NCBI GenBank assembly: GCA_937926105.1
Contig: CALANS010000028.1
Span: forward strand, 124,001-188,000
Reading direction: 5' to 3'
Length of the DNA stretch: 64,000 nucleotides
DNA from: an uncultured Actinomycetes bacterium
Lineage (GTDB): Bacteria; Actinomycetota; Actinomycetes; Mycobacteriales; Nakamurellaceae
Shown: in pieces, positions 1 to 64,000 of the stretch
Numbering within the stretch: the first letter of the stretch is position 1
Layout of the letters: every line of letters starts with the position of its first letter
Program-made: the position numbers and the translations under genes
Notes under the pieces: model-generated
Databases searched by the model: none
What the model was told of the DNA's origin: nothing
What the model saw: only the letters and a program-made list of their open reading frames with translations

Positions 1-1851
1 GGTCCCGGTCGCCGGGGCGGGCCCGGACAGCACGGTCGCGTGGATGGTGATGGACTCGCCCGGCTGTAGGTCGACCGTCAGCACGCCCACGAAGCGACCG
101 TTCTCGGTGCCGCTGCCCAGCGAGGCGTGCTGGCCGTCGATGCGGGCGTCCTGCACGGCTCCGCCGACGGGGGAGAAGACCATCACGTTGGTGCGCGTCA
201 CGTACTTGCCGGCCAGGGCCAGTCCCGTGACGTAGTTCGGCAATCCCGAAGACGGCGCGGTGGAGGTCACCGTCACCGTCACCGCCATCACCATCCGGCC
301 ATCGCTACGGCACCCGCTCGCCTGCAGCGACACCGTCTCGCGCAGGTAGAAGTCCATCTTGCCGCCGGTCCCGTCGTTGAGATACACGCCGACAGTCGGG
401 GTGGCGGCGTCGGCGGTGGGCAGCCGGCCGCCGAGCACGGTGGTGGCCAGCAGATTCTGCTCGGCGTCGGTGGCGCTCCAGACAAGCAGGCGGCGCTGCG
501 CGGCGGCCTTCTCCAGGCCGGCGAGCGTCGCCGTGGCCGAACCCTGCCCGGACACCATCGCGGCGAACACCGACCGGGCGGCCTGCTGGAACAGCGCGTT
601 TGACTGGGCGGGCGTGGTGCCCCGGTAGGCCTGGGACAGCAGGTAGGCAACGGTGTTGGCGGCGGTGAGCTGGTTGCCGGTGGGCAGGTCGACCGGGCCG
701 GTGCCCTGGAGCACCTCCGAGAGAGCCACCGGATCGGTCGCGATCACGCCGTCCACCTGGACGCCGAAGCGCTGCCGGTACATCTCGCGGATCAGCTTGG
801 CAGCGGTGGGGAAGTCCGGGGTGAGGTTGACGTCCATCGGATACACGGCCGGCAGATCGGTGTAGAGCGCCTGGAGGTTGGCGGGCAGCTCCTGCATGGG
901 CGGGTCGAATTTCTTGATGTCGGCGCTGGTGGAGCCTTGCTTGTCCAGGGTGATCCGGCCGTGGTCGGCGCTGATCAGTGCGTAGGCGCCGAAGATGCCC
1001 CCGGTGGCGCGCAGCTCGGCGTTGTTCTGGAACACCACCAGATAGGTGCGCTTGCCGTCGGCGCCAAGCATCGGCGGCAGCAACTGCGCGGCCTTGGCGG
1101 CGGTGTCGGCGAGCCGGCCAACCCTGGTCAGCTTGTCGTGCAGCTCACCCACGGCGTTGGCGACCACGGGCAGCAGCGGCTCGGGGTCGATGTCGTCGAC
1201 GGTTCGCTGCAGGTCGTGGATGGCGCTGGCGGCGGCGGTCACCTTGGGGGCGGCCTGCTGCAGCACGGTGACGTCGATGGCGCCGTTCCGCGGGGCGATC
1301 TGCGCCGGGTCCAGGCTGGCGGCGACGTCCACCAACGGCGGCAGCGTGGTCCAGCTCAGCTCGTCGATGGCATCGGCGATGACGCGGACAGCCTGCAGGT
1401 TGGGCCCGATGCCCGGCAGATGCTCGGCGGTGGACCACAGGAAGTCATGCGCCTCGCTGTGCGCGGCGCCGGCCTCCTGCTGCAGCTTGCCGAGCGTGAC
1501 GTGCGCGGCGTGGGCGTCGCCGTCCTTGAGGTTCTGCTGCAGCTCGGTGACCAGCCCTGCGGTGGCCTCAAGATGGTCGTGGGCCTGCCAGAGCTGGAAG
1601 GCCACCCAGGCGGAGGCCAGGATGATGCAGCACGCTGCGATGACGAGGGCCCAGACGATGCGGCGGCGCCGCCGGTAGACGCGGTAGCCCGCGCGCTTCT
1701 TGTGCCTGGAGTGGGCGTGGCGGTGGGTTTCGGGCGCTGCCGGTTCGGGTGCTGGTCGTGGGCCGGTGCCGCTGTCGGTGTCCGGTGCGCCGGGTGGCTC
1801 GGCCGTGTCATCCGCCGCTCCTGGCGTTGCGCCATCCGGGTTGTCGGCCAC
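1..1851 (-). CDS. DUF4012 membrane-anchored protein (3' end outside window)
   Basis: Reading leftwards from a GTG at 1851, an open frame runs off the window edge, so at least 617 residues are present and the C-terminus is missing. The protein has an acidic, Pro/Ala/Thr-rich cytoplasmic tail (about residues 1-45), a basic patch (HKKRAGYRVYRRRRR), one hydrophobic segment (WALVIAACCIILASAWVAF) and a long extracytoplasmic part. The stretch containing LVVFQNNAELRATGG, followed by a GVQVDGVIATDP segment, is characteristic of the DUF4012 family, which is usually found near polysaccharide or cell-surface genes; its biochemical role is unknown. The start was chosen because a TACGAT box lies 6 bases before the GTG and no ribosome binding site is visible, which fits a leaderless transcript. 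Family call firm, function unknown. Confidence 0.85.
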   Translation of the reverse strand, partial: MADNPDGATPGAADDTAEPPGAPDTDSGTGPRPAPEPAAPETHRHAHSRHKKRAGYRVYRRRRRIVWALVIAACCIILASAWVAFQLWQAHDHLEATAGLVTELQQNLKDGDAHAAHVTLGKLQQEAGAAHSEAHDFLWSTAEHLPGIGPNLQAVRVIADAIDELSWTTLPPLVDVAASLDPAQIAPRNGAIDVTVLQQAAPKVTAAASAIHDLQRTVDDIDPEPLLPVVANAVGELHDKLTRVGRLADTAAKAAQLLPPMLGADGKRTYLVVFQNNAELRATGGIFGAYALISADHGRITLDKQGSTSADIKKFDPPMQELPANLQALYTDLPAVYPMDVNLTPDFPTAAKLIREMYRQRFGVQVDGVIATDPVALSEVLQGTGPVDLPTGNQLTAANTVAYLLSQAYRGTTPAQSNALFQQAARSVFAAMVSGQGSATATLAGLEKAAAQRRLLVWSATDAEQNLLATTVLGGRLPTADAATPTVGVYLNDGTGGKMDFYLRETVSLQASGCRSDGRMVMAVTVTVTSTAPSSGLPNYVTGLALAGKYVTRTNVMVFSPVGGAVQDARIDGQHASLGSGTENGRFVGVLTVDLQPGESITIHATVLSGPAPATGT

Positions 1852-1857
1852 CCGAGT

Positions 1858-1863
1858 ATCGTA
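1858..1863 (-). promoter_or_regulatory. -10 box of a leaderless promoter for the DUF4012 gene
   Basis: On the minus strand TACGAT ends 6 bases before the GTG start. Actinobacterial leaderless genes have a TANNNT box at this distance, putting transcription start at or next to the start codon. No clear -35 hexamer is seen. Confidence 0.5.
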
Positions 1864-2043
1864 CCGGCGGAGGCTTCTGGTCGGCGGGGCGTGGAGCCGA
1901 TCGCTCGTCACTGCCCTTTTCGTTGCCCGTCCGCCCGGTGGCCCGGCCGGCTTGCACCGGCGTGGTCGGCCTGTCGCACCCGCCTGACACACTGGGCCGG
2001 GCCGTCACCGGACGGCCACCAAGGACTTCCGGGAGGGCAAGTC

Positions 2044-2835
2044 GTGCTCAGGGTGGCCACCCACAACGTCAACGGCATCCGAGCGGCGGTGCGCCGCGGT
2101 TATCCAACCTGGTCGGCGGCGCGTGCCGCGGATGTGATCTGCCTGCAGGAGGTGCGATCCCCGGCCGATCTGATCCCGCTGGAGGCCGGCGAGGGCTACC
2201 ACCTCGCCTACCACGAGGGCGACCGCGCCGGCCGCAACGGTGTGGCTGTGCTGACCAAGGCGGAGCCGGCCAAGATCCGCGTCGGCTTCGGTTCGGCCGA
2301 GTTCGACGTGCAGGGCCGGTACCTGGAGGTGGACCTGCCCGGTGTCACCGTCGCCTCCCTGTACCTGCCCAAGGGTGACGTGTACAGCGAGAAGTACGTC
2401 ACGAAGATGCGCTTCATGGCCGAGTTCGCCGACTACCTGGGCCGTGCGCGTCGCCGGGCTCGGCGCTCGGAGCGAGAGCTGTTGGTATGCGGGGACTTCA
2501 ACATTGCGCACACCGAGCTGGACATCAAGTCGTGGAAGACCAACCTGAAATCCGAGGGTTTCCTGCCCGAAGAGCGCGCGTGGTTCGGCGACGTCACCTC
2601 CACCGGCGGCTTCGTCGACGTGATCCGGCAGTTGCATCCGGACCAGGCCGGCCCGTACTCCTGGTGGTCGTGGCGCGGCAAGGCGTTCGACAATGACGCG
2701 GGCTGGCGCATCGATCATCACCTGGCGACCCTGGGCCTTGCGGCGCGGGCGGTGGCGGGCGGCGTGGACCGCGCGACGTCGTACGCGGAGCGCATCTCCG
2801 ATCATGCACCCGTCGTGGTGGACTACGACGTGTAA
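2044..2835 (+). CDS. xth: Exodeoxyribonuclease III
   Basis: A 263-residue protein of the ExoIII/AP-endonuclease (EEP nuclease) family, which cuts DNA at abasic sites and removes 3' blocking groups in base excision repair. Family motifs are in order: the metal-binding start (THNVNG), LQEV with the catalytic Glu, YLPKG, GDFNIAHTELD, WWSWR, and the C-terminal active-site segment SDHAPVVVDY. The length is normal for the family. The GTG at 2044 is preceded by GGGAGG at a good distance; the same frame is open far upstream but that part is only the antisense of the DUF4012 gene. It is divergent from that gene and stands alone. Call firm. Confidence 0.96.
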   Translation: MLRVATHNVNGIRAAVRRGYPTWSAARAADVICLQEVRSPADLIPLEAGEGYHLAYHEGDRAGRNGVAVLTKAEPAKIRVGFGSAEFDVQGRYLEVDLPGVTVASLYLPKGDVYSEKYVTKMRFMAEFADYLGRARRRARRSERELLVCGDFNIAHTELDIKSWKTNLKSEGFLPEERAWFGDVTSTGGFVDVIRQLHPDQAGPYSWWSWRGKAFDNDAGWRIDHHLATLGLAARAVAGGVDRATSYAERISDHAPVVVDYDV

Positions 2836-2862
2836 CGCGATGCCGGCGCCCGGCCCGGGTGC

Positions 2863-2880
2863 CATGAGAGAGTTCTCATC
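2863..2880 (+). promoter_or_regulatory. Putative response-regulator box upstream of the two-component operon
   Basis: CATGAGAGAGTTCTCATC lies 45 bases before the first gene of the two-component operon. The same box with 15 of 18 positions identical occurs at 5761-5778 before the DUF4956/VTC operon. It is partly palindromic (TGAGA...TCTCA). Its position before the regulator's own operon and before the neighbouring operon suggests the OmpR-type regulator encoded at 4977-5636 binds here; that is inference. Confidence 0.55.
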
Positions 2881-2924
2881 ATGGCATCACCGCTGGCTCA
2901 CCCAGCCGGGCGAGGCTGACAGGC

Positions 2925-3437
2925 GTGAATCGGTCGAGCCTGGTCCTGCTGATCACCGGCCCGCTGGTGGTGCTGGCGGTGTGGTTTGTCACCGCCGCGT
3001 TGCTGCGGCCTGGGCCACCGGACCTGGGCGGCATCGTCCGGGTATCCGGAGCGTCCACCAGCGCTGCGCCGACGGCGACCGGTTCCGCGGCGTCGCCCAG
3101 CAGCCCCGCCACGGATTCGACCGACGGGCCGGGTGCCTCCGGCGGCGACCGCACCTCCACCGGCGCCCCGGCGATGTCCACCCCGGCGAGCTCGCCACCG
3201 CCGACACGGCCGTCGACCACCGGCGGCACCTCGACGGGCCGTAGTCGCGTCTCCAGCGCTCCTGCGACGCGCTCGACGGCGCCGAATAGCTCGCCCGGCG
3301 GTACCGGCAGCACCGGGGCGGTGGCCGTCACCGACGCCGGAGTGTGCCCGGCCGGTGAGCACCCGGACACCGACGAGGACGACGATGACGACGACGTACC
3401 GGGGTACGACCCGGACGACGACTGGTGTGACGATTGA
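2925..3437 (+). CDS. Small secreted or membrane-anchored acidic protein
   Basis: A 170-residue protein starting at GTG 2925 with one N-terminal hydrophobic segment (about residues 6-27), then a Ser/Thr/Pro/Gly/Ala-rich low-complexity region (about 45-130), a short segment with VCPAGEHPD, a run of Asp residues (DDDDDDD) and a final acidic tail ending in WCDD. Two cysteines flank the acidic stretch. I do not recognise a family. It is the first gene of a two-component operon: its stop overlaps the TTG start of the histidine kinase by two bases, so the two are probably translationally coupled. An extracytoplasmic Asp run could bind metal ions and feed into the sensor, but that is speculation. The ribosome binding site is weak. 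Confidence 0.7.
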   Translation: MNRSSLVLLITGPLVVLAVWFVTAALLRPGPPDLGGIVRVSGASTSAAPTATGSAASPSSPATDSTDGPGASGGDRTSTGAPAMSTPASSPPPTRPSTTGGTSTGRSRVSSAPATRSTAPNSSPGGTGSTGAVAVTDAGVCPAGEHPDTDEDDDDDDVPGYDPDDDWCDD

Positions 3438-4945
3438 CCCGGACCGAACGGGGCGATGCGGCCCGCTCCTCGGAGCCCTCACCGGCGCGGCCACCGGCCC
3501 GTCGTACCGGACGCCGCGTGATCAGCGCCCGAGCCCGCATCGTCGGATGGTGCGTGTTGCTGGTCGCGCTGGCTCTCGGCGTGTCGGTGCTGGTGGCCGG
3601 CCGGGTATTGCTCGCCCGCGGCGACAACCTGGCGTCCGAGGAGCTGGTACACGAGGGCGTCAAGCTCCGTGCTTACGCGGCGCGATCGATTGATCCTCGT
3701 ACCGGGCAACCGTTCTCGACGGTCGACGGGATGCTGACCGCGTTCCTGCGCGACAACCTACCCGACGCGGACGAGACCTTCTTCTCGGTGGTGGACGGCC
3801 GCGCCGACCACCGCAGCTCGCAGCACCCGTTGGCCCGGCTGGACACCGACCCCGCGGTGGTCGCTTTCGCCGCCGCCGCGACCTCGCCGGTCAGTCGCAC
3901 CGTGCCGACTGTGGCGGGCGCGGCCATGATCGCGGTCTATCCGGTGCGGATGGCATCCGATCCGCGGACGGCCGCACTGGTCGTGGTGGAGTTCGTCGCG
4001 CCGGAGCGGGCGGAGACCTGGTCGGTGATCCGGCTGCTGGCCTTGATCGGGTTCGGTGCGCTGGCGGTGGCCGGCGTCGCCGCCTGGCTGATCGCCGGCC
4101 GCGTGCTGCGCCCGATTCGGCAGGTGCGTCGCACGGCCGAGCGGATCAGCGAGTCCGACCTGACCAGCCGGATCGACGTCACCGGCACCGACGACGTTGC
4201 GCAACTGGCGCGCACCTTCAACCGGATGCTGGACCGTCTGCAGGCCGCATTCGCCGCGCAACGCGACTTTCTGGACGATGCCGGACATGAGCTGCGCACT
4301 CCGCTAACCATCCTGCGCGGCCACCTGGAACTGATGGGCGACGATCCGGCGGAACGCGCGCAGACCGTGCCGCTGCTGCTGGACGAGATCGATCGCATGC
4401 GACGAATCGTGGACGATCTGATTCTGCTGGCCCAGGCGAACCGGCCGGACTTTCTGCACCTCGGATCGACGGACTTGGCCGACGTGGTGGTCGACCTGGT
4501 CGCCAAGGCGTCCGCGATGGCACCGCGCCGTTGGCAGATCGACGCCGTCGCCGAGGTTCACATCCAGGCCGACGGGCAGCGGCTCACCCAGGCGATGATG
4601 CAGTTGGCGGCCAACGCGGTGGCGCACACCGGACCGGGCGATGTGATCGCCGCCGGCGCCGCGCTCGTCGAAGGCAGGGTGCGACTGTGGTTGCGGGACA
4701 ACGGGTCCGGCGTGCACCCGGAGGACGCTGAGCGCATCTTCCGGCGCGCGGAGCGCGGTACCGGCAGTCGGCCGGGATCGGGAGCGGGGCTGGGGCTGGG
4801 GCTGGCCATCGTGACCACGATTGCCGAGGCGCACGGTGGCATGGTGACACTGGACAGCGCTCCGGGCGCGGGCGCGACCTTCACGTTGGACCTGCCACTA
4901 CGTCAGGTTCACCAGGTCGTCAGCCAGGTCGAGGGGGATCGGTGA
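3434..4945 (+). CDS. Sensor histidine kinase
   Basis: A 503-residue HAMP-type histidine kinase. Order: N-terminal cytoplasmic stretch, transmembrane segment at about 36-58, extracytoplasmic sensor region to about 195, second transmembrane segment about 197-218, HAMP linker (RPIRQVRRTAERI...), H-box DDAGHELRTPL with the phospho-accepting His near residue 285, N-box (ANAVAHTG), G-boxes DNGSGV and GAGLGLGLAIV. It should phosphorylate the regulator encoded just downstream. The TTG at 3434 overlaps the previous stop; an in-frame GTG at 3518 would remove 28 residues and still leave the first membrane helix intact, so the start is uncertain. Shared operon and regulatory box connect it to the DUF4956/VTC genes. 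Confidence 0.93.
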   Translation: MTRTERGDAARSSEPSPARPPARRTGRRVISARARIVGWCVLLVALALGVSVLVAGRVLLARGDNLASEELVHEGVKLRAYAARSIDPRTGQPFSTVDGMLTAFLRDNLPDADETFFSVVDGRADHRSSQHPLARLDTDPAVVAFAAAATSPVSRTVPTVAGAAMIAVYPVRMASDPRTAALVVVEFVAPERAETWSVIRLLALIGFGALAVAGVAAWLIAGRVLRPIRQVRRTAERISESDLTSRIDVTGTDDVAQLARTFNRMLDRLQAAFAAQRDFLDDAGHELRTPLTILRGHLELMGDDPAERAQTVPLLLDEIDRMRRIVDDLILLAQANRPDFLHLGSTDLADVVVDLVAKASAMAPRRWQIDAVAEVHIQADGQRLTQAMMQLAANAVAHTGPGDVIAAGAALVEGRVRLWLRDNGSGVHPEDAERIFRRAERGTGSRPGSGAGLGLGLAIVTTIAEAHGGMVTLDSAPGAGATFTLDLPLRQVHQVVSQVEGDR

Positions 4946-4976
4946 GGTAGATGGTGTACAGCGAGGTGGAGTGTCG

Positions 4977-5636
4977 ATGCCCAGCATCCTGATCGCAGAG
5001 GATGAGGAGCGCATTGCGTCGTTTCTGCACAAGGGATTGCAGCGCAACGGATTCGCCGTCACCGTTGCCGATGACGGGGAATCCGGATATCGGCTGGCGG
5101 CGTCGGGGATGTTCGATCTGCTGATCCTGGACATCGGGTTGCCCAAGATGGACGGGTTCTCGGTGCTGCGGCGGCTGCGCGCCGAGCGGGTGGAACTGCC
5201 GGTGATCATCCTGACCGCCCGCAACGAGGTCGCCGACACCGTCGCCGGCCTGGAGGGCGGCGCCGACGACTACGTGCGCAAGCCGTTCGCCTTCGACGAG
5301 ATCCTGGCACGGGTGCGGCTGCGATTGCGCACCGAGAGCCGGCCGGAGGCCACCGTGCTGCGCGCCGGGGACCTGTCGCTGGACTTGCGCACCCGTCGGG
5401 CGCGGGTGGCCGATCGGGTGGTGGAGCTGACGACCCGCGAGTTCGCGCTCGCCGAGGTGCTGCTGCGACATCCGGATCAGGTGCTCACCCGCGAGCAGTT
5501 GCTCAGCCAGGTCTGGGGTTTCGACTTCGACCCGGGCTCGAACGTGGTCGACGTGTACGTGCGCTACCTGCGGCGCAAGTTCGGCGAGGAGCGCATCCAG
5601 ACCGTGCGCGGCATCGGCTACCGCCTCGTGCCGTGA
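4977..5636 (+). CDS. OmpR/PhoB-family response regulator
   Basis: A 219-residue regulator. The receiver domain has the acidic pocket (AEDEER), the phospho-acceptor Asp in LILDIGLPKMDG (residue 52 from this start), the Thr in ILTARN and the Lys in RKPFAF. The C-terminal winged helix is of the OmpR/PhoB type (VVELTTREFALAEVLLRHP, then VDVYVRYLRRKF and a GIGYRL end). It follows the kinase by about 30 bases. ATG 4977 sits after GAGGTGGA; GTG 4971 in the same frame is an alternative adding two residues. It likely controls its own operon and the DUF4956/VTC operon, because the same 18-bp box precedes both. Confidence 0.94.
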   Translation: MPSILIAEDEERIASFLHKGLQRNGFAVTVADDGESGYRLAASGMFDLLILDIGLPKMDGFSVLRRLRAERVELPVIILTARNEVADTVAGLEGGADDYVRKPFAFDEILARVRLRLRTESRPEATVLRAGDLSLDLRTRRARVADRVVELTTREFALAEVLLRHPDQVLTREQLLSQVWGFDFDPGSNVVDVYVRYLRRKFGEERIQTVRGIGYRLVP

Positions 5637-5760
5637 GTGAGCAACGCCCGCAGTAGCAGGATCCGGCTGCGGAGTGCGCAGCGAACCAAGGGTACGGGCC
5701 TGATCAGCGGGACCGGCACGGGCGGGCGGCTCACGCGCCGGCCACGCGCCGCGCCGCGAA

Positions 5761-5778
5761 CATGAGCGCCTTCTCATC
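5761..5778 (+). promoter_or_regulatory. Putative response-regulator box upstream of the DUF4956/VTC operon
   Basis: CATGAGCGCCTTCTCATC, 90 bases before the DUF4956 gene, matches the box at 2863-2880 in 15 of 18 positions, with CATGAG and TTCTCATC fully kept. The rest of the 5637-5867 gap shows no gene. Confidence 0.55.
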
Positions 5779-5867
5779 GCGGGCTCAGGGTGGCGTCATC
5801 CGGGGGTCCCAGAGTGGAAGACGCAGCACCGGAATGCCCGCCCCGGGCCCGGTCGAAGGAGGACACC

Positions 5868-6668
5868 GTGCCACTCGCGCCCACTCTGGTCGTCGCCATC
5901 GTCGTCGACCTGATCGCCGTCACCGTCCTGGCAGGCCCGCTGTATTTCCGCCGGCATCGACGCCGTGATCTGATGCTCTCGTACGTCGCGCTGAACGTCG
6001 GAGTCCTGGGGGTCACGCTCGCGCTGTCCGGCGCTCAGGTCGGCGTGGGCCTCGGTCTGGGCCTGTTCGGGGTGCTGTCCATCGTGCGGCTACGCTCCGA
6101 CCAGATCAGCCAGGCCGAGATCGCCTACTATTTCACTGCTTTGGCGCTAGGCCTGCTGGCCGGGATCGGCGCGGGGTCGATCTGGATGCCCGCCGTCTTC
6201 GCCGCCCTGCTGCTCGTGGTGCTCTACGTGGTGGACCACCCGCGGCTGTTGCCGGTGCAGCGTCGTCGGGTGGTCACGCTGGACCGGGCCTACCTGGACG
6301 AGGCGGACCTGGAAGCGGCCCTCGCCGGGTTGCTCGGTGGACGGGTGCTGCGGCTGGAGGTACTGGAGACCGATCTGGTGCGCGACACCACCGTGGTCGA
6401 TGTGCGCTACCGGATCTCGCGGGATCGCGGTGCCGCGGGGCCCGCCGGCGGGACGGCGGCAGCCGCCGACTCGACCACCGGAACGACGTGGGCCGCGGCG
6501 CGGCAGCCGGTGGGTGTGAACGGCCGACCGGTCATCGCGTCGCAGCCGTCGGCCCCGGTCCCGATCCGTGCACCGTTCTCGATGCCTGCCCCCTGGCCCG
6601 CGGCGGACCCCGCTGGCAGCCCACCGTCGGCGAATGGTGCACCGGTGGCGGCGGGGTGGCATCGGTGA
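5868..6668 (+). CDS. DUF4956 integral membrane protein
   Basis: A 266-residue protein with about four transmembrane segments in the first 120 residues (including VVAIVVDLIAVTVLAGPLY, VALNVGVLGVTLALSG and ALGLLAGIGAGS), the LFGVLSIVRLRSDQI segment typical of DUF4956, a soluble region, and a Pro/Ala-rich disordered tail (about 200-266). DUF4956 proteins commonly sit beside VTC-domain proteins, as here; the molecular role is not established, but a joint function in polyphosphate or surface chemistry is suggested. GTG 5868 was chosen over upstream in-frame codons because AAGGAGG precedes it by six bases. Its stop overlaps the start of the VTC gene (GTGA). Confidence 0.88.
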   Translation: MPLAPTLVVAIVVDLIAVTVLAGPLYFRRHRRRDLMLSYVALNVGVLGVTLALSGAQVGVGLGLGLFGVLSIVRLRSDQISQAEIAYYFTALALGLLAGIGAGSIWMPAVFAALLLVVLYVVDHPRLLPVQRRRVVTLDRAYLDEADLEAALAGLLGGRVLRLEVLETDLVRDTTVVDVRYRISRDRGAAGPAGGTAAAADSTTGTTWAAARQPVGVNGRPVIASQPSAPVPIRAPFSMPAPWPAADPAGSPPSANGAPVAAGWHR

Positions 6669-7504
6669 CACGCACCGCGCTGGCCACATCGGCCGCACGC
6701 GCCACGCCGGCCGAGCAAGTCATGCCGGGCCTGCACTCAGCGCTGGCTGGGATGCCCGGCATCCGCTTGGACGATCTGGTGGACCGCGCGGCGCTGCAGA
6801 CCCGGGTGGACCGCAAATACCTCGCCACCGTCCCGGTGCTGCACGCGGTGCTGAACGAGATGGCCGGATCCACGGCCGCGCTCGACATCGGCGGCCGGCG
6901 GAGCTTCGACTACTCCTCGGTGTATTTCGACACCGCCGACCTGCTGTGCTTCCGCGAGCACCGGCAGGGCCGGCGTCGCCGGTTCAAGGTTCGCACCCGC
7001 AGTTACCTGAACTCCGGCGACTGCCTGCTGGAGGTCAAGGCCGTCGGACCGCGGGACCAGACCATCAAGCGCCGCATGAACTATCGGACGCAGGATGCCG
7101 CCCGATTGACCGACCAGGGTCGGGGCTTCGCCGCCGACACGCTCGATCACCACCCCGCCGTGCCGGCGCTCCGACCGACTGCCAGCACGGACTATCACCG
7201 GACCACCCTGCTGGACCGGCGGCACGAGTCTCGAGTAACCATCGACCTCGGTCTGTGCTTCTCCGGCCCCGGTGCCAGCATCGCGGCGCCGCCCGACCTG
7301 GTCGTCATCGAGACCAAGTCGCCCGGCCCGCCCGGGAGCGCCGACCTGGCGCTGCGCCGTCTCGGCGTCCGTCCGCTCTCGGTCAGCAAGTACTGCATCG
7401 CCATTGCCCTGCTGTACCCGGGCCTGCCGGCCAACCGCTGGCACCGGGTGCTGCACCGGCACTTCGGCGCAGGCCCCGAACGATGCCCGTCGTCGGCACG
7501 CTGA
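6665..7504 (+). CDS. VTC-domain (polyphosphate polymerase-like) protein
   Basis: A 279-residue soluble protein of the VTC/CYTH-like tunnel fold. Recognisable features are the basic start of the domain RVDRKY, the strand SSVYFDT, the very basic stretch QGRRRRFKVRTRSY that would line the tunnel, LLEVKA with a metal-binding Glu, IKRRMNY, and a C-terminal VVIETKS plus SVSKYCI. In eukaryotes the VTC domain makes polyphosphate from ATP; bacterial proteins with this domain are annotated as polyphosphate polymerase domain proteins, but the reaction has rarely been tested. GTG 6665 overlaps the DUF4956 stop; GTG 6656 is a close alternative. Same operon and presumably the same two-component control as DUF4956. 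Confidence 0.87.
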   Translation: MTRTALATSAARATPAEQVMPGLHSALAGMPGIRLDDLVDRAALQTRVDRKYLATVPVLHAVLNEMAGSTAALDIGGRRSFDYSSVYFDTADLLCFREHRQGRRRRFKVRTRSYLNSGDCLLEVKAVGPRDQTIKRRMNYRTQDAARLTDQGRGFAADTLDHHPAVPALRPTASTDYHRTTLLDRRHESRVTIDLGLCFSGPGASIAAPPDLVVIETKSPGPPGSADLALRRLGVRPLSVSKYCIAIALLYPGLPANRWHRVLHRHFGAGPERCPSSAR

Positions 7505-7527
7505 GCGCGCCACGCGGTCGGGCACCG

Positions 7528-7533
7528 TAGAAT
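7528..7533 (+). promoter_or_regulatory. -10 box upstream of the CorC/HlyC-type gene
   Basis: TAGAAT lies 8 bases before GTG 7542, the start of a tiny ORF that ends just before the membrane-protein gene. It is a good -10 match; no clear -35 is seen. Confidence 0.5.
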
Positions 7534-7541
7534 CACCCGTC

Positions 7542-7598
7542 GTGGACCTACCGCATACCGGCACGTCCCGCCCGATCCGCTGGGCGGGGCGGACCTGA
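7542..7598 (+). CDS. Candidate 18-residue leaderless upstream ORF
   Basis: GTG 7542 lies 8 bases after a TAGAAT box and opens an 18-codon frame (starts VDLPHTGTS, ends RWAGRT) whose TGA at 7596-7598 is one base before the ATG at 7600. The layout suits a short translated leader coupled to the next gene. A hairpin with CCCGCCC and GGGCGGG arms (7567-7588) lies inside it. The peptide shows no family resemblance. It could instead be plain untranslated leader, so confidence is low. Confidence 0.35.
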   Translation: MDLPHTGTSRPIRWAGRT

Positions 7599-7599
7599 C

Positions 7600-8979
7600 A
7601 TGGACAACCTGGGCGCCGAGATCGCGCTGGTCCTGGTGCTGATCGCGATCGGTGGCGCCTTCAACGCCGCAGAGATCTCGCTGATCTCGCTGCGCGAGAG
7701 CCAGGTCCGCCAGCTGGCGGCCACGCGCGGCAAGCGGGGCGAACGGCTGGAGCGGCTGGTCTTTGACCCCAACCCATTCCTGGCCTCGGTGCAGATCGGC
7801 GTCACCTTCGCCACCATGCTTTCCAGCGCGTTCGGCGCCGCGACCATCGCCGGTCGGGTCGGGGTCTGGCTCCACGGCCTCGGGCTGTCCCGCGGAGTGG
7901 CCGATACCTTGGCGCTGATCGGCATCACGCTGATCCTGGCCTTCATCTCCCTGGTGCTCGGGGAGCTCACTCCTAAGCGACTCGGCTTGCAGCGCAGTGA
8001 ATCCATCGCACTCGCGGCGTCCGGACCGCTCACCGTGCTGGCCGCACTGTTCCGGCCGGTGGTGTGGCTGCTGGGCAGGTGCACCAACGGGGTGGTGCGG
8101 CTGCTCGGCGGCGACCCGCACGCCAAGGGCGAGGTGATCAGCGAGGAGGAGCTGCAGGGTCTGGTGCAGGCGCACGAATCGCTGACCACCGTGGAGCGTC
8201 GGGTGATCTCCGACGTATTTGCCGCCGAGGACACCCTGGTCCGCGAGGTCATGGTGGCCCGACCCGAGGTGGAGTTCTTGCCCGCCTCGATGACCCTGTC
8301 CCGGGCCGCCCGGCACACCCTGGGCATGCCGCATTCCCGATTCCCCGTCACCGGCCGGGATGTCGACGAGGTGGTGGGTGTGGTGCACATCAAGGACATC
8401 CTGGCGCCGTCGCACCCGCTGGGTCGGGCGGCAACCGTCGGCGACATCGCCGGGCCGGTCGCCGTGATGCCCGGCACCAAGGGGGTGCTGGATGCGCTGC
8501 ACGAGATGCGCAGGGGCGGACAGCCTCTCGCGGTGGTCGTCGACGAGTACGGCGGCACCGACGGCATCGTCACCATCGAAGATCTGGTGGAGGAGATCGT
8601 CGGCGAGATGCGATCCGACGGCGACGATTCCGCCGCAAGCGGTGACGAGGCCACCGGCGAGCTGGGCGAGGTCGACGGCCGGCTGAACCTGGACGATTTC
8701 GCCGAGCAGACCGGCATCGAGCTGGAACCCGGCCCGTACGACACGGCAGGCGGTTACGTGATGGCCCGTCTGGGCCGGGTGCCGGTCGAGGGGGACCGGG
8801 TGCTGGTGACGCGGGGCGACGACGCCGATGACGAGGCAGGTGGTGACGGCGTTCCTCCGGTGCGACTGGTGGTGACGGCGATGGACGGCCGCCGCATCTC
8901 CCGGATCGCGGTGCTGCGCGTGCCGGCCCCCCGGTCGGCCGGTGGCACCGGCACCGGGTCGCCGGACGGGCGACCGTAG
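7600..8979 (+). CDS. CorC/HlyC-type membrane protein (DUF21-CBS)
   Basis: A 459-residue protein with the three-part structure of this family: an N-terminal DUF21/CNNM membrane domain (about 1-165, including IGGAFNAAEISLISL and LGELTPKRLGLQRSE), paired CBS domains (about 205-330, with DVFAAEDTLVREVMVARPEVEFL, VVHIKDILAP and VVVDEYGGTDGIVTIEDLVEEIVGE) and the C-terminal CorC/HlyC domain (about 345-445). Relatives include CNNM/CorC-like proteins linked to magnesium or cobalt efflux and TlyC hemolysin-like proteins; the substrate cannot be read from sequence. ATG 7600 follows the short ORF by one base. trpS follows downstream on the same strand. Confidence 0.93.
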   Translation: MDNLGAEIALVLVLIAIGGAFNAAEISLISLRESQVRQLAATRGKRGERLERLVFDPNPFLASVQIGVTFATMLSSAFGAATIAGRVGVWLHGLGLSRGVADTLALIGITLILAFISLVLGELTPKRLGLQRSESIALAASGPLTVLAALFRPVVWLLGRCTNGVVRLLGGDPHAKGEVISEEELQGLVQAHESLTTVERRVISDVFAAEDTLVREVMVARPEVEFLPASMTLSRAARHTLGMPHSRFPVTGRDVDEVVGVVHIKDILAPSHPLGRAATVGDIAGPVAVMPGTKGVLDALHEMRRGGQPLAVVVDEYGGTDGIVTIEDLVEEIVGEMRSDGDDSAASGDEATGELGEVDGRLNLDDFAEQTGIELEPGPYDTAGGYVMARLGRVPVEGDRVLVTRGDDADDEAGGDGVPPVRLVVTAMDGRRISRIAVLRVPAPRSAGGTGTGSPDGRP

Positions 8980-10077
<1,098 letters not shown>

Positions 10078-10112
10078 CGACTGCTCCCGAGGCGACGACA
10101 AGGGACGGCTCC

Positions 10113-11285
10113 ATGACGCGCGCGAGGACCGACCGGCCGGCCGGCAGCCACCGGCGCGGTGGTACGGGTCGTCCGCTGCGGGAGCGCCTCGCGGTCCGGT
10201 GGCGACGCCGGGTCACCTGGGGGCGGGCGGTCTGGCGGCGGCTGTCGGCCCGGCCCGGCATCGCGCACCTGGTGCGGGCCGGGGAGCGGTTCGCCGATCG
10301 GCAGGGCAACCAGTTCGCGGCCGCCATCACGTACTTCTCGTTCCTGTCGCTGGTTCCGATCCTGATGGTCAGCTTCTCGGTGGCCGGCTTCGTGCTGGCC
10401 GCGCGGCCCGACCTGCTCGTCGCGTTGAAGGACGAGATCACCACGTTCATACCCTCGGGCCAGCTGGCCGGGTCGATCGGTGATCTGATCGATCAGGCCG
10501 TCGGGCAGAAGCTGACCGTCGGTATCGTCGGTCTGCTCATCGCCGCCTATTCCGGGCTGAGCTGGATGGGCAATGTGCGGGACGCGGTGCGGGCGCAATG
10601 GCGCCCGACCTGGCACCGGTCCAAGGAGGCCAGGGGCACCTTCCTGATGGGGTATGTGTGGGACCTGATCTCCTTGCTGGGCCTGCTTGTCGCCGTGTTG
10701 ATCACGTTCAGTCTCACGGCGGTCGGCACCGCGGCGCAGAACCTGGTGATCGGCTGGCTTGGGCTGGGCGACGTGAGCTGGCTCGGACCGGCCCTCACCG
10801 TCGGTCCATTCCTGGTGGCCATCGGTGCCGACGTGTTGATCTTCGCCTGGGTGTACACGATCCTGCCCTATCACGGCTATCGGGCGGATCGGCGGACATT
10901 GCTGATCGGATCGCTGGCCATGGCGGTCTGCTTCGAGGTGCTCAAGGCCGCCCTGACCATCCTGGTGACGCGGATGTCCTCCTCGCCGTCTGGCGCGGTG
11001 TTCGGGGCGGTGATCGGGCTGCTGCTGTTTTTCAACCTGGTCGCTCGGGCGTTCCTGATGGTGGCCGCGTGGATCGCCACCGGCGCCGAGCGGCCCGCCC
11101 AGCCGAGAGGCGACACCGTCGGCGGCGCAGGCGGTTCCCGACGTCCGGGCGGTGCGGAACGTGGCGACCAGGCGGTGACGGTGGTGCTGCGCGAGCCCGC
11201 AGCGGACGCTCGCCGCGCTCGGGTGACCGCCTTCGGGGCCGGTGCGGTGCTGGGCTGGCTCTACGGCCGGCGCCGGCGGCGCTAG
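10113..11285 (+). CDS. YihY/virulence factor BrkB family inner membrane protein
   Basis: A 390-residue protein with a basic N-terminus, the family start NQFAAAITYFSFLSLVPILM, about six transmembrane helices (roughly 70-335) and a hydrophilic Arg/Gly-rich tail ending GWLYGRRRRR. The family was long mistaken for ribonuclease BN; its members are membrane proteins whose function is not established. ATG 10113 is preceded by AAGGGA; a longer open frame upstream is only a shadow of trpS. It lies 35 bases downstream of trpS, probably in the same transcript, and converges on the broken permease gene. Confidence 0.9.
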   Translation: MTRARTDRPAGSHRRGGTGRPLRERLAVRWRRRVTWGRAVWRRLSARPGIAHLVRAGERFADRQGNQFAAAITYFSFLSLVPILMVSFSVAGFVLAARPDLLVALKDEITTFIPSGQLAGSIGDLIDQAVGQKLTVGIVGLLIAAYSGLSWMGNVRDAVRAQWRPTWHRSKEARGTFLMGYVWDLISLLGLLVAVLITFSLTAVGTAAQNLVIGWLGLGDVSWLGPALTVGPFLVAIGADVLIFAWVYTILPYHGYRADRRTLLIGSLAMAVCFEVLKAALTILVTRMSSSPSGAVFGAVIGLLLFFNLVARAFLMVAAWIATGAERPAQPRGDTVGGAGGSRRPGGAERGDQAVTVVLREPAADARRARVTAFGAGAVLGWLYGRRRRR

Positions 11286-11301
11286 CCGGGCGGACGCCGG
11301 G

Positions 11302-12487
11302 TCAGCTGGCCGGTTCGCGCGCCCGGGGCGGGTCGTCGGGATCGGCGACCCCCGGCAACGGCCGACCCTGCAACTCCTCCCCGGTGGCCCGCACCTGCTG
11401 CTGGGCCAGAGCCAGCGCGTCGTCGCTGCCGCGGCGCAGCATCGAGTGCGTCCGGCCGTAGCACGCATAGACGAGAATTCCTACCACCAGCCAGATACCG
11501 AACCGGATCCAGGTGAACGTCACCAGGTTGAGCATCAGCCAGACGCAGGCGATCACCGACAGGATGGGGATCACCGGCATGAGCGGCACCCGGTAACTCC
11601 GCGGCAGGTCCGGCCGCTTGTGGCGCAGCACCACCACCCCGATGGACACCAGCACGAACGCGAAGAGGGTGCCGACGTTCACCATCTCCTCCAGGTCGGT
11701 GGTGGGCACGAAACCACCGACCAGCGCCACCAGTACCCCGACCCCGATGGTGATGCGCACCGGGGTGCCGGTGCGCTTGTTGACCGTGGCCATCCCGCGG
11801 GGCAGCAGCCCGTCCCGGCTCATCGCGAAGATGATGCGGCTCTGCCCGAGCAGCAGCACCATCACCACGGTGGTCAGCCCGGCCAGCGCCCCGATCGCGA
11901 TGACCTTGGCCGCCCAGTTCACCTGCAGCAGCGCGAAAGCGCTGGCCAGCGGTGCGGGCGGTGAGCTTCGTGCCGGCGACCAGCAGCACCGTCAGCACCG
12001 CGACGATCAGGACCGCACCCCAGTCGATCGTGTACGAGCCGATGGCGACCGTCGAGGTGAGGTGGCCGCCGAACTGATCGAACAGGTTCCCCAGATAGCT
12101 CGACCAGCCCTTGGCCACCACGGAGGCACCGAGCGCCAATTCCAGGATCAGGTCCCAGCCGATGATCCACGCCACGAACTCGCCCAGCGTCGCGTACGAG
12201 AAGGTGTACGCGGACCCGGCGACCGGCACCGTCGAGGCGAATTCCGCGTAGCACATCGCGGCCAGTCCGCACGCGATCGCGGCCAGCAGGAAACCTATTG
12301 TCACCGCCGGGCCGGCCTTGGTGGCCGCGACCTGCGCTCCCAACACGAAGATGCCGGCGCCGATCACCACCGCCACGCCGAACACGGTCAGGTCCAGCGC
12401 GGAGAGCGACCGCTTGAGCCGGTGCTCGGGCTCGTCGGTGTCGGCGAGCGACTGCTCGACGGACTTGGTGCGGAACAGTTGCGTCAT
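11302..12487 (-). pseudogene. APC-family amino acid permease with out-of-frame internal deletion
   Basis: From ATG 12487 (GGAAGGGG upstream) the frame encodes the N-terminal half of an APC/CAT-type permease: an N-tail, TVFGVAVVIGAGIFVLG and further helices up to VAGTKLTAR (about 178 residues). The rest of the permease continues in another frame from about 11950, beginning APLASAFALLQVNWAAK, through GALAGLTTVVMVLLLGQ to the stop at 11302. Full-length relatives have roughly 110-120 more residues between these points (about the middle two to three helices). The junction lies at about 11946-11965. As read, translation leaves frame after residue 178 and yields an unrelated basic tail. This is either a true deletion or an assembly error. 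Confidence 0.85.
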
Positions 12488-12945
12488 GGCGCACCCCTTC
12501 CCGGCCGCCAGGCCCGGCGAGGTGCGGACCCCCGGATTTGGCTCACGATAAACCCGCGTACGGGTGTCCGCGCACTGCCGTGATCCGATCTGCTCGCGGA
12601 TGAGCGCGTGGTGCAGGCCTACCTCGGCCTCGACTGACCGCGCCGCTGATCGCACCCGACCGGGCGGATCACACGCGGCGCCGCTGATCAACTCGGCGAT
12701 GTGTGACGGGGACGGCGGTGGCCGGATTCGCATGCGGGGCAGAAGCTCATCAACGGACATGGGACGGCCCACCGTCACCGATTTCACAATTTTTCCGAAA
12801 TCTCGCCCGAAGGTGATCGGCACCCCCTAGGGTCGTTGATCATCATTCGCCGGTCCGCACGATCGAGCAGATCCGCCGGACGCCTGGACCGGACGATGGG
12901 GGCCGTCCGGCACCGGCAGCATCCACCGATGATCGGAGTGAGCGC
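12488..12945. other. Intergenic region between permease remnant and RCC1 gene
   Basis: No gene is supported in these 458 bases; the frames that cross it are extensions of neighbouring ORFs. The left edge holds the permease ribosome binding site. A short hairpin (ACCCG, CGTA loop, CGGGT) lies at 12552-12565. TAGGGT at about 12829-12834 could be a -10 box for the rightward RCC1 gene. A locally AT-richer patch lies at about 12780-12800. Confidence 0.5.
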
Positions 12946-14778
12946 ATGCGACCAGCGGCACCACCTCGGCACGAACGATCCGGGCACGCACGTCACCCAC
13001 GGCCGCGAGGACGGTGGATCCTGGTCCCCGTGCTCGCCACGGCGGCGGCGCTGCTGCCGGCCACGATCCCGGCGGCGGCGGACACCCCAGACCATGCGGC
13101 GGTCTACGCCTGGGGCGGCAACAACACGGGCCAACTCGGCGATGGCACGACCACGGAGAGGCACGAGCCGGTGGCCACCGGGCTGCCGGCGGGGGTGCAG
13201 GTGAGCAAGGTGGCCACCGAGGCCTACGGCTCGATGGCGCTGACCACCGACGGCGAGGTGTATGGCTGGGGCACCAACCAGTGCTGGCAGCTGGCCGTGG
13301 GGGATCCGACCATCACCGGGCAGGATCCGATCCTGCTGGACCTGAATCAGCCCGTCGGCACCCGGTTCACCGACATCGCCGCCGGGTACACCGGGCACCG
13401 GCTCGCGCTCACCTCCGATGGCACCGTGATTGCCTGGGGAGCCGACAGCGAGGGCCAGGCCGGCAACGGCACCGAACACCACTACTGCCTGTACGACACG
13501 GTGACCTCCGAACTGCCGGCCGGCGTGCGGGCCACCGCCATCGCGGCCGGGTACGACGCCAGCTACGCCGTCACCTCCGACAACCGGCTCTACGCCTGGG
13601 GTCGCAACAACCAGGGTCAGCTCGGCGACGGGACGGGCACCGATCGGCACAGCCCGGCGACCGTGGACCTGCCGACGGATGCCGCGGTGCTGCAGGTGGT
13701 GGCCGGCCGGCAGTTCGCCGCGGCGCTGGCCGCCGACGGCACGGTGTATGCCTGGGGCTCGAACCACTTCGGGCAGCTGGGCAGTACCAATGCCCCGGAG
13801 GACCCGCACCCCACCCCGGTGGCGGTGCCGCTGCCGTCCGGTGTCGACGTCATCCAACTCTCGGCCGGCAACTATCACCTGTTGGCGCTGACCACCGACG
13901 GCTCCGTTATCACCTGGGGCAACGGCGAGCACACGATCGCCGAGGTGACGATGCCGGCGGACACCGTGGTCCGGTCTGTCCAGGCCGGGAAGCAGGGATC
14001 CAACCTGATCCTGACCACCACCGGGCGGGTGCTGGCCTGGGGCGACAACGACTTCGGGCGGCTCGGCGACGGCACCACGATCGACCGGCCCACTCCCGTC
14101 GCGGTGCACCTGCCGACCGGTGCGCCGGTGGTGGCGCTGGCGACCGGATGGTGGCACGCGATGGCGGTGACCAGCCCGCTGCGGGACGTCACCGCCGCCA
14201 GCCCGTTCCTCGCGGATATCAACTGGCAGCTGCGATATGGCATCACGCAGGGCTTCGGTGACGGAACCTTCCGGCCGATCGCGTCGGTGACACGGGGTCA
14301 GATGGCCGTGTACTTGTACCGATACGCGCACGGCGGCGACGATGCACCGACCTGCGCCGTCGAACCGTTTCCGGACGTCGCGGCGGGCAGCCCGGCCTGC
14401 GGCGCGATCGCCTGGCTGCAGGCCGAGGGCCTAAGCAGCGGGGACACCGACGGCTACTACCACCCGGGAGCGGCGGTGTCCCGGCAGGTCATGGCGGCGT
14501 TCCTGTACCGGTATCACTATCGGGACTCGAGCCCGCTCTGCCTGCGCGGGTGGGTCTTCAACGGACAGTGGATCCCGTTCGGTCCGCCGTTCCCGGATAT
14601 CGCCGACGACAGCCCCTTTTGGTGCGCGGTGAGTTGGCTCGCCGGTGCTCAGCCGGTCGGCATCACCGGCGGCTACCCGGACGGCAACTTCCACCCCACG
14701 ACGGCCGTGTCCCGGCAGACCATGGCCGCGTTCCTACACCGATACTTCGTCGACTTCTACGGCTACGGCGAGGCGTAG
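12946..14778 (+). CDS. Secreted RCC1-repeat protein with SLH-like C-terminal repeats
   Basis: A 610-residue protein. Signal peptide: basic start, hydrophobic WILVPVLATAAALLPATIPA, with Ala-X-Ala near residue 45. Residues about 50-405 are RCC1-type repeats with the recurring pattern YAWGxNxxGQLGDGTTxxRxxPxxV (for example VYAWGGNNTGQLGDGT, LYAWGRNNQGQLGDGT, LAWGDNDFGRLGDGT), forming a beta-propeller. Residues about 410-610 hold three S-layer-homology-like repeats (FLADINWQLRYGITQGFGDGTF, FPDVAAGSPACGAIAWL, FPDIADDSPFWCAVSWL with VSRQTMAAFLHR). It is probably exported and held at the cell surface through the SLH-like part. ATG 12946 follows a CGGAG motif. Ligand unknown. Confidence 0.88.
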   Translation: MRPAAPPRHERSGHARHPRPRGRWILVPVLATAAALLPATIPAAADTPDHAAVYAWGGNNTGQLGDGTTTERHEPVATGLPAGVQVSKVATEAYGSMALTTDGEVYGWGTNQCWQLAVGDPTITGQDPILLDLNQPVGTRFTDIAAGYTGHRLALTSDGTVIAWGADSEGQAGNGTEHHYCLYDTVTSELPAGVRATAIAAGYDASYAVTSDNRLYAWGRNNQGQLGDGTGTDRHSPATVDLPTDAAVLQVVAGRQFAAALAADGTVYAWGSNHFGQLGSTNAPEDPHPTPVAVPLPSGVDVIQLSAGNYHLLALTTDGSVITWGNGEHTIAEVTMPADTVVRSVQAGKQGSNLILTTTGRVLAWGDNDFGRLGDGTTIDRPTPVAVHLPTGAPVVALATGWWHAMAVTSPLRDVTAASPFLADINWQLRYGITQGFGDGTFRPIASVTRGQMAVYLYRYAHGGDDAPTCAVEPFPDVAAGSPACGAIAWLQAEGLSSGDTDGYYHPGAAVSRQVMAAFLYRYHYRDSSPLCLRGWVFNGQWIPFGPPFPDIADDSPFWCAVSWLAGAQPVGITGGYPDGNFHPTTAVSRQTMAAFLHRYFVDFYGYGEA

Positions 14779-14987
14779 ACCTCGCCGTACGCGCCTTTGT
14801 GGGGCCGGCGTCCGCCGAGTGGTCCGACGGGGCCCGCAGTTGTGGCACGATTCGGTCACGGTGGGCGGCAAGGACTCGCCCAACGCGGGACGGGACGGTA
14901 GCGTCCCTGCGACATCCAGCCGCTGTAGGACAGCGGCCACTCTCGGATATCCACGCCGAGTGTGCACCACAACGTAAGGAGAACAAC
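14779..14987 (+). promoter_or_regulatory. Leader region of the nucleoside-importer operon
   Basis: TAGCGT at 14899-14904 could be a -10 box. A short hairpin (CTCGG/CCGAG) lies at about 14944-14960, before TAAGGAG and the GTG start at 14988. No purine riboswitch core was recognised. Confidence 0.35.
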
Positions 14988-16226
14988 GTGCGCCGAGCCA
15001 GCAGCCTTCGGCTCCTCGCAGGGGTCGCGGCCGCCAGCCTCGTGCTGGCTGCCTGCGCCTCCAACGGGTCAGCGGGACAGGGGGGCTCCTCGACCCCGGA
15101 GCAGACCCAGAGCACCAGTCAGGCGGCACCGCCCGAGACGTCCGACATGGGCGGCGGGCAGTCCTCCAGCGGCACCACCCCGTCCGGCGAGTCCTCCGCG
15201 GAGGGATCCGGAGCGGGTTCCTCGGCCTCCGGCCCGGCGATGACCGGCGACAAGTCCAAGGTCAAGATGGGCCTGGCCTACGACCTGGGCGGTCGTGGCG
15301 ACCAGTCCTTCAACGACTCCGCCGCCCGCGGCTTCGACAAGGCCAAGGCGGACGGCGTCGCGGTCGCCGGTGAGCTCACCGCCGAGAAGGACGAGCCCGA
15401 CTCGGCCAAGGTGAACCGGCTCAACCAGCTGGTCAAGGACGGCGCCACCGATATCGTGGCGGTCGGCTTCGCCTACGCCACCGCCCTCGGGCAGGTGGCC
15501 CCGAAGAACCCGAATGTGCACTTCGCCATCGTCGACGACGCGTCGCTGTGCACCTCGAAGGCCGATGGCGGCGCCGTGGACAAGCCGCTGCCCAACGTGG
15601 ACTGCATGACGTTCGCCGCGGAGCAGGGCTCGTTCCTGGTCGGCGTGGCCGCCGCGCTGGAGACCAAGTCAAACAAGGTCGGCTTCATCGGCGGCGTGGA
15701 CGTGCCGCTGATCCAGACCTTCCAGGCGGGCTTCGACGCGGGCGTCAAGGCCGCGAACCCGGACGCGACGATCTCGGACAAGTACATCACCGAGCCACCG
15801 GACTTCGGCGGGTTCAACGACCCGGCGTCCGGTGAGAAGATCGCCGACGGCATGTACGACGGCGGCATCGACATCATCTACGCCGCGGCGGGTGGTTCCG
15901 GGGCCGGCGTCTTCAAGTCAGCCAAGGCGGCCGGCAAGCTGGGCATCGGTGTCGACTCCGACCAATACAACTCGCCGTCGCTGGCCAATGTGAAGGACGT
16001 CATCATGACGTCGATGGTCAAGAACGTGGACGTGGCGGTGTACGACTTCTTCGCCGCGGCCGTCAACGGTGCGCCGCTGACCGGCGTGCAGACCTACGAC
16101 CTCAAGTCCGGCGGTATCGGCTACTCCACCTCCGGCGGTGCCATCGACAAGATCGTGCCGCAGCTGGAGGAGTACAAGCAGAAGATCATCTCCGGGGAGA
16201 TCAAGGTTCCGACCACGCTGGGCTGA
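14988..16226 (+). CDS. BMP-family nucleoside-binding lipoprotein
   Basis: A 412-residue lipoprotein: basic start, hydrophobic core LLAGVAAASLVLAACA with the lipobox Cys near 22, a Ser/Gly/Thr-rich linker to about 85, then the BMP (basic membrane protein/Med) domain with MGLAYDLGGRGDQSFNDSAARG, NQLVKDGATDIVAVGFAYA, VGFIGGVDVPLIQTFQAGF and DIIYAAAGGSGAGVF. BMP proteins bind nucleosides outside the membrane for an ABC importer. GTG 14988 has a strong TAAGGAG; the upstream open frame is not family-like. It is the first gene of the importer and salvage unit and is followed by an 11-bp hairpin, as often seen after binding-protein genes that need higher expression. Confidence 0.94.
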   Translation: MRRASSLRLLAGVAAASLVLAACASNGSAGQGGSSTPEQTQSTSQAAPPETSDMGGGQSSSGTTPSGESSAEGSGAGSSASGPAMTGDKSKVKMGLAYDLGGRGDQSFNDSAARGFDKAKADGVAVAGELTAEKDEPDSAKVNRLNQLVKDGATDIVAVGFAYATALGQVAPKNPNVHFAIVDDASLCTSKADGGAVDKPLPNVDCMTFAAEQGSFLVGVAAALETKSNKVGFIGGVDVPLIQTFQAGFDAGVKAANPDATISDKYITEPPDFGGFNDPASGEKIADGMYDGGIDIIYAAAGGSGAGVFKSAKAAGKLGIGVDSDQYNSPSLANVKDVIMTSMVKNVDVAVYDFFAAAVNGAPLTGVQTYDLKSGGIGYSTSGGAIDKIVPQLEEYKQKIISGEIKVPTTLG

Positions 16227-16245
16227 TCGCGCAGCGCCGTCCGGT

Positions 16246-16277
16246 CCGGTCCCGGCGGGGCAACCTGCCGGGACCGG
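16246..16277 (+). terminator. Intercistronic hairpin after the binding-protein gene
   Basis: An 11-bp perfect inverted repeat (CCGGTCCCGGC/GCCGGGACCGG with a 10-base loop) lies 20 bases after the lipoprotein stop. There is no T run, so it may be a partial terminator or an mRNA-stabilising structure that keeps the binding protein in excess over the ATPase and permeases. Confidence 0.6.
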
Positions 16278-16356
16278 GCCGTTCTGCTATGACAGGCTCA
16301 CGCGTGGCGCGGCCGCGCCTGGGCGGCCAGAAATCACTCCCGGAGAGGCTAGGGTC

Positions 16357-18012
16357 ATGACCCCACCGCCAGGATCCGACGACGGCGGCGCCGGTGCGAG
16401 CGTCGGGGGCGGTGTGGCCACCGCTCCCGGAGCGCCCCCGGCGGTGCGGCTGACCGGCATCACCAAGCGCTTCCCGGGTGTGGTCGCCAACTCCGACATC
16501 ACCTTCACCGTCGCGCGGGGCACCGTGCACGCCCTGGTGGGGGAGAACGGCGCCGGCAAGTCCACTCTGATGAAAACCCTCTACGGGATGCACCAACCGG
16601 ACGAGGGCACTATCGAGATCGACGGCCGTGTCGTGACATTCGCGTCACCGGCGGACGCGATCGCGGTCGGGATCGGCATGGTGCACCAGCACTTCATGCT
16701 GGCCGACAACCTCACGGTGTGGGAGAACATCGTGCTCGGCAGCGAGCCGGCCTCCCGCGGCGGCGTGCTTCGGGTGCGCGAGGCGACCGAGAAGATTGCC
16801 GGGCTGGGCGAGCGCTACGGCCTGCAGGTCGATCCGCGGGCGCTGGTGGAGAACCTCGGGGTGGGTGCCCGGCAGCGGGTCGAGATCCTCAAGGTGCTCT
16901 ACCGGGGCGCGCAGATCCTGATCCTGGACGAGCCGACCGCGGTGCTGGTGCCACAGGAGGTCGACGAGCTGTTCGACAACCTGCGCGAGCTCAAGGCCGA
17001 GGGCCTGACGATCATCTTCATCTCGCACAAGCTGGACGAGGTTCGGGCGATCGCCGACGAGATCACCGTCGTGCGACGCGGCACCACCGTCGGTACTGCG
17101 GACCCGAAGACCGTCACCAACCGACGGCTCGCGGAAATGATGGTGGGCAGCGAGCTGCCGACGCCGGAGCTGCGGGAGTCCACCGTCACCGACCGGACGG
17201 TGCTGGAGCTGTCCGACGTGACGGCCCTGGACGCCGATGGTCGCGCGGTGCTCTCGGACGTGTCGTTGCGGATCCACGCCGGGGAGATCCTGGGCATCGC
17301 CGGAGTGGAGGGCAACGGGCAGGCCGAGCTGGTGGACGCCATCATGGGAATTCGGCACCTGGCCGCCGGCCGGGTGCTGCTGCACGGCAACGACGTCACG
17401 CACCGCTCCACGCTGGCCAGGCGGGAGGCGGGGATCGGGTTCATCCCGGAGGACCGGCACCGACAGGGGCTCATCCTGGAGGGGTCGCTGTGGGAGAACC
17501 GGATCCTGGGGCACCAGACCCGGCGACCGGCGTCGAACGGCTGGCTGCTGACGCGCTCGGACGCGCGGGCAGATACCCGGCGGATCGTCGAGCAGTTCGA
17601 TGTGCGCACGCCCGGCATCGAGGTCAAGGCCTCATCGCTGTCCGGCGGCAACCAGCAGAAGCTGATCGTGGGCAGGGAGATGAGCGGCGATCCCGGTCTG
17701 CTGATCGCCGCGCATCCGACGCGGGGCGTGGACGTCGGCGCCCAGGCCGCCATCTGGGAGCACCTGCGCGAGGCGCGGGCGAACGGCCTGGCCGTGCTGC
17801 TGATCTCGGCGGACCTGGAGGAGTTGATCGGCATGTCGGACACCGTGACGGTGATCCTGCGTGGCCGGCTGGTCGGGCAGTACGACCCGCGGCACGTCAC
17901 CCCCGAACAGCTCGGTTCGGCGATGACGGGGGCCGGCGGGGAGGCCCCGGATGCGCCCGCCGGGCCGGACCTGGTCGCGGGCAACGAGCCCGGAACCTCG
18001 GCGGACCTGTGA
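16357..18012 (+). CDS. Nucleoside ABC transporter ATP-binding protein (two NBDs)
   Basis: A 551-residue ATPase with two nucleotide-binding domains. NBD1 has Walker A GENGAGKSTL, a modified signature in VENLGVGARQRVEILK, Walker B ILILDEPTAVLVPQE and switch FISHK. NBD2 has a degenerate P-loop (GVEGNGQAELVD), EDRHRQGL, signature LSGGNQQKLIVGREM and PTRGVDVGAQ. This matches the sugar/nucleoside (RbsA/YufO-like) class, and the neighbouring BMP lipoprotein points to nucleosides. ATG 16357 follows GGAGAGG. Its TGA overlaps the ATG of the first permease (TGATG). Confidence 0.95.
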   Translation: MTPPPGSDDGGAGASVGGGVATAPGAPPAVRLTGITKRFPGVVANSDITFTVARGTVHALVGENGAGKSTLMKTLYGMHQPDEGTIEIDGRVVTFASPADAIAVGIGMVHQHFMLADNLTVWENIVLGSEPASRGGVLRVREATEKIAGLGERYGLQVDPRALVENLGVGARQRVEILKVLYRGAQILILDEPTAVLVPQEVDELFDNLRELKAEGLTIIFISHKLDEVRAIADEITVVRRGTTVGTADPKTVTNRRLAEMMVGSELPTPELRESTVTDRTVLELSDVTALDADGRAVLSDVSLRIHAGEILGIAGVEGNGQAELVDAIMGIRHLAAGRVLLHGNDVTHRSTLARREAGIGFIPEDRHRQGLILEGSLWENRILGHQTRRPASNGWLLTRSDARADTRRIVEQFDVRTPGIEVKASSLSGGNQQKLIVGREMSGDPGLLIAAHPTRGVDVGAQAAIWEHLREARANGLAVLLISADLEELIGMSDTVTVILRGRLVGQYDPRHVTPEQLGSAMTGAGGEAPDAPAGPDLVAGNEPGTSADL

Positions 18013-19124
18013 TGGGCCGGCTGAGCCTCCGCCGGATCGCGCTGGCCGCGGCGGCGCCCGTTGCCGCGCTGATCGGTGCCGCCATCATCATCGTGCTGCT
18101 ACTGCTGGCCACCGGGCACAACCCGTTCTCGGCCTTCTCTGCCATGGGCAGTGCCTATTCCGATCCCAGCGTGGTGACGGGAGCCATCAACCAGACCACG
18201 GTGTTTTACCTGTCCGCGGTGGCCGTGGCCATCGGCTTCAGGATGAACCTGTTCAACATCGGGGTGGACGGGCAGTATCGGCTGGCCGCGATGATCGCGG
18301 CCGCGTTCGCCGGCGCAGCGTTCATGTCCTCGCTACCCGGCTTTCTGCGCATCGTCCTGACCCTGCTGGTGGCGATGGCGGTGGGCGCGATCTGGGCCGG
18401 AATCGCCGGCTGGCTGCGGGTGACCCGCGGCGTCAGCGAGGTGATCTCCACCATCATGCTGAATTCGATTGCCACCGCGCTGATCGCCTTCTTGCTGACG
18501 CCGGACCGGCTGGCGATCCTGATGGGCCAGAACGTGTCCACCCGGCCCATCACCGATGGCGGCCGGCTGGACAACTTCGACATCGGCACCGGTTCGCCGC
18601 TGTTCAGCCTGATCCTGCTGGCGGCGCTGGTCGGGGTCGCGTACTGGTTCCTGCTCAGCCGCACCGTCTTCGGGTTCTCCATCAAGGCGACGGGGCTGTC
18701 CGAGACGGCCGCGGTGGCCAGCGGCATCAGTGTCAAGAAGATGATGTTCTACGCGATGCTGCTCTCCGGTGCGGTCGCCGGCCTGGTGGGTATGCCCGAG
18801 TTGCTCAACGGGCTGGCCGGCAGCTATTCGCTGAACTTCCAGACCGGCATCGGCTTTACCGGTATCGCCATCGCACTGCTGGGCCGCAACCACCCGGTGG
18901 GCATCGCGTTCGCCGCGGCGCTGTGGAGCTTCCTGGCGTCCTCGTCGAACGCGTTGCAGTCGGTCAACGTGCCCAAGGAGCTGGTGACGATCATGCAGGG
19001 CATCATCGTGCTGCTGGTGGTGATCGCCTACGAGATAGTCCGGCGGGCACGGATCGTGCTGGAGCAGCGAGACGTGGCACGGCAGCTGGCGGCGGTCGAG
19101 TCTCCGGAGGGGGTGGCGGCATGA
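18012..19124 (+). CDS. Nucleoside ABC transporter permease (first)
   Basis: A 370-residue membrane protein of the BPD_transp_2 (RbsC/YufP-like) class with about eight to ten helices. Typical segments are FRMNLFNIGVDGQ, RGVSEVISTIMLNSIA, FSIKATGLSETAAVASGISVKK and GFTGIAIALLGRNHPVGI. The ATG overlaps the ATPase stop, and its end overlaps the next permease start (ATGA), so translation is coupled. It pairs with the following permease to form the import channel. Confidence 0.94.
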   Translation: MGRLSLRRIALAAAAPVAALIGAAIIIVLLLLATGHNPFSAFSAMGSAYSDPSVVTGAINQTTVFYLSAVAVAIGFRMNLFNIGVDGQYRLAAMIAAAFAGAAFMSSLPGFLRIVLTLLVAMAVGAIWAGIAGWLRVTRGVSEVISTIMLNSIATALIAFLLTPDRLAILMGQNVSTRPITDGGRLDNFDIGTGSPLFSLILLAALVGVAYWFLLSRTVFGFSIKATGLSETAAVASGISVKKMMFYAMLLSGAVAGLVGMPELLNGLAGSYSLNFQTGIGFTGIAIALLGRNHPVGIAFAAALWSFLASSSNALQSVNVPKELVTIMQGIIVLLVVIAYEIVRRARIVLEQRDVARQLAAVESPEGVAA

Positions 19125-20380
19125 CGACGACCACCGACCTTGCCGGGCTCCGGCCCGTGCCGGTCGTACGCGCCCGGCGTCACATCCCGGCGTGGGGTTG
19201 GCTGTTGATCCTGGTGATCGGCCTGGCCGGGGTGTCGGCCATCCGGCTGTTCTCCGATGCCAGCAACCTCACCTCGGCCGGGGCCATCGAGGCCGCGATC
19301 GCCGCGGCCGTGCCGATCGCGCTGGCCGGGCTGTCCGGCCTGTGGTCGGAACGTGCCGGCGTGGTGAACATCGGCCTGGAAGGCATGATGATCCTGGGCA
19401 CCTTCGGGGCCGGATTCGCCGGCTACCAGTGGGGCCCGTGGGCCGGGGTGTTCTTCGGCATCGTGTGCGGCGCGCTGGGCGGTCTGCTGATGGGCCTGGC
19501 CACCATCACCTTCGGGGTGGACCACATTATCGCCGGCGTCGCCATCAATATCGTCGCTCCAGGCATCACGCTGTTCCTGTCCGAGTTGCTGTTCACTGAC
19601 GCCCCCGGCGGCGGGCAGCGCCAGTCGCCGCCGGTGTCCGACGTCTTCAAGATCACCATCAACGGGCTGACCGACGCCCTGCGCGCCCTGGAGCAGAAGA
19701 ACTGGTTTTTCGTCTCCGACCTGGCCGGCATCGTGCGGGGTATGACGACGCAGCTGTCGGCGCTGAGCCTGCTGGCCGCGATCTTGATTGCCGCCAGCGG
19801 ATATATCTTGTGGCGCACCAAATTCGGGCTACGGCTGCGTTCCTGCGGCGAGGCGCCCTACGCGGCGGAGTCGCTGGGCGTCAACGTGATCCGCTACAAG
19901 TACGCGGCGATGACGATCTCCGGGTCGCTAGCCGGGCTGGCCGGGGCCTTCCTGGTGGTGGGGTTGAAGTTCCAGGACGGCCAGACTCGCGGGCTCGGCT
20001 TCATCGGCCTGGCGGCGATGATCTTCGGCAACTGGCGTCCCGGTGGGCTGGCCATCGGCGCCGGCCTCTTCGGGTACACCGACGGGGTGCGGCTGTACGA
20101 CTCCACGAACACCGCGATGCACGCCGTGGTGCTGCTGCTCGCGGTCGCGTTGGTGATCGTGGCGGCACTGCAACTGCGGCGCGGCAACCGGATGGTGGCC
20201 CTGTCCGGACTGATCATCGCGGCGCTGGCGGCCTGGTGGTACTTCTCCATCGACCAGGTGCCGCGGCAGTTGGTGGTGGCCGCGCCGTACGCCATCACGT
20301 TGCTGGTGATGGGCCTGGCCTCGCAGCGGCTGCGCATGCCCAAGGCCGACGGGCTGATCTATCGCAAGGGGGAGCATTGA
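19121..20380 (+). CDS. Nucleoside ABC transporter permease (second)
   Basis: A 419-residue permease of the YufQ-like class: GLWSERAGVVNIGLEGMMILG, FGVDHIIAGVAINIVAPGITLFLSEL, LRLRSCGEAPYAAESLGVNV and GLGFIGLAAMIFGNWRPGG are characteristic. An extra C-terminal set of helices (LLLAVALVIVAALQL, GLIIAALAAWWYF) makes it longer than the core family. ATG 19121 overlaps the first permease stop and has GGAGG just upstream. cdd follows after 19 bases. Confidence 0.94.
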   Translation: MTTTTDLAGLRPVPVVRARRHIPAWGWLLILVIGLAGVSAIRLFSDASNLTSAGAIEAAIAAAVPIALAGLSGLWSERAGVVNIGLEGMMILGTFGAGFAGYQWGPWAGVFFGIVCGALGGLLMGLATITFGVDHIIAGVAINIVAPGITLFLSELLFTDAPGGGQRQSPPVSDVFKITINGLTDALRALEQKNWFFVSDLAGIVRGMTTQLSALSLLAAILIAASGYILWRTKFGLRLRSCGEAPYAAESLGVNVIRYKYAAMTISGSLAGLAGAFLVVGLKFQDGQTRGLGFIGLAAMIFGNWRPGGLAIGAGLFGYTDGVRLYDSTNTAMHAVVLLLAVALVIVAALQLRRGNRMVALSGLIIAALAAWWYFSIDQVPRQLVVAAPYAITLLVMGLASQRLRMPKADGLIYRKGEH

Positions 20381-20399
20381 CCCGCGAGGACGTCACGAC

Positions 20400-20816
20400 A
20401 TGACGAACGCATCCGGCGGCACCGTCACCGCAATCGACTGGGACTTGTTGCGTGTCCAGGCCGTCGAGGCCGCTCGACTGGCCTACTGCCCGTACTCGCA
20501 CCTGCAGGTCGGCGCGGCCGCGTTGGTCGACGACGGGCGCATCATCACCGGCTGCAACGTGGAGAATGCCTCCTACGGGTTGGGTCTGTGCGCCGAGTGC
20601 ACGCTGGTGGGGCAGCTGCGGCTGTCCGGTGGCGGGCGGCTGGTGGCGCTGGCCTGCCGGTCCGGTGCCGGGGAGTTACTGATGCCGTGCGGGCGGTGTC
20701 GACAGGTGATTTACGAGTTCGGCGGTCCGGAGCTGATGGTGGATACCCCCGACGGCCCGCAGCCGATGACCTGGGTGCTGCCGGCGGCGTTCGGTCCGGA
20801 GCACCTGCCGGCCTAA
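20400..20816 (+). CDS. cdd: Cytidine deaminase
   Basis: A 138-residue homotetramer-type cytidine deaminase that converts cytidine and deoxycytidine to uridine forms. The zinc site is complete: CAEC carries the first Cys and the catalytic Glu, and PCGRCRQ carries the other two Cys ligands. VENASYGLGLCAE is the substrate-binding segment. ATG 20400 follows GAGGA. It lies directly downstream of the nucleoside importer and upstream of deoA and add, forming a pyrimidine and purine nucleoside salvage unit. A strong hairpin separates it from deoA. Confidence 0.95.
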   Translation: MTNASGGTVTAIDWDLLRVQAVEAARLAYCPYSHLQVGAAALVDDGRIITGCNVENASYGLGLCAECTLVGQLRLSGGGRLVALACRSGAGELLMPCGRCRQVIYEFGGPELMVDTPDGPQPMTWVLPAAFGPEHLPA

Positions 20817-20817
20817 G

Positions 20818-20863
20818 GTCGTGTGGTCCAGCGAGCGCCACAGCGCCCGCTGGACCACACGAC
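20818..20863. repeat. Long intergenic hairpin with GCGC-tetraloop-GCGC core (copy 1)
   Basis: Two 16-bp perfect arms (GTCGTGTGGTCCAGCG at 20818-20833 and its complement at 20848-20863) enclose an A/C mismatch, then a GCGC/GCGC helix with loop CACA. The fold is nearly continuous for 21 positions. It begins just after the cdd stop. A second element with the same inner layout but different arms is at 25197-25240. It may act as a bidirectional terminator or be a repetitive element; no T run follows. Confidence 0.75.
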
Positions 20864-20886
20864 TCGCAGTGCGAAGGGATGCAGCA

Positions 20887-22170
20887 ATGGATATCGCGGC
20901 GGTAGATGTGATCCGCGCCAAGCGGGATCGCCGGGTGCTGACCGAGGCGCAGATCCAGCAGATCATCGACGGCTACACGGCGGGCGCCGTGGCCGAGGAG
21001 CAGATGTCGGCGCTGCTGATGGCGATCCTGCTCAACGGCATGTCCGCCGACGAGATCGCCCACTGGACCTCCGCGATGATCGATTCCGGGGTGCGGATGG
21101 ACCTGTCCGGCGTCGGCCGGCCCACCGTCGACAAGCACTCCACCGGGGGTGTGGGGGACAAGATCTCGCTGCCGTTGGCCCCGCTGGTCGCCGCCTGTGG
21201 GGCCGCGGTGCCGCAACTGTCCGGCCGGGGCCTCGGGCACACCGGCGGCACGCTGGACAAGATGGAGTCCATCTCCGGCTGGAATGCGGCGCTGTCGCCG
21301 CAGGCGATGCGCGAGCACCTGGCGACCGTCGGCGCGGTGATCTGCGCCGCCTCGGCGGATCTGGCGCCGGCCGACCGAAAGCTGTATGCGCTGCGGGACG
21401 TCACCGGAACGGTGGAGTCCATCCCGATGATCGCTGCTTCCATCATGAGCAAGAAGATCGCCGAGGGTACGGCGTCGCTGGTGCTGGACGTCAAGGTCGG
21501 CTCCGGGGCCTTTATGAAGGACGCCACCTCGGCGGCGCAGTTGGCCCGCACCATGGTCCGGTTGGGGTCCGATGCCGGAGTGCGCACCTCCGCGCTGCTG
21601 ACCGACATGTCCGAGCCGCTCGGGCTGGCCGTGGGCAACGCGATCGAGGTGGCCGAGGCGGTCGAAGTGCTGGCCGGTGGCGGGCCGGCCGACGTGGTGG
21701 AGTTGACGCTGGCACTGGCTCGCGAGATGGTCGAGCTGGCAGGGCTTTCCGTGGATCCGGCGCGGGTACTGGCCTCGGGCCGGGCGATGGACGTGTGGCG
21801 GCAGATGGTGACGGCGCAGGGTGGCGATCCGACCGCGCCGCTGCCAACGCCGAAGACCGTTGAGGTGGTGACGGCGCCGTCCGGCGGGGTGATCGCCAGA
21901 ATGGATGCGCTGGCGGTCGGCATGGCGTCGTGGCGGCTCGGCGCGGGCCGGGCACGCAAGGAGGATGCGGTGCAGGCTGCCGCCGGGGTGCTGTGCCGGG
22001 CCAAGCCCGGTGACGAGATCGCCGAGGGCGCCCCGCTGTTCGAACTGCACACCGACACTCCGGAGCGGCTGGCCGCGGCCCGCGCCGAACTGGCGACGGC
22101 GGTCGACATCGTGCCGGCCGGGCGGCCGGTGCCACGCCGGGCCATCGTGCTGAACACCATCCGCGGCTGA
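20887..22170 (+). CDS. deoA: Thymidine phosphorylase
   Basis: A 427-residue pyrimidine-nucleoside phosphorylase that splits thymidine (and often deoxyuridine/uridine) into base and (deoxy)ribose-1-phosphate. Family features: [17 protein letters not shown] at the start, the phosphate-binding signature [58 protein letters not shown] and [14 protein letters not shown] 20887 follows GAAGGGA; the frame upstream of it is not family-like. Between cdd and add in the salvage unit; the deoxyribose-phosphate aldolase gene needed downstream in the pathway is at 61.2-62.3 kb. Confidence 0.96.
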
Positions 22171-22192
22171 TCCGGTCGCCCCGATCGTGCGG

Positions 22193-22198
22193 TAGCGT
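22193..22198 (+). promoter_or_regulatory. -10 box of a leaderless promoter for add
   Basis: TAGCGT ends 7 bases before the add ATG, and no ribosome binding site is visible. This suggests add also has its own leaderless transcript although it follows deoA closely. Confidence 0.5.
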
Positions 22199-22205
22199 CA
22201 CGCTC

Positions 22206-23294
22206 ATGCCGACGTCCCTGACCGCGGACACCATCCGCATCGCCCCCAAGGTCCTGCTGCACGACCACCTGGACGGAGGTCTGCGCCCCGCGACGATCGT
22301 CGAGTTGGCGGCCGACTGCGGGTATCACGGACTGCCGACCGCAGACGCCGACGAACTCGGTCGCTGGTTTATCGAGTCGGCCGATTCCGGTTCGCTGGTG
22401 CGGTATCTGCAGACCTTCGATCAGACGCTGGCCGTGATGCAGACCCGGGAGGGGCTGGTGCGGGTCGCGTCCGAATGCGCACAGGACCTGGCCGCCGACG
22501 GCGTGGTGTACGCGGAGGTGCGATTCGCCCCCGAGCAGCACCTGCAGCGCGGCCTGACGCTGCCCCAGGTGGTGCAGGCGGTGCTGGACGGGTTCGCCGA
22601 GGGCAGCAGGATCGCCGCGCAGGCCGGACGGGGTATTCGGGTGCGCGCGCTGCTCACCGCGATGCGGCAGGCCGCGCGGTCCCGGGAGATCGCCGAACTG
22701 GTGGTGGCCTTCCGGGGCAAGGAGGTCGCCGGATTCGACATCGCCGGTGCCGAAGCGGGTTTCCCGCCCAGCCGGCACCTGGACGCCTTCGAATACCTGC
22801 AGCGGGAGAACTCACACTTCACCATTCACGCCGGCGAGGCATTCGGGCTGCCGTCGATCTGGGAGGCCATCCAATGGTGCGGCACCGAGCGCCTCGGTCA
22901 CGGGGTGCGCATCGTGGACGACATCACCGTCGACGAGGACGGTAACGCGACGCTGGGCCTGCTGGCCGGCTACGTGCGGGACCGGCGCATCCCGCTGGAG
23001 ATGGCGCCTACCTCGAACGTGCAGACCGGTGCGGCAGCCTCCATCGCGACGCACCCCATCGGGCTGCTGACCGACCTGCGCTTCCGGGTCACCGTTAACA
23101 CCGACAACCGGCTGATGTCCGGCGTCTCGATGACCAGCGAGATGGCTGCCCTGGTAGAGGCTTTCGACTACGACTGGCACAGGCTGCAGTGGTTCACCAT
23201 CAACGCGATGAAGTCGGCGTTCCTGCCGTTCGACGAGCGGCTGGCGATCATCGAGAATATCGTCAAACCGGGGTATGCGGCCCTGATGGCGTGA
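22206..23294 (+). CDS. add: Adenosine deaminase
   Basis: A 362-residue zinc-dependent enzyme that turns (deoxy)adenosine into (deoxy)inosine. Motifs in order: LLHDHLDGG (zinc His pair), [10 protein letters not shown] (catalytic HAGE), RLGHGVRI (zinc His), [12 protein letters not shown] and [12 protein letters not shown] (Asp pair). Length is normal. Last gene of the nucleoside salvage unit. Its 3' end overlaps that of the convergent nucleotidyltransferase-like gene by 32 bases. Confidence 0.96.
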
Positions 23295-23859
23295 TGCCGT
23301 CGGCGCCCGCCTGACCGGGCAGGCTGAGTTCAGCGGGCAGGCCAAGCTCGGCGGCGGCCCGGGCCTGCTCGTGCCGCGGGACCAGCGGCTCCAGCAGCGC
23401 CGCCTTGTCCGGGTTCAGCTTCGAGTACAGCGCCCACCAAAATGCCGGCTCCGCCAGCGGGATCTCGTCACCGTCCAGGATTGCGGTGCCACCGGACCGC
23501 AACGGCAGCCGCTGCCAGGTGCCGCCGACCAGCAGCCCGGGATGCTCGAACACCTCCACCGGCACCCCACCCAGCACACCACGCCACATCCGCCCGCCGC
23601 CGACCTCGCCCCGATCGGTACGGATGATCGCTCCGTGCTCGGCATACGGGTACACCTCGGCGAACCCGCGCAGGGCGGAAAGGCTCGTCACCGCTTGATA
23701 TCCCGCGTGGTCGATCTCGATGTCCAGATCCCGCACCGGCGCCGGCAGACCGAGCAGCGCCAGCAGGCCGCTGCCGCCGACACCGTGCCGCACTCCGGCG
23801 GCGGCCAGTTCCCGGCTGATGCGTCCGGCTGCCGCCGCATGCGGTCCTGGAAGTCCCAC
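23263..23859 (-). CDS. Nucleotidyltransferase-like protein
   Basis: A 198-residue protein with [29 protein letters not shown] near the N-terminus: a Gly/Ser pair followed by a D-x-D motif, as in minimal nucleotidyltransferase folds. Later segments ([47 protein letters not shown]) fit the helical part of such proteins. I cannot assign a substrate; antitoxin-like or orphan nucleotidyltransferases have this look. Just upstream of its start is a short direct repeat (GTGGATGTCAGT twice within 23867-23900). It converges on add with a 32-base overlap. Confidence 0.65.
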
Positions 23860-23901
23860 GGCCCAGTGGATGTCAGTGGATGCCGGTGGATGTCAGTAGC
23901 T

Positions 23902-25170
23902 TCAGCGCCAGTCGAGGGTCGCGGTGAACGACTCGACCAGAGCGGTCCAGGCGGCGACCTCGTCGTCGAACGGCGGTGACGGAGGCAGCCGGCCGGGGTC
24001 CGGCTGGGTGATCGCCCGCACCAGGTTGCCCAGCGGCGATGCGGTGGACAGCGCCTCCGCCACCTCGCCGTCGTCCCGGGCGGCCGCCGCGTCGGTGAGC
24101 AGCTCGACCGCCAACTCCAGCTGCTCGGCGTCGACCGCTCGTGGTCCGTCCAGCATCTCCCGGTCGAGATCGTCGAGCCGGTAGGTGTTCTCGGGCCCGG
24201 CGAGCACCGACGCCTCGCCGCCGGCGACACCTTCGCGGATGGTGGTCCAGGCATCCAGATGGCTCAGCGCGTTCTCCGCGGTGGGATCGGCCAGGTACTC
24301 CTCCAGCGCCGCCGGTGACGCGAACAGCCCGATCCGGTCCGCCGTGGACAGGAAAACCGGCGCCTCCTCCAGATAGCAGCGCAGCGTCCACCCGGTGCGC
24401 CCGCCGGCGGTGACCTTCAGGCAGTCGATGCCAACCTCGTCCCAGAACGCCAGGTCGGGGTCGCGCTCCGCCTCCGGCGCAGCGGCGCCGTCCAGACCGG
24501 CGTCGATCTCCTCGGCGTCCTGTGGATGCTCGGCCAGGTAGTCCTCCACCTCTCCGCCGCCCTGCACGGAGGCCACCGCGTCCAATTCGGCCTGCGCGGC
24601 GGCGACCGCGTCGGCGTCGACCTCGGGGGTGACGACGAGGGCGTCCAGTGCCTCGATCACCTCGTCCCAGCGGGTCGCCACCACCGAGCCGACCTCGTCC
24701 CAGAGCCGGCCGCCGGCCCTGCCGATGAACATGGTGGGTCCCTGCGCCGCGAGCGCGAAACCGGACGCCGAACCCAGCACCTCCTCGATCACCGGCAGGT
24801 CGCACACCTCGGCCAGTGAGCGCAGGATCGCGACCGTGTCGGCCAGTTCGGCCAGGCTCCAGACGTCGGGATGCTCGGCGACCAGGTCGGGCACCCCGAC
24901 GATGTCGAACCGGTGGTCCTCGTCCGGCACCAACTCGTCGGCCAGCAGGGTGGCGGCGCGGTGCCACTGGGGGTGATCTTGCAGGTCGTGCTCGGCATCG
25001 GACCGGATGAAGGCGGCCAGGTGTGGCGCATCGGGCAGCAGGTACAGGGCGTCACCGTGGCCGAGGAACGCCTCCCACTCCTCGCCGTCCTCCACCCAGC
25101 GCTGCGCCCACAGAGTGATGCCATTGCCGTGGGTCAGGCTCAGCTCGATCGGGATGATGTCCGATGCCAC
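23902..25170 (-). CDS. Acidic conserved hypothetical protein
   Basis: A 422-residue, very acidic soluble protein with no signal peptide or membrane segment. Segments include ALYLLPDAPHLAAFIRSD, DLVAEHPDVWSLAELADTVAILRSLAEVCDLP, FIGRAGGRLWDEVG, a variable Ala/Asp-rich linker (about 190-235) and AFWDEVGIDCLKVTAGGRTGWTLRCYL. Conserved actinobacterial proteins of about this length occur near add/deoA; I recall a mycobacterial relative (Rv3311 type), some copies of which are labelled primosomal protein without good reason. Function unknown. A long hairpin lies just upstream of the start. Confidence 0.75.
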   Translation of the reverse strand: MASDIIPIELSLTHGNGITLWAQRWVEDGEEWEAFLGHGDALYLLPDAPHLAAFIRSDAEHDLQDHPQWHRAATLLADELVPDEDHRFDIVGVPDLVAEHPDVWSLAELADTVAILRSLAEVCDLPVIEEVLGSASGFALAAQGPTMFIGRAGGRLWDEVGSVVATRWDEVIEALDALVVTPEVDADAVAAAQAELDAVASVQGGGEVEDYLAEHPQDAEEIDAGLDGAAAPEAERDPDLAFWDEVGIDCLKVTAGGRTGWTLRCYLEEAPVFLSTADRIGLFASPAALEEYLADPTAENALSHLDAWTTIREGVAGGEASVLAGPENTYRLDDLDREMLDGPRAVDAEQLELAVELLTDAAAARDDGEVAEALSTASPLGNLVRAITQPDPGRLPPSPPFDDEVAAWTALVESFTATLDWR

Positions 25171-25196
25171 GGTGGAAGTCCTCTCGAAGACCGGCT

Positions 25197-25240
25197 TTGT
25201 GAGTCCCAGGTGGCGCTATGGCGCGACCTGGGACTCACAA
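25197..25240. repeat. Long intergenic hairpin with GCGC-tetraloop-GCGC core (copy 2)
   Basis: Perfect 15-bp arms (TTGTGAGTCCCAGGT at 25197-25211 and its complement at 25226-25240) enclose a G/G mismatch, then GCGC, loop TATG, GCGC. The inner layout is the same as at 20818-20863 while the arms are unrelated in sequence. It lies between the gabT stop side and the start of the acidic hypothetical gene. Confidence 0.75.
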
Positions 25241-25282
25241 GCGCCAGCGGGGGCGGGTGCGGTGACGAGCCTAGCGGCGGCT

Positions 25283-26656
25283 CTAGAGCGCCCGGACGGC
25301 GTCCTCCAGCACGGTCAGGCCCTCATCCAGCAACTGCTCGGGGATCGTCAGCGGCGGCAGCAGTCGGATGACGTTTCCGAAGCTACCGCAGGTCAGCACG
25401 ATCACGCCGGCGGCATGGCACGCCTTGGCGACGGCGCCGGCCGCGGCCGGGTCGGGGTCCAGGGTGCCGGGGGTGGTGAACTCGGCGGCGATCATGGCGC
25501 CGCGGCCGCGGACCTCCGCGATGCGCCGGGTGTCGGCGGCCAGGGTGCGCAGTCGGGGGATGGTGTGCTCGCCGATCCGGCGGGCCGCGGCGCACAGGTC
25601 GTGTCGGGCCATCACCTCGATCGAGGCCAGGGCCGCGGCGCAGGCGACCGGGTTGCCGCCGTAGGTGCCGCCCAGTCCGCCGGGGTGCACCGCGTTCATG
25701 ATCTCGGCGCGGCCGGTGACGGCGGCCAGCGGCAACCCGCCGGCGATGCCCTTGGCGGTGGTGACCAGATCCGGTACCACCCCCTCGTACTCGCAGGCGA
25801 ACCAGTCGCCGGTGCGGCAGAACCCCGACTGGATCTCGTCGGCGACGAACACGATGCCGTGGGCCGTGCACCAGTCGCTCAGCGCGGGCAGGAACCCGTC
25901 GGCAGGCACGATGAACCCGCCCTCGCCCTGGATCGGCTCGATCAGCACGGCCGCCACCTGATCGGCACCGACCTGCACGCTGATCTGCTCGATGGCCCGG
26001 GCCGCGGCCGCCTTGCCGTCCAGGCCGCCATCCCGCAGTGGGTAGGACATGCCCACCCGGTACACCTCGGGGGCGAATGGGCCGAAGGTCCGCTTGTACG
26101 GGTTGGCCTTCGCGGTCAGCGCCATCGTCAGGTTGGTACGGCCGTGGTAGGCGTGGTCGAAGACCACCACCGCGGTGCGGCCGGTGGCCGCGCGGGCGAT
26201 CTTGACGGCGTTCTCCACCGCCTCGGCACCCGAGTTGAACAGCGCCGACCGCTTGGCGTGCGCCCCGGGGGTGAGTTCTGCCAGTTTCTCCGTCACCGCC
26301 ACATAGCCCTCGTACGGCGTCACCATGAAGCAGGTGTGGGTCAGGTGGCCGGCCTGCTCCGCAACCGCGGCGGCCACGGCCGGGTTGGCGTTGCCCACGG
26401 AGGTGACGGCGATCCCGGAACCCAGGTCGATCAGCGAGTTGCCGTCCACATCCACCAGCACGCCCCCGTCGGCGTCCGCCGCGAACACCGGCATCGTGGC
26501 GGAGACCCCGGCCGCGACCGACGCCGCCCGACGCGCGGCCAGCGCCGTCGAGTGCGGCCCGGGCAGGGCGGTGACGAGGGTGCGGGCCTGGGGCAGTCGG
26601 TAGTCCAGAGCGGTGTTGCCGCCAGCTTGGGGGACGCGGGTGTCGGTCGCCGTCAC
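25283..26656 (-). CDS. gabT: 4-aminobutyrate aminotransferase
   Basis: A 457-residue class III PLP aminotransferase. Recognisable parts are [72 protein letters not shown] and [16 protein letters not shown] with the PLP lysine. It should transfer the amino group of GABA to 2-oxoglutarate, giving succinic semialdehyde. The GTG at 26656 overlaps the stop of the upstream dehydrogenase gene. Together they fit a putrescine/GABA breakdown route. The substrate call rests on overall similarity and on the neighbour; another omega-amino acid cannot be excluded. Confidence 0.9.
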
Positions 26657-28095
26657 GACGGGTCGCCCAGCGCGTGCATGACGTGCTTGATACGGGTGTA
26701 GTCCTCCAGCCCGTAGACCGACAGATCCTTGCCATAGCCGGACCGGCCGAACCCGCCGTGCGGCATCTCGGCCACGATCGGGATGTGCGTGTTGACCCAC
26801 ACACAGCCGAAGTTCAGCTCCGCCGACATCCGCATCGCCCGACCGTGATCGCGGGTCCATACCGACGACGCCAGCCCGTAGCGCACCCCGTTAGCCCAGG
26901 CCAGCGCCTGCGCTTCGTCAACAAAGCGCTGCACGGTGATCACCGGGCCGAAGATCTCGTTCTGGATCGCCTCGTCGTCCTGCTGCAATCCGGAGACCAC
27001 GGTGGGGGAGTAGAAGAACCCGGGCGAGTCCACCCGGGAGCCCCCGGTCTGCACCGTGGCATGGTCGGGCAGCCGGTCCACCATCCCCGACACCCGCTCC
27101 AGCTGGGTGGGGTTGTTCAGCGGCCCGTACAGCGCCTCCTCCGTGTCCGGCGGCCCCGTCACCGTTCCCTTCGCCTGCTCGGTCAGCGCGGCCACGAACT
27201 CGTCGTGCACCCCCGGCCCGGCCAGCACCCTGGTTGCCGCCGTGCAGTCCTGGCCGGCATTGAAGTAGCCGGCCACCGCGATTGCCTCGGCTGCAGCGGC
27301 GATGTCCGCGTCGTCGAACACCACCACTGGGGCCTTGCCGCCCAGCTCCAGGTGCACCCGCTTGACCCCGTCGGAGGCCGACCGCGCCACCGCCATACCG
27401 GCCCGCACGCTGCCGGTGATCGCCACCATCGCCGGGGTCGGATGTGCCACCAGCGCCGCGCCGGTGTCCCGGTCGCCGGTGACCACGTTCAGCACTCCCG
27501 GCGGCAGGAACTCCGCCGCCAGTTCGGCCAGCATCAGGGTGGACACCGGGGTGGTGTCGCTCGGCTTGAGCACGATGGTGTTGCCGGCCGCCAGTGCCGG
27601 CCCGATCTTCCAGATGGCCATCATCAGCGGGTAGTTCCACGGCGTCACCTGGGCGACTACGCCGACCGGCTCGCGTCGCACGTAGGAGGTGTGCCCGGCC
27701 AGGTACTCGCCGGCCGCGCGGCCCTCCAGCGTGCGCGCGGCGCCGGCGAAAAAGCGCAACTGGTCCACGCACGGGGGCAGCTCCTCGGACGCCGTCATCG
27801 CCGTCGGCTTGCCGGTGTTCTCGCACTCCGCCGCCACGAACTCGGCGGCACGTGCCTCCAGCTTGTGGGCCATCCGCAGCAACGCCAGCTGCCGCTCGGC
27901 CGGCGTGGCGTGCGACCAGCCCGGGAATGCCGCGGACGCCGCTGCGAATGCCGCGTCGATGTCCGCCGCGCCCGATACCGGCGCCGTGGCGAAGACCTCT
28001 CCGGTCGCCGGATTCACCACGTCCGCGGCCGGGCCGTCGGCGTCGACGTACCCGCCGTTGACGAAGTTGCGCAGCTGCCGAACAGAGTCACCCAT
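26653..28095 (-). CDS. Gamma-aminobutyraldehyde-type dehydrogenase
   Basis: A 480-residue aldehyde dehydrogenase. It has the NAD-binding and active-site elements [40 protein letters not shown] with the general-base Glu, and [13 protein letters not shown] with the catalytic Cys, plus NEIFGPV. The start [21 protein letters not shown] and the [16 protein letters not shown] segment resemble aminobutyraldehyde dehydrogenases of actinomycetes. With gabT next in the operon it would supply GABA from putrescine-derived aminobutyraldehyde. ATG 28095 has GGAGGG upstream; the frame continues further up without family similarity. Confidence 0.88.
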
Positions 28096-28462
28096 TCGAA
28101 TTCCCTCCACGGTGCGACCGACGGTGATGACGACAGCCTGCCACGCCGATGCCGTTGTCTGGAAGACCCCGATATGACGACCGCGATGACATCGACGCAA
28201 ATCTGCGACGGATACCGTCGCGAATCCTCAGATTGACGACGGTATGCGCATTCGCCTCTGGATAGTCGGCCAAGCAGCTCGGCGCGCGGCAGCCTCGGTG
28301 CGCCCGGATGGGTCGGGATAGTCGGCTGCATCAGCCACGAGGCATGGGACATGATGGCGACAGCGTCCGGTGGCCAGCGAGCTGCCGGTCGCCCGACCGG
28401 TGACGGCGGGCCGCCGCCGCGCCCGATCGGCACCGGGTTGCCCACGACGAGGGAGGCTGGCC
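28096..28462. other. Intergenic region with a 17-bp palindrome
   Basis: No gene is supported. It serves the divergent gab operon (left) and DUF5302 gene (right). Its main feature is the palindrome GCGACGGATACCGTCGC at 28205-28221, a possible operator about 110 bases upstream of the dehydrogenase start. A related GACGGTAT half lies a little to the right. Confidence 0.5.
28205..28221. promoter_or_regulatory. Putative operator palindrome upstream of the gab-type operon
   Basis: GCGACGG-ATA-CCGTCGC is a perfect 7-bp inverted repeat with a 3-base spacer, the form of site used by dimeric repressors such as TetR or GntR types. No regulator gene lies next to it, so the binding protein is unknown. 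Confidence 0.45.
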
Positions 28463-28732
28463 ATGGCGCAGCAGCAGGACGGCACCGGTCAGGCGGATCA
28501 CGCCGACGAGACCGACCACGACGCCGGGACGGGCCCAGGCGGTGACGGGACTTCCGGCGATGCCGGCACCGAGGCGGATGGCGCCTCCGGGATGTCGGTG
28601 TTCGCCGCGGCCATCGAGCGCAAGAAGGCCGCCGGCCAGGCCCGCAGCGCCCACCTGGACGGCCGGGCCAAGGTCGGCGGCGCCACTTCGAATCACAAGA
28701 CCTCGCGCACGTTCCGGCGCAAGTCGGGGTGA
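28463..28732 (+). CDS. DUF5302 family protein
   Basis: An 89-residue hydrophilic protein. The first half is Gly/Asp/Thr-rich and probably disordered; the second half (FAAAIERKKAAGQARSAHLD, then GRAKVGGATSN and RTFRRKSG) is the conserved actinobacterial DUF5302 ending. Function unknown. GGGAGG precedes ATG 28463 by six bases, which decides the start. It stands alone between the gab operon and the kinase/phosphatase cluster. Confidence 0.85.
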   Translation: MAQQQDGTGQADHADETDHDAGTGPGGDGTSGDAGTEADGASGMSVFAAAIERKKAAGQARSAHLDGRAKVGGATSNHKTSRTFRRKSG

Positions 28733-28735
28733 GAG

Positions 28736-29038
28736 CCGCCGGTGTGATGTGCCACGGCCAGGCACCGGCGGTGGGGCGCGAGTGGAGGGCCGACGGGAGC
28801 GACTAGAAACCCTGCCGGGACCGGCGCCGCTCCGATGGGCACCGCTCCCCATCGCGCCCCGTTTGGGCGATGCCCTACCCTTTGTACGGGCTCTGTGTGG
28901 GTTCTGTGCGGGCTTGGTGCGGGCGCTGTGCGGGCTGAAACGGGCGACGAGGGGCTGATATCGCGTGCCACGGTGCGACCGCCGCGCGTCGGCCGACCGG
29001 CCGGTCACACCGGCGCCCGCGGGGTCGGAGACGAGCCG
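28736..29038 (+). other. Non-coding region upstream of the PP2C gene
   Basis: About 300 bases without a supported gene. It contains a bulged hairpin (CATCG...CCC/GGG...CGATG, about 28850-28872), TACCCT at about 28875-28880 as a possible -10 box, and four 11-base direct repeats at 28888-28931. GGAG lies just before the ATG at 29039. Confidence 0.5.
28888..28931 (+). repeat. Four 11-bp phased direct repeats
   Basis: GGGCTCTGTGT, GGGTTCTGTGC, GGGCTTGGTGC and GGGCGCTGTGC follow one another with exact 11-base spacing, about one helical turn. Such phased direct repeats are typical of sites for OmpR- or SARP/EmbR-type activators. They lie 107 bases before the PP2C start. Confidence 0.55.
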
Positions 29039-29902
29039 ATGATGCATCTCGCTTGGGGCGCGCGCACCGACCTCGGCCGGGTCCGGTCGGCCAATGAGGA
29101 TGCGCACCTGGCCGAGCCGCCGGTGTTCGTGGTCTCGGACGGCATGGGCGGACACGCCGCCGGGGGCGTGGCCAGCGCCATCGTGGTGGACGAGTTCCGC
29201 CGCTGCGCCGGGGCGGCGACGGTGGAGTCCGACTGGGTGGCGGGTTGCGTCGCCCGGGCCGGCACTCGCATTCGCCGGCTGTCCGGAGGCGGCGCGACCG
29301 TGGTCGGGGTGGCGCTGGTGGAGCAGTCCGGAACGCCGTACTGGCTGGCGTTCAACCTCGGAGACTCGCGGGTGTACCGCAGCACGGGTGGCGTACTGGA
29401 ACAGGTCAGCGTGGACCACTCGCTGGTGCAGGAACTCGTGGACGCCGGAGAACTCGAGCCGCACCTGGCCCGGACCCACCCCCGGCGCAACGTGATCACC
29501 CGGGCGGTCGGCGTGGCGGGTCCGTCCCATCCGGACTGCTGGTTGCTGCCGGGCGTGCAGGGCGATCGATTCCTGCTCTGCTCGGACGGGGTGACCGGCG
29601 AGTTGACCGACGGGCGGCTCGCGGAGATCCTCGCAGCATGCCCGGATCCGCAGCAGGCCGCCGACGCGCTGGTTGCCGAGGCGGTCCGGGCGGGCGGCCG
29701 GGACAATGCGACGGCGGTGGTGGTGGACGTGGTGACGGTGGCTCCCGGAACGGCCGGCGGCGATCTGACCCGGTCGGGGCCGGGCGGACGCCTCGTGATC
29801 CCGCAGGCCGGCACCGATGCCGCGGGGGAGGACACCCGGCCACGTCGTGGTGCCGGGGCCGCGGAGCTGTCGATCGGCGGGCGCGGCGCGGAGCCGGCGT
29901 GA
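29039..29902 (+). CDS. PP2C-family Ser/Thr protein phosphatase
   Basis: A 287-residue metal-dependent phosphatase. The PP2C motifs are complete: RSANEDAHL, VVSDGMGGHAAGG (metal Asp), NLGDSRVYR, RFLLCSDGVTGEL and GGRDNATAVVV. No membrane segment is present, so it acts in the cytoplasm, unlike PstP-type phosphatases with a membrane anchor. A Gly/Arg-rich tail follows from about residue 245. It should oppose the Ser/Thr kinase encoded two genes downstream. ATG 29039 follows GGAG; ATG 29042 is equally possible. First gene of the signalling/surface cluster. Confidence 0.93.
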   Translation: MMHLAWGARTDLGRVRSANEDAHLAEPPVFVVSDGMGGHAAGGVASAIVVDEFRRCAGAATVESDWVAGCVARAGTRIRRLSGGGATVVGVALVEQSGTPYWLAFNLGDSRVYRSTGGVLEQVSVDHSLVQELVDAGELEPHLARTHPRRNVITRAVGVAGPSHPDCWLLPGVQGDRFLLCSDGVTGELTDGRLAEILAACPDPQQAADALVAEAVRAGGRDNATAVVVDVVTVAPGTAGGDLTRSGPGGRLVIPQAGTDAAGEDTRPRRGAGAAELSIGGRGAEPA

Positions 29903-29930
29903 CGGCGCCGCTGGCTCGGCGGGGTGCCCG

Positions 29931-31288
29931 GTGACCGCCGGATACCGCCCGGGCGAGTCCTGGCTGGTGGCGACCCCGCAGGCGATGGCGTTCGTGGGTG
30001 GGTCGGATGCCGAGGCGGTGCTGCTATGGCGCGTGCTGTCCGGCGCGCCGTCGGCGGCGGCCGCCGCCGGGCTGCTGCTGGAGTCGGCGCTGCGGGACGG
30101 GGCCGCCGGGCTGGCCGGCCTGGGTGCCTTCGTGCTGGCGATCCGCGAAGCGAGCGGCGTGCGCGTGCTGTGCCGCGAGGTGGATGACGTCGCGGTGTGG
30201 GGCGCCGACGGGACCGTGACGGTGCTGGCCGGGAGCGGGCTGGTCGGCTGGGCCGAGGCGCTGTTTCCGCTGCCCTGCACGGTCACCATCGGCGATCCTG
30301 CCGGCGGTCGTGACGGCGACCTGCTGCCGGTACCCGGCGGGGTGGTACGCGCGGCGGCCGTGCGATGGGAGCCGGCCGGCGCGCCGGTGCCGTCGCCGGC
30401 GCTGGCGGCGCCGCTGCCCGACCCGGCAGCGCCGCCCGCATCGCGGCCGCTGCCCGACCCAGCAGCGCTGTCCGACCCGCCTCCACCGTCCGATCTGCCG
30501 GCACGGATCGTCGAGTGGACGCCGGCCGTGGAGGAGACCCGCTACGAACTGGGCGTGGACCTGGACGACATTCCCGGCGACGATCCACCCGACCGGTCCG
30601 CCAGCGAGACCGACCCGGCTCATCGCGCGACAGAGGTGGCCGACCCCGCCGGCGGATCGGCCTTGCGCGCGCCGACCCAGCCCCCCATCACGGCGGTGCC
30701 GCGAGCCGACCCCGGGACCGAACCGGCCGGGTCGTGGCCGCTCCCGGCGGAGGACCATGACGGGCTGACCCAGCTGGCGGAGGACCTGCCGATCGGGTTC
30801 ACGCCGCCGCCGACGGCCGACGAGGAGGCGCCGGGCACCGTGCTCGCCGTGCTCTGCCCCTCGGGCCATGCGAACGCCCCGCACAGCACCACCTGCCGGC
30901 TGTGCGGGCAGCCCGTCGGCATGACCGAGCCGATCCCCGTGCAACGACCTGTCCTGGCCCGGGTTCGGCTGTCCACCGGCCAGGTGGTCGACCTGGACCG
31001 GCCGCTCGTGGTGGGCCGCGCGCCATCCGCCAGCCGCGTGCCGGCGCCGGACCTTCCGCACCTGGTGACGGTGCCCAGCCCGCACCAGGACATCTCCCGG
31101 ACCCATGTGCAACTGCGGGTGGTGGACTGGCAGTTGCTGGTGACGGACCTGGACTCCACCAATGGCACCACGATCCGGTGCCCGGGGCGGCCGCCGCAGC
31201 GGCTGCGACCGGGCCAGGAAGTGGTCGTGCAGCCCGGCTGGTTGGTGGAACTGGGCGACGGTGTGAGCCTGGTGATCGAGGCGCTGTC

Positions 31289-31292
<4 letters not shown>
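29931..31292 (+). CDS. FHA-domain protein with zinc-ribbon-like motif
   Basis: A 453-residue cytoplasmic protein. The N-terminal part (about 1-145, starting VTAGYRPGESWLVATPQAMAFVG) is a compact domain I do not recognise. A Pro/Ala/Asp-rich linker follows (about 145-300), then a zinc-ribbon-like CPSGH...CRLCGQ (about 305-325) and a C-terminal FHA domain (about 345-450) with LVVGRAPSAS, SRTHVQLRV and DLDSTNGT. FHA domains bind phosphothreonine, so this is a likely target or adaptor of the next gene's kinase. GTG 29931 has only a weak GGGG before it. Its stop overlaps the kinase start (GTGA). Confidence 0.82.
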
Positions 31293-32947
<1,655 letters not shown>

Positions 32948-32974
32948 GCCGGCCCGGCTGCTGGGGGTGTGGCC

Positions 32975-33661
32975 ATGCGGATGCATGTGGAGTTCTGCGG
33001 CGAGTGGACCGAGCTCGACCCCGATCGGCCGTTCACCATCGGGCGGGACGGCGACCTGCAGATCGACGACAACCCGTACCTGCACCGGCACTTCCTGCAG
33101 GTGAGCAACCTGGACGGGTTGTGGTGGCTGACCAACACCGGGTCCCGGCTGTCGGCGACGGTGTGCGATGTGGCCGGATCGGTCCAGGCGTGGCTGGCGC
33201 CCGGCGCCCGGCTGCCGCTGGTGTTCGCCGAGACGACGGTGCTGTTTACCGCGGGTCCCACCACCTATGAGGTGACGCTGGTCGGTGACGAGCCCACCTT
33301 CCTGCCCAGTGAGGTCGGTCGGGCCGAGTCCGGCGAGACGACGATCGGGCCGGTGGTGCTGACCGACTCGCAGAAGGTGCTGATCGTGGCGCTGGCCGAG
33401 CCGCTGCTGCGCCGGGACGGCACCAGCACCAGCGCCATCCCGTCGTCCAAGCAGGCCGCCGATCGGCTGGGCTGGGAGTTGACCCGGTTCAACCGCAAGC
33501 TGGACAACGTCTGCGACAAGCTGGCGCGCCGCGGGGTGCGGGGGTTGCGTGGCGGCCCGGGCCAGCTTGCGGTGAACCGTCGGGCCCGGCTGGTCGAGCA
33601 TGCGGTGGCCTCCCGGTTGGTCACGCCGGCCGATTTGGTGATGCTGGACAACCCGTCCTGA
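32975..33661 (+). CDS. FHA-like protein with putative DNA-binding C-terminus
   Basis: A 228-residue protein. Residues about 1-95 look like a divergent FHA domain (WTELDPDRPFTIGRDGDLQIDDNPYLHRHFLQV ... WWLTNTGS). Residues about 125-185 (LTDSQKVLIVALAEPLLR ... SSKQAADRLGWELTRFNRKLDNVCDKLARRG) have the spacing of a helix-turn-helix with a recognition helix. It may be a phospho-dependent regulator read out by the kinase encoded just upstream; phased direct repeats occur before this cluster's first gene and before the giant gene just downstream. ATG 32975 follows GGGGG; GTG 32969 is an alternative. The DNA-binding role is inference. Confidence 0.75.
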   Translation: MRMHVEFCGEWTELDPDRPFTIGRDGDLQIDDNPYLHRHFLQVSNLDGLWWLTNTGSRLSATVCDVAGSVQAWLAPGARLPLVFAETTVLFTAGPTTYEVTLVGDEPTFLPSEVGRAESGETTIGPVVLTDSQKVLIVALAEPLLRRDGTSTSAIPSSKQAADRLGWELTRFNRKLDNVCDKLARRGVRGLRGGPGQLAVNRRARLVEHAVASRLVTPADLVMLDNPS

Positions 33662-33834
33662 CATCCGTCGGACTGGTAACGGACGGTAGTTGGCGGTAGC
33701 GAACGGTCACAAGTTGCCGTCGGCCGTGGCGTCAGGTGGGACAATGGCGCAGCGTCGGCGACCCGTCGTGACGGGTCTGGGGATGGCGCGCCCGCGGCGT
33801 TCCGGGCGCGGGAACGAACGATCAGGGAGGCCCG
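33662..33834 (+). promoter_or_regulatory. Upstream region of the giant surface-protein gene
   Basis: GGTA-type motifs start at 33675, 33685, 33695 and 33705, exactly 10 bases apart (GGTAACGGAC, GGTAGTTGGC, GGTAGCGAAC, GGTCAC). GACAAT at 33740-33745 is a possible -10 box. GGGAGG precedes the GTG at 33835. The repeats on one DNA face suggest an activator site. Confidence 0.5.
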
Positions 33835-36800
33835 GTGAGTCGTTCGACGGCCGGGCCGGCCCGCACCCGACGGGCCCTGGTGGTGATCGCCGTTGCCGCG
33901 TGCCTGGCGGCGCTGGTGATCGTGGCATCCCAATTCCCCGGCTATGCCGGAAGCTCCGTCACCGCCACGGTTCGCACCGTGTGGGTAACCAACCCGGCGC
34001 AGTTCCTGCTGGGCCGGATCAACCGGCAGATCGACGAGCTCGATTCGTCCGCGGCACTCAGCTCCGCCGACTTTGACGTGCGGCAGGACGGCAGCGATGT
34101 CTTCGCGGTGGACAACGCCGCCCACCAGCTGCGCCGGGTGGATCCAGCCACCGTGACGCTGTCCGAGCCGCTGGACTTGCCCGACCACGCCGTGGTCGCG
34201 TTGGGCGGTGGGGTGCTGGCGATCGGCGATACGGCCACCGGCCGGGTCTGGACCCGCTCCGCCGACCGGCTCGGCACCGGCGATCTGGTCAACACGGCCC
34301 CTGCCGCGACGGTGGCGCCCGGCGTGGTGCTGGCCGTGGGGACCGACGGCTCGGTGGCGGCCACCGCTCCCGGCCAGCGCCGGCTCACCCTGATTCCAAA
34401 CGGCACCCCGACCACCGGTGACGGCGACCGGGCCGAGACCGTATCGCTCGGACGCGCGCTGTCCGCCGCCAGCACCGATCACCCCGCCCCTGTGGCGTTG
34501 GCCATGGTCGGGAGCACCCCGGTGGTGCTGGACCGCCAGGCCGGCGTGCTGCTGGCGCCCGGCCCCGGCCAGGCCGGCGAGCGGGTGCTGTCGCTGCCGC
34601 GCGGAGCCTCGGACCTCGCGCTGCAGCAGTCCGGCCCGGCCGCGGATGCGGTGCTGGTGGCCACCGGCTCGGCGCTGTTGCGCGTGACGCTCGCGGACGG
34701 CGCGGTCGGCAGTTTCGACACGGGCACCTCCGGCGCCCCGGCCGCCCCGGTCTGGCTGGACGGCTGCGCGCACGGCGCCTGGTCCGGTCGACACCCCACC
34801 TATCTGGCCTGGTGTGGGTCGACGCCGACGATCCGGCCCCTTCCGACCCGACCCGGCGGGACGGGGGGCCCCACCGGGCACGCGCTGGTGTTCCGGGTGA
34901 ACCGCGCCGAGATCGTGCTCAACGACCTCGCCACCGGCGATACCTACCTGCTGGGCGAGCACCTGACCGTCATCAACAACTGGTCCCAGGTGGCGCCTCC
35001 CCGCGAGCAGGACTCCGATCCCTCCGGCAGCCGCGGCGACGAGAACGACTCGGACCAGGTCACCCTCAGCCGCGCCAACTGCACCGGCGCCGTCACCGCC
35101 CCGACGGCCTCCGACGACACCTTCGGCGTCCGCGCCGGACGACCGGCGATCGTCCCGGTGATGGCCAACGACGCCACCACCGACTGCGCGGCGGTCATCA
35201 TCGACTCGGTATCCGCGCTGCCCGCCGACGCCGGCAGCGTCGCGATCGTCGACGGCGGCCGCGCGCTGCAGGTGACCGCCGCCGAGGGGGCGACCGGCCG
35301 GCTGCCCCCCCTCACCTATCGGCTCTCGGACGCGGCCGGGCACACCTCGTCGGCCACCGTGGCGTTGCGGGTGGTTCCGGCCGGCGAGCACCCACCGCCC
35401 GAACGGCTGCGCGGATCCGCCACCATGGTCGGGGTCGGGGGCAGGATCACCGCCGACGTGCTGGCCGACTGGTATTCGCCCGCCGGTGATCCGCTGTGGC
35501 TGACTGCCGTCAGCACCCAGGGGCAGGCACTGTCCGCCACGTTCCGGCCGGGCGGCGCGATCACGGTGCGCGACTCCGGCACCTCGGGCCCGGGCAAGCG
35601 GACCGTGACGTTCGCCCTCACGGACGGGGTGACGGTCAAACACGGCACCCTGACCGTCCAGGTGGTGCCGCCGGAGGACGCCGTGCCCCTCGCGTCGCCG
35701 GTCTTCGCCCAGACCACCGCGGGCACGCCGGTCACGGTGCGGCCACTGGACTCGGTGCTGGTGCCGGGCACCGGGGCGCCCCGGTTGTCCGCGGTGACCC
35801 CGGATCCGGTGGACGGCGATCCGCCGGCCGGGTTGACCGTCTCCGACATCCCGGACTCCGGCGTGGTGACGATCACGGCCGCCGCTCCGGGCGACTTCCG
35901 GCTGCACTACCAGGTGACGGCCGGGACGCTGGCCGCCACCGGGGTGCTGCGGATACGGGTGACCAATCCTGCGGCGGCCCGGACCGACCCGGTCGCCGTC
36001 ACGGACGTCGGATATCTCGCACCGGACGGGCAGATCCGGTTGGACCTGACCGGCAACGACGTCTCCGTCGGCCGGCCGTTGGCCATCCAGCAGATCCACC
36101 TGCCCCCCGGATCTCCGCTGGTGGTGACGGTGTCGGCCATGCAAGTCGCGCAGGTGGCCGCGCGCCGGCCGCTGCCGGACGCCGGAAGCTGGTTCTCCTA
36201 CACCGTGTCCGACGGGACTGCCGCCGCCACCGGCTGGGTGCATATCGTGCCCGTCGCGCAGACCGCGGGCCAGGGGCCGGTGGCCTCGCCGGCCACCCTG
36301 GTGGTGCGGGCCGGCGACGCCGGGACGCTGCCGCTGGCCGCCGTCGCCCAGGATCCGGACGGCAATGCCATGACGGTGCAGGACTTCCAGCCCCTGCCGC
36401 CCGGCCAGGGACTGCTGTTCGGCGCCGGCGATGCCATCCGTTATCTCGCGCCGATCACCCCGGTGGGGCCGATCTCCACGGTGTACTCCGTCACCGACAC
36501 CGCCGGTCGTAGTGCCTCGGCGCCGCTGACGATCGTCGTCAAGCCGCGCGGGGACAACAGCCCACCCGGTACCCCGCCGGTGGCGACCCTGCGGGTGTTC
36601 GCCGGCGGTACGGGTAGCGTCTCGCTGCCGTTGGCCGGCATCGACCCGGACGGCGACTGGGTGACGGCGACGAGGCTAGTGGAGGCCGGAACGCTGGGCG
36701 CCGCAACGATTCGCGAGCCGACCGTGATTCGGTACGCCGCCGGCTCCCGCCCTGGCACCGACGTGCTGACCTACCGGGCGACCGATCCGTCCGGGGCGTC

Positions 36801-39800
36801 GGTGATCGGCCGGGTAGACGTGGTCGTCGTGCCGCTGCCGGACGTGGTTCAACCACCCGTCGCGCCGGATCTGAAGGTCGCCGTGGCGCCTGGCGGAACC
36901 ATCGGGGTGGACGTGCTGGCCACCGTGACCGATCCGGCCGGGCTTGCCGTGCGGTTCGCCGACGCCCCCGCCGAGTCATCCGGCGCCGACGGGACAGCCG
37001 GACCGGAGGGATCCACCGCGGACGGCCGGGGTGCGATCCGGGTGCCTGCCGGATCGTCCGTCACCGCGCGCATCGACCACTCAATGCTGGTGGTCACCGC
37101 CGGGCCGAAACCCGTGGTCGTCCCCGTCGGCTACACCGTGGTCAACGCGCGGGGCCTGAGCGCCTCCGGTGTCGTCACCGTGACCGTCACCCCCGATGCG
37201 CCGCCCGTCCCGCCCACCGCGGACGACGTGTTCGCCACGTCGGACATGCTCTCCACCAACGGCACCAGGGTGGTGGTCGACGTCGCGAACCACGTCGCCA
37301 ACCCGGGCGGCACCCTGGGCGACCTGCAGGTCGCCGTGCCGGATGTCGGGGACACGTCTGCCGAGCCCACCGGACGGCTGCAGGTGACCGTCCCGCTGAC
37401 CAGCGCACGACAGGTCGTCGCCTACCAGGTCCGCAACGCCGCGGGGCTGACGGCCGCGGCCTTCATCGTGGTGCCCACCGAAAAGGAACTGGCACCCCGC
37501 TCGTCCGAGCCCGGCCTGAATCCGAAGGGCGTGTCGCTGACCGTGACCGCCGGTACCGAGGTGTCGATCGACATCCGCCAGCAGATCACCGGCGCCCCGC
37601 CGGGCCGTTCGCTCACGGTGCCCGCCAATGGCAGGGTCTCCGCCGCGGTCGGCGATCTGAGCCGGACCGATGCCACCCACCTGCGCTGGAGGGTGCCGGA
37701 CGACGCATCCGGCCAGGCCGTGCTGCTGGTGGACGTCACTGACGGCCAATCGACCGCGCGGGCCAGCATCGTGGCCACCATCCGGCCGGCGCAGCCGCCC
37801 GCGCCGACGTTTGCCTCACCCGAAATCGAGGTCGCGGCCGGCGGCAGCACCCCCGTGGACCTGGCCGCCCTGACCACCCCGGGCAAGCAGGGCATGACCC
37901 TCACCTTCGCCGGCCCCACCGGGCAGGGACGGGGCGTGACGGGGACGCTGGCCGGCGGCACGCTAACCGTGTCGGCCGCCCCGACCGCCACCAAGGGCAC
38001 CACCGTGAACCTCGGCATCACCGTCGACGACGGCATCCACCCGAAGGTGCCAGGGACCGTGCACGTCACCGTGGTCGCCTCCACCGCGCCGCTCGCCTGG
38101 ATCCCGGAGATATCGCGCGGCGGGCAGCAGGGCGTCCCGGTGCAGGTCGACGTGCTGACCGGAGCGCAGAACCCGGTCGCCGACGCCGGGCCGCTGCGCG
38201 TGGTGGGGGCGACGGTGATCCGCGGTGCCGGGCAGGTGCGATATCAGGCCGGCGGCACCGTGTCCATCACCCCGGGGACGGGTCAGGTCGGGGACCTGGT
38301 GGTGCAGGTGACGGTGGCCGATGCCACCGGCGACCCGGATCGGGAGGTGACGGGCACCGTCACCGTCACCGTCGTCGGCAAGCCGGGCCGGGTCACCGGA
38401 GTATCGGTACTGACGCACGGCGACCGGACGGTGCAACTGTCCTGGGATGCTCCGGCCGCCAATGGCGAGAAGATCGACTACTACCTGGTGCGGGCCACCT
38501 CCGGGCCGTTCCAGCAGCGCTGCGCCGCCAGCCCGTGCCGGCTGACTGGGCTGACCAACAATGTCGCCTACCGCTTCACGGTGACGGCGCACAATGCCAT
38601 CGGCAACGCACCGGTGTCGGCGCCGTCGGCGGCCGTGACTCCCGATGTGGCACCGGATGCCCCGGCCGCGCCGGACCTCGCGTTCGGCGACGGCTCGATC
38701 ACCGCGACCTGGAAGGCGCCCGCCGACCGCGGCTCGCCGATCACGGGGTACCGGGTGTCGATCACCCCGGCACCGACCTCCGGCGCGGCCACCGTGACGG
38801 TGCGGCAGGGCACCTCGGTCACCTTCCGGCGGCTGACCAACGGCACCTCCTACCAGGTGACCGTCGTCGCCCGGAACTCCTCCGGCGACGACTCCGATCC
38901 GTCGCCGCCCGCCACGATGATCCCGGCCGCGCCCCCCGACACACCGCGCCCGCCGGGGCTGACCTACCTGCCGGACAAGGGGCAGGTCCAGGTCAGCTGG
39001 AAGTCGGTGGCGGGCAACGGTGACGACGCGCTGACCTACCGGATGCAGTGGACCGGCGACGACGGCACCAGCGGATGGAGCGAGGTATCGGCCGGCGACG
39101 ACCTGGTAGGCACCATCGGACAGGCCGTTCTCGGGGTGACCTACCGCGCGACGGTGGCGGCGAGCAACAAGGCCGGCCGGTCGGGAACCTCCCGGGCCGG
39201 CACCGTGCGGGCCTTTACCGCGGTAGGAGCCCCGGGCGCGGTCACCGCGACCGCGACCGGCGCCGACCACACCGTCGCCGTGACGTGGACCGCCCCGGCA
39301 TACAGCGGATGGGACATCGGCAGCTACGCCTACCAGATCGACGGTGCGGGGGAGTGGGTGCCGCTGCCCGCCAGGACCAGCGCCACCATCACCGACGACG
39401 CGCTGACCAACGGCAAGCAGCACACCGTGGCGATCCATGCCTGCACGGTGCAGGCCGCCGATGCCTGCGGCACCGGTGCCAGCAGCGGCGCGGTGACGCC
39501 GTTCGGCAAGCCGGTGGCGGTGACGGACCTGGCGGCGGCCCCCGGTGACGGCAGCATCGCGCTGACCTGGTCGGCGCCGGATGGCAACGGGATGGCCATC
39601 GCCGGATACGAATACAGCCTGGACGGCGGAACAACCTGGACCGACACCGGAAAGGGCACCGAGACCGGCGTGACGGTGCCCAAACTCGACGGCGTGCGGT
39701 ATCGGGTCCAGGTGCGCGCGTTCCACGATGTCGACGGCGATGGAAAGTTCGCCGACGCGTCGAACACTGTGGTCCTGATTGGGCCGCCGAGACACCTAGA

Positions 39801-40299
39801 CGTCGTCGACAGCGGCCAGACGTGGGTGAAATTCGCCTGGGAGCCGCCCGAGACGAGCGGGCAGACCTCGTACAGGTACCGCGCCAACGGCGGCAGCCCG
39901 CAGGAGAATGCATACGCGACGGTTTCTACTTCGTGCGGCACCGCCGTCTCTCTCTCGGTGGTGGCGATCGATGCCGACGGCAATGTCAGCGAAGCGGCCT
40001 CGACCAGCGGGTCGACCAAAGCGTGCCCGCCGACGTACCCGACGGGGACCGTGACAGGGGCCGGGGCGCCCGTTTTCGCCTCGCTGTACAACCTCACCCC
40101 GGATGGCAACCTCGGTCCCTACGGCCAAGCCCAGATCGAGTGCTGGAATCCGGCCTCGCTGATCGACTCTGATGGAGGCGACGGCTGGTTCAAACTCGCA
40201 AGCGGACAGTATTCCGGGCAATGGGTTGTCGCCAACAACTTCCCCCAATGGCGTTCGCTCAAGAGTCAGGTACAGGCGAACCCATGCCCCAAGACCTGA
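33835..40299 (+). CDS. Giant surface protein with propeller-like, Ig-like and fibronectin III domains
   Basis: A 2154-residue protein. A basic N-terminus and one hydrophobic segment (about 13-33) form a signal anchor. Residues about 50-400 have repeats such as DVFAVDNAAHQLRRVDP and GVLAIGDTATGRVWTR, suggesting a beta-propeller. From about 418 to 1515 there are about ten Ig-like/cadherin-like repeats (APTASDDTFGVRAGRP, GPVASPATLVVRAGDAG and similar). From about 1515 to 2075 six fibronectin III domains follow (VQLSWDAPAANG, ITATWKAPADRG, VAVTWTAPAYSG, IALTWSAPDGNG and others). About 75 residues with two Cys end the protein. GTG 33835 has GGGAGG. It is probably exported and acts outside the cell; MoxR, DUF58 and transglutaminase-like genes follow. 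No sortase signal is seen. Confidence 0.88.
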   Translation: MSRSTAGPARTRRALVVIAVAACLAALVIVASQFPGYAGSSVTATVRTVWVTNPAQFLLGRINRQIDELDSSAALSSADFDVRQDGSDVFAVDNAAHQLRRVDPATVTLSEPLDLPDHAVVALGGGVLAIGDTATGRVWTRSADRLGTGDLVNTAPAATVAPGVVLAVGTDGSVAATAPGQRRLTLIPNGTPTTGDGDRAETVSLGRALSAASTDHPAPVALAMVGSTPVVLDRQAGVLLAPGPGQAGERVLSLPRGASDLALQQSGPAADAVLVATGSALLRVTLADGAVGSFDTGTSGAPAAPVWLDGCAHGAWSGRHPTYLAWCGSTPTIRPLPTRPGGTGGPTGHALVFRVNRAEIVLNDLATGDTYLLGEHLTVINNWSQVAPPREQDSDPSGSRGDENDSDQVTLSRANCTGAVTAPTASDDTFGVRAGRPAIVPVMANDATTDCAAVIIDSVSALPADAGSVAIVDGGRALQVTAAEGATGRLPPLTYRLSDAAGHTSSATVALRVVPAGEHPPPERLRGSATMVGVGGRITADVLADWYSPAGDPLWLTAVSTQGQALSATFRPGGAITVRDSGTSGPGKRTVTFALTDGVTVKHGTLTVQVVPPEDAVPLASPVFAQTTAGTPVTVRPLDSVLVPGTGAPRLSAVTPDPVDGDPPAGLTVSDIPDSGVVTITAAAPGDFRLHYQVTAGTLAATGVLRIRVTNPAAARTDPVAVTDVGYLAPDGQIRLDLTGNDVSVGRPLAIQQIHLPPGSPLVVTVSAMQVAQVAARRPLPDAGSWFSYTVSDGTAAATGWVHIVPVAQTAGQGPVASPATLVVRAGDAGTLPLAAVAQDPDGNAMTVQDFQPLPPGQGLLFGAGDAIRYLAPITPVGPISTVYSVTDTAGRSASAPLTIVVKPRGDNSPPGTPPVATLRVFAGGTGSVSLPLAGIDPDGDWVTATRLVEAGTLGAATIREPTVIRYAAGSRPGTDVLTYRATDPSGASVIGRVDVVVVPLPDVVQPPVAPDLKVAVAPGGTIGVDVLATVTDPAGLAVRFADAPAESSGADGTAGPEGSTADGRGAIRVPAGSSVTARIDHSMLVVTAGPKPVVVPVGYTVVNARGLSASGVVTVTVTPDAPPVPPTADDVFATSDMLSTNGTRVVVDVANHVANPGGTLGDLQVAVPDVGDTSAEPTGRLQVTVPLTSARQVVAYQVRNAAGLTAAAFIVVPTEKELAPRSSEPGLNPKGVSLTVTAGTEVSIDIRQQITGAPPGRSLTVPANGRVSAAVGDLSRTDATHLRWRVPDDASGQAVLLVDVTDGQSTARASIVATIRPAQPPAPTFASPEIEVAAGGSTPVDLAALTTPGKQGMTLTFAGPTGQGRGVTGTLAGGTLTVSAAPTATKGTTVNLGITVDDGIHPKVPGTVHVTVVASTAPLAWIPEISRGGQQGVPVQVDVLTGAQNPVADAGPLRVVGATVIRGAGQVRYQAGGTVSITPGTGQVGDLVVQVTVADATGDPDREVTGTVTVTVVGKPGRVTGVSVLTHGDRTVQLSWDAPAANGEKIDYYLVRATSGPFQQRCAASPCRLTGLTNNVAYRFTVTAHNAIGNAPVSAPSAAVTPDVAPDAPAAPDLAFGDGSITATWKAPADRGSPITGYRVSITPAPTSGAATVTVRQGTSVTFRRLTNGTSYQVTVVARNSSGDDSDPSPPATMIPAAPPDTPRPPGLTYLPDKGQVQVSWKSVAGNGDDALTYRMQWTGDDGTSGWSEVSAGDDLVGTIGQAVLGVTYRATVAASNKAGRSGTSRAGTVRAFTAVGAPGAVTATATGADHTVAVTWTAPAYSGWDIGSYAYQIDGAGEWVPLPARTSATITDDALTNGKQHTVAIHACTVQAADACGTGASSGAVTPFGKPVAVTDLAAAPGDGSIALTWSAPDGNGMAIAGYEYSLDGGTTWTDTGKGTETGVTVPKLDGVRYRVQVRAFHDVDGDGKFADASNTVVLIGPPRHLDVVDSGQTWVKFAWEPPETSGQTSYRYRANGGSPQENAYATVSTSCGTAVSLSVVAIDADGNVSEAASTSGSTKACPPTYPTGTVTGAGAPVFASLYNLTPDGNLGPYGQAQIECWNPASLIDSDGGDGWFKLASGQYSGQWVVANNFPQWRSLKSQVQANPCPKT

Positions 40300-40372
40300 C
40301 ACTGGGGTGCGCAGTGCGAAGCCGGCACGACGGCGAACGCACGGCGCAGCGATCGACGAGGAGTCACCGCCC

Positions 40373-41338
40373 ATGACCATGTCCCCGGAGCACGCGACCT
40401 GGTTCGCGCAGACCTTCTCCCAGCTGGTGGGCAACATCGGCCAGGTGGTGGTCGGCAAGTCGCGGCCGGTCGGGCTGGCCATCACCTGCCTGCTCAGTGA
40501 GGGGCACCTGCTGCTGGAGGACTTCCCCGGTACCGGCAAGACCTCCCTGGCCCGGGCGTTGGCCGCCACCGTGCAGGGGTCGCATTCCCGGATCCAGTTC
40601 ACCCCGGACCTGCTGCCCAGCGACGTCACCGGCGTGACCATCTACGACCAGTCGTCGGGCAAGTTCGAGTTCCACCGGGGCCCGATCTTCGCCGACATCG
40701 TGCTCGCCGACGAGATCAACCGGGCCTCGCCCAAGACGCAGTCCGCGTTGCTGGAGGTGATGGAGGAGTCCAAGGTCACCGTGGACGGCGTTTCCTACGA
40801 GGTGGGCAACCCCTTCATGGTGATTGCCACCCAGAACCCCATCGAGCAGGCCGGCACGTACCGCTTGCCGGAGGCGCAGTTGGACCGGTTCTTGATGAAG
40901 ACCTCGCTGGGCTACCCCGATCACGCCGCGACGGTCGAGATCCTCGGCGGCCGCACGACCCGGTCCCAGGTCCCCACGGTGTCGCCGATGATCACCACGG
41001 CGGCGGTGGTCGACATGGCCGAACTCGCCGCGACGGTGCACACCGACCCCGCCGTGCTGGACTACGTGGCGCGCATCGCCGAGGCCACCCGCACCGCCCC
41101 GGAGACGGTGATGGGGGTGTCGGTGCGCGGCGCGCTTGCCCTGGTGCGGGCCGCTCGCACCTGGGCCGCGGCGCACGGCCGGCACTACGTGATCCCCGAC
41201 GACGTCAAGGATCTCGTCGATCCGGTGCTCGCACACCGGTTGGTGCTGGACGCCGAGGCCGAGTTCGCCGGGACCACCGCCGCCGGCCTGCTGGCGCGGA
41301 TCCTGGACCAGATCGCTCCGCCGGAGCGCCGTCGGTGA
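40373..41338 (+). CDS. MoxR-family AAA+ ATPase
   Basis: A 321-residue AAA+ ATPase of the MoxR type: Walker A LLLEDFPGTGKTSLARA, IQFTPDLLPSDVTGV, Walker B and following DIVLADEINRASPKTQSALLEVMEE, sensor 1 FMVIATQNPIEQAGTYRLPEAQLDRF, and a C-terminal lid with VSVRGALALVRAAR. MoxR proteins act as chaperone-like motors, usually with the DUF58 and transglutaminase-type genes beside them, as here. ATG 40373 follows GAGGAG by eight bases; ATG 40379 is an alternative. Its stop overlaps the GTG of the DUF58 gene, showing coupling. Confidence 0.95.
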   Translation: MTMSPEHATWFAQTFSQLVGNIGQVVVGKSRPVGLAITCLLSEGHLLLEDFPGTGKTSLARALAATVQGSHSRIQFTPDLLPSDVTGVTIYDQSSGKFEFHRGPIFADIVLADEINRASPKTQSALLEVMEESKVTVDGVSYEVGNPFMVIATQNPIEQAGTYRLPEAQLDRFLMKTSLGYPDHAATVEILGGRTTRSQVPTVSPMITTAAVVDMAELAATVHTDPAVLDYVARIAEATRTAPETVMGVSVRGALALVRAARTWAAAHGRHYVIPDDVKDLVDPVLAHRLVLDAEAEFAGTTAAGLLARILDQIAPPERRR

Positions 41339-42675
41339 CGAGCCCGCCTGCCACCCGGGCGCGCACCGGGCCACCCGGGCCCGGCTCGGGGCCGCCGGCC
41401 CTCGGCCCGCCGACCTCCCGTCCCGAACCGGCCGCGCCCCCGGACTCGCCGGGCACCGACCGTACCGTCACCGTCCTGGCCCGGCTGTACACCCTGGCGG
41501 CACCCGCGTGGCCGGTCCTGCGGCGCGCGGCGGCGCCCATCACGCCGCTCGGGGCGGGCGCCCTGGCCGTCGGAACCGTCAGCGCCGCAGCCGCTCTCGT
41601 CACCGGCTGGGCGGAATTCCTGGTGCTGGCGCTCACCCTGGGGGTGGCATTGGCGGGTGCCGCGCTGTTTCTGATCGGACGCAGCTCCTATCGCGTCGGC
41701 ATCGACATGCACGCCCAGCGGGTGGTGGCGGGAGAGCCGGCCAGCTGCGTGCTGACCTGCACCAACACCGGCGGCCGGCGGCTGCTGCCGGCCCGCATCG
41801 AGGTTCCGGTCGGCGGGTCGCTCGCCTCGTTCCGCATCCCCGCGCTGGCGCCGCACGCGGAGGTGGAGGAGCTGTTCGTCATTCCCACCGAGCGGCGCAG
41901 TGTGGTGACCGTCGGGCCGGCCGTGTCGGTGCGCGGTGACGCGCTCGGACTGCTGCGTCGCCAGGTGCGCTGGACCGCCGCGCAGGCCTTGTTCGTCCAT
42001 CCGCGGACCGTGCCGTTGGCCGGCGCCAGCACGGGCATGCTTCGCGACCTGGAGGGGCAGCCGACCAGGGACCTGTCCAGTAACGACGTGTCGTTCCACG
42101 CGCTGCGTCCGTACACGCCGGGCGACGATCGGCGCTACGTGCACTGGCGGACCTCGGCTCGCACCGGAGCGCTGATGGTGCGCCAGTTCGAGGAGACCCG
42201 TCGTACCCATGTCGCCCTGGCGCTGTCGCTCGATCCCGCTGACTACGTCAGCACGGACGAGTTCGAGATGGCCGTGTCGGTGGCGGCATCCGTGGGTGTG
42301 CAGGCGATCCGCGAGGAGCGACCGGTGACCGTGTGCGTCGGTCAGCACGTGTTGCCGGCCCCCTCCGGGCAGCGACTGCTGGACGGTTTTGCGGGGGTGC
42401 GCAGCGTCGAGGGCGGTGGGCTGTTGCGGGCCGGCCTCGTCGCCGCCACCGCTGTTCCCAACGCGTCGGTGGCGGTGTTGGTGTGCGGTTCGCAGCCGGA
42501 GGCTGCCGTCATCCGCCGCGCGGGGTCGTTGTTCGCGGCGGGCATCCGGGTGGTGGCGGTGCGCGCGGCCGGTGGCAGGGCGGTGGCATTGTCCGCCGTG
42601 GGCGGCATCGACGTGGGCACCGTCGGCGCGCTGGCCGACCTGCCAGCGGTGATGCGCCGGATGCGGGCGACATGA
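41335..42675 (+). CDS. DUF58 domain membrane protein
   Basis: A 446-residue protein: Pro-rich cytoplasmic start (1-45), two adjacent transmembrane helices (about 75-120, with [36 protein letters not shown] as two segments), then a domain with DFARLRPYTPGD-like sequence, here SFHALRPYTPGDDRRYVHWRTSARTGALMVRQFEE, the DUF58 hallmark, and a von Willebrand A-like C-terminal part (HVALALSLDPADY). DUF58 proteins act with MoxR ATPases. The start overlaps the MoxR stop, and its stop overlaps the transglutaminase-like start (ATGA). Confidence 0.93.
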   Translation: MTSPPATRARTGPPGPGSGPPALGPPTSRPEPAAPPDSPGTDRTVTVLARLYTLAAPAWPVLRRAAAPITPLGAGALAVGTVSAAAALVTGWAEFLVLALTLGVALAGAALFLIGRSSYRVGIDMHAQRVVAGEPASCVLTCTNTGGRRLLPARIEVPVGGSLASFRIPALAPHAEVEELFVIPTERRSVVTVGPAVSVRGDALGLLRRQVRWTAAQALFVHPRTVPLAGASTGMLRDLEGQPTRDLSSNDVSFHALRPYTPGDDRRYVHWRTSARTGALMVRQFEETRRTHVALALSLDPADYVSTDEFEMAVSVAASVGVQAIREERPVTVCVGQHVLPAPSGQRLLDGFAGVRSVEGGGLLRAGLVAATAVPNASVAVLVCGSQPEAAVIRRAGSLFAAGIRVVAVRAAGGRAVALSAVGGIDVGTVGALADLPAVMRRMRAT

Positions 42676-44936
42676 GAGCCGCGGCGGCCGGCGGCCCGCG
42701 CTGCGTCGACGCGGCCGTGGTGGGGGTGCTGACCGTGCTGGCCGGCGCGGCGTTCGGGCCCGCCTACGGCGGGGTCCGGTTCCTGGCGGTGCTGGCGGCC
42801 GGCGCGATGGTCGGGGTGCTGGCGGCGCTGCTGCCCGCCGTGGCCCGGTGGCCGGGCTGGTGGACGCTGCCGCTGGCGGTGCTGGGCTATGTCGCGGTCT
42901 CCGGGATCGCGGTGCCCACCCGGGCGGCCGCCGGCGTGCTGCCCACCGGCGAGACGGTGCGGATCGCGGCGCCCGGCGCGGTGTCGGCGTGGAAGCAGTC
43001 GCTGACCGTGGCAGTGCCTGTCGGGTCGTCGGGCGCGCTACTGGTTCCGGCGCTGCTGGCGGCCACGGTGCTGAGCACCATCGGCGTGCTGCTGGCGGTC
43101 CGGCTCACGGCGTCCCCGGTCGCGCTGCTGGCACCGGCGACGATGGCGGTGCTGGCGGCGCTGATGGGCACCACGGTGGCCTGGCGTCCCGAGGTGGTGG
43201 GCAGCGTGGCGGCCGCCGCCGGCCTCGTCTGGGCGGGGTGGCGGCGCCGCCGCGCCGGACTGGTCGGGCTGGAGTGGCGCCGCCCGGTGGGGGTGCTGCT
43301 GGTGCTGGTGCCGGCGGTGGCGGTGGGCCTGCTGGTCGGCCCGCGCCTGCTGCCCGCCGCCGACCGGGTCGCGCTGCGGGCGATGGTGCAGCCGCCGTTC
43401 GATCCGCAGGCCTACCCGAGCCCGCTGGCCGGGTTCCGGCACTATGCCAAGACCGACCGGTCCACCGCGTTGTTCGAGGTCACCGGGCTGCCCGCCGGGG
43501 CGCGCATCCGATTGGCGGCCCTGGATTCCTACGACGGTGTGGTGCTGGGAACGTCGGCCGGCACCGGGACCTTCGCCCGGGTGGGCGACCGGATCTCCGG
43601 CGCCCCCGCCGGCACCAGGGCCACGGTGACGGTGACGATGCGGGGCTATGCGGACGTCTGGCTGCCCGACGCGGGGTACCTGTCCGGGATCGTGTTCGGC
43701 GGTCCCCGGGCCGGTGCGCTCACCGACCACTTCCGGTACGACCTGGCCACCGGCACCGGGGTGGTCACCAGCGGTCTGCGGTCCGGGGATGTGGTCACCG
43801 AGCAGGTCAGCGTGCCGGTGCCGCCCGACGCGGCTCGGATGGCCGGCGTGGCGGTGGCGCAGGTCGATCAGCCGGACCTGCAGGCGGTGCCCGATGCGGT
43901 CGCCACCAAGGCGGAGCAGCTGACCTCTTCGCTGCACGACGCGAGCCCGTACGCGGTGGCGACGGCGCTGGCGACCGGATTGCGCGACGCCGGCTACTTC
44001 TCGCACGGCGACAACGGGGCGGTGTCCTCACCGGCCGGGCACGGCGCGGACCGGATGATCCGGCTGCTGACCGCGCCGACCATGGTGGGCGATCAGGAGC
44101 AGTACGCGGTGGCGATGGCACTGATGGCGCGCTCGCTGGGGCTGCCGGCGAGGGTGGTGATGGGGTTTGCACCGCACGGGTCCGGGACGGTGACGGTGAC
44201 CGGGGCGGACGTCACCGCCTGGGTGGAGATCCCGTTCGCCGGGGTGGGCTGGGTCGCGTTCGATCCCACGCCGGACCAATCGAAGGTGCCGCAGCAGCAG
44301 CGGCCCGATCAGCAGCAGGACGCCCAGCAACGGCAGGTGCAGCCGCCGCCCCCGCCGGAGCCTCCGGAGCGGGCGCAGACCAAGTCGGTGAAGGACGCCG
44401 GCGGCGATCCGGACTCCGGCGCCGACGACCGACAGGATCAGGATCAGCAGGTGGTGGCGGGCTTTCCGGTGGTGACGGTGCTGGCCGTCGGGATCCCGGT
44501 GCTGGTGATCGTGGCGCCGGTGTTGCTGGTTCTGTGGGTCAAGCGCCGCCGGGCCGGGCGCAGGCGGACCCGGGGCACTCCGGTGGCACGGATCGCCGGA
44601 GGTTGGTCGGAGGTCATCGACCGGTCAATCGACCTGGGGCACCCGCCGCGGGTCGGCGCCACCCGCGCCGAGGCGGGCGCGGCGCTCGACGAGACCTATG
44701 GGAGTGCGCTGGCGGTGCTGGCCCGGGAGGCGGACGGCGCGGTGTTCGCGCCGGAGCCGGTCGAACCTGCTCGGGCGGAGGCGTTCTGGGCGGACGTCCG
44801 GCGTGAACTGCGTGCCCTGGACGCGGGGCAGCCGTGGGGACGCAGGTGGCGGGCGCGCCTGTCGCCGCGGTCGCTGCGACGGCGTTCGACGGATGCCGCG
44901 GCCGGTGCCGACGGGGTGCACAGGGTGCGGCGATGA
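42672..44936 (+). CDS. Transglutaminase-like membrane protein lacking catalytic Cys and His
   Basis: A 754-residue TgpA-like protein: several N-terminal transmembrane helices (about 12-235), an extracytoplasmic region with a transglutaminase-like core (about 400-540), a Gln/Pro-rich linker (about 540-595), one more helix (about 597-620) and a cytoplasmic tail. The core normally has a catalytic Cys in a GDCEQ/H-type motif and a His in HAWVE. Here these are GDQEQYA (Gln475) and TAWVE (Thr515); only the Asp of FDPTP (Asp531) remains. The fold is kept but transglutaminase or protease chemistry is unlikely. It may be a binding or scaffold protein. It is coupled to DUF58 upstream and to the RDD-FHA gene downstream (ATGA overlaps). 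Confidence 0.9.
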   Translation: MRAAAAGGPRCVDAAVVGVLTVLAGAAFGPAYGGVRFLAVLAAGAMVGVLAALLPAVARWPGWWTLPLAVLGYVAVSGIAVPTRAAAGVLPTGETVRIAAPGAVSAWKQSLTVAVPVGSSGALLVPALLAATVLSTIGVLLAVRLTASPVALLAPATMAVLAALMGTTVAWRPEVVGSVAAAAGLVWAGWRRRRAGLVGLEWRRPVGVLLVLVPAVAVGLLVGPRLLPAADRVALRAMVQPPFDPQAYPSPLAGFRHYAKTDRSTALFEVTGLPAGARIRLAALDSYDGVVLGTSAGTGTFARVGDRISGAPAGTRATVTVTMRGYADVWLPDAGYLSGIVFGGPRAGALTDHFRYDLATGTGVVTSGLRSGDVVTEQVSVPVPPDAARMAGVAVAQVDQPDLQAVPDAVATKAEQLTSSLHDASPYAVATALATGLRDAGYFSHGDNGAVSSPAGHGADRMIRLLTAPTMVGDQEQYAVAMALMARSLGLPARVVMGFAPHGSGTVTVTGADVTAWVEIPFAGVGWVAFDPTPDQSKVPQQQRPDQQQDAQQRQVQPPPPPEPPERAQTKSVKDAGGDPDSGADDRQDQDQQVVAGFPVVTVLAVGIPVLVIVAPVLLVLWVKRRRAGRRRTRGTPVARIAGGWSEVIDRSIDLGHPPRVGATRAEAGAALDETYGSALAVLAREADGAVFAPEPVEPARAEAFWADVRRELRALDAGQPWGRRWRARLSPRSLRRRSTDAAAGADGVHRVRR

Positions 44937-46033
44937 GGCCCGGGTTCGATCGACGGGTGACCGGGGATCCGGCGCCGGCGGGTGCCCGGGCGGCCGCCGC
45001 GGTGGTGGACATGCTGCCCGTGCTGGTGCTGTTGGCCGGCGCGTGGGTGATCGGCCTGGCGACACCCTGGCCGTGGTGGGTCGCGTGGGTGCCGGCGGCC
45101 GGTGCCGCGGCCTGGCTGGGGCTGTTGTGGTGGATGGCCGCCGCGGATGGGCGTACCCCCGGCAAGCGATGGCGGCATCTGGCCGAGGTCGCGGAGCGGA
45201 CCGGGACCGTGGCTGCTCCCGGCCGGGTGCTGGCGCGGCTCGCGCTGCGGGGGGCGCTGGTGCTGGTGACGATGGGCATCGCCGGGCTCTCGTTCCGGTG
45301 GGACCCGGCCGGTCGGGAGCGGACCTGGTGGGACCGCGTGGTGGGCACCGTGGTGGTTCCCGGTGGGCGCGCCACACCGTCCGACGACGCGGCCGATCGG
45401 TGGGCACCTCCCGAGCCGCCACCGACCGCGGCCGGTGGTGGCTGGGTGCCGGGGCCTGGCCGTGGCGTTGTTCCGGCGCAGCCGGTGCCCACGCCATCGG
45501 GGCGGGTGCCGGTGCCTACCCCGCCGCCGGGGCCGGTGTCCGTGCCACGGCCGCCCGGAAGCCGGCAGGGCCCGTTGCCGGTTCGGGATGACCCCTCGTC
45601 GGCGGCGGGCTTCCTGGCGCCACCGCTGATCGGCGGAGCACACCGTCCGGTGCCGCCGGCGTCGCCGGGCGGGTTGGCATCACCTGGTGCGTCGGCCCAG
45701 CCGGGCACGGGGGTGGCGCTGGTCTGGGATACCGGCCGTCGCATCCTGGTGACGGGTCGAGTGGTGATCGGCCGTGACCCGGTGCCCGGCGACGGCGAAC
45801 ACGTCGACCAGCTGCTGCCGGTCACCACCGACTCTGTCGGAGTGTCCAAGACTCACCTGCAGATCGACGTGGGTCCTACCGGCATCCTCGTCACCGATCG
45901 GCGCTCGACCAACGGGGTGCGCATCGCTCACGCGGACGGCAGCGCCGAGCGCTGTCCGCCGGGTGTGCCGGTGCCCGTGGTGGCGGGTGACGCGGTGCAT
46001 TTCGGTGGCCGCTTCGTCACCGTTGACGGCTGA
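44933..46033 (+). CDS. RDD-domain membrane protein with C-terminal FHA domain
   Basis: A 366-residue protein. The N-terminal RDD domain (about 8-140) has helices AAAVVDMLPVLVLLAGAWVIG and AWVPAAGAAAWLGLLWWMA followed by the family motif DGRTPGKRW, and a third segment ALVLVTMGIAGL. A Pro-rich linker (about 150-255) leads to an FHA domain (about 270-365) with RVVIGRDPVPGDG, VSKTHLQIDV and DRRSTNGV. The FHA part would bind phosphothreonine, placing this protein at the membrane end of the kinase pathway. Last gene of the cluster; a strong hairpin follows. Confidence 0.9.
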   Translation: MRPGFDRRVTGDPAPAGARAAAAVVDMLPVLVLLAGAWVIGLATPWPWWVAWVPAAGAAAWLGLLWWMAAADGRTPGKRWRHLAEVAERTGTVAAPGRVLARLALRGALVLVTMGIAGLSFRWDPAGRERTWWDRVVGTVVVPGGRATPSDDAADRWAPPEPPPTAAGGGWVPGPGRGVVPAQPVPTPSGRVPVPTPPPGPVSVPRPPGSRQGPLPVRDDPSSAAGFLAPPLIGGAHRPVPPASPGGLASPGASAQPGTGVALVWDTGRRILVTGRVVIGRDPVPGDGEHVDQLLPVTTDSVGVSKTHLQIDVGPTGILVTDRRSTNGVRIAHADGSAERCPPGVPVPVVAGDAVHFGGRFVTVDG

Positions 46034-46035
46034 GG

Positions 46036-46077
46036 ATCCGAAGCCCGCCTCCTGAGATCGGTTGGCGGGCTCCGGAT
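46036..46077. terminator. Hairpin between convergent genes
   Basis: ATCCG, an A/C mismatch, then AGCCCGCC pair with GGCGGGCT and CGGAT around a 14-base loop: 13 paired positions. It lies between the stop of the RDD-FHA gene and the stop of the AMIN-like gene on the other strand, so it probably ends transcription from both sides. Confidence 0.65.
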
Positions 46078-46083
46078 ATCGAT

Positions 46084-46677
46084 TTACCAATGATGGTAGA
46101 TGTCGATCACCAACCGGTGTCCCGCCCCCGGCCCGGGCAGCACGAACGCCCGCATCGGCAGCCGGGCGCGCACGCCGAGCCCGATGGTGGTCTGGCCCTC
46201 GAACGACCCTGCGAACGCCACCTGACGCAGGGCGGAATAGCCCGTGACGTCGGCCAACTCGTTGCGATTGACCATGCGGAGGGTCGGCGTTCCGGTGCGC
46301 ACGTCGTAGGCGGGTGCGTGCACGACGATGCGGATGTCGGCGGCGCCGCGCAGGGCGACCACGCTGCCGCTCCCTTCGCGACGCACGGTGTCCACGTAGC
46401 GGACATCGAAGCCGAGCTTTCCGGTCCCGGTCCCGGCCAGATCCAGTACCAGCCGATCGAAACAGGGGTGTTGTCCTGTACGCACGCCGACGATCGGTTG
46501 TGTTGTCGACCCGGTCGCCACCTTGGCCAGGGAGCCCCAGTAGACGGTGCTGCAGGAGGGGACCGTGGCTGCCGCGGTGGCGGGAACCGCCACGACGGCG
46601 AGAGTCGCGGTCACGGCGAGGGTCAGGGCGAGCGCCAGCCGTCGCGGTCCGCGCGGCTGTGAGGGAGTAACGCTCAT
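46084..46677 (-). CDS. Secreted AMIN-like domain protein
   Basis: A 197-residue exported protein. Signal peptide: RRLALALTLAVTATLAVVAVPATAAA with likely cleavage after an Ala-X-Ala near residue 32. The mature part has HPCFDRLVLDLAG, GFDVRYVDTVRREGSG, IRIVVHAPAYD and a final HRLVIDIYHHW, which fits the actinobacterial AMIN-like beta-barrel domain. AMIN domains bind cell-wall components in other systems; the role here is not known. ATG 46677 follows a strong AAAGGAGG by five bases, which decides the start over an in-frame ATG at 46704. Confidence 0.82.
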   Translation of the reverse strand: MSVTPSQPRGPRRLALALTLAVTATLAVVAVPATAAATVPSCSTVYWGSLAKVATGSTTQPIVGVRTGQHPCFDRLVLDLAGTGTGKLGFDVRYVDTVRREGSGSVVALRGAADIRIVVHAPAYDVRTGTPTLRMVNRNELADVTGYSALRQVAFAGSFEGQTTIGLGVRARLPMRAFVLPGPGAGHRLVIDIYHHW

Positions 46678-46737
46678 GGTGTCCTCCTTTCGGTGAAGGG
46701 ACACCGTTAGGACGTGCGATGTCGTGTGTGGTTCCCG

Positions 46738-47295
46738 TCACATCGCGCTGTGCCGGCTCCGCTCGTGGCGGCCCGTCCGACCGGCGGATCCGATTTGTCG
46801 GCGCATGGTGACCCGCGGCCAGGCGTCCAGGCCTCGGGCCGCCTCCGCCTGGCGCACGGCTCGCAGCTCCGGTGACAGCTCGTCCTGGTCCAGGACATCG
46901 AACCCGAGCCGCGCGTAGTAGGGGGCATTCCAGGGCACATCTCGATAGCTGGTCAGGGTGAGCCAGGTCAGGCCGCGACGGCGGGCCCAGTGCTCCGCCG
47001 CGTCGATCAGATCGCGTCCTATGCGACGGCGAGCGTGGTTCGGATGCACGGTGACCTGTTCGATGTGTGCCGCGCCGGGGAGCACATCGATCAGCAGATA
47101 GCCGACCACCCGCCCGCCGTCGTCCGCGACCAGCAGTCGGCCCGCGCGTTGATAGCGGGCGAGATCCTCTGTCGTAGGTGGATTGTCGTCGGCGACGGCG
47201 TCCATGCCAAGGGCGCGGAATAGGTCTCCGGTGGCCAGTTCCATCGCAGGCAGACCCGTAAGGTCGCACGCGCCGGCGAGTCGGATCTGGACCAT
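46738..47295 (-). CDS. GNAT-family N-acetyltransferase
   Basis: A 185-residue acetyltransferase. The core has GRVVGYLLIDVLPGAAHIEQVTVHPNHARRRIGRDLIDAAEHWARRRGLTWLTLTSYRDVPWNAPYYARLGF: the VHPNHARRRIGR acetyl-CoA loop and the NAPYYARLGF motif are typical. The substrate is unknown. Its start is divergent from the HelR-like gene, and its probable promoter (TTGCCG, 17 bases, TATATG on the minus strand) has its -35 box inside the rifamycin-associated element, so it may be co-regulated with helR. The ribosome binding site is not well placed (GGAGG about 16 bases away). Confidence 0.88.
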   Translation of the reverse strand: MVQIRLAGACDLTGLPAMELATGDLFRALGMDAVADDNPPTTEDLARYQRAGRLLVADDGGRVVGYLLIDVLPGAAHIEQVTVHPNHARRRIGRDLIDAAEHWARRRGLTWLTLTSYRDVPWNAPYYARLGFDVLDQDELSPELRAVRQAEAARGLDAWPRVTMRRQIGSAGRTGRHERSRHSAM

Positions 47296-47341
47296 GGCAA
47301 CCAGCTCTTGTTCCTCCCCACTTCAACATATAGCGCACCAG

Positions 47342-47361
47342 GGGGCTTGCGGCAAGGCCCC
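47342..47361 (+). promoter_or_regulatory. Rifamycin-associated element (RAE) between helR-like and GNAT genes
   Basis: GGGGCTTGCGGCAAGGCCCC is a near-perfect inverted repeat (GGGGC/GCCCC and TTGC/GCAA) and matches, from memory, the rifamycin-associated element found upstream of rifamycin-response genes of actinomycetes, including helR. To the right, TTGCGG at 47347-47352 and CAGAAT at 47372-47377 could be -35 and -10 for the HelR-like gene; to the left, TTGCCG/TATATG (47350-47355, 47327-47332) suit the GNAT gene. Confidence 0.75.
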
Positions 47362-47459
47362 GGTCAGGCGGCAGAATCGCTGTCCGCGGCCGGGCAGTCC
47401 CGGAACCGTTAGCGAGCCACGGCAGTGCGGACGTGCCGTCGTCGAGGGGAGTCCCGAAC

Positions 47460-49934
47460 GTGAAACCCAGTGTGTCCAGCGTCTTTCGACTGAACGATGC
47501 GGGCGGCGGCAAGGACGACCCGTCGTTGATCGGGGCCGATGCGCAGCATTTCGCGGTACTTGCGACCGCGCTGGAGCACGCCACCGACGACCTGACCGAG
47601 CGGCTGGCCCAGGCGCGGCGGGCACCGGGCGGTGGCGGCCAGGAGGCGATGGAACGCGACCAGGAGATCCATCGACTGACCGCTCGGCTGCGGCTGCTGC
47701 GCCGGTATGGGGTGGATCTGTGCCTGGGCCGGATCGTCGGCCTGGGCGGCGCCGAGCCGGTGTACATCGGGCGGATGGGACTGACCGATGGCTCGGGCCG
47801 ACGGCTCCTGGTGGACTGGCGATCGCCCGTCGCCGAGCCGTTCTTCGGGGCCACCCACGCCAACTCGATGGGACTGGCCAGCCGACGGCGGTATCACTGG
47901 ACGCGGGGCCGGATCACCGACTACTGGGACGAGGTATTCAGCACGGACGAACTCGCCGGCGCCGGCCGGAGGGCGGCGCTGGACGATCAATCGGCGTTCC
48001 TCGCCAGCCTGGGTGCCAGTCGATCACCCCGGATGCGGGACGTGCTGGGCACCATCGCCGCCGACCAGGACGCTATCATCCGGGCCGGGTCGACCGGCGC
48101 GCTGGTGGTGGACGGCGGTCCGGGCACCGGCAAGACCGTCGTCGCGCTGCACCGCACCGCCTACCTGATGTACTCCGACCCGCGGCTCGGGCATCACCGG
48201 GGCGGGGTACTGTTCGTCGGTCCCCACCAGCCCTACCTGGCCTACGTCTCGGACGTGCTGCCCAGCCTGGGCGAGGAGGGCGTGCAGACCTGCACTCTCC
48301 GGGACCTGGTCCCGCAGGGTGCGGGTGCCCGGCCGGAGCCGGATCCCGTGGTGGCGCGATTGAAGTCGTCCGCGCGGATGATGACGGCGATCGAACCGGC
48401 AGTCGCGTTCTACGAGGAACCGCCCACCGAATCGATGTTAGTCGAGACGCCGTGGGCCGAGATCCCGCTGCGCGCAGCGGATTGGGCGGAGGCGTTCGCT
48501 TCACCCGACCCTGGCACGCCGCACAACGAGGCCCGGGACGCCGTCTGGGAGGCGTTGCTGGCGATTCTCGTCGACGCCTACGGCCAGGACGACGATGTAC
48601 CGCCCGAGGTGCTTCGGCGTGCATTGGTGCGTAACCGGGAATTGGTCGGTACCTTCGGCCGGGCCTGGCCGTTGATCGACCCTGCCGACCTGGTCGGCGA
48701 TCTGTGGTCGGTGCCGGCGTATCTGCGTCGGTGTGCTCCCTGGTTGGAACCAGGTGAGGTGCGGGCATTGCAACGCGCCGACCCGCGGGACTGGACGGTC
48801 GCTGATCTTCCCCTGCTGGACGCGGCGTGGCACCGGCTGGGCGACCCCGAGGCCTCGCGACAACGCCGGCGGCGTGCGGCGGCCGACGAAGCCGACCGGA
48901 TACGGATGGCCAGCGTGATCGACGAGGCGATTGCCGCCGACGACTCCGAGATGCTGGTGATGTCCATGCTGCGCGGGGACGATCTGAGGGCCGCCCTGGT
49001 CGATCCGGACGCGGTGCCAGAGGTTGAGCCCGATCGACTGGCCGGGCAGTTCGCTCACATCGTGGTGGACGAGGCCCAGGAGCTCACCGACGCTGAGTGG
49101 CAGATGCTGTTGCTGCGTTGCCCGTCCGGCAGCATGACGATCGTCGGTGACCGCGCGCAGGCTCGGCGGGGATTCGCCGAGTCCTGGCCAGAGCGACTGG
49201 AGCGCGTGGGCCTGCGCGACATCCGAGTGGCGCGACTGGGGATCAACTATCGGACGCCGCAGGAGGTGATGTCCGAGGCGGAGCCGGTGATTCGGGCGGC
49301 GTTGCCGGATGCCAATGTGCCGACCTCGATCCGGGCCAGTGGACTACCCGTGGTGCACGGCCGGGTGGAGGATCTCGATGCCGTGGTAGGCCGCTGGATC
49401 GCGCAGCATTCGGAGGGTGTGGTGTGTGTCATCGCGGAATCGCTGCCCGCGATTGCCGACGCTCACCGAACGACGCAGGCCCTCGGAACTGCTGGCGCCC
49501 TCGGAACTGCTGGCGCCCTCGGGATTGCCGACAGCGCCGGAGCAGCGGCAGCGGTGGGCTCGGCCGGCGGTATCGACGTAGCCGGAGCAGCCGTTGGCGA
49601 CACCGCCGGAGCCGACAATGCGTTCGGCACCGCCCGCGGTGCGGCGAGCACCCGGGTCAGGTGGCTGACCCCCGAGTTGTGCAAGGGGCTGGAGTTCGAC
49701 CTTGTGGTACTGATCGACCCGGATAGGTTCGGCCTTGAAGCGCGCGAAGAGCCTGCCGGGCGTGCGCGTGATGGCATCCCGGGCGCTGTGGATCGTTACG
49801 TCGCCATGACGCGCGCCACTAGCCAGCTGGTGATCCTGACGACCGGACGGCCAACGCCGGTCATCCGTGCCGCTCTGCCCGTGCGACTGCGGGAACCAGC
49901 CCCGAAGTCGGTGACCTGCCCAGGCTCTCATTGA
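47460..49934 (+). CDS. helR: HelR/HelD-like RNA polymerase-recycling ATPase
   Basis: An 824-residue superfamily I (UvrD-like) ATPase without a nuclease part. It begins with an alpha-helical arm (about 25-90), then a HelD-type segment with RIGxxGLTDGSGRRLLVDWRSPVAEPFF-like sequence, Walker A DGGPGTGKTVVALHR (about 218), Walker B VVDEAQELTDAEWQ (about 536), GDRAQ, LGINYRTP and VAMTRAT. HelR proteins remove rifampicin from RNA polymerase in some actinomycetes. The rifamycin element upstream supports this over plain HelD. Residues about 673-730 form an unusual Ala/Gly/Thr-rich insert. GTG 47460 has AGGGGAG upstream; GTG 47433 is an alternative. Confidence 0.85.
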   Translation: MKPSVSSVFRLNDAGGGKDDPSLIGADAQHFAVLATALEHATDDLTERLAQARRAPGGGGQEAMERDQEIHRLTARLRLLRRYGVDLCLGRIVGLGGAEPVYIGRMGLTDGSGRRLLVDWRSPVAEPFFGATHANSMGLASRRRYHWTRGRITDYWDEVFSTDELAGAGRRAALDDQSAFLASLGASRSPRMRDVLGTIAADQDAIIRAGSTGALVVDGGPGTGKTVVALHRTAYLMYSDPRLGHHRGGVLFVGPHQPYLAYVSDVLPSLGEEGVQTCTLRDLVPQGAGARPEPDPVVARLKSSARMMTAIEPAVAFYEEPPTESMLVETPWAEIPLRAADWAEAFASPDPGTPHNEARDAVWEALLAILVDAYGQDDDVPPEVLRRALVRNRELVGTFGRAWPLIDPADLVGDLWSVPAYLRRCAPWLEPGEVRALQRADPRDWTVADLPLLDAAWHRLGDPEASRQRRRRAAADEADRIRMASVIDEAIAADDSEMLVMSMLRGDDLRAALVDPDAVPEVEPDRLAGQFAHIVVDEAQELTDAEWQMLLLRCPSGSMTIVGDRAQARRGFAESWPERLERVGLRDIRVARLGINYRTPQEVMSEAEPVIRAALPDANVPTSIRASGLPVVHGRVEDLDAVVGRWIAQHSEGVVCVIAESLPAIADAHRTTQALGTAGALGTAGALGIADSAGAAAAVGSAGGIDVAGAAVGDTAGADNAFGTARGAASTRVRWLTPELCKGLEFDLVVLIDPDRFGLEAREEPAGRARDGIPGAVDRYVAMTRATSQLVILTTGRPTPVIRAALPVRLREPAPKSVTCPGSH
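49485..49535 (+). repeat. 18-bp tandem repeat inside the HelR-like gene
   Basis: GCCCTCGGAACTGCTGGC is repeated two full times and then partly, in frame, giving ALGTAGALGTAGALG. The repeat sits in an Ala/Gly-rich surface insert and looks like a recent expansion. Confidence 0.7.
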
Positions 49935-49965
49935 CGGAGGCCGTCCGGCACGACACCAGCACCGC

Positions 49966-51603
49966 TCACTGTCTGCTGATGGTGGTGAGCAGATCGGGGA
50001 GGTGGAAGTGTGTGTTGCGGCGAGGTTTTCGTGTCGGGTCGATGTGCGGGGGTGGGATGAACCGGGGCCGTCCACCGCCTGGGTCGGGGTCGACGCGCCA
50101 TCGGCCTTGGTGGATCAGCACGTGATGCCGTCGGCACAGCAGGACTCCGTTGCTGATATCGGTGGCGCCGCCGTGGGACCACCAGATGAGGTGGTGGACC
50201 TCGCACCACGCCGGTGGAATGTCGCAGCCGGGGAAGGCGCATCCCTTGTCCCGGGTGGTGACGGCGCGGCGCTGCGCCGCGGTGAACAGTCGCATCGCAC
50301 GGCCCTGGTCCAGCACCACCGACTCGCCGCCCAGGACCTGCGGAATGATCGCCGCGTCACAGGCCAGTAGCCGGGCGGTGGCGGGGTCGGTGACCCCGCC
50401 GTAGTCGAACCAGCCGCACCCGCGGCGCGATCCGGAACCCGAACCCGAACCCGAGCCGGTGCTGGGGCCCGAGCCGCCGCGTGCTGGGGTACCGGAGTTG
50501 CCCGCGCAGTCGGCGCCCTGGCCGGGCCGGCCGGCGCGGGGGTGGGGACGGGTGTGGATGGTGGGGTGGCCGAGTAGGTCGTCCAAGCCGATGGTGACAA
50601 CCACCTGCGGGCGAACGCCGCCGTCTTTCGGCCCGGCTCCAGCGGTGAGGTAGCGGTGCAGGATTTCGGCGAACGCGTGTGCGCGACGCAGCGGCGCCGG
50701 CCGCGGGCCCGGGGTGTTCTCGTCGAGGGGTTTCGGCGTGGATAGCGCCTCGATCGCGACCTGGAGGTGTTCGGCGGTCAGCGGGTCTGCCAACCCGCGG
50801 TACGGGGTCAGCCCGTCCCGGCGGCGCCGGCCGATGTGGAGCTCGGCCCGGTCTGCGGCGTCTTTGCCGGTCAGGGTGCCGTCCGGGTCTACTCGTAGCA
50901 GGATTTGGTCGGCGACCTGGCGTAGCCCGTTCGCGTCTCGCATTCGTGCCTGCTCGTGCAGGGCCGCCTGGCAGGCAGCCCTGGTGTGTTGGTCGACCTC
51001 GGCTGGGACCTTGGCCCAGCAGTCGGTGATCACCTTGGCGTGTCGGTCGGAGAAGGCGCCGGCATCGACGCCGCGCAGCAGCTCCGGCATGGCGGGCGGA
51101 ATCGTGACGCCGCTGAGGTTGTCCCGGGGCAGGGACGCCTGGGCGGCGGCGACCCTGGCCCGGGCGTCGGCGATGGTGAGGTTCAGGGCGTCGTGTAGCA
51201 GGTGCGCCGCCGACCGGGCATCGAGCATGCCGGCCAGGCCACGCTGATCGATTTCTCCGGCCAGTCGGACCTGTATCCCGTACCCGGTGCGCAGCGCGGC
51301 CTCGACCTGACGGGCCAGGCCAAGCAGATCCGCCTGGCCCAGCGCCCACAGCGGCAGGCCGCGCAGGTCGGCGAGCGCGGTGCTGATGGCGCAGACCCGG
51401 TCTCGGGCCGCGGTCAGGGCCGCGGACACGGCGGCGGGATCGTCCGCGGACACCGTGCCGGACACGTCCACCCCGGTGCCCCGGCTGGGGTGGGACATGC
51501 CCGCGCACCGGTCGGCATCCACCGCCGTAACGACGCCCACCCCGCCGGCGTCGTCACCGATCAGCCGACCCGCGCTGCTGGATGGCTGCTCCAATCCACT
51601 CAT
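49966..51603 (-). CDS. DUF222/HNH endonuclease domain protein
   Basis: A 545-residue protein of the family known in mycobacteria as the 13E12 repeat family, present in many copies in actinomycetes. DUF222 occupies about residues 75-330 (ARDRVCAISTALADLRGLPLWALG to ADPLTAEHLQVAIEAL). A Gly/Ser low-complexity linker (about 375-400) precedes the HNH nuclease part with GCAFPGCDIPPAWCEVHHLIWWSHGGATDISNGVLLCRRHHVLIH, which has the Cys pairs and HH/N/H residues intact. Biological role unsettled. ATG 51603 sits 7 bases after a TACAGT box, fitting a leaderless start. Confidence 0.9.
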   Translation of the reverse strand: MSGLEQPSSSAGRLIGDDAGGVGVVTAVDADRCAGMSHPSRGTGVDVSGTVSADDPAAVSAALTAARDRVCAISTALADLRGLPLWALGQADLLGLARQVEAALRTGYGIQVRLAGEIDQRGLAGMLDARSAAHLLHDALNLTIADARARVAAAQASLPRDNLSGVTIPPAMPELLRGVDAGAFSDRHAKVITDCWAKVPAEVDQHTRAACQAALHEQARMRDANGLRQVADQILLRVDPDGTLTGKDAADRAELHIGRRRRDGLTPYRGLADPLTAEHLQVAIEALSTPKPLDENTPGPRPAPLRRAHAFAEILHRYLTAGAGPKDGGVRPQVVVTIGLDDLLGHPTIHTRPHPRAGRPGQGADCAGNSGTPARGGSGPSTGSGSGSGSGSRRGCGWFDYGGVTDPATARLLACDAAIIPQVLGGESVVLDQGRAMRLFTAAQRRAVTTRDKGCAFPGCDIPPAWCEVHHLIWWSHGGATDISNGVLLCRRHHVLIHQGRWRVDPDPGGGRPRFIPPPHIDPTRKPRRNTHFHLPDLLTTISRQ

Positions 51604-51728
51604 ACCGACGACTGTACGATGAAGGTACGACAGTCAGGTCCAGATCCGGGCTGTGCACTTGGCCCGGCTGGCCCAGCGGCCGTGCGACGCGGCTCGCACC
51701 GACCGTCATCCGCAGGCAAGATCGGAAT
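51604..51728. promoter_or_regulatory. Divergent promoter region of HNH and MOSC genes
   Basis: On the minus strand TACAGT (51611-51616) lies 7 bases before the HNH ATG. On the plus strand TACGAT (51615-51620) is a possible -10 box for the MOSC gene. The two boxes overlap within an imperfect palindrome (GACTGTAC ... GTACGACAGTC). Confidence 0.4.
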
Positions 51729-52328
51729 ATGAGTCCTCGGGTGCTCGCGGTCAGTCGCGACGGAATCCATCGCTTCAGCAAGACTCCCCGTGCCGCGATC
51801 GGGCTCGTCGAAGGCATGGGCGTGGCCGGCGATGCGCACGCCGGAACCCTGGTGCAGCACCGCTCGCGGGTCCGTCGTGACCCCAACCAGCCGAACCTGC
51901 GTCAGGTCCACCTGTTGCAGGCCGACCTGCTCGACGAAGCCCGTGCCGCCGGGCACCAGGTCGGTCCCGGCGGGCTCGGGGAGAACATTCTCACCGCGGA
52001 GCTGGATCTGCTCTCGCTGCCGACCGACACCCGGCTTCGCATCGGCGAGGCGGTCGTCCGGATCACCGGGCTGCGCAACCCCTGTCGGCAGATCGACGAC
52101 TTCTCGGCCGGCCTGCTCAGGCTCGTGGTGGCTCGCGTCGATGGCCGCCCCTCGGGCTCGGCGGTCACTCTCGGCCCGACCGGGGGAGCGGAGTCGATTG
52201 ACGGGGTCGGCATCGTGCGTCGGGCCGGGGTCATGGCGGTGGTCGAACGCGGCGGCGAGGTCCGGCCGGGCATGGCCATCGACGTGGACCTGCCCGACCC
52301 CCCGCACCGCCCCCTGACGCCGGTGTAG
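51729..52328 (+). CDS. MOSC domain protein
   Basis: A 199-residue single-domain MOSC protein. Family segments: GVAGDAHAG, RQVHLLQADLLDE, VGPGGLGENILT, RIGEAVVRITGLRNPCRQIDDF with the conserved Cys in the NPC motif, and GVMAVVERGGEVRPGM. MOSC domains handle molybdenum-cofactor-bound sulfur; stand-alone members resemble YiiM, which reduces N-hydroxylated compounds. ATG 51729 has a weak ribosome binding site; earlier in-frame starts exist but the family similarity begins here. Independent of the downstream AspRS gene, which has its own promoter. Confidence 0.9.
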   Translation: MSPRVLAVSRDGIHRFSKTPRAAIGLVEGMGVAGDAHAGTLVQHRSRVRRDPNQPNLRQVHLLQADLLDEARAAGHQVGPGGLGENILTAELDLLSLPTDTRLRIGEAVVRITGLRNPCRQIDDFSAGLLRLVVARVDGRPSGSAVTLGPTGGAESIDGVGIVRRAGVMAVVERGGEVRPGMAIDVDLPDPPHRPLTPV

Positions 52329-52633
52329 GGCACGACGGCTGCCGGATGTCACGACGGAGCGCGGCAGATCCGATCGACCCGCCGTCGCCCATCCGGCCCA
52401 CGTCGCTCGCCGCGCGGAAATACCGTTGACGGCCAGGGGGCCCCACGGTCTAGCCTCGGCCCCGACAGCCGTCGAGGACTGACGACCCTCGGGCCGCGCG
52501 GGATTCGGCCCGGCAGGCGGCCGTCCGCGCGTCACGGCGTACCGACGAGAGGCCGATCAGTCGGCAAAGGTGTGGTGGCACAGCGACTTGGCCCCCGCCC
52601 ACACCTCCAGGGCTCCCGCCGCCTGGAGGAACG
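52329..52633 (+). other. Intergenic region holding the AspRS promoter and T-box leader
   Basis: No gene is supported. TTGACG (52426-52431) and TAGCCT (52451-52456), 19 bases apart, form a plausible promoter with transcription start near 52463. The remaining about 170 bases are a structured leader described separately. Confidence 0.6.
52463..52633 (+). ncRNA. Candidate translational T-box leader of the AspRS gene
   Basis: A probable stem III (GCCGA/TCGGC, 52552-52565) is followed after two bases by an antisequestrator: arm AGGTGTGG (52568-52575), 7-base bulge TGGCACA (52576-52582), inner helix GCG/CGC (52583-52585 with 52596-52598), closing arm CCACACCT (52599-52606). The bulge starts TGGC, complementary to the GCCA end expected of uncharged tRNA-Asp or tRNA-Asn (discriminator G). 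CCTCCAGG (52604-52611) can instead pair with CCTGGAGG (52622-52629), hiding the ribosome binding site; the two folds share bases 52604-52606 and exclude each other. A 6-bp hairpin at 52472-52492 shows two GAC triplets in its loop, candidates for the Asp specifier, but stem I is not securely resolved. Confidence 0.72.
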
Positions 52634-53962
52634 ATGAGACCACCCACCTCACCCGCAGTGACACCTGCCCGCACCCTGGCCGCCGACCTGGCCACCACCG
52701 CACCCGGAACGCCGGTGACCCTGATGGGCCACGTCCATCGCCGGCGCGAACTGTCCTCGGTGGCGTTCGTGATCCTGCGCGACCGATCCGGGCTGGCCCA
52801 AATAGTGCTACACCCAGAAGAGGTGCCGCCCGGAGGCCTGCCGCCGGAGGAGACCGCCGTCCGGATTACCGGTGTCGCCGCCCGGAACGTCCAGGCGCCC
52901 GGTGGCTTCGAGCTCGTGACGCCGACCATATCGGCTCTGACCGAACCCGCGCACACCCCACCGGTCGAGCTGTGGCGCCCCACCCTGCCGGCGAGCCTGC
53001 CGACGCTGCTGGACCATGCCCCGGTCGCCTGGCGGCACCCGAGGCAACGCGCCCACTGGGAACTGGCGGCGGCCAGCCTCCGCGGCTTCCGGAGCGCCCT
53101 GAACGCAGCAGGGTTTACCGAGGTGTGCACTCCGAAACTTGTTGCCTCGGCGACGGAGTCGGGCGCGAACGTGTTTCCGGTGGACTACTTCGGCCGGCCC
53201 GCCTACCTTGCCCAGAGCCCGCAGTTCTACAAGCAGCAGCTGGTCGGGGTCTTCGAGCGGGTCTACGAGGTGGGGCCGGTGTTCCGCGCCGAGCCGCACG
53301 ACACCGCCCGCCATATGGCCGAGTATGTCTCGCTGGACGTCGAACTCGGCTTCGTGCACGACCACCGGGACGTGCTGGCCGTGCTGCGTGACGTGCTTGC
53401 CGGGATGCTCGCCGGCATCGCCGGACACGCGGCGGACGCCCTGGACCGGCTCGGCATCACGCTACCCACGATTCCCGACCAGATACCGGTTGTCCACTTC
53501 GCCGAGGCTCTGGCGTTGGTGGGCGCACCGGCCGACGCCGCGGACCTCGCACCGGACCACGAACGTGCCCTCGGCATCTGGGCCCAGGACACATTCGGCG
53601 CCGAGGTGCTGGCCGTCGAGGGATATCCGCTGCGCAAGCGGCCCTTCTACACGCACGGGTGGACTGGCCGACCGATCGACGGTGGACCGTGGACCAATAG
53701 CTTCGACGTGATCTTCCGAGGCCTGGAATTGGTCACGGGCGGGCAGCGGCTGCACCGGTACGCCGACTACGTCGCCGCCATCCGGTCCCGCGGGGAGGCC
53801 CCGGAAACGTATGCGCCGTACCTGCAAGCGTTCCGGCACGGTATGCCGCCGCACGGTGGCTTTGCCATTGGCCTGGAGCGCTGGGTCGCCCGGCTGGTCG
53901 ACGCTGCGAACATTCGCGAGGTGACGCTGTTCCCGCGGGACCTGCACCGGCTCTCCCCGTGA
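52634..53962 (+). CDS. aspS: Archaeal-type aspartyl-tRNA synthetase (aspartate--tRNA(Asp/Asn) ligase)
   Basis: A 442-residue class IIb synthetase of the compact archaeal type. N-terminal anticodon-binding OB fold (about 15-115, TLMGHVHRRRELSSVAFVILRD), then the catalytic core: PKLVASATESGANVFPVDYFG, AQSPQFYKQQLV, motif 2 VYEVGPVFRAEPHDTARHMAEYVSLDVE, and motif 3 GFAIGLERWVARL, ending LFPRDLHRLSP. It lacks the GAD insertion of ordinary bacterial AspRS, so it is probably non-discriminating or a second AspRS; whether a bacterial-type copy exists elsewhere cannot be seen here. The start is fixed by GGAGGA four bases upstream, which is also the sequestered part of the T-box leader. Confidence 0.93.
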   Translation: MRPPTSPAVTPARTLAADLATTAPGTPVTLMGHVHRRRELSSVAFVILRDRSGLAQIVLHPEEVPPGGLPPEETAVRITGVAARNVQAPGGFELVTPTISALTEPAHTPPVELWRPTLPASLPTLLDHAPVAWRHPRQRAHWELAAASLRGFRSALNAAGFTEVCTPKLVASATESGANVFPVDYFGRPAYLAQSPQFYKQQLVGVFERVYEVGPVFRAEPHDTARHMAEYVSLDVELGFVHDHRDVLAVLRDVLAGMLAGIAGHAADALDRLGITLPTIPDQIPVVHFAEALALVGAPADAADLAPDHERALGIWAQDTFGAEVLAVEGYPLRKRPFYTHGWTGRPIDGGPWTNSFDVIFRGLELVTGGQRLHRYADYVAAIRSRGEAPETYAPYLQAFRHGMPPHGGFAIGLERWVARLVDAANIREVTLFPRDLHRLSP

Positions 53963-54030
53963 CGGTCATCGTGCCATGCGACGGTGGCGCTCCGCGCTAC
54001 CACCAGGAAATCAGCGCATCCTCGGTGAGT

Positions 54031-55278
54031 TCACACTCCTAGACATCCGATCGGGATGACGTGGACGCCGTCTGCACGGAGGCCGCCGGTGCCCGTGCTG
54101 GTAATGACACCGAGGCAGGCGGGTTCACCATGGCGTGTCTTGTCGACATTGGCGCTGAACTTCAGCAGGGCGGCCGCGCCGTTGTCAACATGACGGGGAT
54201 TGAGTTTGACCTCGAAGGCGGCCCACTTGTTGTCGTTGATCGAGACGACTGCGTCTACTTCGTTGCCGTTGCTGTCCCGCCAGGAGTCGACGGTACCGCG
54301 ATGCGGCTGAGCGAGGATTCTGAGATCACGAATGACGAGAGCTTCGAAGTGGTACCCCGTGGCGCGCGGATCAGCTCGTAACTCGGCACTGCCAATGCCG
54401 AGTGACGCGGGACCCAGTGAGGGATCGACGAAGTAGCGAGCCTCTGCGGTGCGAAGCGGGGTCTTGGAGCGCATGTGCGGTCGCCATGCCGCGGAGTTGT
54501 CAGTGAGGCGAAGCCGCTCCATAGTGTCGAGATAGCTGCCAATTGTCTCGGCCGAGAGCGACCGCGAATCGCCGGCGACGTCTTTTGCAAGCTCGGTCTG
54601 CTTCACGGCTTGGCCGACGTTGCGCGCCAGCGAAGCGAACAGGCGCCTCAAGTTGCGCGGGTTGCGGCGGTGTCCCATCGCGGGCATGTCGACCTCGATG
54701 ACTTGATCGAGGTACCCCTGGAGCCAGTCGCGGGCAGCGTCTTCGGGCCAGTCGGTAATCTCTGGCCAGCCTCCGATAACGATTCGCCGGAGCAGTTCGT
54801 CGAAGGTCAGATGGGTTCCGAGACCGGTTTGCCTTTCTCCGGCCAACAGCGCGGCGAAGGACATCTCGCCATTGGAGTGGCCGCTCTCGTAAAGGCTCAT
54901 AGGTCGCATCTGGAGCGTCCCGAATCGTCCCGCACCCGAGTGACGGCTGGCGTCGTCGCGGGGCCGGGCCGATCCGGTGAGGATGAAGTTGCCCATGGAA
55001 CGGTGATCGTCGACTTCACGACGGATGCGATTCCAGATCGTCGGTTCGAGCTGCCACTCGTCGAAGAGGATGGGAGGCTCGCCGGCGAACAGTGCGTCAG
55101 GGTCGAGCACAACCTGGGATCGGGCGGCGTCATCGGCGTCGAAGCGGATGATCGTTCGAGCGACCTGGGACGAGGTCTCGGTCTTGCCGCATGCCTTCGG
55201 CCCTTCGATGAGCACTGCGCCGTGAGCACGGCGCAGGCGGGTGAGCTCGCTGTCGGCGATGCGGGGACGGTAGACCAT
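54031..55278 (-). CDS. AAA ATPase with DUF4143
   Basis: A 415-residue ATPase of the AAA_14/DUF4143 type. N-terminal P-loop AVLIEGPKACGKTETS, Walker B ILFDEWQLEP, FILTGSA (sensor), MSLYESG, then the DUF4143 half with RRLFASLARNVGQ, SYLDTMERL, RYFVDPSLGPASLG, GYHFEALVIRDLRI and a nuclease-like EVDAVVSINDNKWAAFEVKL. These proteins are of unknown role, common in accessory DNA, and often suspected in defence or toxin-type systems. Base composition is visibly less GC-rich than the neighbours, suggesting transfer. TAGGCT lies six bases before the ATG and no ribosome binding site is seen, so it is probably leaderless. Confidence 0.9.
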   Translation of the reverse strand: MVYRPRIADSELTRLRRAHGAVLIEGPKACGKTETSSQVARTIIRFDADDAARSQVVLDPDALFAGEPPILFDEWQLEPTIWNRIRREVDDHRSMGNFILTGSARPRDDASRHSGAGRFGTLQMRPMSLYESGHSNGEMSFAALLAGERQTGLGTHLTFDELLRRIVIGGWPEITDWPEDAARDWLQGYLDQVIEVDMPAMGHRRNPRNLRRLFASLARNVGQAVKQTELAKDVAGDSRSLSAETIGSYLDTMERLRLTDNSAAWRPHMRSKTPLRTAEARYFVDPSLGPASLGIGSAELRADPRATGYHFEALVIRDLRILAQPHRGTVDSWRDSNGNEVDAVVSINDNKWAAFEVKLNPRHVDNGAAALLKFSANVDKTRHGEPACLGVITSTGTGGLRADGVHVIPIGCLGV

Positions 55279-55548
55279 GTGACTAGCCTATCGTTCGCAT
55301 GGATTTGAAACCCAGGATTCGCATAGAACGAAACCGGCGTTGTGAATAATCTCAAGCCAGTGTTTTGCACCTCAGGCGGGGTCAGATTCCCGCGCCGAAC
55401 GCTCTACCCGGGTTGAGGCCCCGGCGGCATGATGGCCGCTCTCGCCCGCCGTGGCCGGTTTGGACCGTGTCACCGGCGCGGAGGGCATCCCACCCTCTCT
55501 GCCCTCACAGTAGGAACCCCGCTGCGCCTCTCGGCTGAGTGAGTGGGC
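55279..55548. other. Intergenic region between the ATPase and fprA
   Basis: 270 bases without a supported gene. The left 100 bases are AT-richer, matching the ATPase gene, and may mark the edge of an acquired segment. TAGGCT (minus strand, 55285-55290) is the likely -10 box of the ATPase gene. No attachment-site repeat or tRNA was recognised. Confidence 0.5.
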
Positions 55549-56928
55549 TCAGTCTCGGTCGGCGCGGGCGATGTGGGTCATCTCCTCGCGGGAGATGACC
55601 TTGACCCGTTCCCGGGCGAGTGCCGCACCGGCCGCGGTTTCCGCGTCGCCGAGGGCGCGCTCGTGCGCGTCGAGCCGGTCCCAGCCGGCGAAGTCCGTCA
55701 CCGGCAGGTCCTTGCCGGCCAGCAGCGCCAGCACGGCCGTCCTGTCCCGCTGCGGGGCGCGAGACAGCTGCGGGGCGTCTGCCAGCAGGTTGGCTACGGT
55801 TTCGGCGGCGTCGGATTTGGTGCTGCCGATCAGCCCCACCGGTCCACGCTTGACCCAGCCCGTCGCGTAGATTCCCGGGACCCGTTCGCCGTCGGCGTCC
55901 AGCACGCGCCCCGCGACGTTGGGTAGCACGTTGGCCGCCGGGTCCCAGGGCAGCTCGGCGAGCGGTTCGGACCGGTAGCCCACCGCGCGGTAGACGGCCT
56001 GCACATCCCAGTCGTGCAGCTCGCCGGTGCCGGACACGGTGCCATCGCCGGCCAGTACCTGGCGCTCGGTGCGCAGCCCGGTGACGTGCTCGGAACCCAG
56101 GATTGCCACCGGGTTCTGCAGGAAGTGGATGTGGATGCGTCGATGTGGGCCCGGGGTGGGTTCGCGCAGCGCCCATTCGGAGAGCACGTCGACCACCATG
56201 CGCAGCGACTTGGACCCGGCCAGCGCCTTCTCCGAGGCCTCGTCGAATTCCATCCCGGCGGGGTCGACCACGGCCTGCACGTTGGCCGAGCGGTCGATAT
56301 CGCGCAGCTCGACAGGGGTGAACTTGGCCTGGGCCGGGCCCCGCCGGGCGAACATGTGCACGTCGGTGATGGACGATGCCCTGAGCACCGCGTGCACGTG
56401 CGGGGGGATCTCGGTGTAGAGCAGCTCGTCGCCGGTGCGGGCCAGGATTCGGGACACGTCCAGCGCCACGTTGCCCACGCCGAGCACCGCGACGGACCTC
56501 ACGCCCGTGAGGTCCCAGCCCCGCTCCCGGTCGGGGTGCGCGTCGTAGAAGGACACGAAGTCGGCTGCGCCGTGGGAGCCGGGCAGGTCGATCCCGGGCA
56601 GATCCAGGTGTTTGTCCCGTTCCGCGCCGGTTGCGACGATGATCGCGTCGTAGTACTGCCGCAGCTCATCCAGCGTGACGTCCACCCCGACGTGCACGTT
56701 GCCCAGAAAGGCGATCCGCGGGTTGGTCATCACCTGGTGCAGCGCCACGATGATCGCCTTGATCCGCGGGTGATCCGGTGCCACGCCGTAGCGGATCAGT
56801 CCGTACGGGGTGGGCAGCCGGTCGAAGATGTCGACCGTGACGTCGGGATCGGACTTGCACAGATTGTCGGCGGCATAGATACCGGCCGGACCGGCGCCGA
56901 CGACGGCCACCCGCAGTGGCTGGGACAT
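55549..56928 (-). CDS. fprA: Ferredoxin/adrenodoxin-type NADP reductase
   Basis: A 459-residue FAD flavoprotein of the adrenodoxin-reductase/FprA class. FAD site VAVVGAGPAGIYAADNL at the start, then FDRLPTPYGLIRYGVAPDHPRIK (class hallmark), ATGAERDKHLDLPG, NADP site VLGVGNVALDVSRIL, FARRGPAQAKFTPVELR, and IYATGWVKRGPVGLIGSTKSDA near the C-terminus. It passes electrons from NADPH to ferredoxins, which supply cytochrome P450 and other enzymes. ATG 56928 has GAGGAG six bases upstream; ATG 56934 and an upstream ATG at 56985 are alternatives. Transcribed away from the lipoprotein gene. Confidence 0.95.
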   Translation of the reverse strand: MSQPLRVAVVGAGPAGIYAADNLCKSDPDVTVDIFDRLPTPYGLIRYGVAPDHPRIKAIIVALHQVMTNPRIAFLGNVHVGVDVTLDELRQYYDAIIVATGAERDKHLDLPGIDLPGSHGAADFVSFYDAHPDRERGWDLTGVRSVAVLGVGNVALDVSRILARTGDELLYTEIPPHVHAVLRASSITDVHMFARRGPAQAKFTPVELRDIDRSANVQAVVDPAGMEFDEASEKALAGSKSLRMVVDVLSEWALREPTPGPHRRIHIHFLQNPVAILGSEHVTGLRTERQVLAGDGTVSGTGELHDWDVQAVYRAVGYRSEPLAELPWDPAANVLPNVAGRVLDADGERVPGIYATGWVKRGPVGLIGSTKSDAAETVANLLADAPQLSRAPQRDRTAVLALLAGKDLPVTDFAGWDRLDAHERALGDAETAAGAALARERVKVISREEMTHIARADRD

Positions 56929-57196
56929 CCACATCTCCTCATAGCTGTTCATCACGCGACCGGCCGCTGGTAGATCGATCCGCACGACTGATGGGCGGGC
57001 GACCAGCGGTGACGAACCCGTCGGGGTCGCTCGCGCAACCCTTCCAGGTTACCGGCGGCCCCGACTGCCGCCGCGCGCACGGCTCTGCCACCCGCCCGGA
57101 GGCCGACCCAGCCGCTATCGTCGGTAGTGGCTGGTGGTGCCTGTGTGACGGGAGTGACGGGCATCCGGGGGCCGATCGCGAAGGGGAACCGTAGGC

Positions 57197-58516
57197 ATGG
57201 TGAGGCGAAGTGCCCGGCAGCATGGCCGCCCGCCCGGGCGGACCGGGATGCTGGTGGCGACGCTGTCCGCGCTGACATCGGTGGCCGTGCTGGTGTCCGG
57301 GTGCTCCGTCCTTGGGCTGAGCAGCGAGGACCCGGTGGACGCCTCGATCGTCACCTCCGCGGCCCCGGTCGCCAGCGGCGGCTCCACCTCGAGAGCCGTC
57401 GTCACCATCCCCACGCTGGGCACCGGGAGCTCTTCCACTCAGGCGACGCCCACCCCCTGGGAGGACCTGACCAGCAGCTCGGCCCCGCCGAGCACGTCCG
57501 AGCCGCCGCTGACCGCACCGACCACCACCCGCACCACGCTGACCTTCTCCTCCTTCTCCACCGCGACCAAGCCGACCGTCGCCGCGCCGAGCCTGTCGGC
57601 TACCCCCCCGCCGAGGTGCTACACCGAGGGCAGTTGTGCCGCGCTGGACTCCGATTCGGCCGGGTCCGGGACGGTGCTGGTGGTCAACCCGCCCGGCGGG
57701 GATGCCAGTGTGGCCATCCTCACCGTGGGCGGCAAGGCCGTCGACGCGCTCTCGCTGGCCCGCCTCGGATCGCCCTCGGTGGACTGCGCGGGCTCGCACT
57801 GCCTGGTGCAGGGCACCAACTCCGGCGTGCACTTCGGCGGGCTGGTCGCCGTCAACGGCAGGCGGCTCACGGCGGTCCCAGGCTCGCCGGTGTCGGCGGG
57901 TTCGTTGCGGCTGGTGGGATCCGGATCGGGCCTGCTCGTCGCAGGGACCCAAATGTTCGCCGATTACGGCCTACCGGTGACGGATGCTCCGGTCGCCGCC
58001 CGCACCTGGGTGCTCAGCGGTGGCAGGCTGAGCAGCACGGGCTGCTCGGCGCCCCGGCTGTACGCCAGGCCGCCCTCGGTCGACAGCGCACAGCACGGAA
58101 CCTGTTCCGGGACACCGAAGATCGCCGGCTACGGAGCGGCGTCGGCGCACCCGATCCGGCACCTGGGCGGGTTCAGTACCCCGTCGGGGAACATCGCCTG
58201 TGCCGTCGTGCCCGGGGACAAGCTGGCCTGCACCGCCAAGCAGCACGACTTCTCCGTCACGAAGTGCAGCAAGCCGGAGAAGGAGGTGCCGGAGGGGTTG
58301 CGCGGACTGCGGGTGTTGGTCGGCACCTCCGGCGGCGTGTTCCACGACGGGTGCCTGGGATACACGCTGATCGGCAGCCCAGACTCCGCGATCTCCTACG
58401 GTCGGCTGGCCGCCGGTGACGGGTTCGTCTGCGAGGTGCAGGAGTCGGGGGTGACGTGCACCGCACCATCGGGGCACGGCTTCACGCTGTCCCGGTCAGC
58501 GCTCAAGACCCACTGA
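57197..58516 (+). CDS. Lipoprotein with DUF6636-like C-terminus
   Basis: A 439-residue exported lipoprotein: basic start, hydrophobic MLVATLSALTSVAVLVSGCS with lipobox Cys near 36, Ser/Thr/Pro-rich linker (about 50-138), a central beta-rich domain with VLVVNPPGGDASVAILTVGGKAVDAL and Cys pairs, and a C-terminal part with FSTPSGNIACAVVPGDKLACTA ... ISYGRLAAGDGFVCEVQESGVTCTAPSGHGFTLSR, which resembles DUF6636. Even Cys spacing suggests disulfides. Function unknown. ATG 57197 follows AAGGGGAA. A 19-bp inverted repeat starts right after its stop. Confidence 0.8.
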   Translation: MVRRSARQHGRPPGRTGMLVATLSALTSVAVLVSGCSVLGLSSEDPVDASIVTSAAPVASGGSTSRAVVTIPTLGTGSSSTQATPTPWEDLTSSSAPPSTSEPPLTAPTTTRTTLTFSSFSTATKPTVAAPSLSATPPPRCYTEGSCAALDSDSAGSGTVLVVNPPGGDASVAILTVGGKAVDALSLARLGSPSVDCAGSHCLVQGTNSGVHFGGLVAVNGRRLTAVPGSPVSAGSLRLVGSGSGLLVAGTQMFADYGLPVTDAPVAARTWVLSGGRLSSTGCSAPRLYARPPSVDSAQHGTCSGTPKIAGYGAASAHPIRHLGGFSTPSGNIACAVVPGDKLACTAKQHDFSVTKCSKPEKEVPEGLRGLRVLVGTSGGVFHDGCLGYTLIGSPDSAISYGRLAAGDGFVCEVQESGVTCTAPSGHGFTLSRSALKTH

Positions 58517-58517
58517 A

Positions 58518-58601
58518 CGGCGCTTATCAACTCCGCATCCGCTTACGAACTCGGCAGCTCCAGTCACACCCGTCACATTTGCGCGGAGTTGATAAGCGCC
58601 G
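58518..58601. repeat. 19-bp perfect inverted repeat between convergent genes
   Basis: CGGCGCTTATCAACTCCGC (58518-58536) and its exact complement (58583-58601) are separated by 46 bases. Just inside the left arm is a degenerate direct copy (CGCTTACGAACTCGGC, 58540-58555; 13 of 16 match CGCTTATCAACTCCGC). The element fills the gap between the lipoprotein gene and the convergent half-ALDH gene. It may be a terminator for both strands or a repeat with another role. Confidence 0.75.
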
Positions 58602-58629
58602 ACCGAATCCGGCGGCGCGTGATGCGGGG

Positions 58630-59727
58630 TCAGTACGCGCCGCCGCCGGCCAGCGACACCGCGCCGGTGGGATGCCAGACCGTCTTGGTCTCCAGGAACG
58701 CGCGTAACCGGGCGGTACCGGGCGGCGCGCCGAAGTCCGGCTCCCGAGCCGGGGTGTACACCCGCTTGATGGTGCCGGATGCGCTACGCGCCAACGACTC
58801 CCGTAGCTCGCCGGCGACGCCGGTCAGGTCCAGAGCGTTCACGTCGCCGTGCGCGGCCAGGTGCGGGCCGATCTCGGCGGCATCTCCGGTCAGCACGTTG
58901 ACCACCCCGCCGGGCAGGTCCGAGGTGGCCAGCACCTCGGCCAGCGTGATCGCCGGCAGCGGCCGGTCCTGCGAGGCGACCAGCACCACCGCATTGCCCG
59001 AGGTGATGATCGGCGCGACCACGCTCACCAGGCCCAGCAGCGAGTCCCGCTGCGGCGCGAACGCGGCCACCACGCCGGTCGGCTCCGGGGTGGAGAAGGA
59101 GAAGAACGGCCCGGCCACTGGGTTCGACGACCCGAAGACGGCGGCGATCTTGTCGGTCCAGCCGGCGTAGTGCACGAACCGGTCGATGGTCGCGTCCACC
59201 GCCGCTTGCGCCGCGCGGGGTCGGAACGCCTCGGCGGCTGTCAGCAGGTCCACGAACTGGGCGCGCCGGCCCTGCAGCATCTCGGCGATCCGGTAGATCA
59301 CCTGGCCGCGGTTGTAGGCGGTGGCATTCGACCACGCCTTGAATCCCTTGCGGGCAGCCACCACCGCATCCCGGGCGTCCTTGCGGGAGGCCTGCGCAGC
59401 GTTGGCCAGGAACTCGCCCTTCGGACCGCGCACCGGGTAGGTGCGGCCGGACTCCGAGCGGGGGAACGCCCCGCCGAGGTAGAGCTTGTAGGTCTTGAGC
59501 ACCGACACTTCGGCGGTGACGGGCGCCGCGGACGTGGCGCGTTGCCGGGCGGTGGCGCCGGTGCCGACGGTCGCTTCTGCCTGTCTGGGCGCTCGAACGG
59601 TGCGCGTCGCCGCACTCTTCGCCGCTACTTCACTGTCCGACTTGCTCGTCACCGCCTGGCCTTTCGCTCCGGCCTTGCCTCGCGCGGCGGGCGCCCGGGA
59701 TGCCGTCGCTCGAACCTGCTGTGCCAT
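58630..59727 (-). CDS. Truncated ALDH-like protein without catalytic cysteine
   Basis: A 365-residue protein. Residues 1-78 are Ala/Arg/Lys/Thr-rich and probably disordered. The rest matches the N-terminal cofactor-binding half of aldehyde dehydrogenases (KLYLGGAFPRSESGRTYPV, NAAQASRKDARDAVVAARKGFKAW, PTGVVAAFAPQRDSLLGLVSVVAPIITSGNAVVLVAS, LPGGVVNVLTGDAAEIGPHLAAH). It ends before the catalytic-Cys region and contains no Cys at all, so it cannot be an active ALDH alone. The gene follows a complete ALDH gene (ATGA overlap) and deoC. Actinomycetes often carry this deoC-ALDH-ALDH-like trio, so it may be a partner subunit. A longer frame continuing upstream of 59727 is antisense-frame shadow. Confidence 0.85.
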   Translation of the reverse strand: MAQQVRATASRAPAARGKAGAKGQAVTSKSDSEVAAKSAATRTVRAPRQAEATVGTGATARQRATSAAPVTAEVSVLKTYKLYLGGAFPRSESGRTYPVRGPKGEFLANAAQASRKDARDAVVAARKGFKAWSNATAYNRGQVIYRIAEMLQGRRAQFVDLLTAAEAFRPRAAQAAVDATIDRFVHYAGWTDKIAAVFGSSNPVAGPFFSFSTPEPTGVVAAFAPQRDSLLGLVSVVAPIITSGNAVVLVASQDRPLPAITLAEVLATSDLPGGVVNVLTGDAAEIGPHLAAHGDVNALDLTGVAGELRESLARSASGTIKRVYTPAREPDFGAPPGTARLRAFLETKTVWHPTGAVSLAGGGAY

Positions 59728-61247
59728 CACGCGGCTCCCTCGTCGTCGGTGTCCAGGTAGGCCGCCAGCCCGGATCGTCCGCCCTCCCGGCCAAAGCCGG
59801 ACTCCTTGTATCCGCCGAACGCCGCCGTCGGATCGAACCGGTTGAAGGTGTTGGCCCACACCACGCCCGCGCGCATCGCGGCGGCCATGCCCAGGATCCG
59901 GGAACCCTTCTCGGTCCAGATCCCCGCCGACAGCCCGTACGGGGTGTTGTTCGCCTTGGTGATCGCCTCGTCCGGGGTACGGAACGTCAGCACCGAGAGC
60001 ACCGGCCCGAAGATCTCCTCCCGGGCGATGCGCATGGACTGTGACACGTCGGTGAAGACGGTGGGGGGGAAGAAGTATCCGCGGTCGGGGACCGGGCACG
60101 GGGAGGTCCACCGCTCGGCGCCCTCGTCCTCGCCGGCCGCGGTCAGCTCGCGGATCTTGGTCAGCTGCTCGGCGGAGTTGATCGCCCCGATGTCGGTGTT
60201 CTTGTCCATCGGGTCGCCCAGCCGCAGCGTCGAGATCCGGTCGCGCAGCCTGGCGATCACCTCGTCGGCGACCGATTCCTGTACCAGCAGCCGGGATCCG
60301 GCGCAGCACACGTGTCCCTGGTTGAAGAAGATGCCGTTGACGATGCCCTCCACGGCCTGGTCGATCGGGGCGTCGTCGAACACGATGTTGGCCGCCTTGC
60401 CGCCCAGTTCCAGGGTGATCTTGCGGCCAGTGCCGGCCAGGTCGGATTGGATCTTCCGCCCGACCGCGGTGGACCCGGTGAACGCGACCTTGTCGATGCC
60501 GGGGTGGCTGACCAGGTGCGCGCCGATGTCGCCGGCGCCGGTGACGATGTTCACGACCCCCGGCGGCAACCCGGCGTCGGCGATGATCTCGGCCAGCACC
60601 AGGATGGACAGCGGCGTGGTCTCCGCCGGCTTGATCACCACGGTGTTGCCGGCCGCCAGCGCCGGGGCAATCTTCCAGGCGGCCATCAGCAGCGGGAAGT
60701 TCCACGGGATGACCTGCCCGGCCACGCCCAGCGGTTTCGGCGTCGGCCCGAATCCCGCGTGCTGCAATTTGTCCGCCCAGCCGGCGTGGTAGAAGAAGTG
60801 CGCCGCGGCGGTGGGCACGTCGACGTCCCGGGACTCGCGGATCGGCTTGCCGTTGTCCAGCGTCTCCACCACGGCCAGTTCCCGGGCCCGCTCGGCGATG
60901 CCGCGGGCGATGCGGAACAGATATTTGCCGCGTTGCAGGCCGGTCATCCTCGACCAGGTCTTCTCGTAGGCGGCGCGCGCCGCCGTCACCGCGGCATCGA
61001 CGTCGGCCGTGGACGACCAGGACACCTGTGCCAGCGGCTGCTCGGTGGCCGGGTTGATGGTCGCCACGTCACCGCCGTGGCCGTCGACGAAATCGCCGCC
61101 GACGAACATCTGGTAACGCTTCTTGACCCGGCCGGTGGCCGCCGCCTCCGGTGCCGGCGCGTACTCCCACGCCATCGGGGAGGTGGCCCGGCGCCGCGAC
61201 ACCGTGTTCACGGCGGTGCCCTTGACCTGCTTGTCGCTGCGTGCCAT
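59727..61247 (-). CDS. Aldehyde dehydrogenase of the deoC operon
   Basis: A 506-residue NAD(P)-dependent ALDH with all active-site parts: [59 protein letters not shown] with the Glu base, FFNQGHVCCAGSRLLV with the catalytic Cys, and EIFGPVLSV. A basic N-terminal extension of about 40 residues precedes the usual start. deoC upstream produces acetaldehyde, so oxidation of acetaldehyde to acetate is a natural role. Its ATG directly abuts the deoC stop, and its stop overlaps the start of the truncated ALDH-like gene. Confidence 0.92.
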   Translation of the reverse strand: MARSDKQVKGTAVNTVSRRRATSPMAWEYAPAPEAAATGRVKKRYQMFVGGDFVDGHGGDVATINPATEQPLAQVSWSSTADVDAAVTAARAAYEKTWSRMTGLQRGKYLFRIARGIAERARELAVVETLDNGKPIRESRDVDVPTAAAHFFYHAGWADKLQHAGFGPTPKPLGVAGQVIPWNFPLLMAAWKIAPALAAGNTVVIKPAETTPLSILVLAEIIADAGLPPGVVNIVTGAGDIGAHLVSHPGIDKVAFTGSTAVGRKIQSDLAGTGRKITLELGGKAANIVFDDAPIDQAVEGIVNGIFFNQGHVCCAGSRLLVQESVADEVIARLRDRISTLRLGDPMDKNTDIGAINSAEQLTKIRELTAAGEDEGAERWTSPCPVPDRGYFFPPTVFTDVSQSMRIAREEIFGPVLSVLTFRTPDEAITKANNTPYGLSAGIWTEKGSRILGMAAAMRAGVVWANTFNRFDPTAAFGGYKESGFGREGGRSGLAAYLDTDDEGAA

Positions 61248-62288
61248 TTAGTCCACCGTCACATAGTCCGGGCCGGTGTAGTGGCCCTCCAGCTGGGTTC
61301 GGCGTTGCATGATCAGATCGTTGAGCAGGCTGGAGGCCCCGAAGCGGAAGTAGAACGGGTCCAACCACTCCGGGCCGGCCACCTCGTGCACGGCCACCAG
61401 GTAGCGGATCGCGTCCTTGGCGGTGCGGATCCCGCCGGCCGGTTTGACCGCCACCTGCCGCCCGGTCTCGCCGCGCCAGTCACGGACCGCCTGCAGCATC
61501 ACGTGTGTCACCGGCAGCGTGGCGGCGGGGGATACCTTGCCGGTGGAGGTCTTGATGAAGTCCGCGCCGGCCAGCATGGCCAGCCAGGACGCGCGACGCA
61601 CGTTGTCGTAGGTGGCCAGCTCGCCGGTCTCCAGGATCACCTTCAACCGCACGCCGGGAGCGTGTGTCACCGCGCCCTTCACGGCGGCGATCTCGTCGAA
61701 CACCACCCCGTACTGGCCGGCCAGGAAGGCGCCCCGGTCGATCACCATGTCCACCTCGGTGGCCCCGGAGTCGATGGCCAGCGCGGTGTCGGCCAGCTTG
61801 ACCTGCAGCGACGACCGCCCCGACGGGAATGCGGTGGCCACGCTGGCGATGCCGATCGATGTGCCGGACAGCTCCGCCGCTGCGATCGCCACCCGGTCTG
61901 GGTACACGCACACCGCGGCCACCTGCGGAGTATCCGGCCGGTCCGGGTCCGGGCGCCGAGCCTTCGCGCACAGCGAGCGCACCTTACCGGGCGTGTCCGC
62001 CCCCTCCAGCGTGGTCAGGTCCACCATCGAGATGGCCAGATCCAGCGCCGCCAGCTTGGACGCCTTCTTGATCGACCGGGTGGCCAGCGCCGCGGCGCGC
62101 GCCTCGACGCCCACCGGGTCGACGCCGGGCAGCCCGTGCAGAAACCGGCGCAGCGCGGCCTCGTCCGCCACCGCGTCCGCCAGGTGCGGCGGCAATGACG
62201 GCCGATCCGGCACGGCGACCGCCACCGGGGACGACCCGGACCCTCCCGATGACGAATCGGACCGAGGACGGTTGTCGGGCACACTCAT
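61248..62288 (-). CDS. deoC: Deoxyribose-phosphate aldolase
   Basis: A 346-residue class I aldolase that splits 2-deoxyribose-5-phosphate into glyceraldehyde-3-phosphate and acetaldehyde. The Schiff-base lysine is in ADFIKTSTGKVSP and the second active-site lysine in VAVKPAGGIRT; DMVIDRGAFLAGQ and VCVYPDRV are also typical. The first 30 residues are a Ser/Gly-rich extension. It completes the deoxynucleoside catabolic route begun by deoA and add at 20.9-23.3 kb. A TAGGAT box six bases before the ATG indicates a leaderless start. Confidence 0.95.
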   Translation of the reverse strand: MSVPDNRPRSDSSSGGSGSSPVAVAVPDRPSLPPHLADAVADEAALRRFLHGLPGVDPVGVEARAAALATRSIKKASKLAALDLAISMVDLTTLEGADTPGKVRSLCAKARRPDPDRPDTPQVAAVCVYPDRVAIAAAELSGTSIGIASVATAFPSGRSSLQVKLADTALAIDSGATEVDMVIDRGAFLAGQYGVVFDEIAAVKGAVTHAPGVRLKVILETGELATYDNVRRASWLAMLAGADFIKTSTGKVSPAATLPVTHVMLQAVRDWRGETGRQVAVKPAGGIRTAKDAIRYLVAVHEVAGPEWLDPFYFRFGASSLLNDLIMQRRTQLEGHYTGPDYVTVD

Positions 62289-62294
62289 GCCCCG

Positions 62295-62300
62295 ATCCTA
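62295..62300 (-). promoter_or_regulatory. -10 box of a leaderless promoter for deoC
   Basis: On the minus strand TAGGAT ends 6 bases before the deoC ATG, with no purine-rich ribosome binding site between them. Confidence 0.5.
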
Positions 62301-62383
62301 CAAATCTGCGGGGAGCGCGTGGGGGTCTGCGAAGGCATACTGGCCGGGCGCACCCAGTGGCGGCGGCACACCGGGGAGGGATC

Positions 62384-64000
62384 ATGGCGGGTTCGATGAA
62401 CGGCCTTCGTCACCGATGCCGGTGGATGGTGGTTTTCGTCGTCACCGCTGTCTCGCTGGCCATCGGTGCCGGCGGAGCCGAACCGGCCGCGGCCGAGACG
62501 GCCGGTGGCTGCACCAGCGCCCCGCACCTGTCCGCGACGTTCGTCTCCAGCGGGGTGCAGCCGGTGGTTCGTTGGTCGGTGTGGAACTGGACGCGGGAAC
62601 TGCTCGAACTCAAGCGGGCCTGCATCTCCACGGTGATCTTGACACACACTGCGACCAACGATTCCGGCTCGGCAACGCTCACGCCACTGTTCGGTCCGCA
62701 GGCGCCGGCCGACGTGCCCGGGAATCTGGTGCGTGCCGCGGAAGAGGTGGGAGGGATCGGCGTCTACCTAGGGCTGCAGACCGAGGACGGCTGGAACTCG
62801 ACGTTGACCGACACCTGGGCGTCGGGAGCCGCCCGCAGGTCCGCCACGCTGGCCCGCCAGCTGCTTACCGACGTCGGTCACTCGCCGGTGCTGCGCGGCT
62901 GGTTCCTGTCGCCGGAGCCGGCTCCGTCCGAGTTGCGCACCAGCGGCCGGCAGGCCGTGTTCGCCAGCTATGTCGGCCAGGCGACCGAGCGGCTCGCGCG
63001 GCTGCTGCCGAGCGGGCGGGTGATGCTCGCGCCGACGTTCGACACCGCGGTGCCGATCGGCACCTTCTCCGCCATGATGCGCACGCTGGCCGGCTCGGGC
63101 GTGGACATCCTGGCGTTGCAGGACCGCACCGGGGAGGGCTACCAGCGCATCGATCCGGCGACCGACCTGGTCCGCTGGTTCCGGGCGGCGCGCGCCGCGG
63201 TGAACGCCGCCGGGACCGGGGTGGCGCTGTGGAGCGACACCGAGACGTACCGCACCGCCGACTGGACGCCGGCCACCACCCGCGCGATCGTGCAGGCCAT
63301 GCGGGCCGAGGCGCCCTACGTCAGCCGGCTGGCCGGCTTCTCCTTCGTTCATTACCTGAGCCGCGACGGCTGGTTCCCCGCGTCTGCCGCGCCGTACCTG
63401 CACTACGCGCGCACCGGGGCGCTGCCCGGCTACCGCCCGACGGCGCCGGTGATCTCGCTGCACCGGGACGGGCTGGGCGCCCGGTTGGGCTGGGCGGCCG
63501 TGGTCGACCAGCCGACCAGCGGATACCTGCCGGCGATCAGCCACTACCGGGTGTACCGCAGCGAGGACGGCGGCGCGCCGCGGCTGCTGGCGACCCTGCG
63601 CGCCACCCGGACCGGCGGTGGCTGCGGTGTGGCGTACTGCGTCGACGACCCGCAACTGGTGCCGGGCCACAGTGACGCCTATACGGTCATCGCGGCCAAC
63701 GTGGTGGGCAACACGGCCCAGTCCACCGCCGAGGTGCGGGTGCCGGCGCTCACCGGTGCGGACGACCTCGCTCTCGGCGCCTCCTACCGGATCGACCGCG
63801 CACCGTCGGCGAGCTATCCGGACGAGGACGGCAACCTGGTCGACGGGCAGCTCGGTGCCGCCGACGATCAGGATCCGGCCTGGGCCGGGTGGACCGACCG
63901 CGCCGTGACACTCACCGTCGACCTGGGCAGCGTGCAGCCGGTCAGCTCGGTCAGTTCGACCTGGCTGCAGCAACTCGGTCCGAGCGTGGTGCTGCCCTCG
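62384..64000 (+). CDS. Secreted DUF4434-like protein with FN3-like and discoidin-like parts (3' end outside window)
   Basis: An open frame of 539 codons to the window edge. Signal peptide: RWMVVFVVTAVSLAIGAGG with an Ala-X-Ala cleavage near 37. Residues about 45-350 look like a TIM-barrel DUF4434-type domain (VWNWTRELLELKRACISTVILTHTA, GVYLGLQ, GWFLSPEP, VDILALQDRTGEG, FSFVHYLSRDG). A fibronectin-like stretch follows (about 365-450, ISHYRVYRSEDGG), then the start of a discoidin-like domain (VDGQLGAADDQDPAWAGWTDRAVTLTVDLG). It is probably a secreted carbohydrate-active protein; substrate unknown. GGGGAGGG precedes ATG 62384. Confidence 0.8.
   Translation, partial: MAGSMNGLRHRCRWMVVFVVTAVSLAIGAGGAEPAAAETAGGCTSAPHLSATFVSSGVQPVVRWSVWNWTRELLELKRACISTVILTHTATNDSGSATLTPLFGPQAPADVPGNLVRAAEEVGGIGVYLGLQTEDGWNSTLTDTWASGAARRSATLARQLLTDVGHSPVLRGWFLSPEPAPSELRTSGRQAVFASYVGQATERLARLLPSGRVMLAPTFDTAVPIGTFSAMMRTLAGSGVDILALQDRTGEGYQRIDPATDLVRWFRAARAAVNAAGTGVALWSDTETYRTADWTPATTRAIVQAMRAEAPYVSRLAGFSFVHYLSRDGWFPASAAPYLHYARTGALPGYRPTAPVISLHRDGLGARLGWAAVVDQPTSGYLPAISHYRVYRSEDGGAPRLLATLRATRTGGGCGVAYCVDDPQLVPGHSDAYTVIAANVVGNTAQSTAEVRVPALTGADDLALGASYRIDRAPSASYPDEDGNLVDGQLGAADDQDPAWAGWTDRAVTLTVDLGSVQPVSSVSSTWLQQLGPSVVLPS

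Follow-up and report, generated by a model that had tools for sequence, protein, structure and literature searches.

A probable translational T-box riboswitch for tRNA-Asp upstream of archaeal-type aspartyl-tRNA synthetase genes in Actinobacteria

Does the leader of the archaeal-type aspartyl-tRNA synthetase (AspRS) gene, aspS, in this locus carry a T-box, and which tRNA would it bind? The first-pass annotation of the window (the whole stretch of 64,000 nucleotides that was analysed) had proposed a translational T-box riboswitch whose parts were Stem III, an antisequestrator bearing a T-box bulge, and a hairpin that competes with it and covers the ribosome binding site. Our comparison of sequences indicates that the leader is very probably a T-box riboswitch that acts on translation and is specific for tRNA-Asp. 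It is one member of a conserved family, which mostly stands on a second AspRS copy.

Elements of the window leader

The AspRS gene occupies 52634..53962 of the forward strand, with its ATG at 52634, and encodes 442 amino acids. Its best enzyme model, NF003483 (aspartate--tRNA(Asn) ligase), scored 497.7 bits (cut-off 353). All of the elements named above were found in the sequence before it, on the same strand. Stem III (GCCGA/TCGGC) lies at 52552..52565, with strands 52552-52556 and 52561-52565, and the antisequestrator, seen in the sequence and the alignment, at 52568..52606. The latter consists of helix A1 (AGGTGTGG/CCACACCT, 52568-52575/52599-52606), the T-box bulge TGGCACA (52576..52582), whose TGGC complements the tRNA end GCCA, and helix A2 (GCG/CGC, 52583-52585/52596-52598). 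The sequestrator hairpin (CCTCCAGG/CCTGGAGG) spans 52604..52629, with strands 52604-52611 and 52622-52629, and the Shine-Dalgarno sequence GGAGG (52625..52629) is part of its 3′ strand. The antisequestrator and sequestrator states have only three bases in common, 52604-52606, which belong to A1 and to the sequestrator. Missing from the first description is an ultrashort Stem I, CGAGG-ACTGACGAC-CCTCG at 52473..52491, a hairpin that recurs in relatives and holds the predicted specifier GAC (Asp, 52481..52483), the complement of anticodon GTC. Its last base is the first base of a second hairpin (GGGCC/GGCCC, 52491..52511), which was recognized by eye and is variable among relatives.

The window sequence by itself does not lift the T-box above chance, because its folding energy was ordinary compared with shuffles (z = -0.25) and no T-box model of Rfam matched it, even at E 10. 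The pieces gave z = 0.36 for the antisequestrator and z = -1.43 for the sequestrator. Running T-box models on the window, a check named in the first-pass annotation, thus brought it no support, and comparison with relatives decides. The sole Rfam match at E 10 was htlv_FSE on the opposite strand (E = 0.14), which is the inverted repeat of the sequestrator hairpin.

Conservation, covariation and the tRNA ligand

As relatives we took the best 80 of 561 confirmed AspRS relatives from the genome collection. They come from Nocardioides, Microbacterium, Luteimicrobium, Oerskovia, Promicromonospora, Kribbella, Terrabacter, Kineosporia, Brachybacterium, Flexivirga, Nocardia and other genera; no relative of the window AspRS was found in viral contigs. 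The core AAGG(T/A)G(T/C)GGTGGCAC(A/C)GCGA precedes 79 of these 80 related AspRS genes and was found nowhere else on the + strand of the 680 kb of those loci. Together with the NF003483 score, it bears out that the proposed T-box stands upstream of the gene for an archaeal-type AspRS. The window and the 79 loci with the core make up the 80 leaders discussed below. The alignments were chosen subsets in which close relatives were thinned (A2, 50 rows; A3, 40; A4, 37; A5, 29). Such comparison of sequences shows the structure and how it is conserved, as well as the specifier, the link to AspRS genes and the two enzymes in relatives. Two leaders, those of Actinopolymorpha alba (L073) and Nocardioides pini (L048), retained the core and had a downstream part unlike that of the other leaders.

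Stem I forms in the 80 leaders in different sizes: 61, including the window, have the ultrashort form, 12 a long form, and seven fit neither parse. The ultrashort form presents a 9-nt loop, NN(T/C)GACNNN, in all 61; the long form contains GAAGACA in 12 of 12 and the fuller apical motif in nine of them; and TGAC occurs in six of the seven others. GAC is therefore present in 79 of the 80 leaders, and the base after it is G or A; only in the leader of A. alba was no recognizable GAC hairpin seen. In six leaders, the distance from the start of the loop to the core is only 54 nt. One exact pattern retrieved tRNA-Asp from five of nine relatives' genomes, and all five tRNAs have anticodon GTC and discriminator G, to which the C at the N position of the bulge is complementary. 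The earlier assignment of the leader to Asp, with GAC expected to be conserved before related aspS genes and the bulge C expected to face discriminator G, was therefore strengthened on each count.

AAC occurs as well in 13 of the 61 short loops, and the leader might be thought to bind tRNA-Asn. This would suit an enzyme whose best model is an aspartate--tRNA(Asn) ligase, and hosts in which AsnRS was not found in any of the 29 genomes searched (29/29), so that AspRS, judging from gene content, should also serve tRNA-Asn. We regard tRNA-Asn as an improbable ligand nevertheless, since GAC is found in nearly all leaders against AAC in only a minority of the short loops, and the window loop contains no AAC. 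The tRNA-Asp reading is followed below.

The bulge reads TGGCAC in all 80 leaders with the core, and its last base is C in 66 of them and A in 14. The departure of the window's TGGCACA from the canonical TGGNACC, pointed out in the first-pass annotation, is thus real, and it is a natural variant. Loss of the bulge in close relatives, which was to count against a T-box, was not seen; 79 of the 80 related loci keep it. The deviating bulge might also suggest that the T-box has decayed in the window lineage, with the bulge or the short helices no longer working and expression being constitutive or always low. This is quite unlikely, because the leaders with TGGCACA keep intact helices and because a covariance model built from 29 relatives without the window scored the window at 72.8 bits (E = 7e-14).

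Covariation argues strongly for the antisequestrator side of the structure. In 50 sequences, 99.4% of the cells of Stem III, A1 and A2 were paired; both-side changes affected seven pairs and 32 cells, and none of 500 shuffles scored as high on any of five measures. All five pairs of Stem III showed both-side changes. A1 was 100% paired, with both-side changes in two of its eight pairs and five pairs invariant (AGGAGTGG opposite CCGCTCCT in eight leaders is an example), and A2 was invariant. The purines flanking Stem III in the window, GAGAG before and AA after, fit the T-box motif RRRxG before and AA after that is given in the account of T-box structure in PMC7583486, and in the 50 sequences the flanking columns are either fully conserved or conserved to at least 90%. 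The sequestrator was paired in 93.0% of cells, against 34-65% when it was slid along the same 50 sequences. Its both-side changes amounted to three cells, which 91 of 500 shuffles matched. Thus the sequestrator, as far as the alignment tells, is conserved and hardly covarying, and is not proven by covariation. Of the covariation predicted for both exclusive helices, the part on the antisequestrator stood, whereas that on the sequestrator was nearly absent.

An ordinary structured leader that merely resembles a T-box, for example a hairpin at the ribosome site that responds to a protein or to a leader peptide, would explain why the single-sequence fold was no better than shuffles and why Rfam made no call. 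It is most improbable in view of the covariation, the RF00230 match in a Kribbella leader (L065, described below), a specifier and a bulge that complement the same tRNA, and the presence of this one element in front of two types of AspRS gene.

Two further parts of the putative T-box lie between its 5′ end and Stem III. A helix P0 would enclose Stem I and the second hairpin; in the window its strands, GCCG (52468..52471) and CGGC (52518..52521), were placed by eye. A free-register search for P0 in 51 leaders gave 688 against 608 in shuffles (sd 20; 0/200). With fixed registers in 37 leaders, the window not among them, 69.8% of cells were paired compared with 52.2% (sd 2.4; 0/300 shuffles). P0 is likely, not certain, because a second register, at shift 6, likewise exceeded every one of the 300 shuffles, with less pairing (49.1% against 41.8%). 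Just 5′ of Stem III is a conserved GC-rich block, CCGCGCGT..CGGCGTACCGACGAGAG (52525..52551), with many invariant columns in 37 leaders. It is possibly the place of a Stem IIA/B-like pseudoknot, for which its position is right. It gives no proof of one, since the suspected pairing columns do not vary in these leaders, and no S-turn was identified in it.

Readout at the ribosome site

The folding calculations were consistent with a leader that is closed by default. Without tRNA, the OFF fold beat the ON fold in 74 of the 77 parsed leaders, with a mean of 4.1 kcal/mol. The Shine-Dalgarno sequence of the window was closed in the free fold; when A1 and A2 were imposed, its last three bases became open and the GG of GGAGG stayed in a residual helix. 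Without tRNA, an alternative pairing inside A1 (-26.8 kcal/mol) was predicted for the window in place of the canonical A2 (-22.4 kcal/mol), with the OFF fold at -30.5 kcal/mol. The RNAalifold consensus of the 50 sequences likewise consisted of this shifted A1 pairing and the sequestrator. Both results agree with what an OFF state should look like, and neither demonstrates the ON state.

The terminal pair of A2 (52583-52598 in the window) is G-C in 50 of 50 sequences. A conserved terminal G-U wobble in A2 is described as the main sensor of the 3′-aminoacyl group in the treatment of charge sensing in PMC7583486. The terminal G-U of the glyQS-type steric sieve is thus absent here, and charge sensing may differ in the Asp T-box leaders because their A2 ends in G-C, not G-U.

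No TTTT was found within +60 to +115 of the core, that is, after the hairpin, in any of the 80 leaders, which speaks for translational control. The 3′ strand of the competing hairpin being the Shine-Dalgarno sequence, the translational mode proposed at first held up. A transcriptional T-box with this hairpin as terminator is scarcely credible: the long Stem I usual for transcriptional T-boxes does occur in 12 of the 80 leaders, but TTTT is missing from all of them, no terminator-like site was seen in the window region, and the hairpin closes on the Shine-Dalgarno sequence.

Transcription from downstream of 52570 would also have spoken against the T-box. A -10-like TAGCCT at 52451..52456 of the window predicts a start near 52463. 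The assignment rests on the pattern TANNNT in relatives, which occurs in 52 of the 61 leaders with a short Stem I, mostly 21-22 nt 5′ of the Stem I core, against 2 in 55 other positions. At this nearly fixed distance before Stem I, the transcript should start about where the riboswitch starts. The pattern thus points to a start near 52463, though a strict promoter scan gave no site.

Ribosome-site opening by uncharged tRNA-Asp is inferred from the anatomy of the leader and the known T-box mechanism, and the same holds for tRNA binding, charge sensing and the ON/OFF effect. By default, the Shine-Dalgarno sequence would be shut inside the sequestrator hairpin. Uncharged tRNA-Asp would pair through its anticodon GUC with the GAC in the loop of Stem I, and through its free GCCA end with the UGGC of the bulge, holding the antisequestrator. 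The antisequestrator would then take 52604-52606 from the sequestrator, the final three bases of the Shine-Dalgarno sequence, if not more, would open, and AspRS would be translated. Charged tRNA would be unable to hold the antisequestrator, and aspS would close again.

Genes under the T-box and its relation to known T-boxes

We surveyed two orders with the family model; in both surveys, some of the genomes had themselves contributed loci to the model. Among 147 genomes of the order of Nocardioides gansuensis, the T-box (E of 1e-5 or better) was found in 61 and archaeal-type AspRS in 59. All 59 archaeal-type genes lie directly downstream of a T-box on the same strand, at 24-148 nt in 58 cases and at 441 nt in the remaining one, for which the match to the enzyme is truncated. 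Among 297 genomes of the order of Microbacterium oxydans, the T-box was found in 19 (20 matches) and the enzyme in 14 (15 genes), and each of the 15 archaeal-type genes stands behind a T-box by coordinates. Across both surveys, all 81 model matches precede an AspRS gene, 74 of the archaeal type and seven of the bacterial type. In three of the seven genomes with a T-box on the bacterial type, this was the only AspRS found. These seven loci (L081, L095, L096, L107, L108, L109 and L110) have another Shine-Dalgarno sequence, AAAGG or AGAGG, which lies further downstream; as judged by eye, CCTCC(C/A)GGG can stand opposite it across a longer loop.

Most hosts of a T-box on the archaeal-type gene also encode the other enzyme. 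A bacterial-type AspRS scored above cut-off in 64 of the 66 such genomes searched (25/25 and 39/41), one of the 64, the genome of L055, having only a piece at a contig end. This check covered 26 and 41 loci, with L032 and L058 left out; L009, L020, L025, L027, L033, L052, L059, L061, L062, L069 and L078 lay outside it. The bacterial-type enzyme was not found in a metagenome assembly (L008) or in Intrasporangium flavum (L066), both of which keep the T-box. Thus, a lone archaeal-type gene can retain its T-box, as in I. flavum. In Nocardioides litoris (L050), the one relative without the T-box, a bacterial-type AspRS was not found either, and this single coincidence of T-box loss and absence of the bacterial enzyme is suggestive at most. 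We assume a second, bacterial-type AspRS in the organism of the window.

The upstream neighbour of aspS in the window (51582-52328, +) has a partial, weak MOSC-domain match (42 bits against a cut-off of 457), and the 415-aa protein adjoining aspS on the other side (54031-55278, -) has no NCBIfam match. Neither was found beside aspS in the 80 relatives. Of the four neighbour proteins of the window tested in the 80 related loci, one was found beside aspS, in one locus, and no conserved operon partner of aspS was seen.

As the controlled archaeal-type enzyme mostly sits beside a bacterial-type one, the switch in most relatives would answer a shortage of charged tRNA-Asp by making a second AspRS. 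T-box control of the extra copy is in keeping with an inducible spare enzyme. PMC4206432 reports extra AspRS genes in 15 genera beyond Deinococcus-Thermus, of which ten, primarily Actinomycetales, lack AsnRS, and does not settle what the extra genes are for; an Asp T-box would give a testable reason for two AspRS enzymes. The enzyme is the same as that of the present genes, and the sections of that paper on the extra archaeal-type AspRS of bacteria mention no T-box for the actinobacterial copies. We offer as a tentative reading, somewhat short of probable, that the archaeal-type AspRS of many Actinobacteria is a silent spare under the Asp T-box, switched on only by tRNA-Asp that remains uncharged, whether for want of aspartate or because the housekeeping AspRS is inhibited or failing. 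In the same tentative reading, the switch would be a portable unit found in front of two unrelated types of AspRS, and its Stem I would have shifted, within one riboswitch family, between the canonical long form and an ultrashort form inside a P0 junction. Self-resistance to an AspRS inhibitor, on which nothing specific was found in the literature searched, belongs to this tentative reading only.

The relation to RF00230 was seen most clearly in the Kribbella leader L065, which matched over the whole model with 56.0 bits (E = 1.2e-11 for 461 bases) against a cut-off of 93. The long Stem I with GAAGACA, present in 12 of the 80 leaders, is a further likeness. The family differs from RF00230 in scoring under 93, in having no terminator and in the G-C end of A2. 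Neither the window nor any of 15 loci reached the gathering cut-off, and of these 15 loci without a T-box match, 13 carry TGGCACC. The first-pass annotation had supposed that TGGCACA might be the reason why searches missed the element; this does not hold, since the Rfam cut-off misses TGGCACC loci too. A conserved Asp family would mean that the curated cut-off passes over a clear T-box family. A separate Rfam match near aspS of Nocardioides gansuensis (L001, 6633-6700), the ASdes sRNA at 80.8 bits, is unrelated to the T-box.

Extra synthetase genes under T-boxes are familiar from Firmicutes, where thrZ of Bacillus subtilis is one and the T-boxes on such genes are transcriptional. The present hosts are Actinobacteria, and the readout would be the ribosome site. 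The legend of a figure in PMC2494555 places one of three aspS genes of Clostridium acetobutylicum under a T-box, which is alike in that one synthetase copy is controlled. The nearest counterparts are the translational (class II) T-boxes before ileS of Actinobacteria, which, in the descriptions of them in PMC1262725 and PMC7583486, share the short Stem I with an apical specifier loop, Stem III, the antisequestrator and the hairpin over the Shine-Dalgarno sequence. They differ in specifier and target, Ile and IleRS there against Asp (GAC) and AspRS here, and in the P0 that is suggested around Stem I here.

The T-boxes of Actinobacteria reported in the pertinent part of PMC1262725 stand before ileS, and the count for the phylum in PMC2494555 is 32 T-boxes in 12 of 19 genomes, most of them in Symbiobacterium. 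Translational T-boxes are described in PMC7583486, PMC10651847 and PMC7778990, the sections of which on this subject contain no actinobacterial Asp class. An actinobacterial Asp T-box was not found in the literature searched, which did not extend to the TBDB tables or Sherwood 2015. Asp T-boxes as such are known, since TBDB counts Asp specifiers, of which 94% are GAC. The claim of a new class therefore survived in a narrower form: an Asp-specific translational T-box of Actinobacteria is new against the literature searched, and the database may hold members that have gone unremarked. Against that literature, a conserved Asp family would widen the actinobacterial translational T-box class beyond ileS. 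With one discriminator, specifier and target combined with long, ultrashort and very compact forms of Stem I, it can also be asked what the minimal RNA for catching a tRNA is.

One genome (G702) has two archaeal-type aspS genes (L111 and L112), each with its own T-box, and one of the copies contains an internal TAG. A survey of the phylum with the family model gave 14 matches in 12 of 396 genomes. Three were strong and all of these precede AspRS genes; of the 11 weak ones, two passed the RF00230 cut-off and eight contain TGG(N)ACCGCG. The family model therefore detects other T-boxes too, which speaks for the T-box nature of the family. Five weak matches in small actinobacterial genomes (L084, L085, L086, L093 and L094) carry TGGTACCGCG and fall below the Rfam cut-off; they are possibly overlooked T-boxes.
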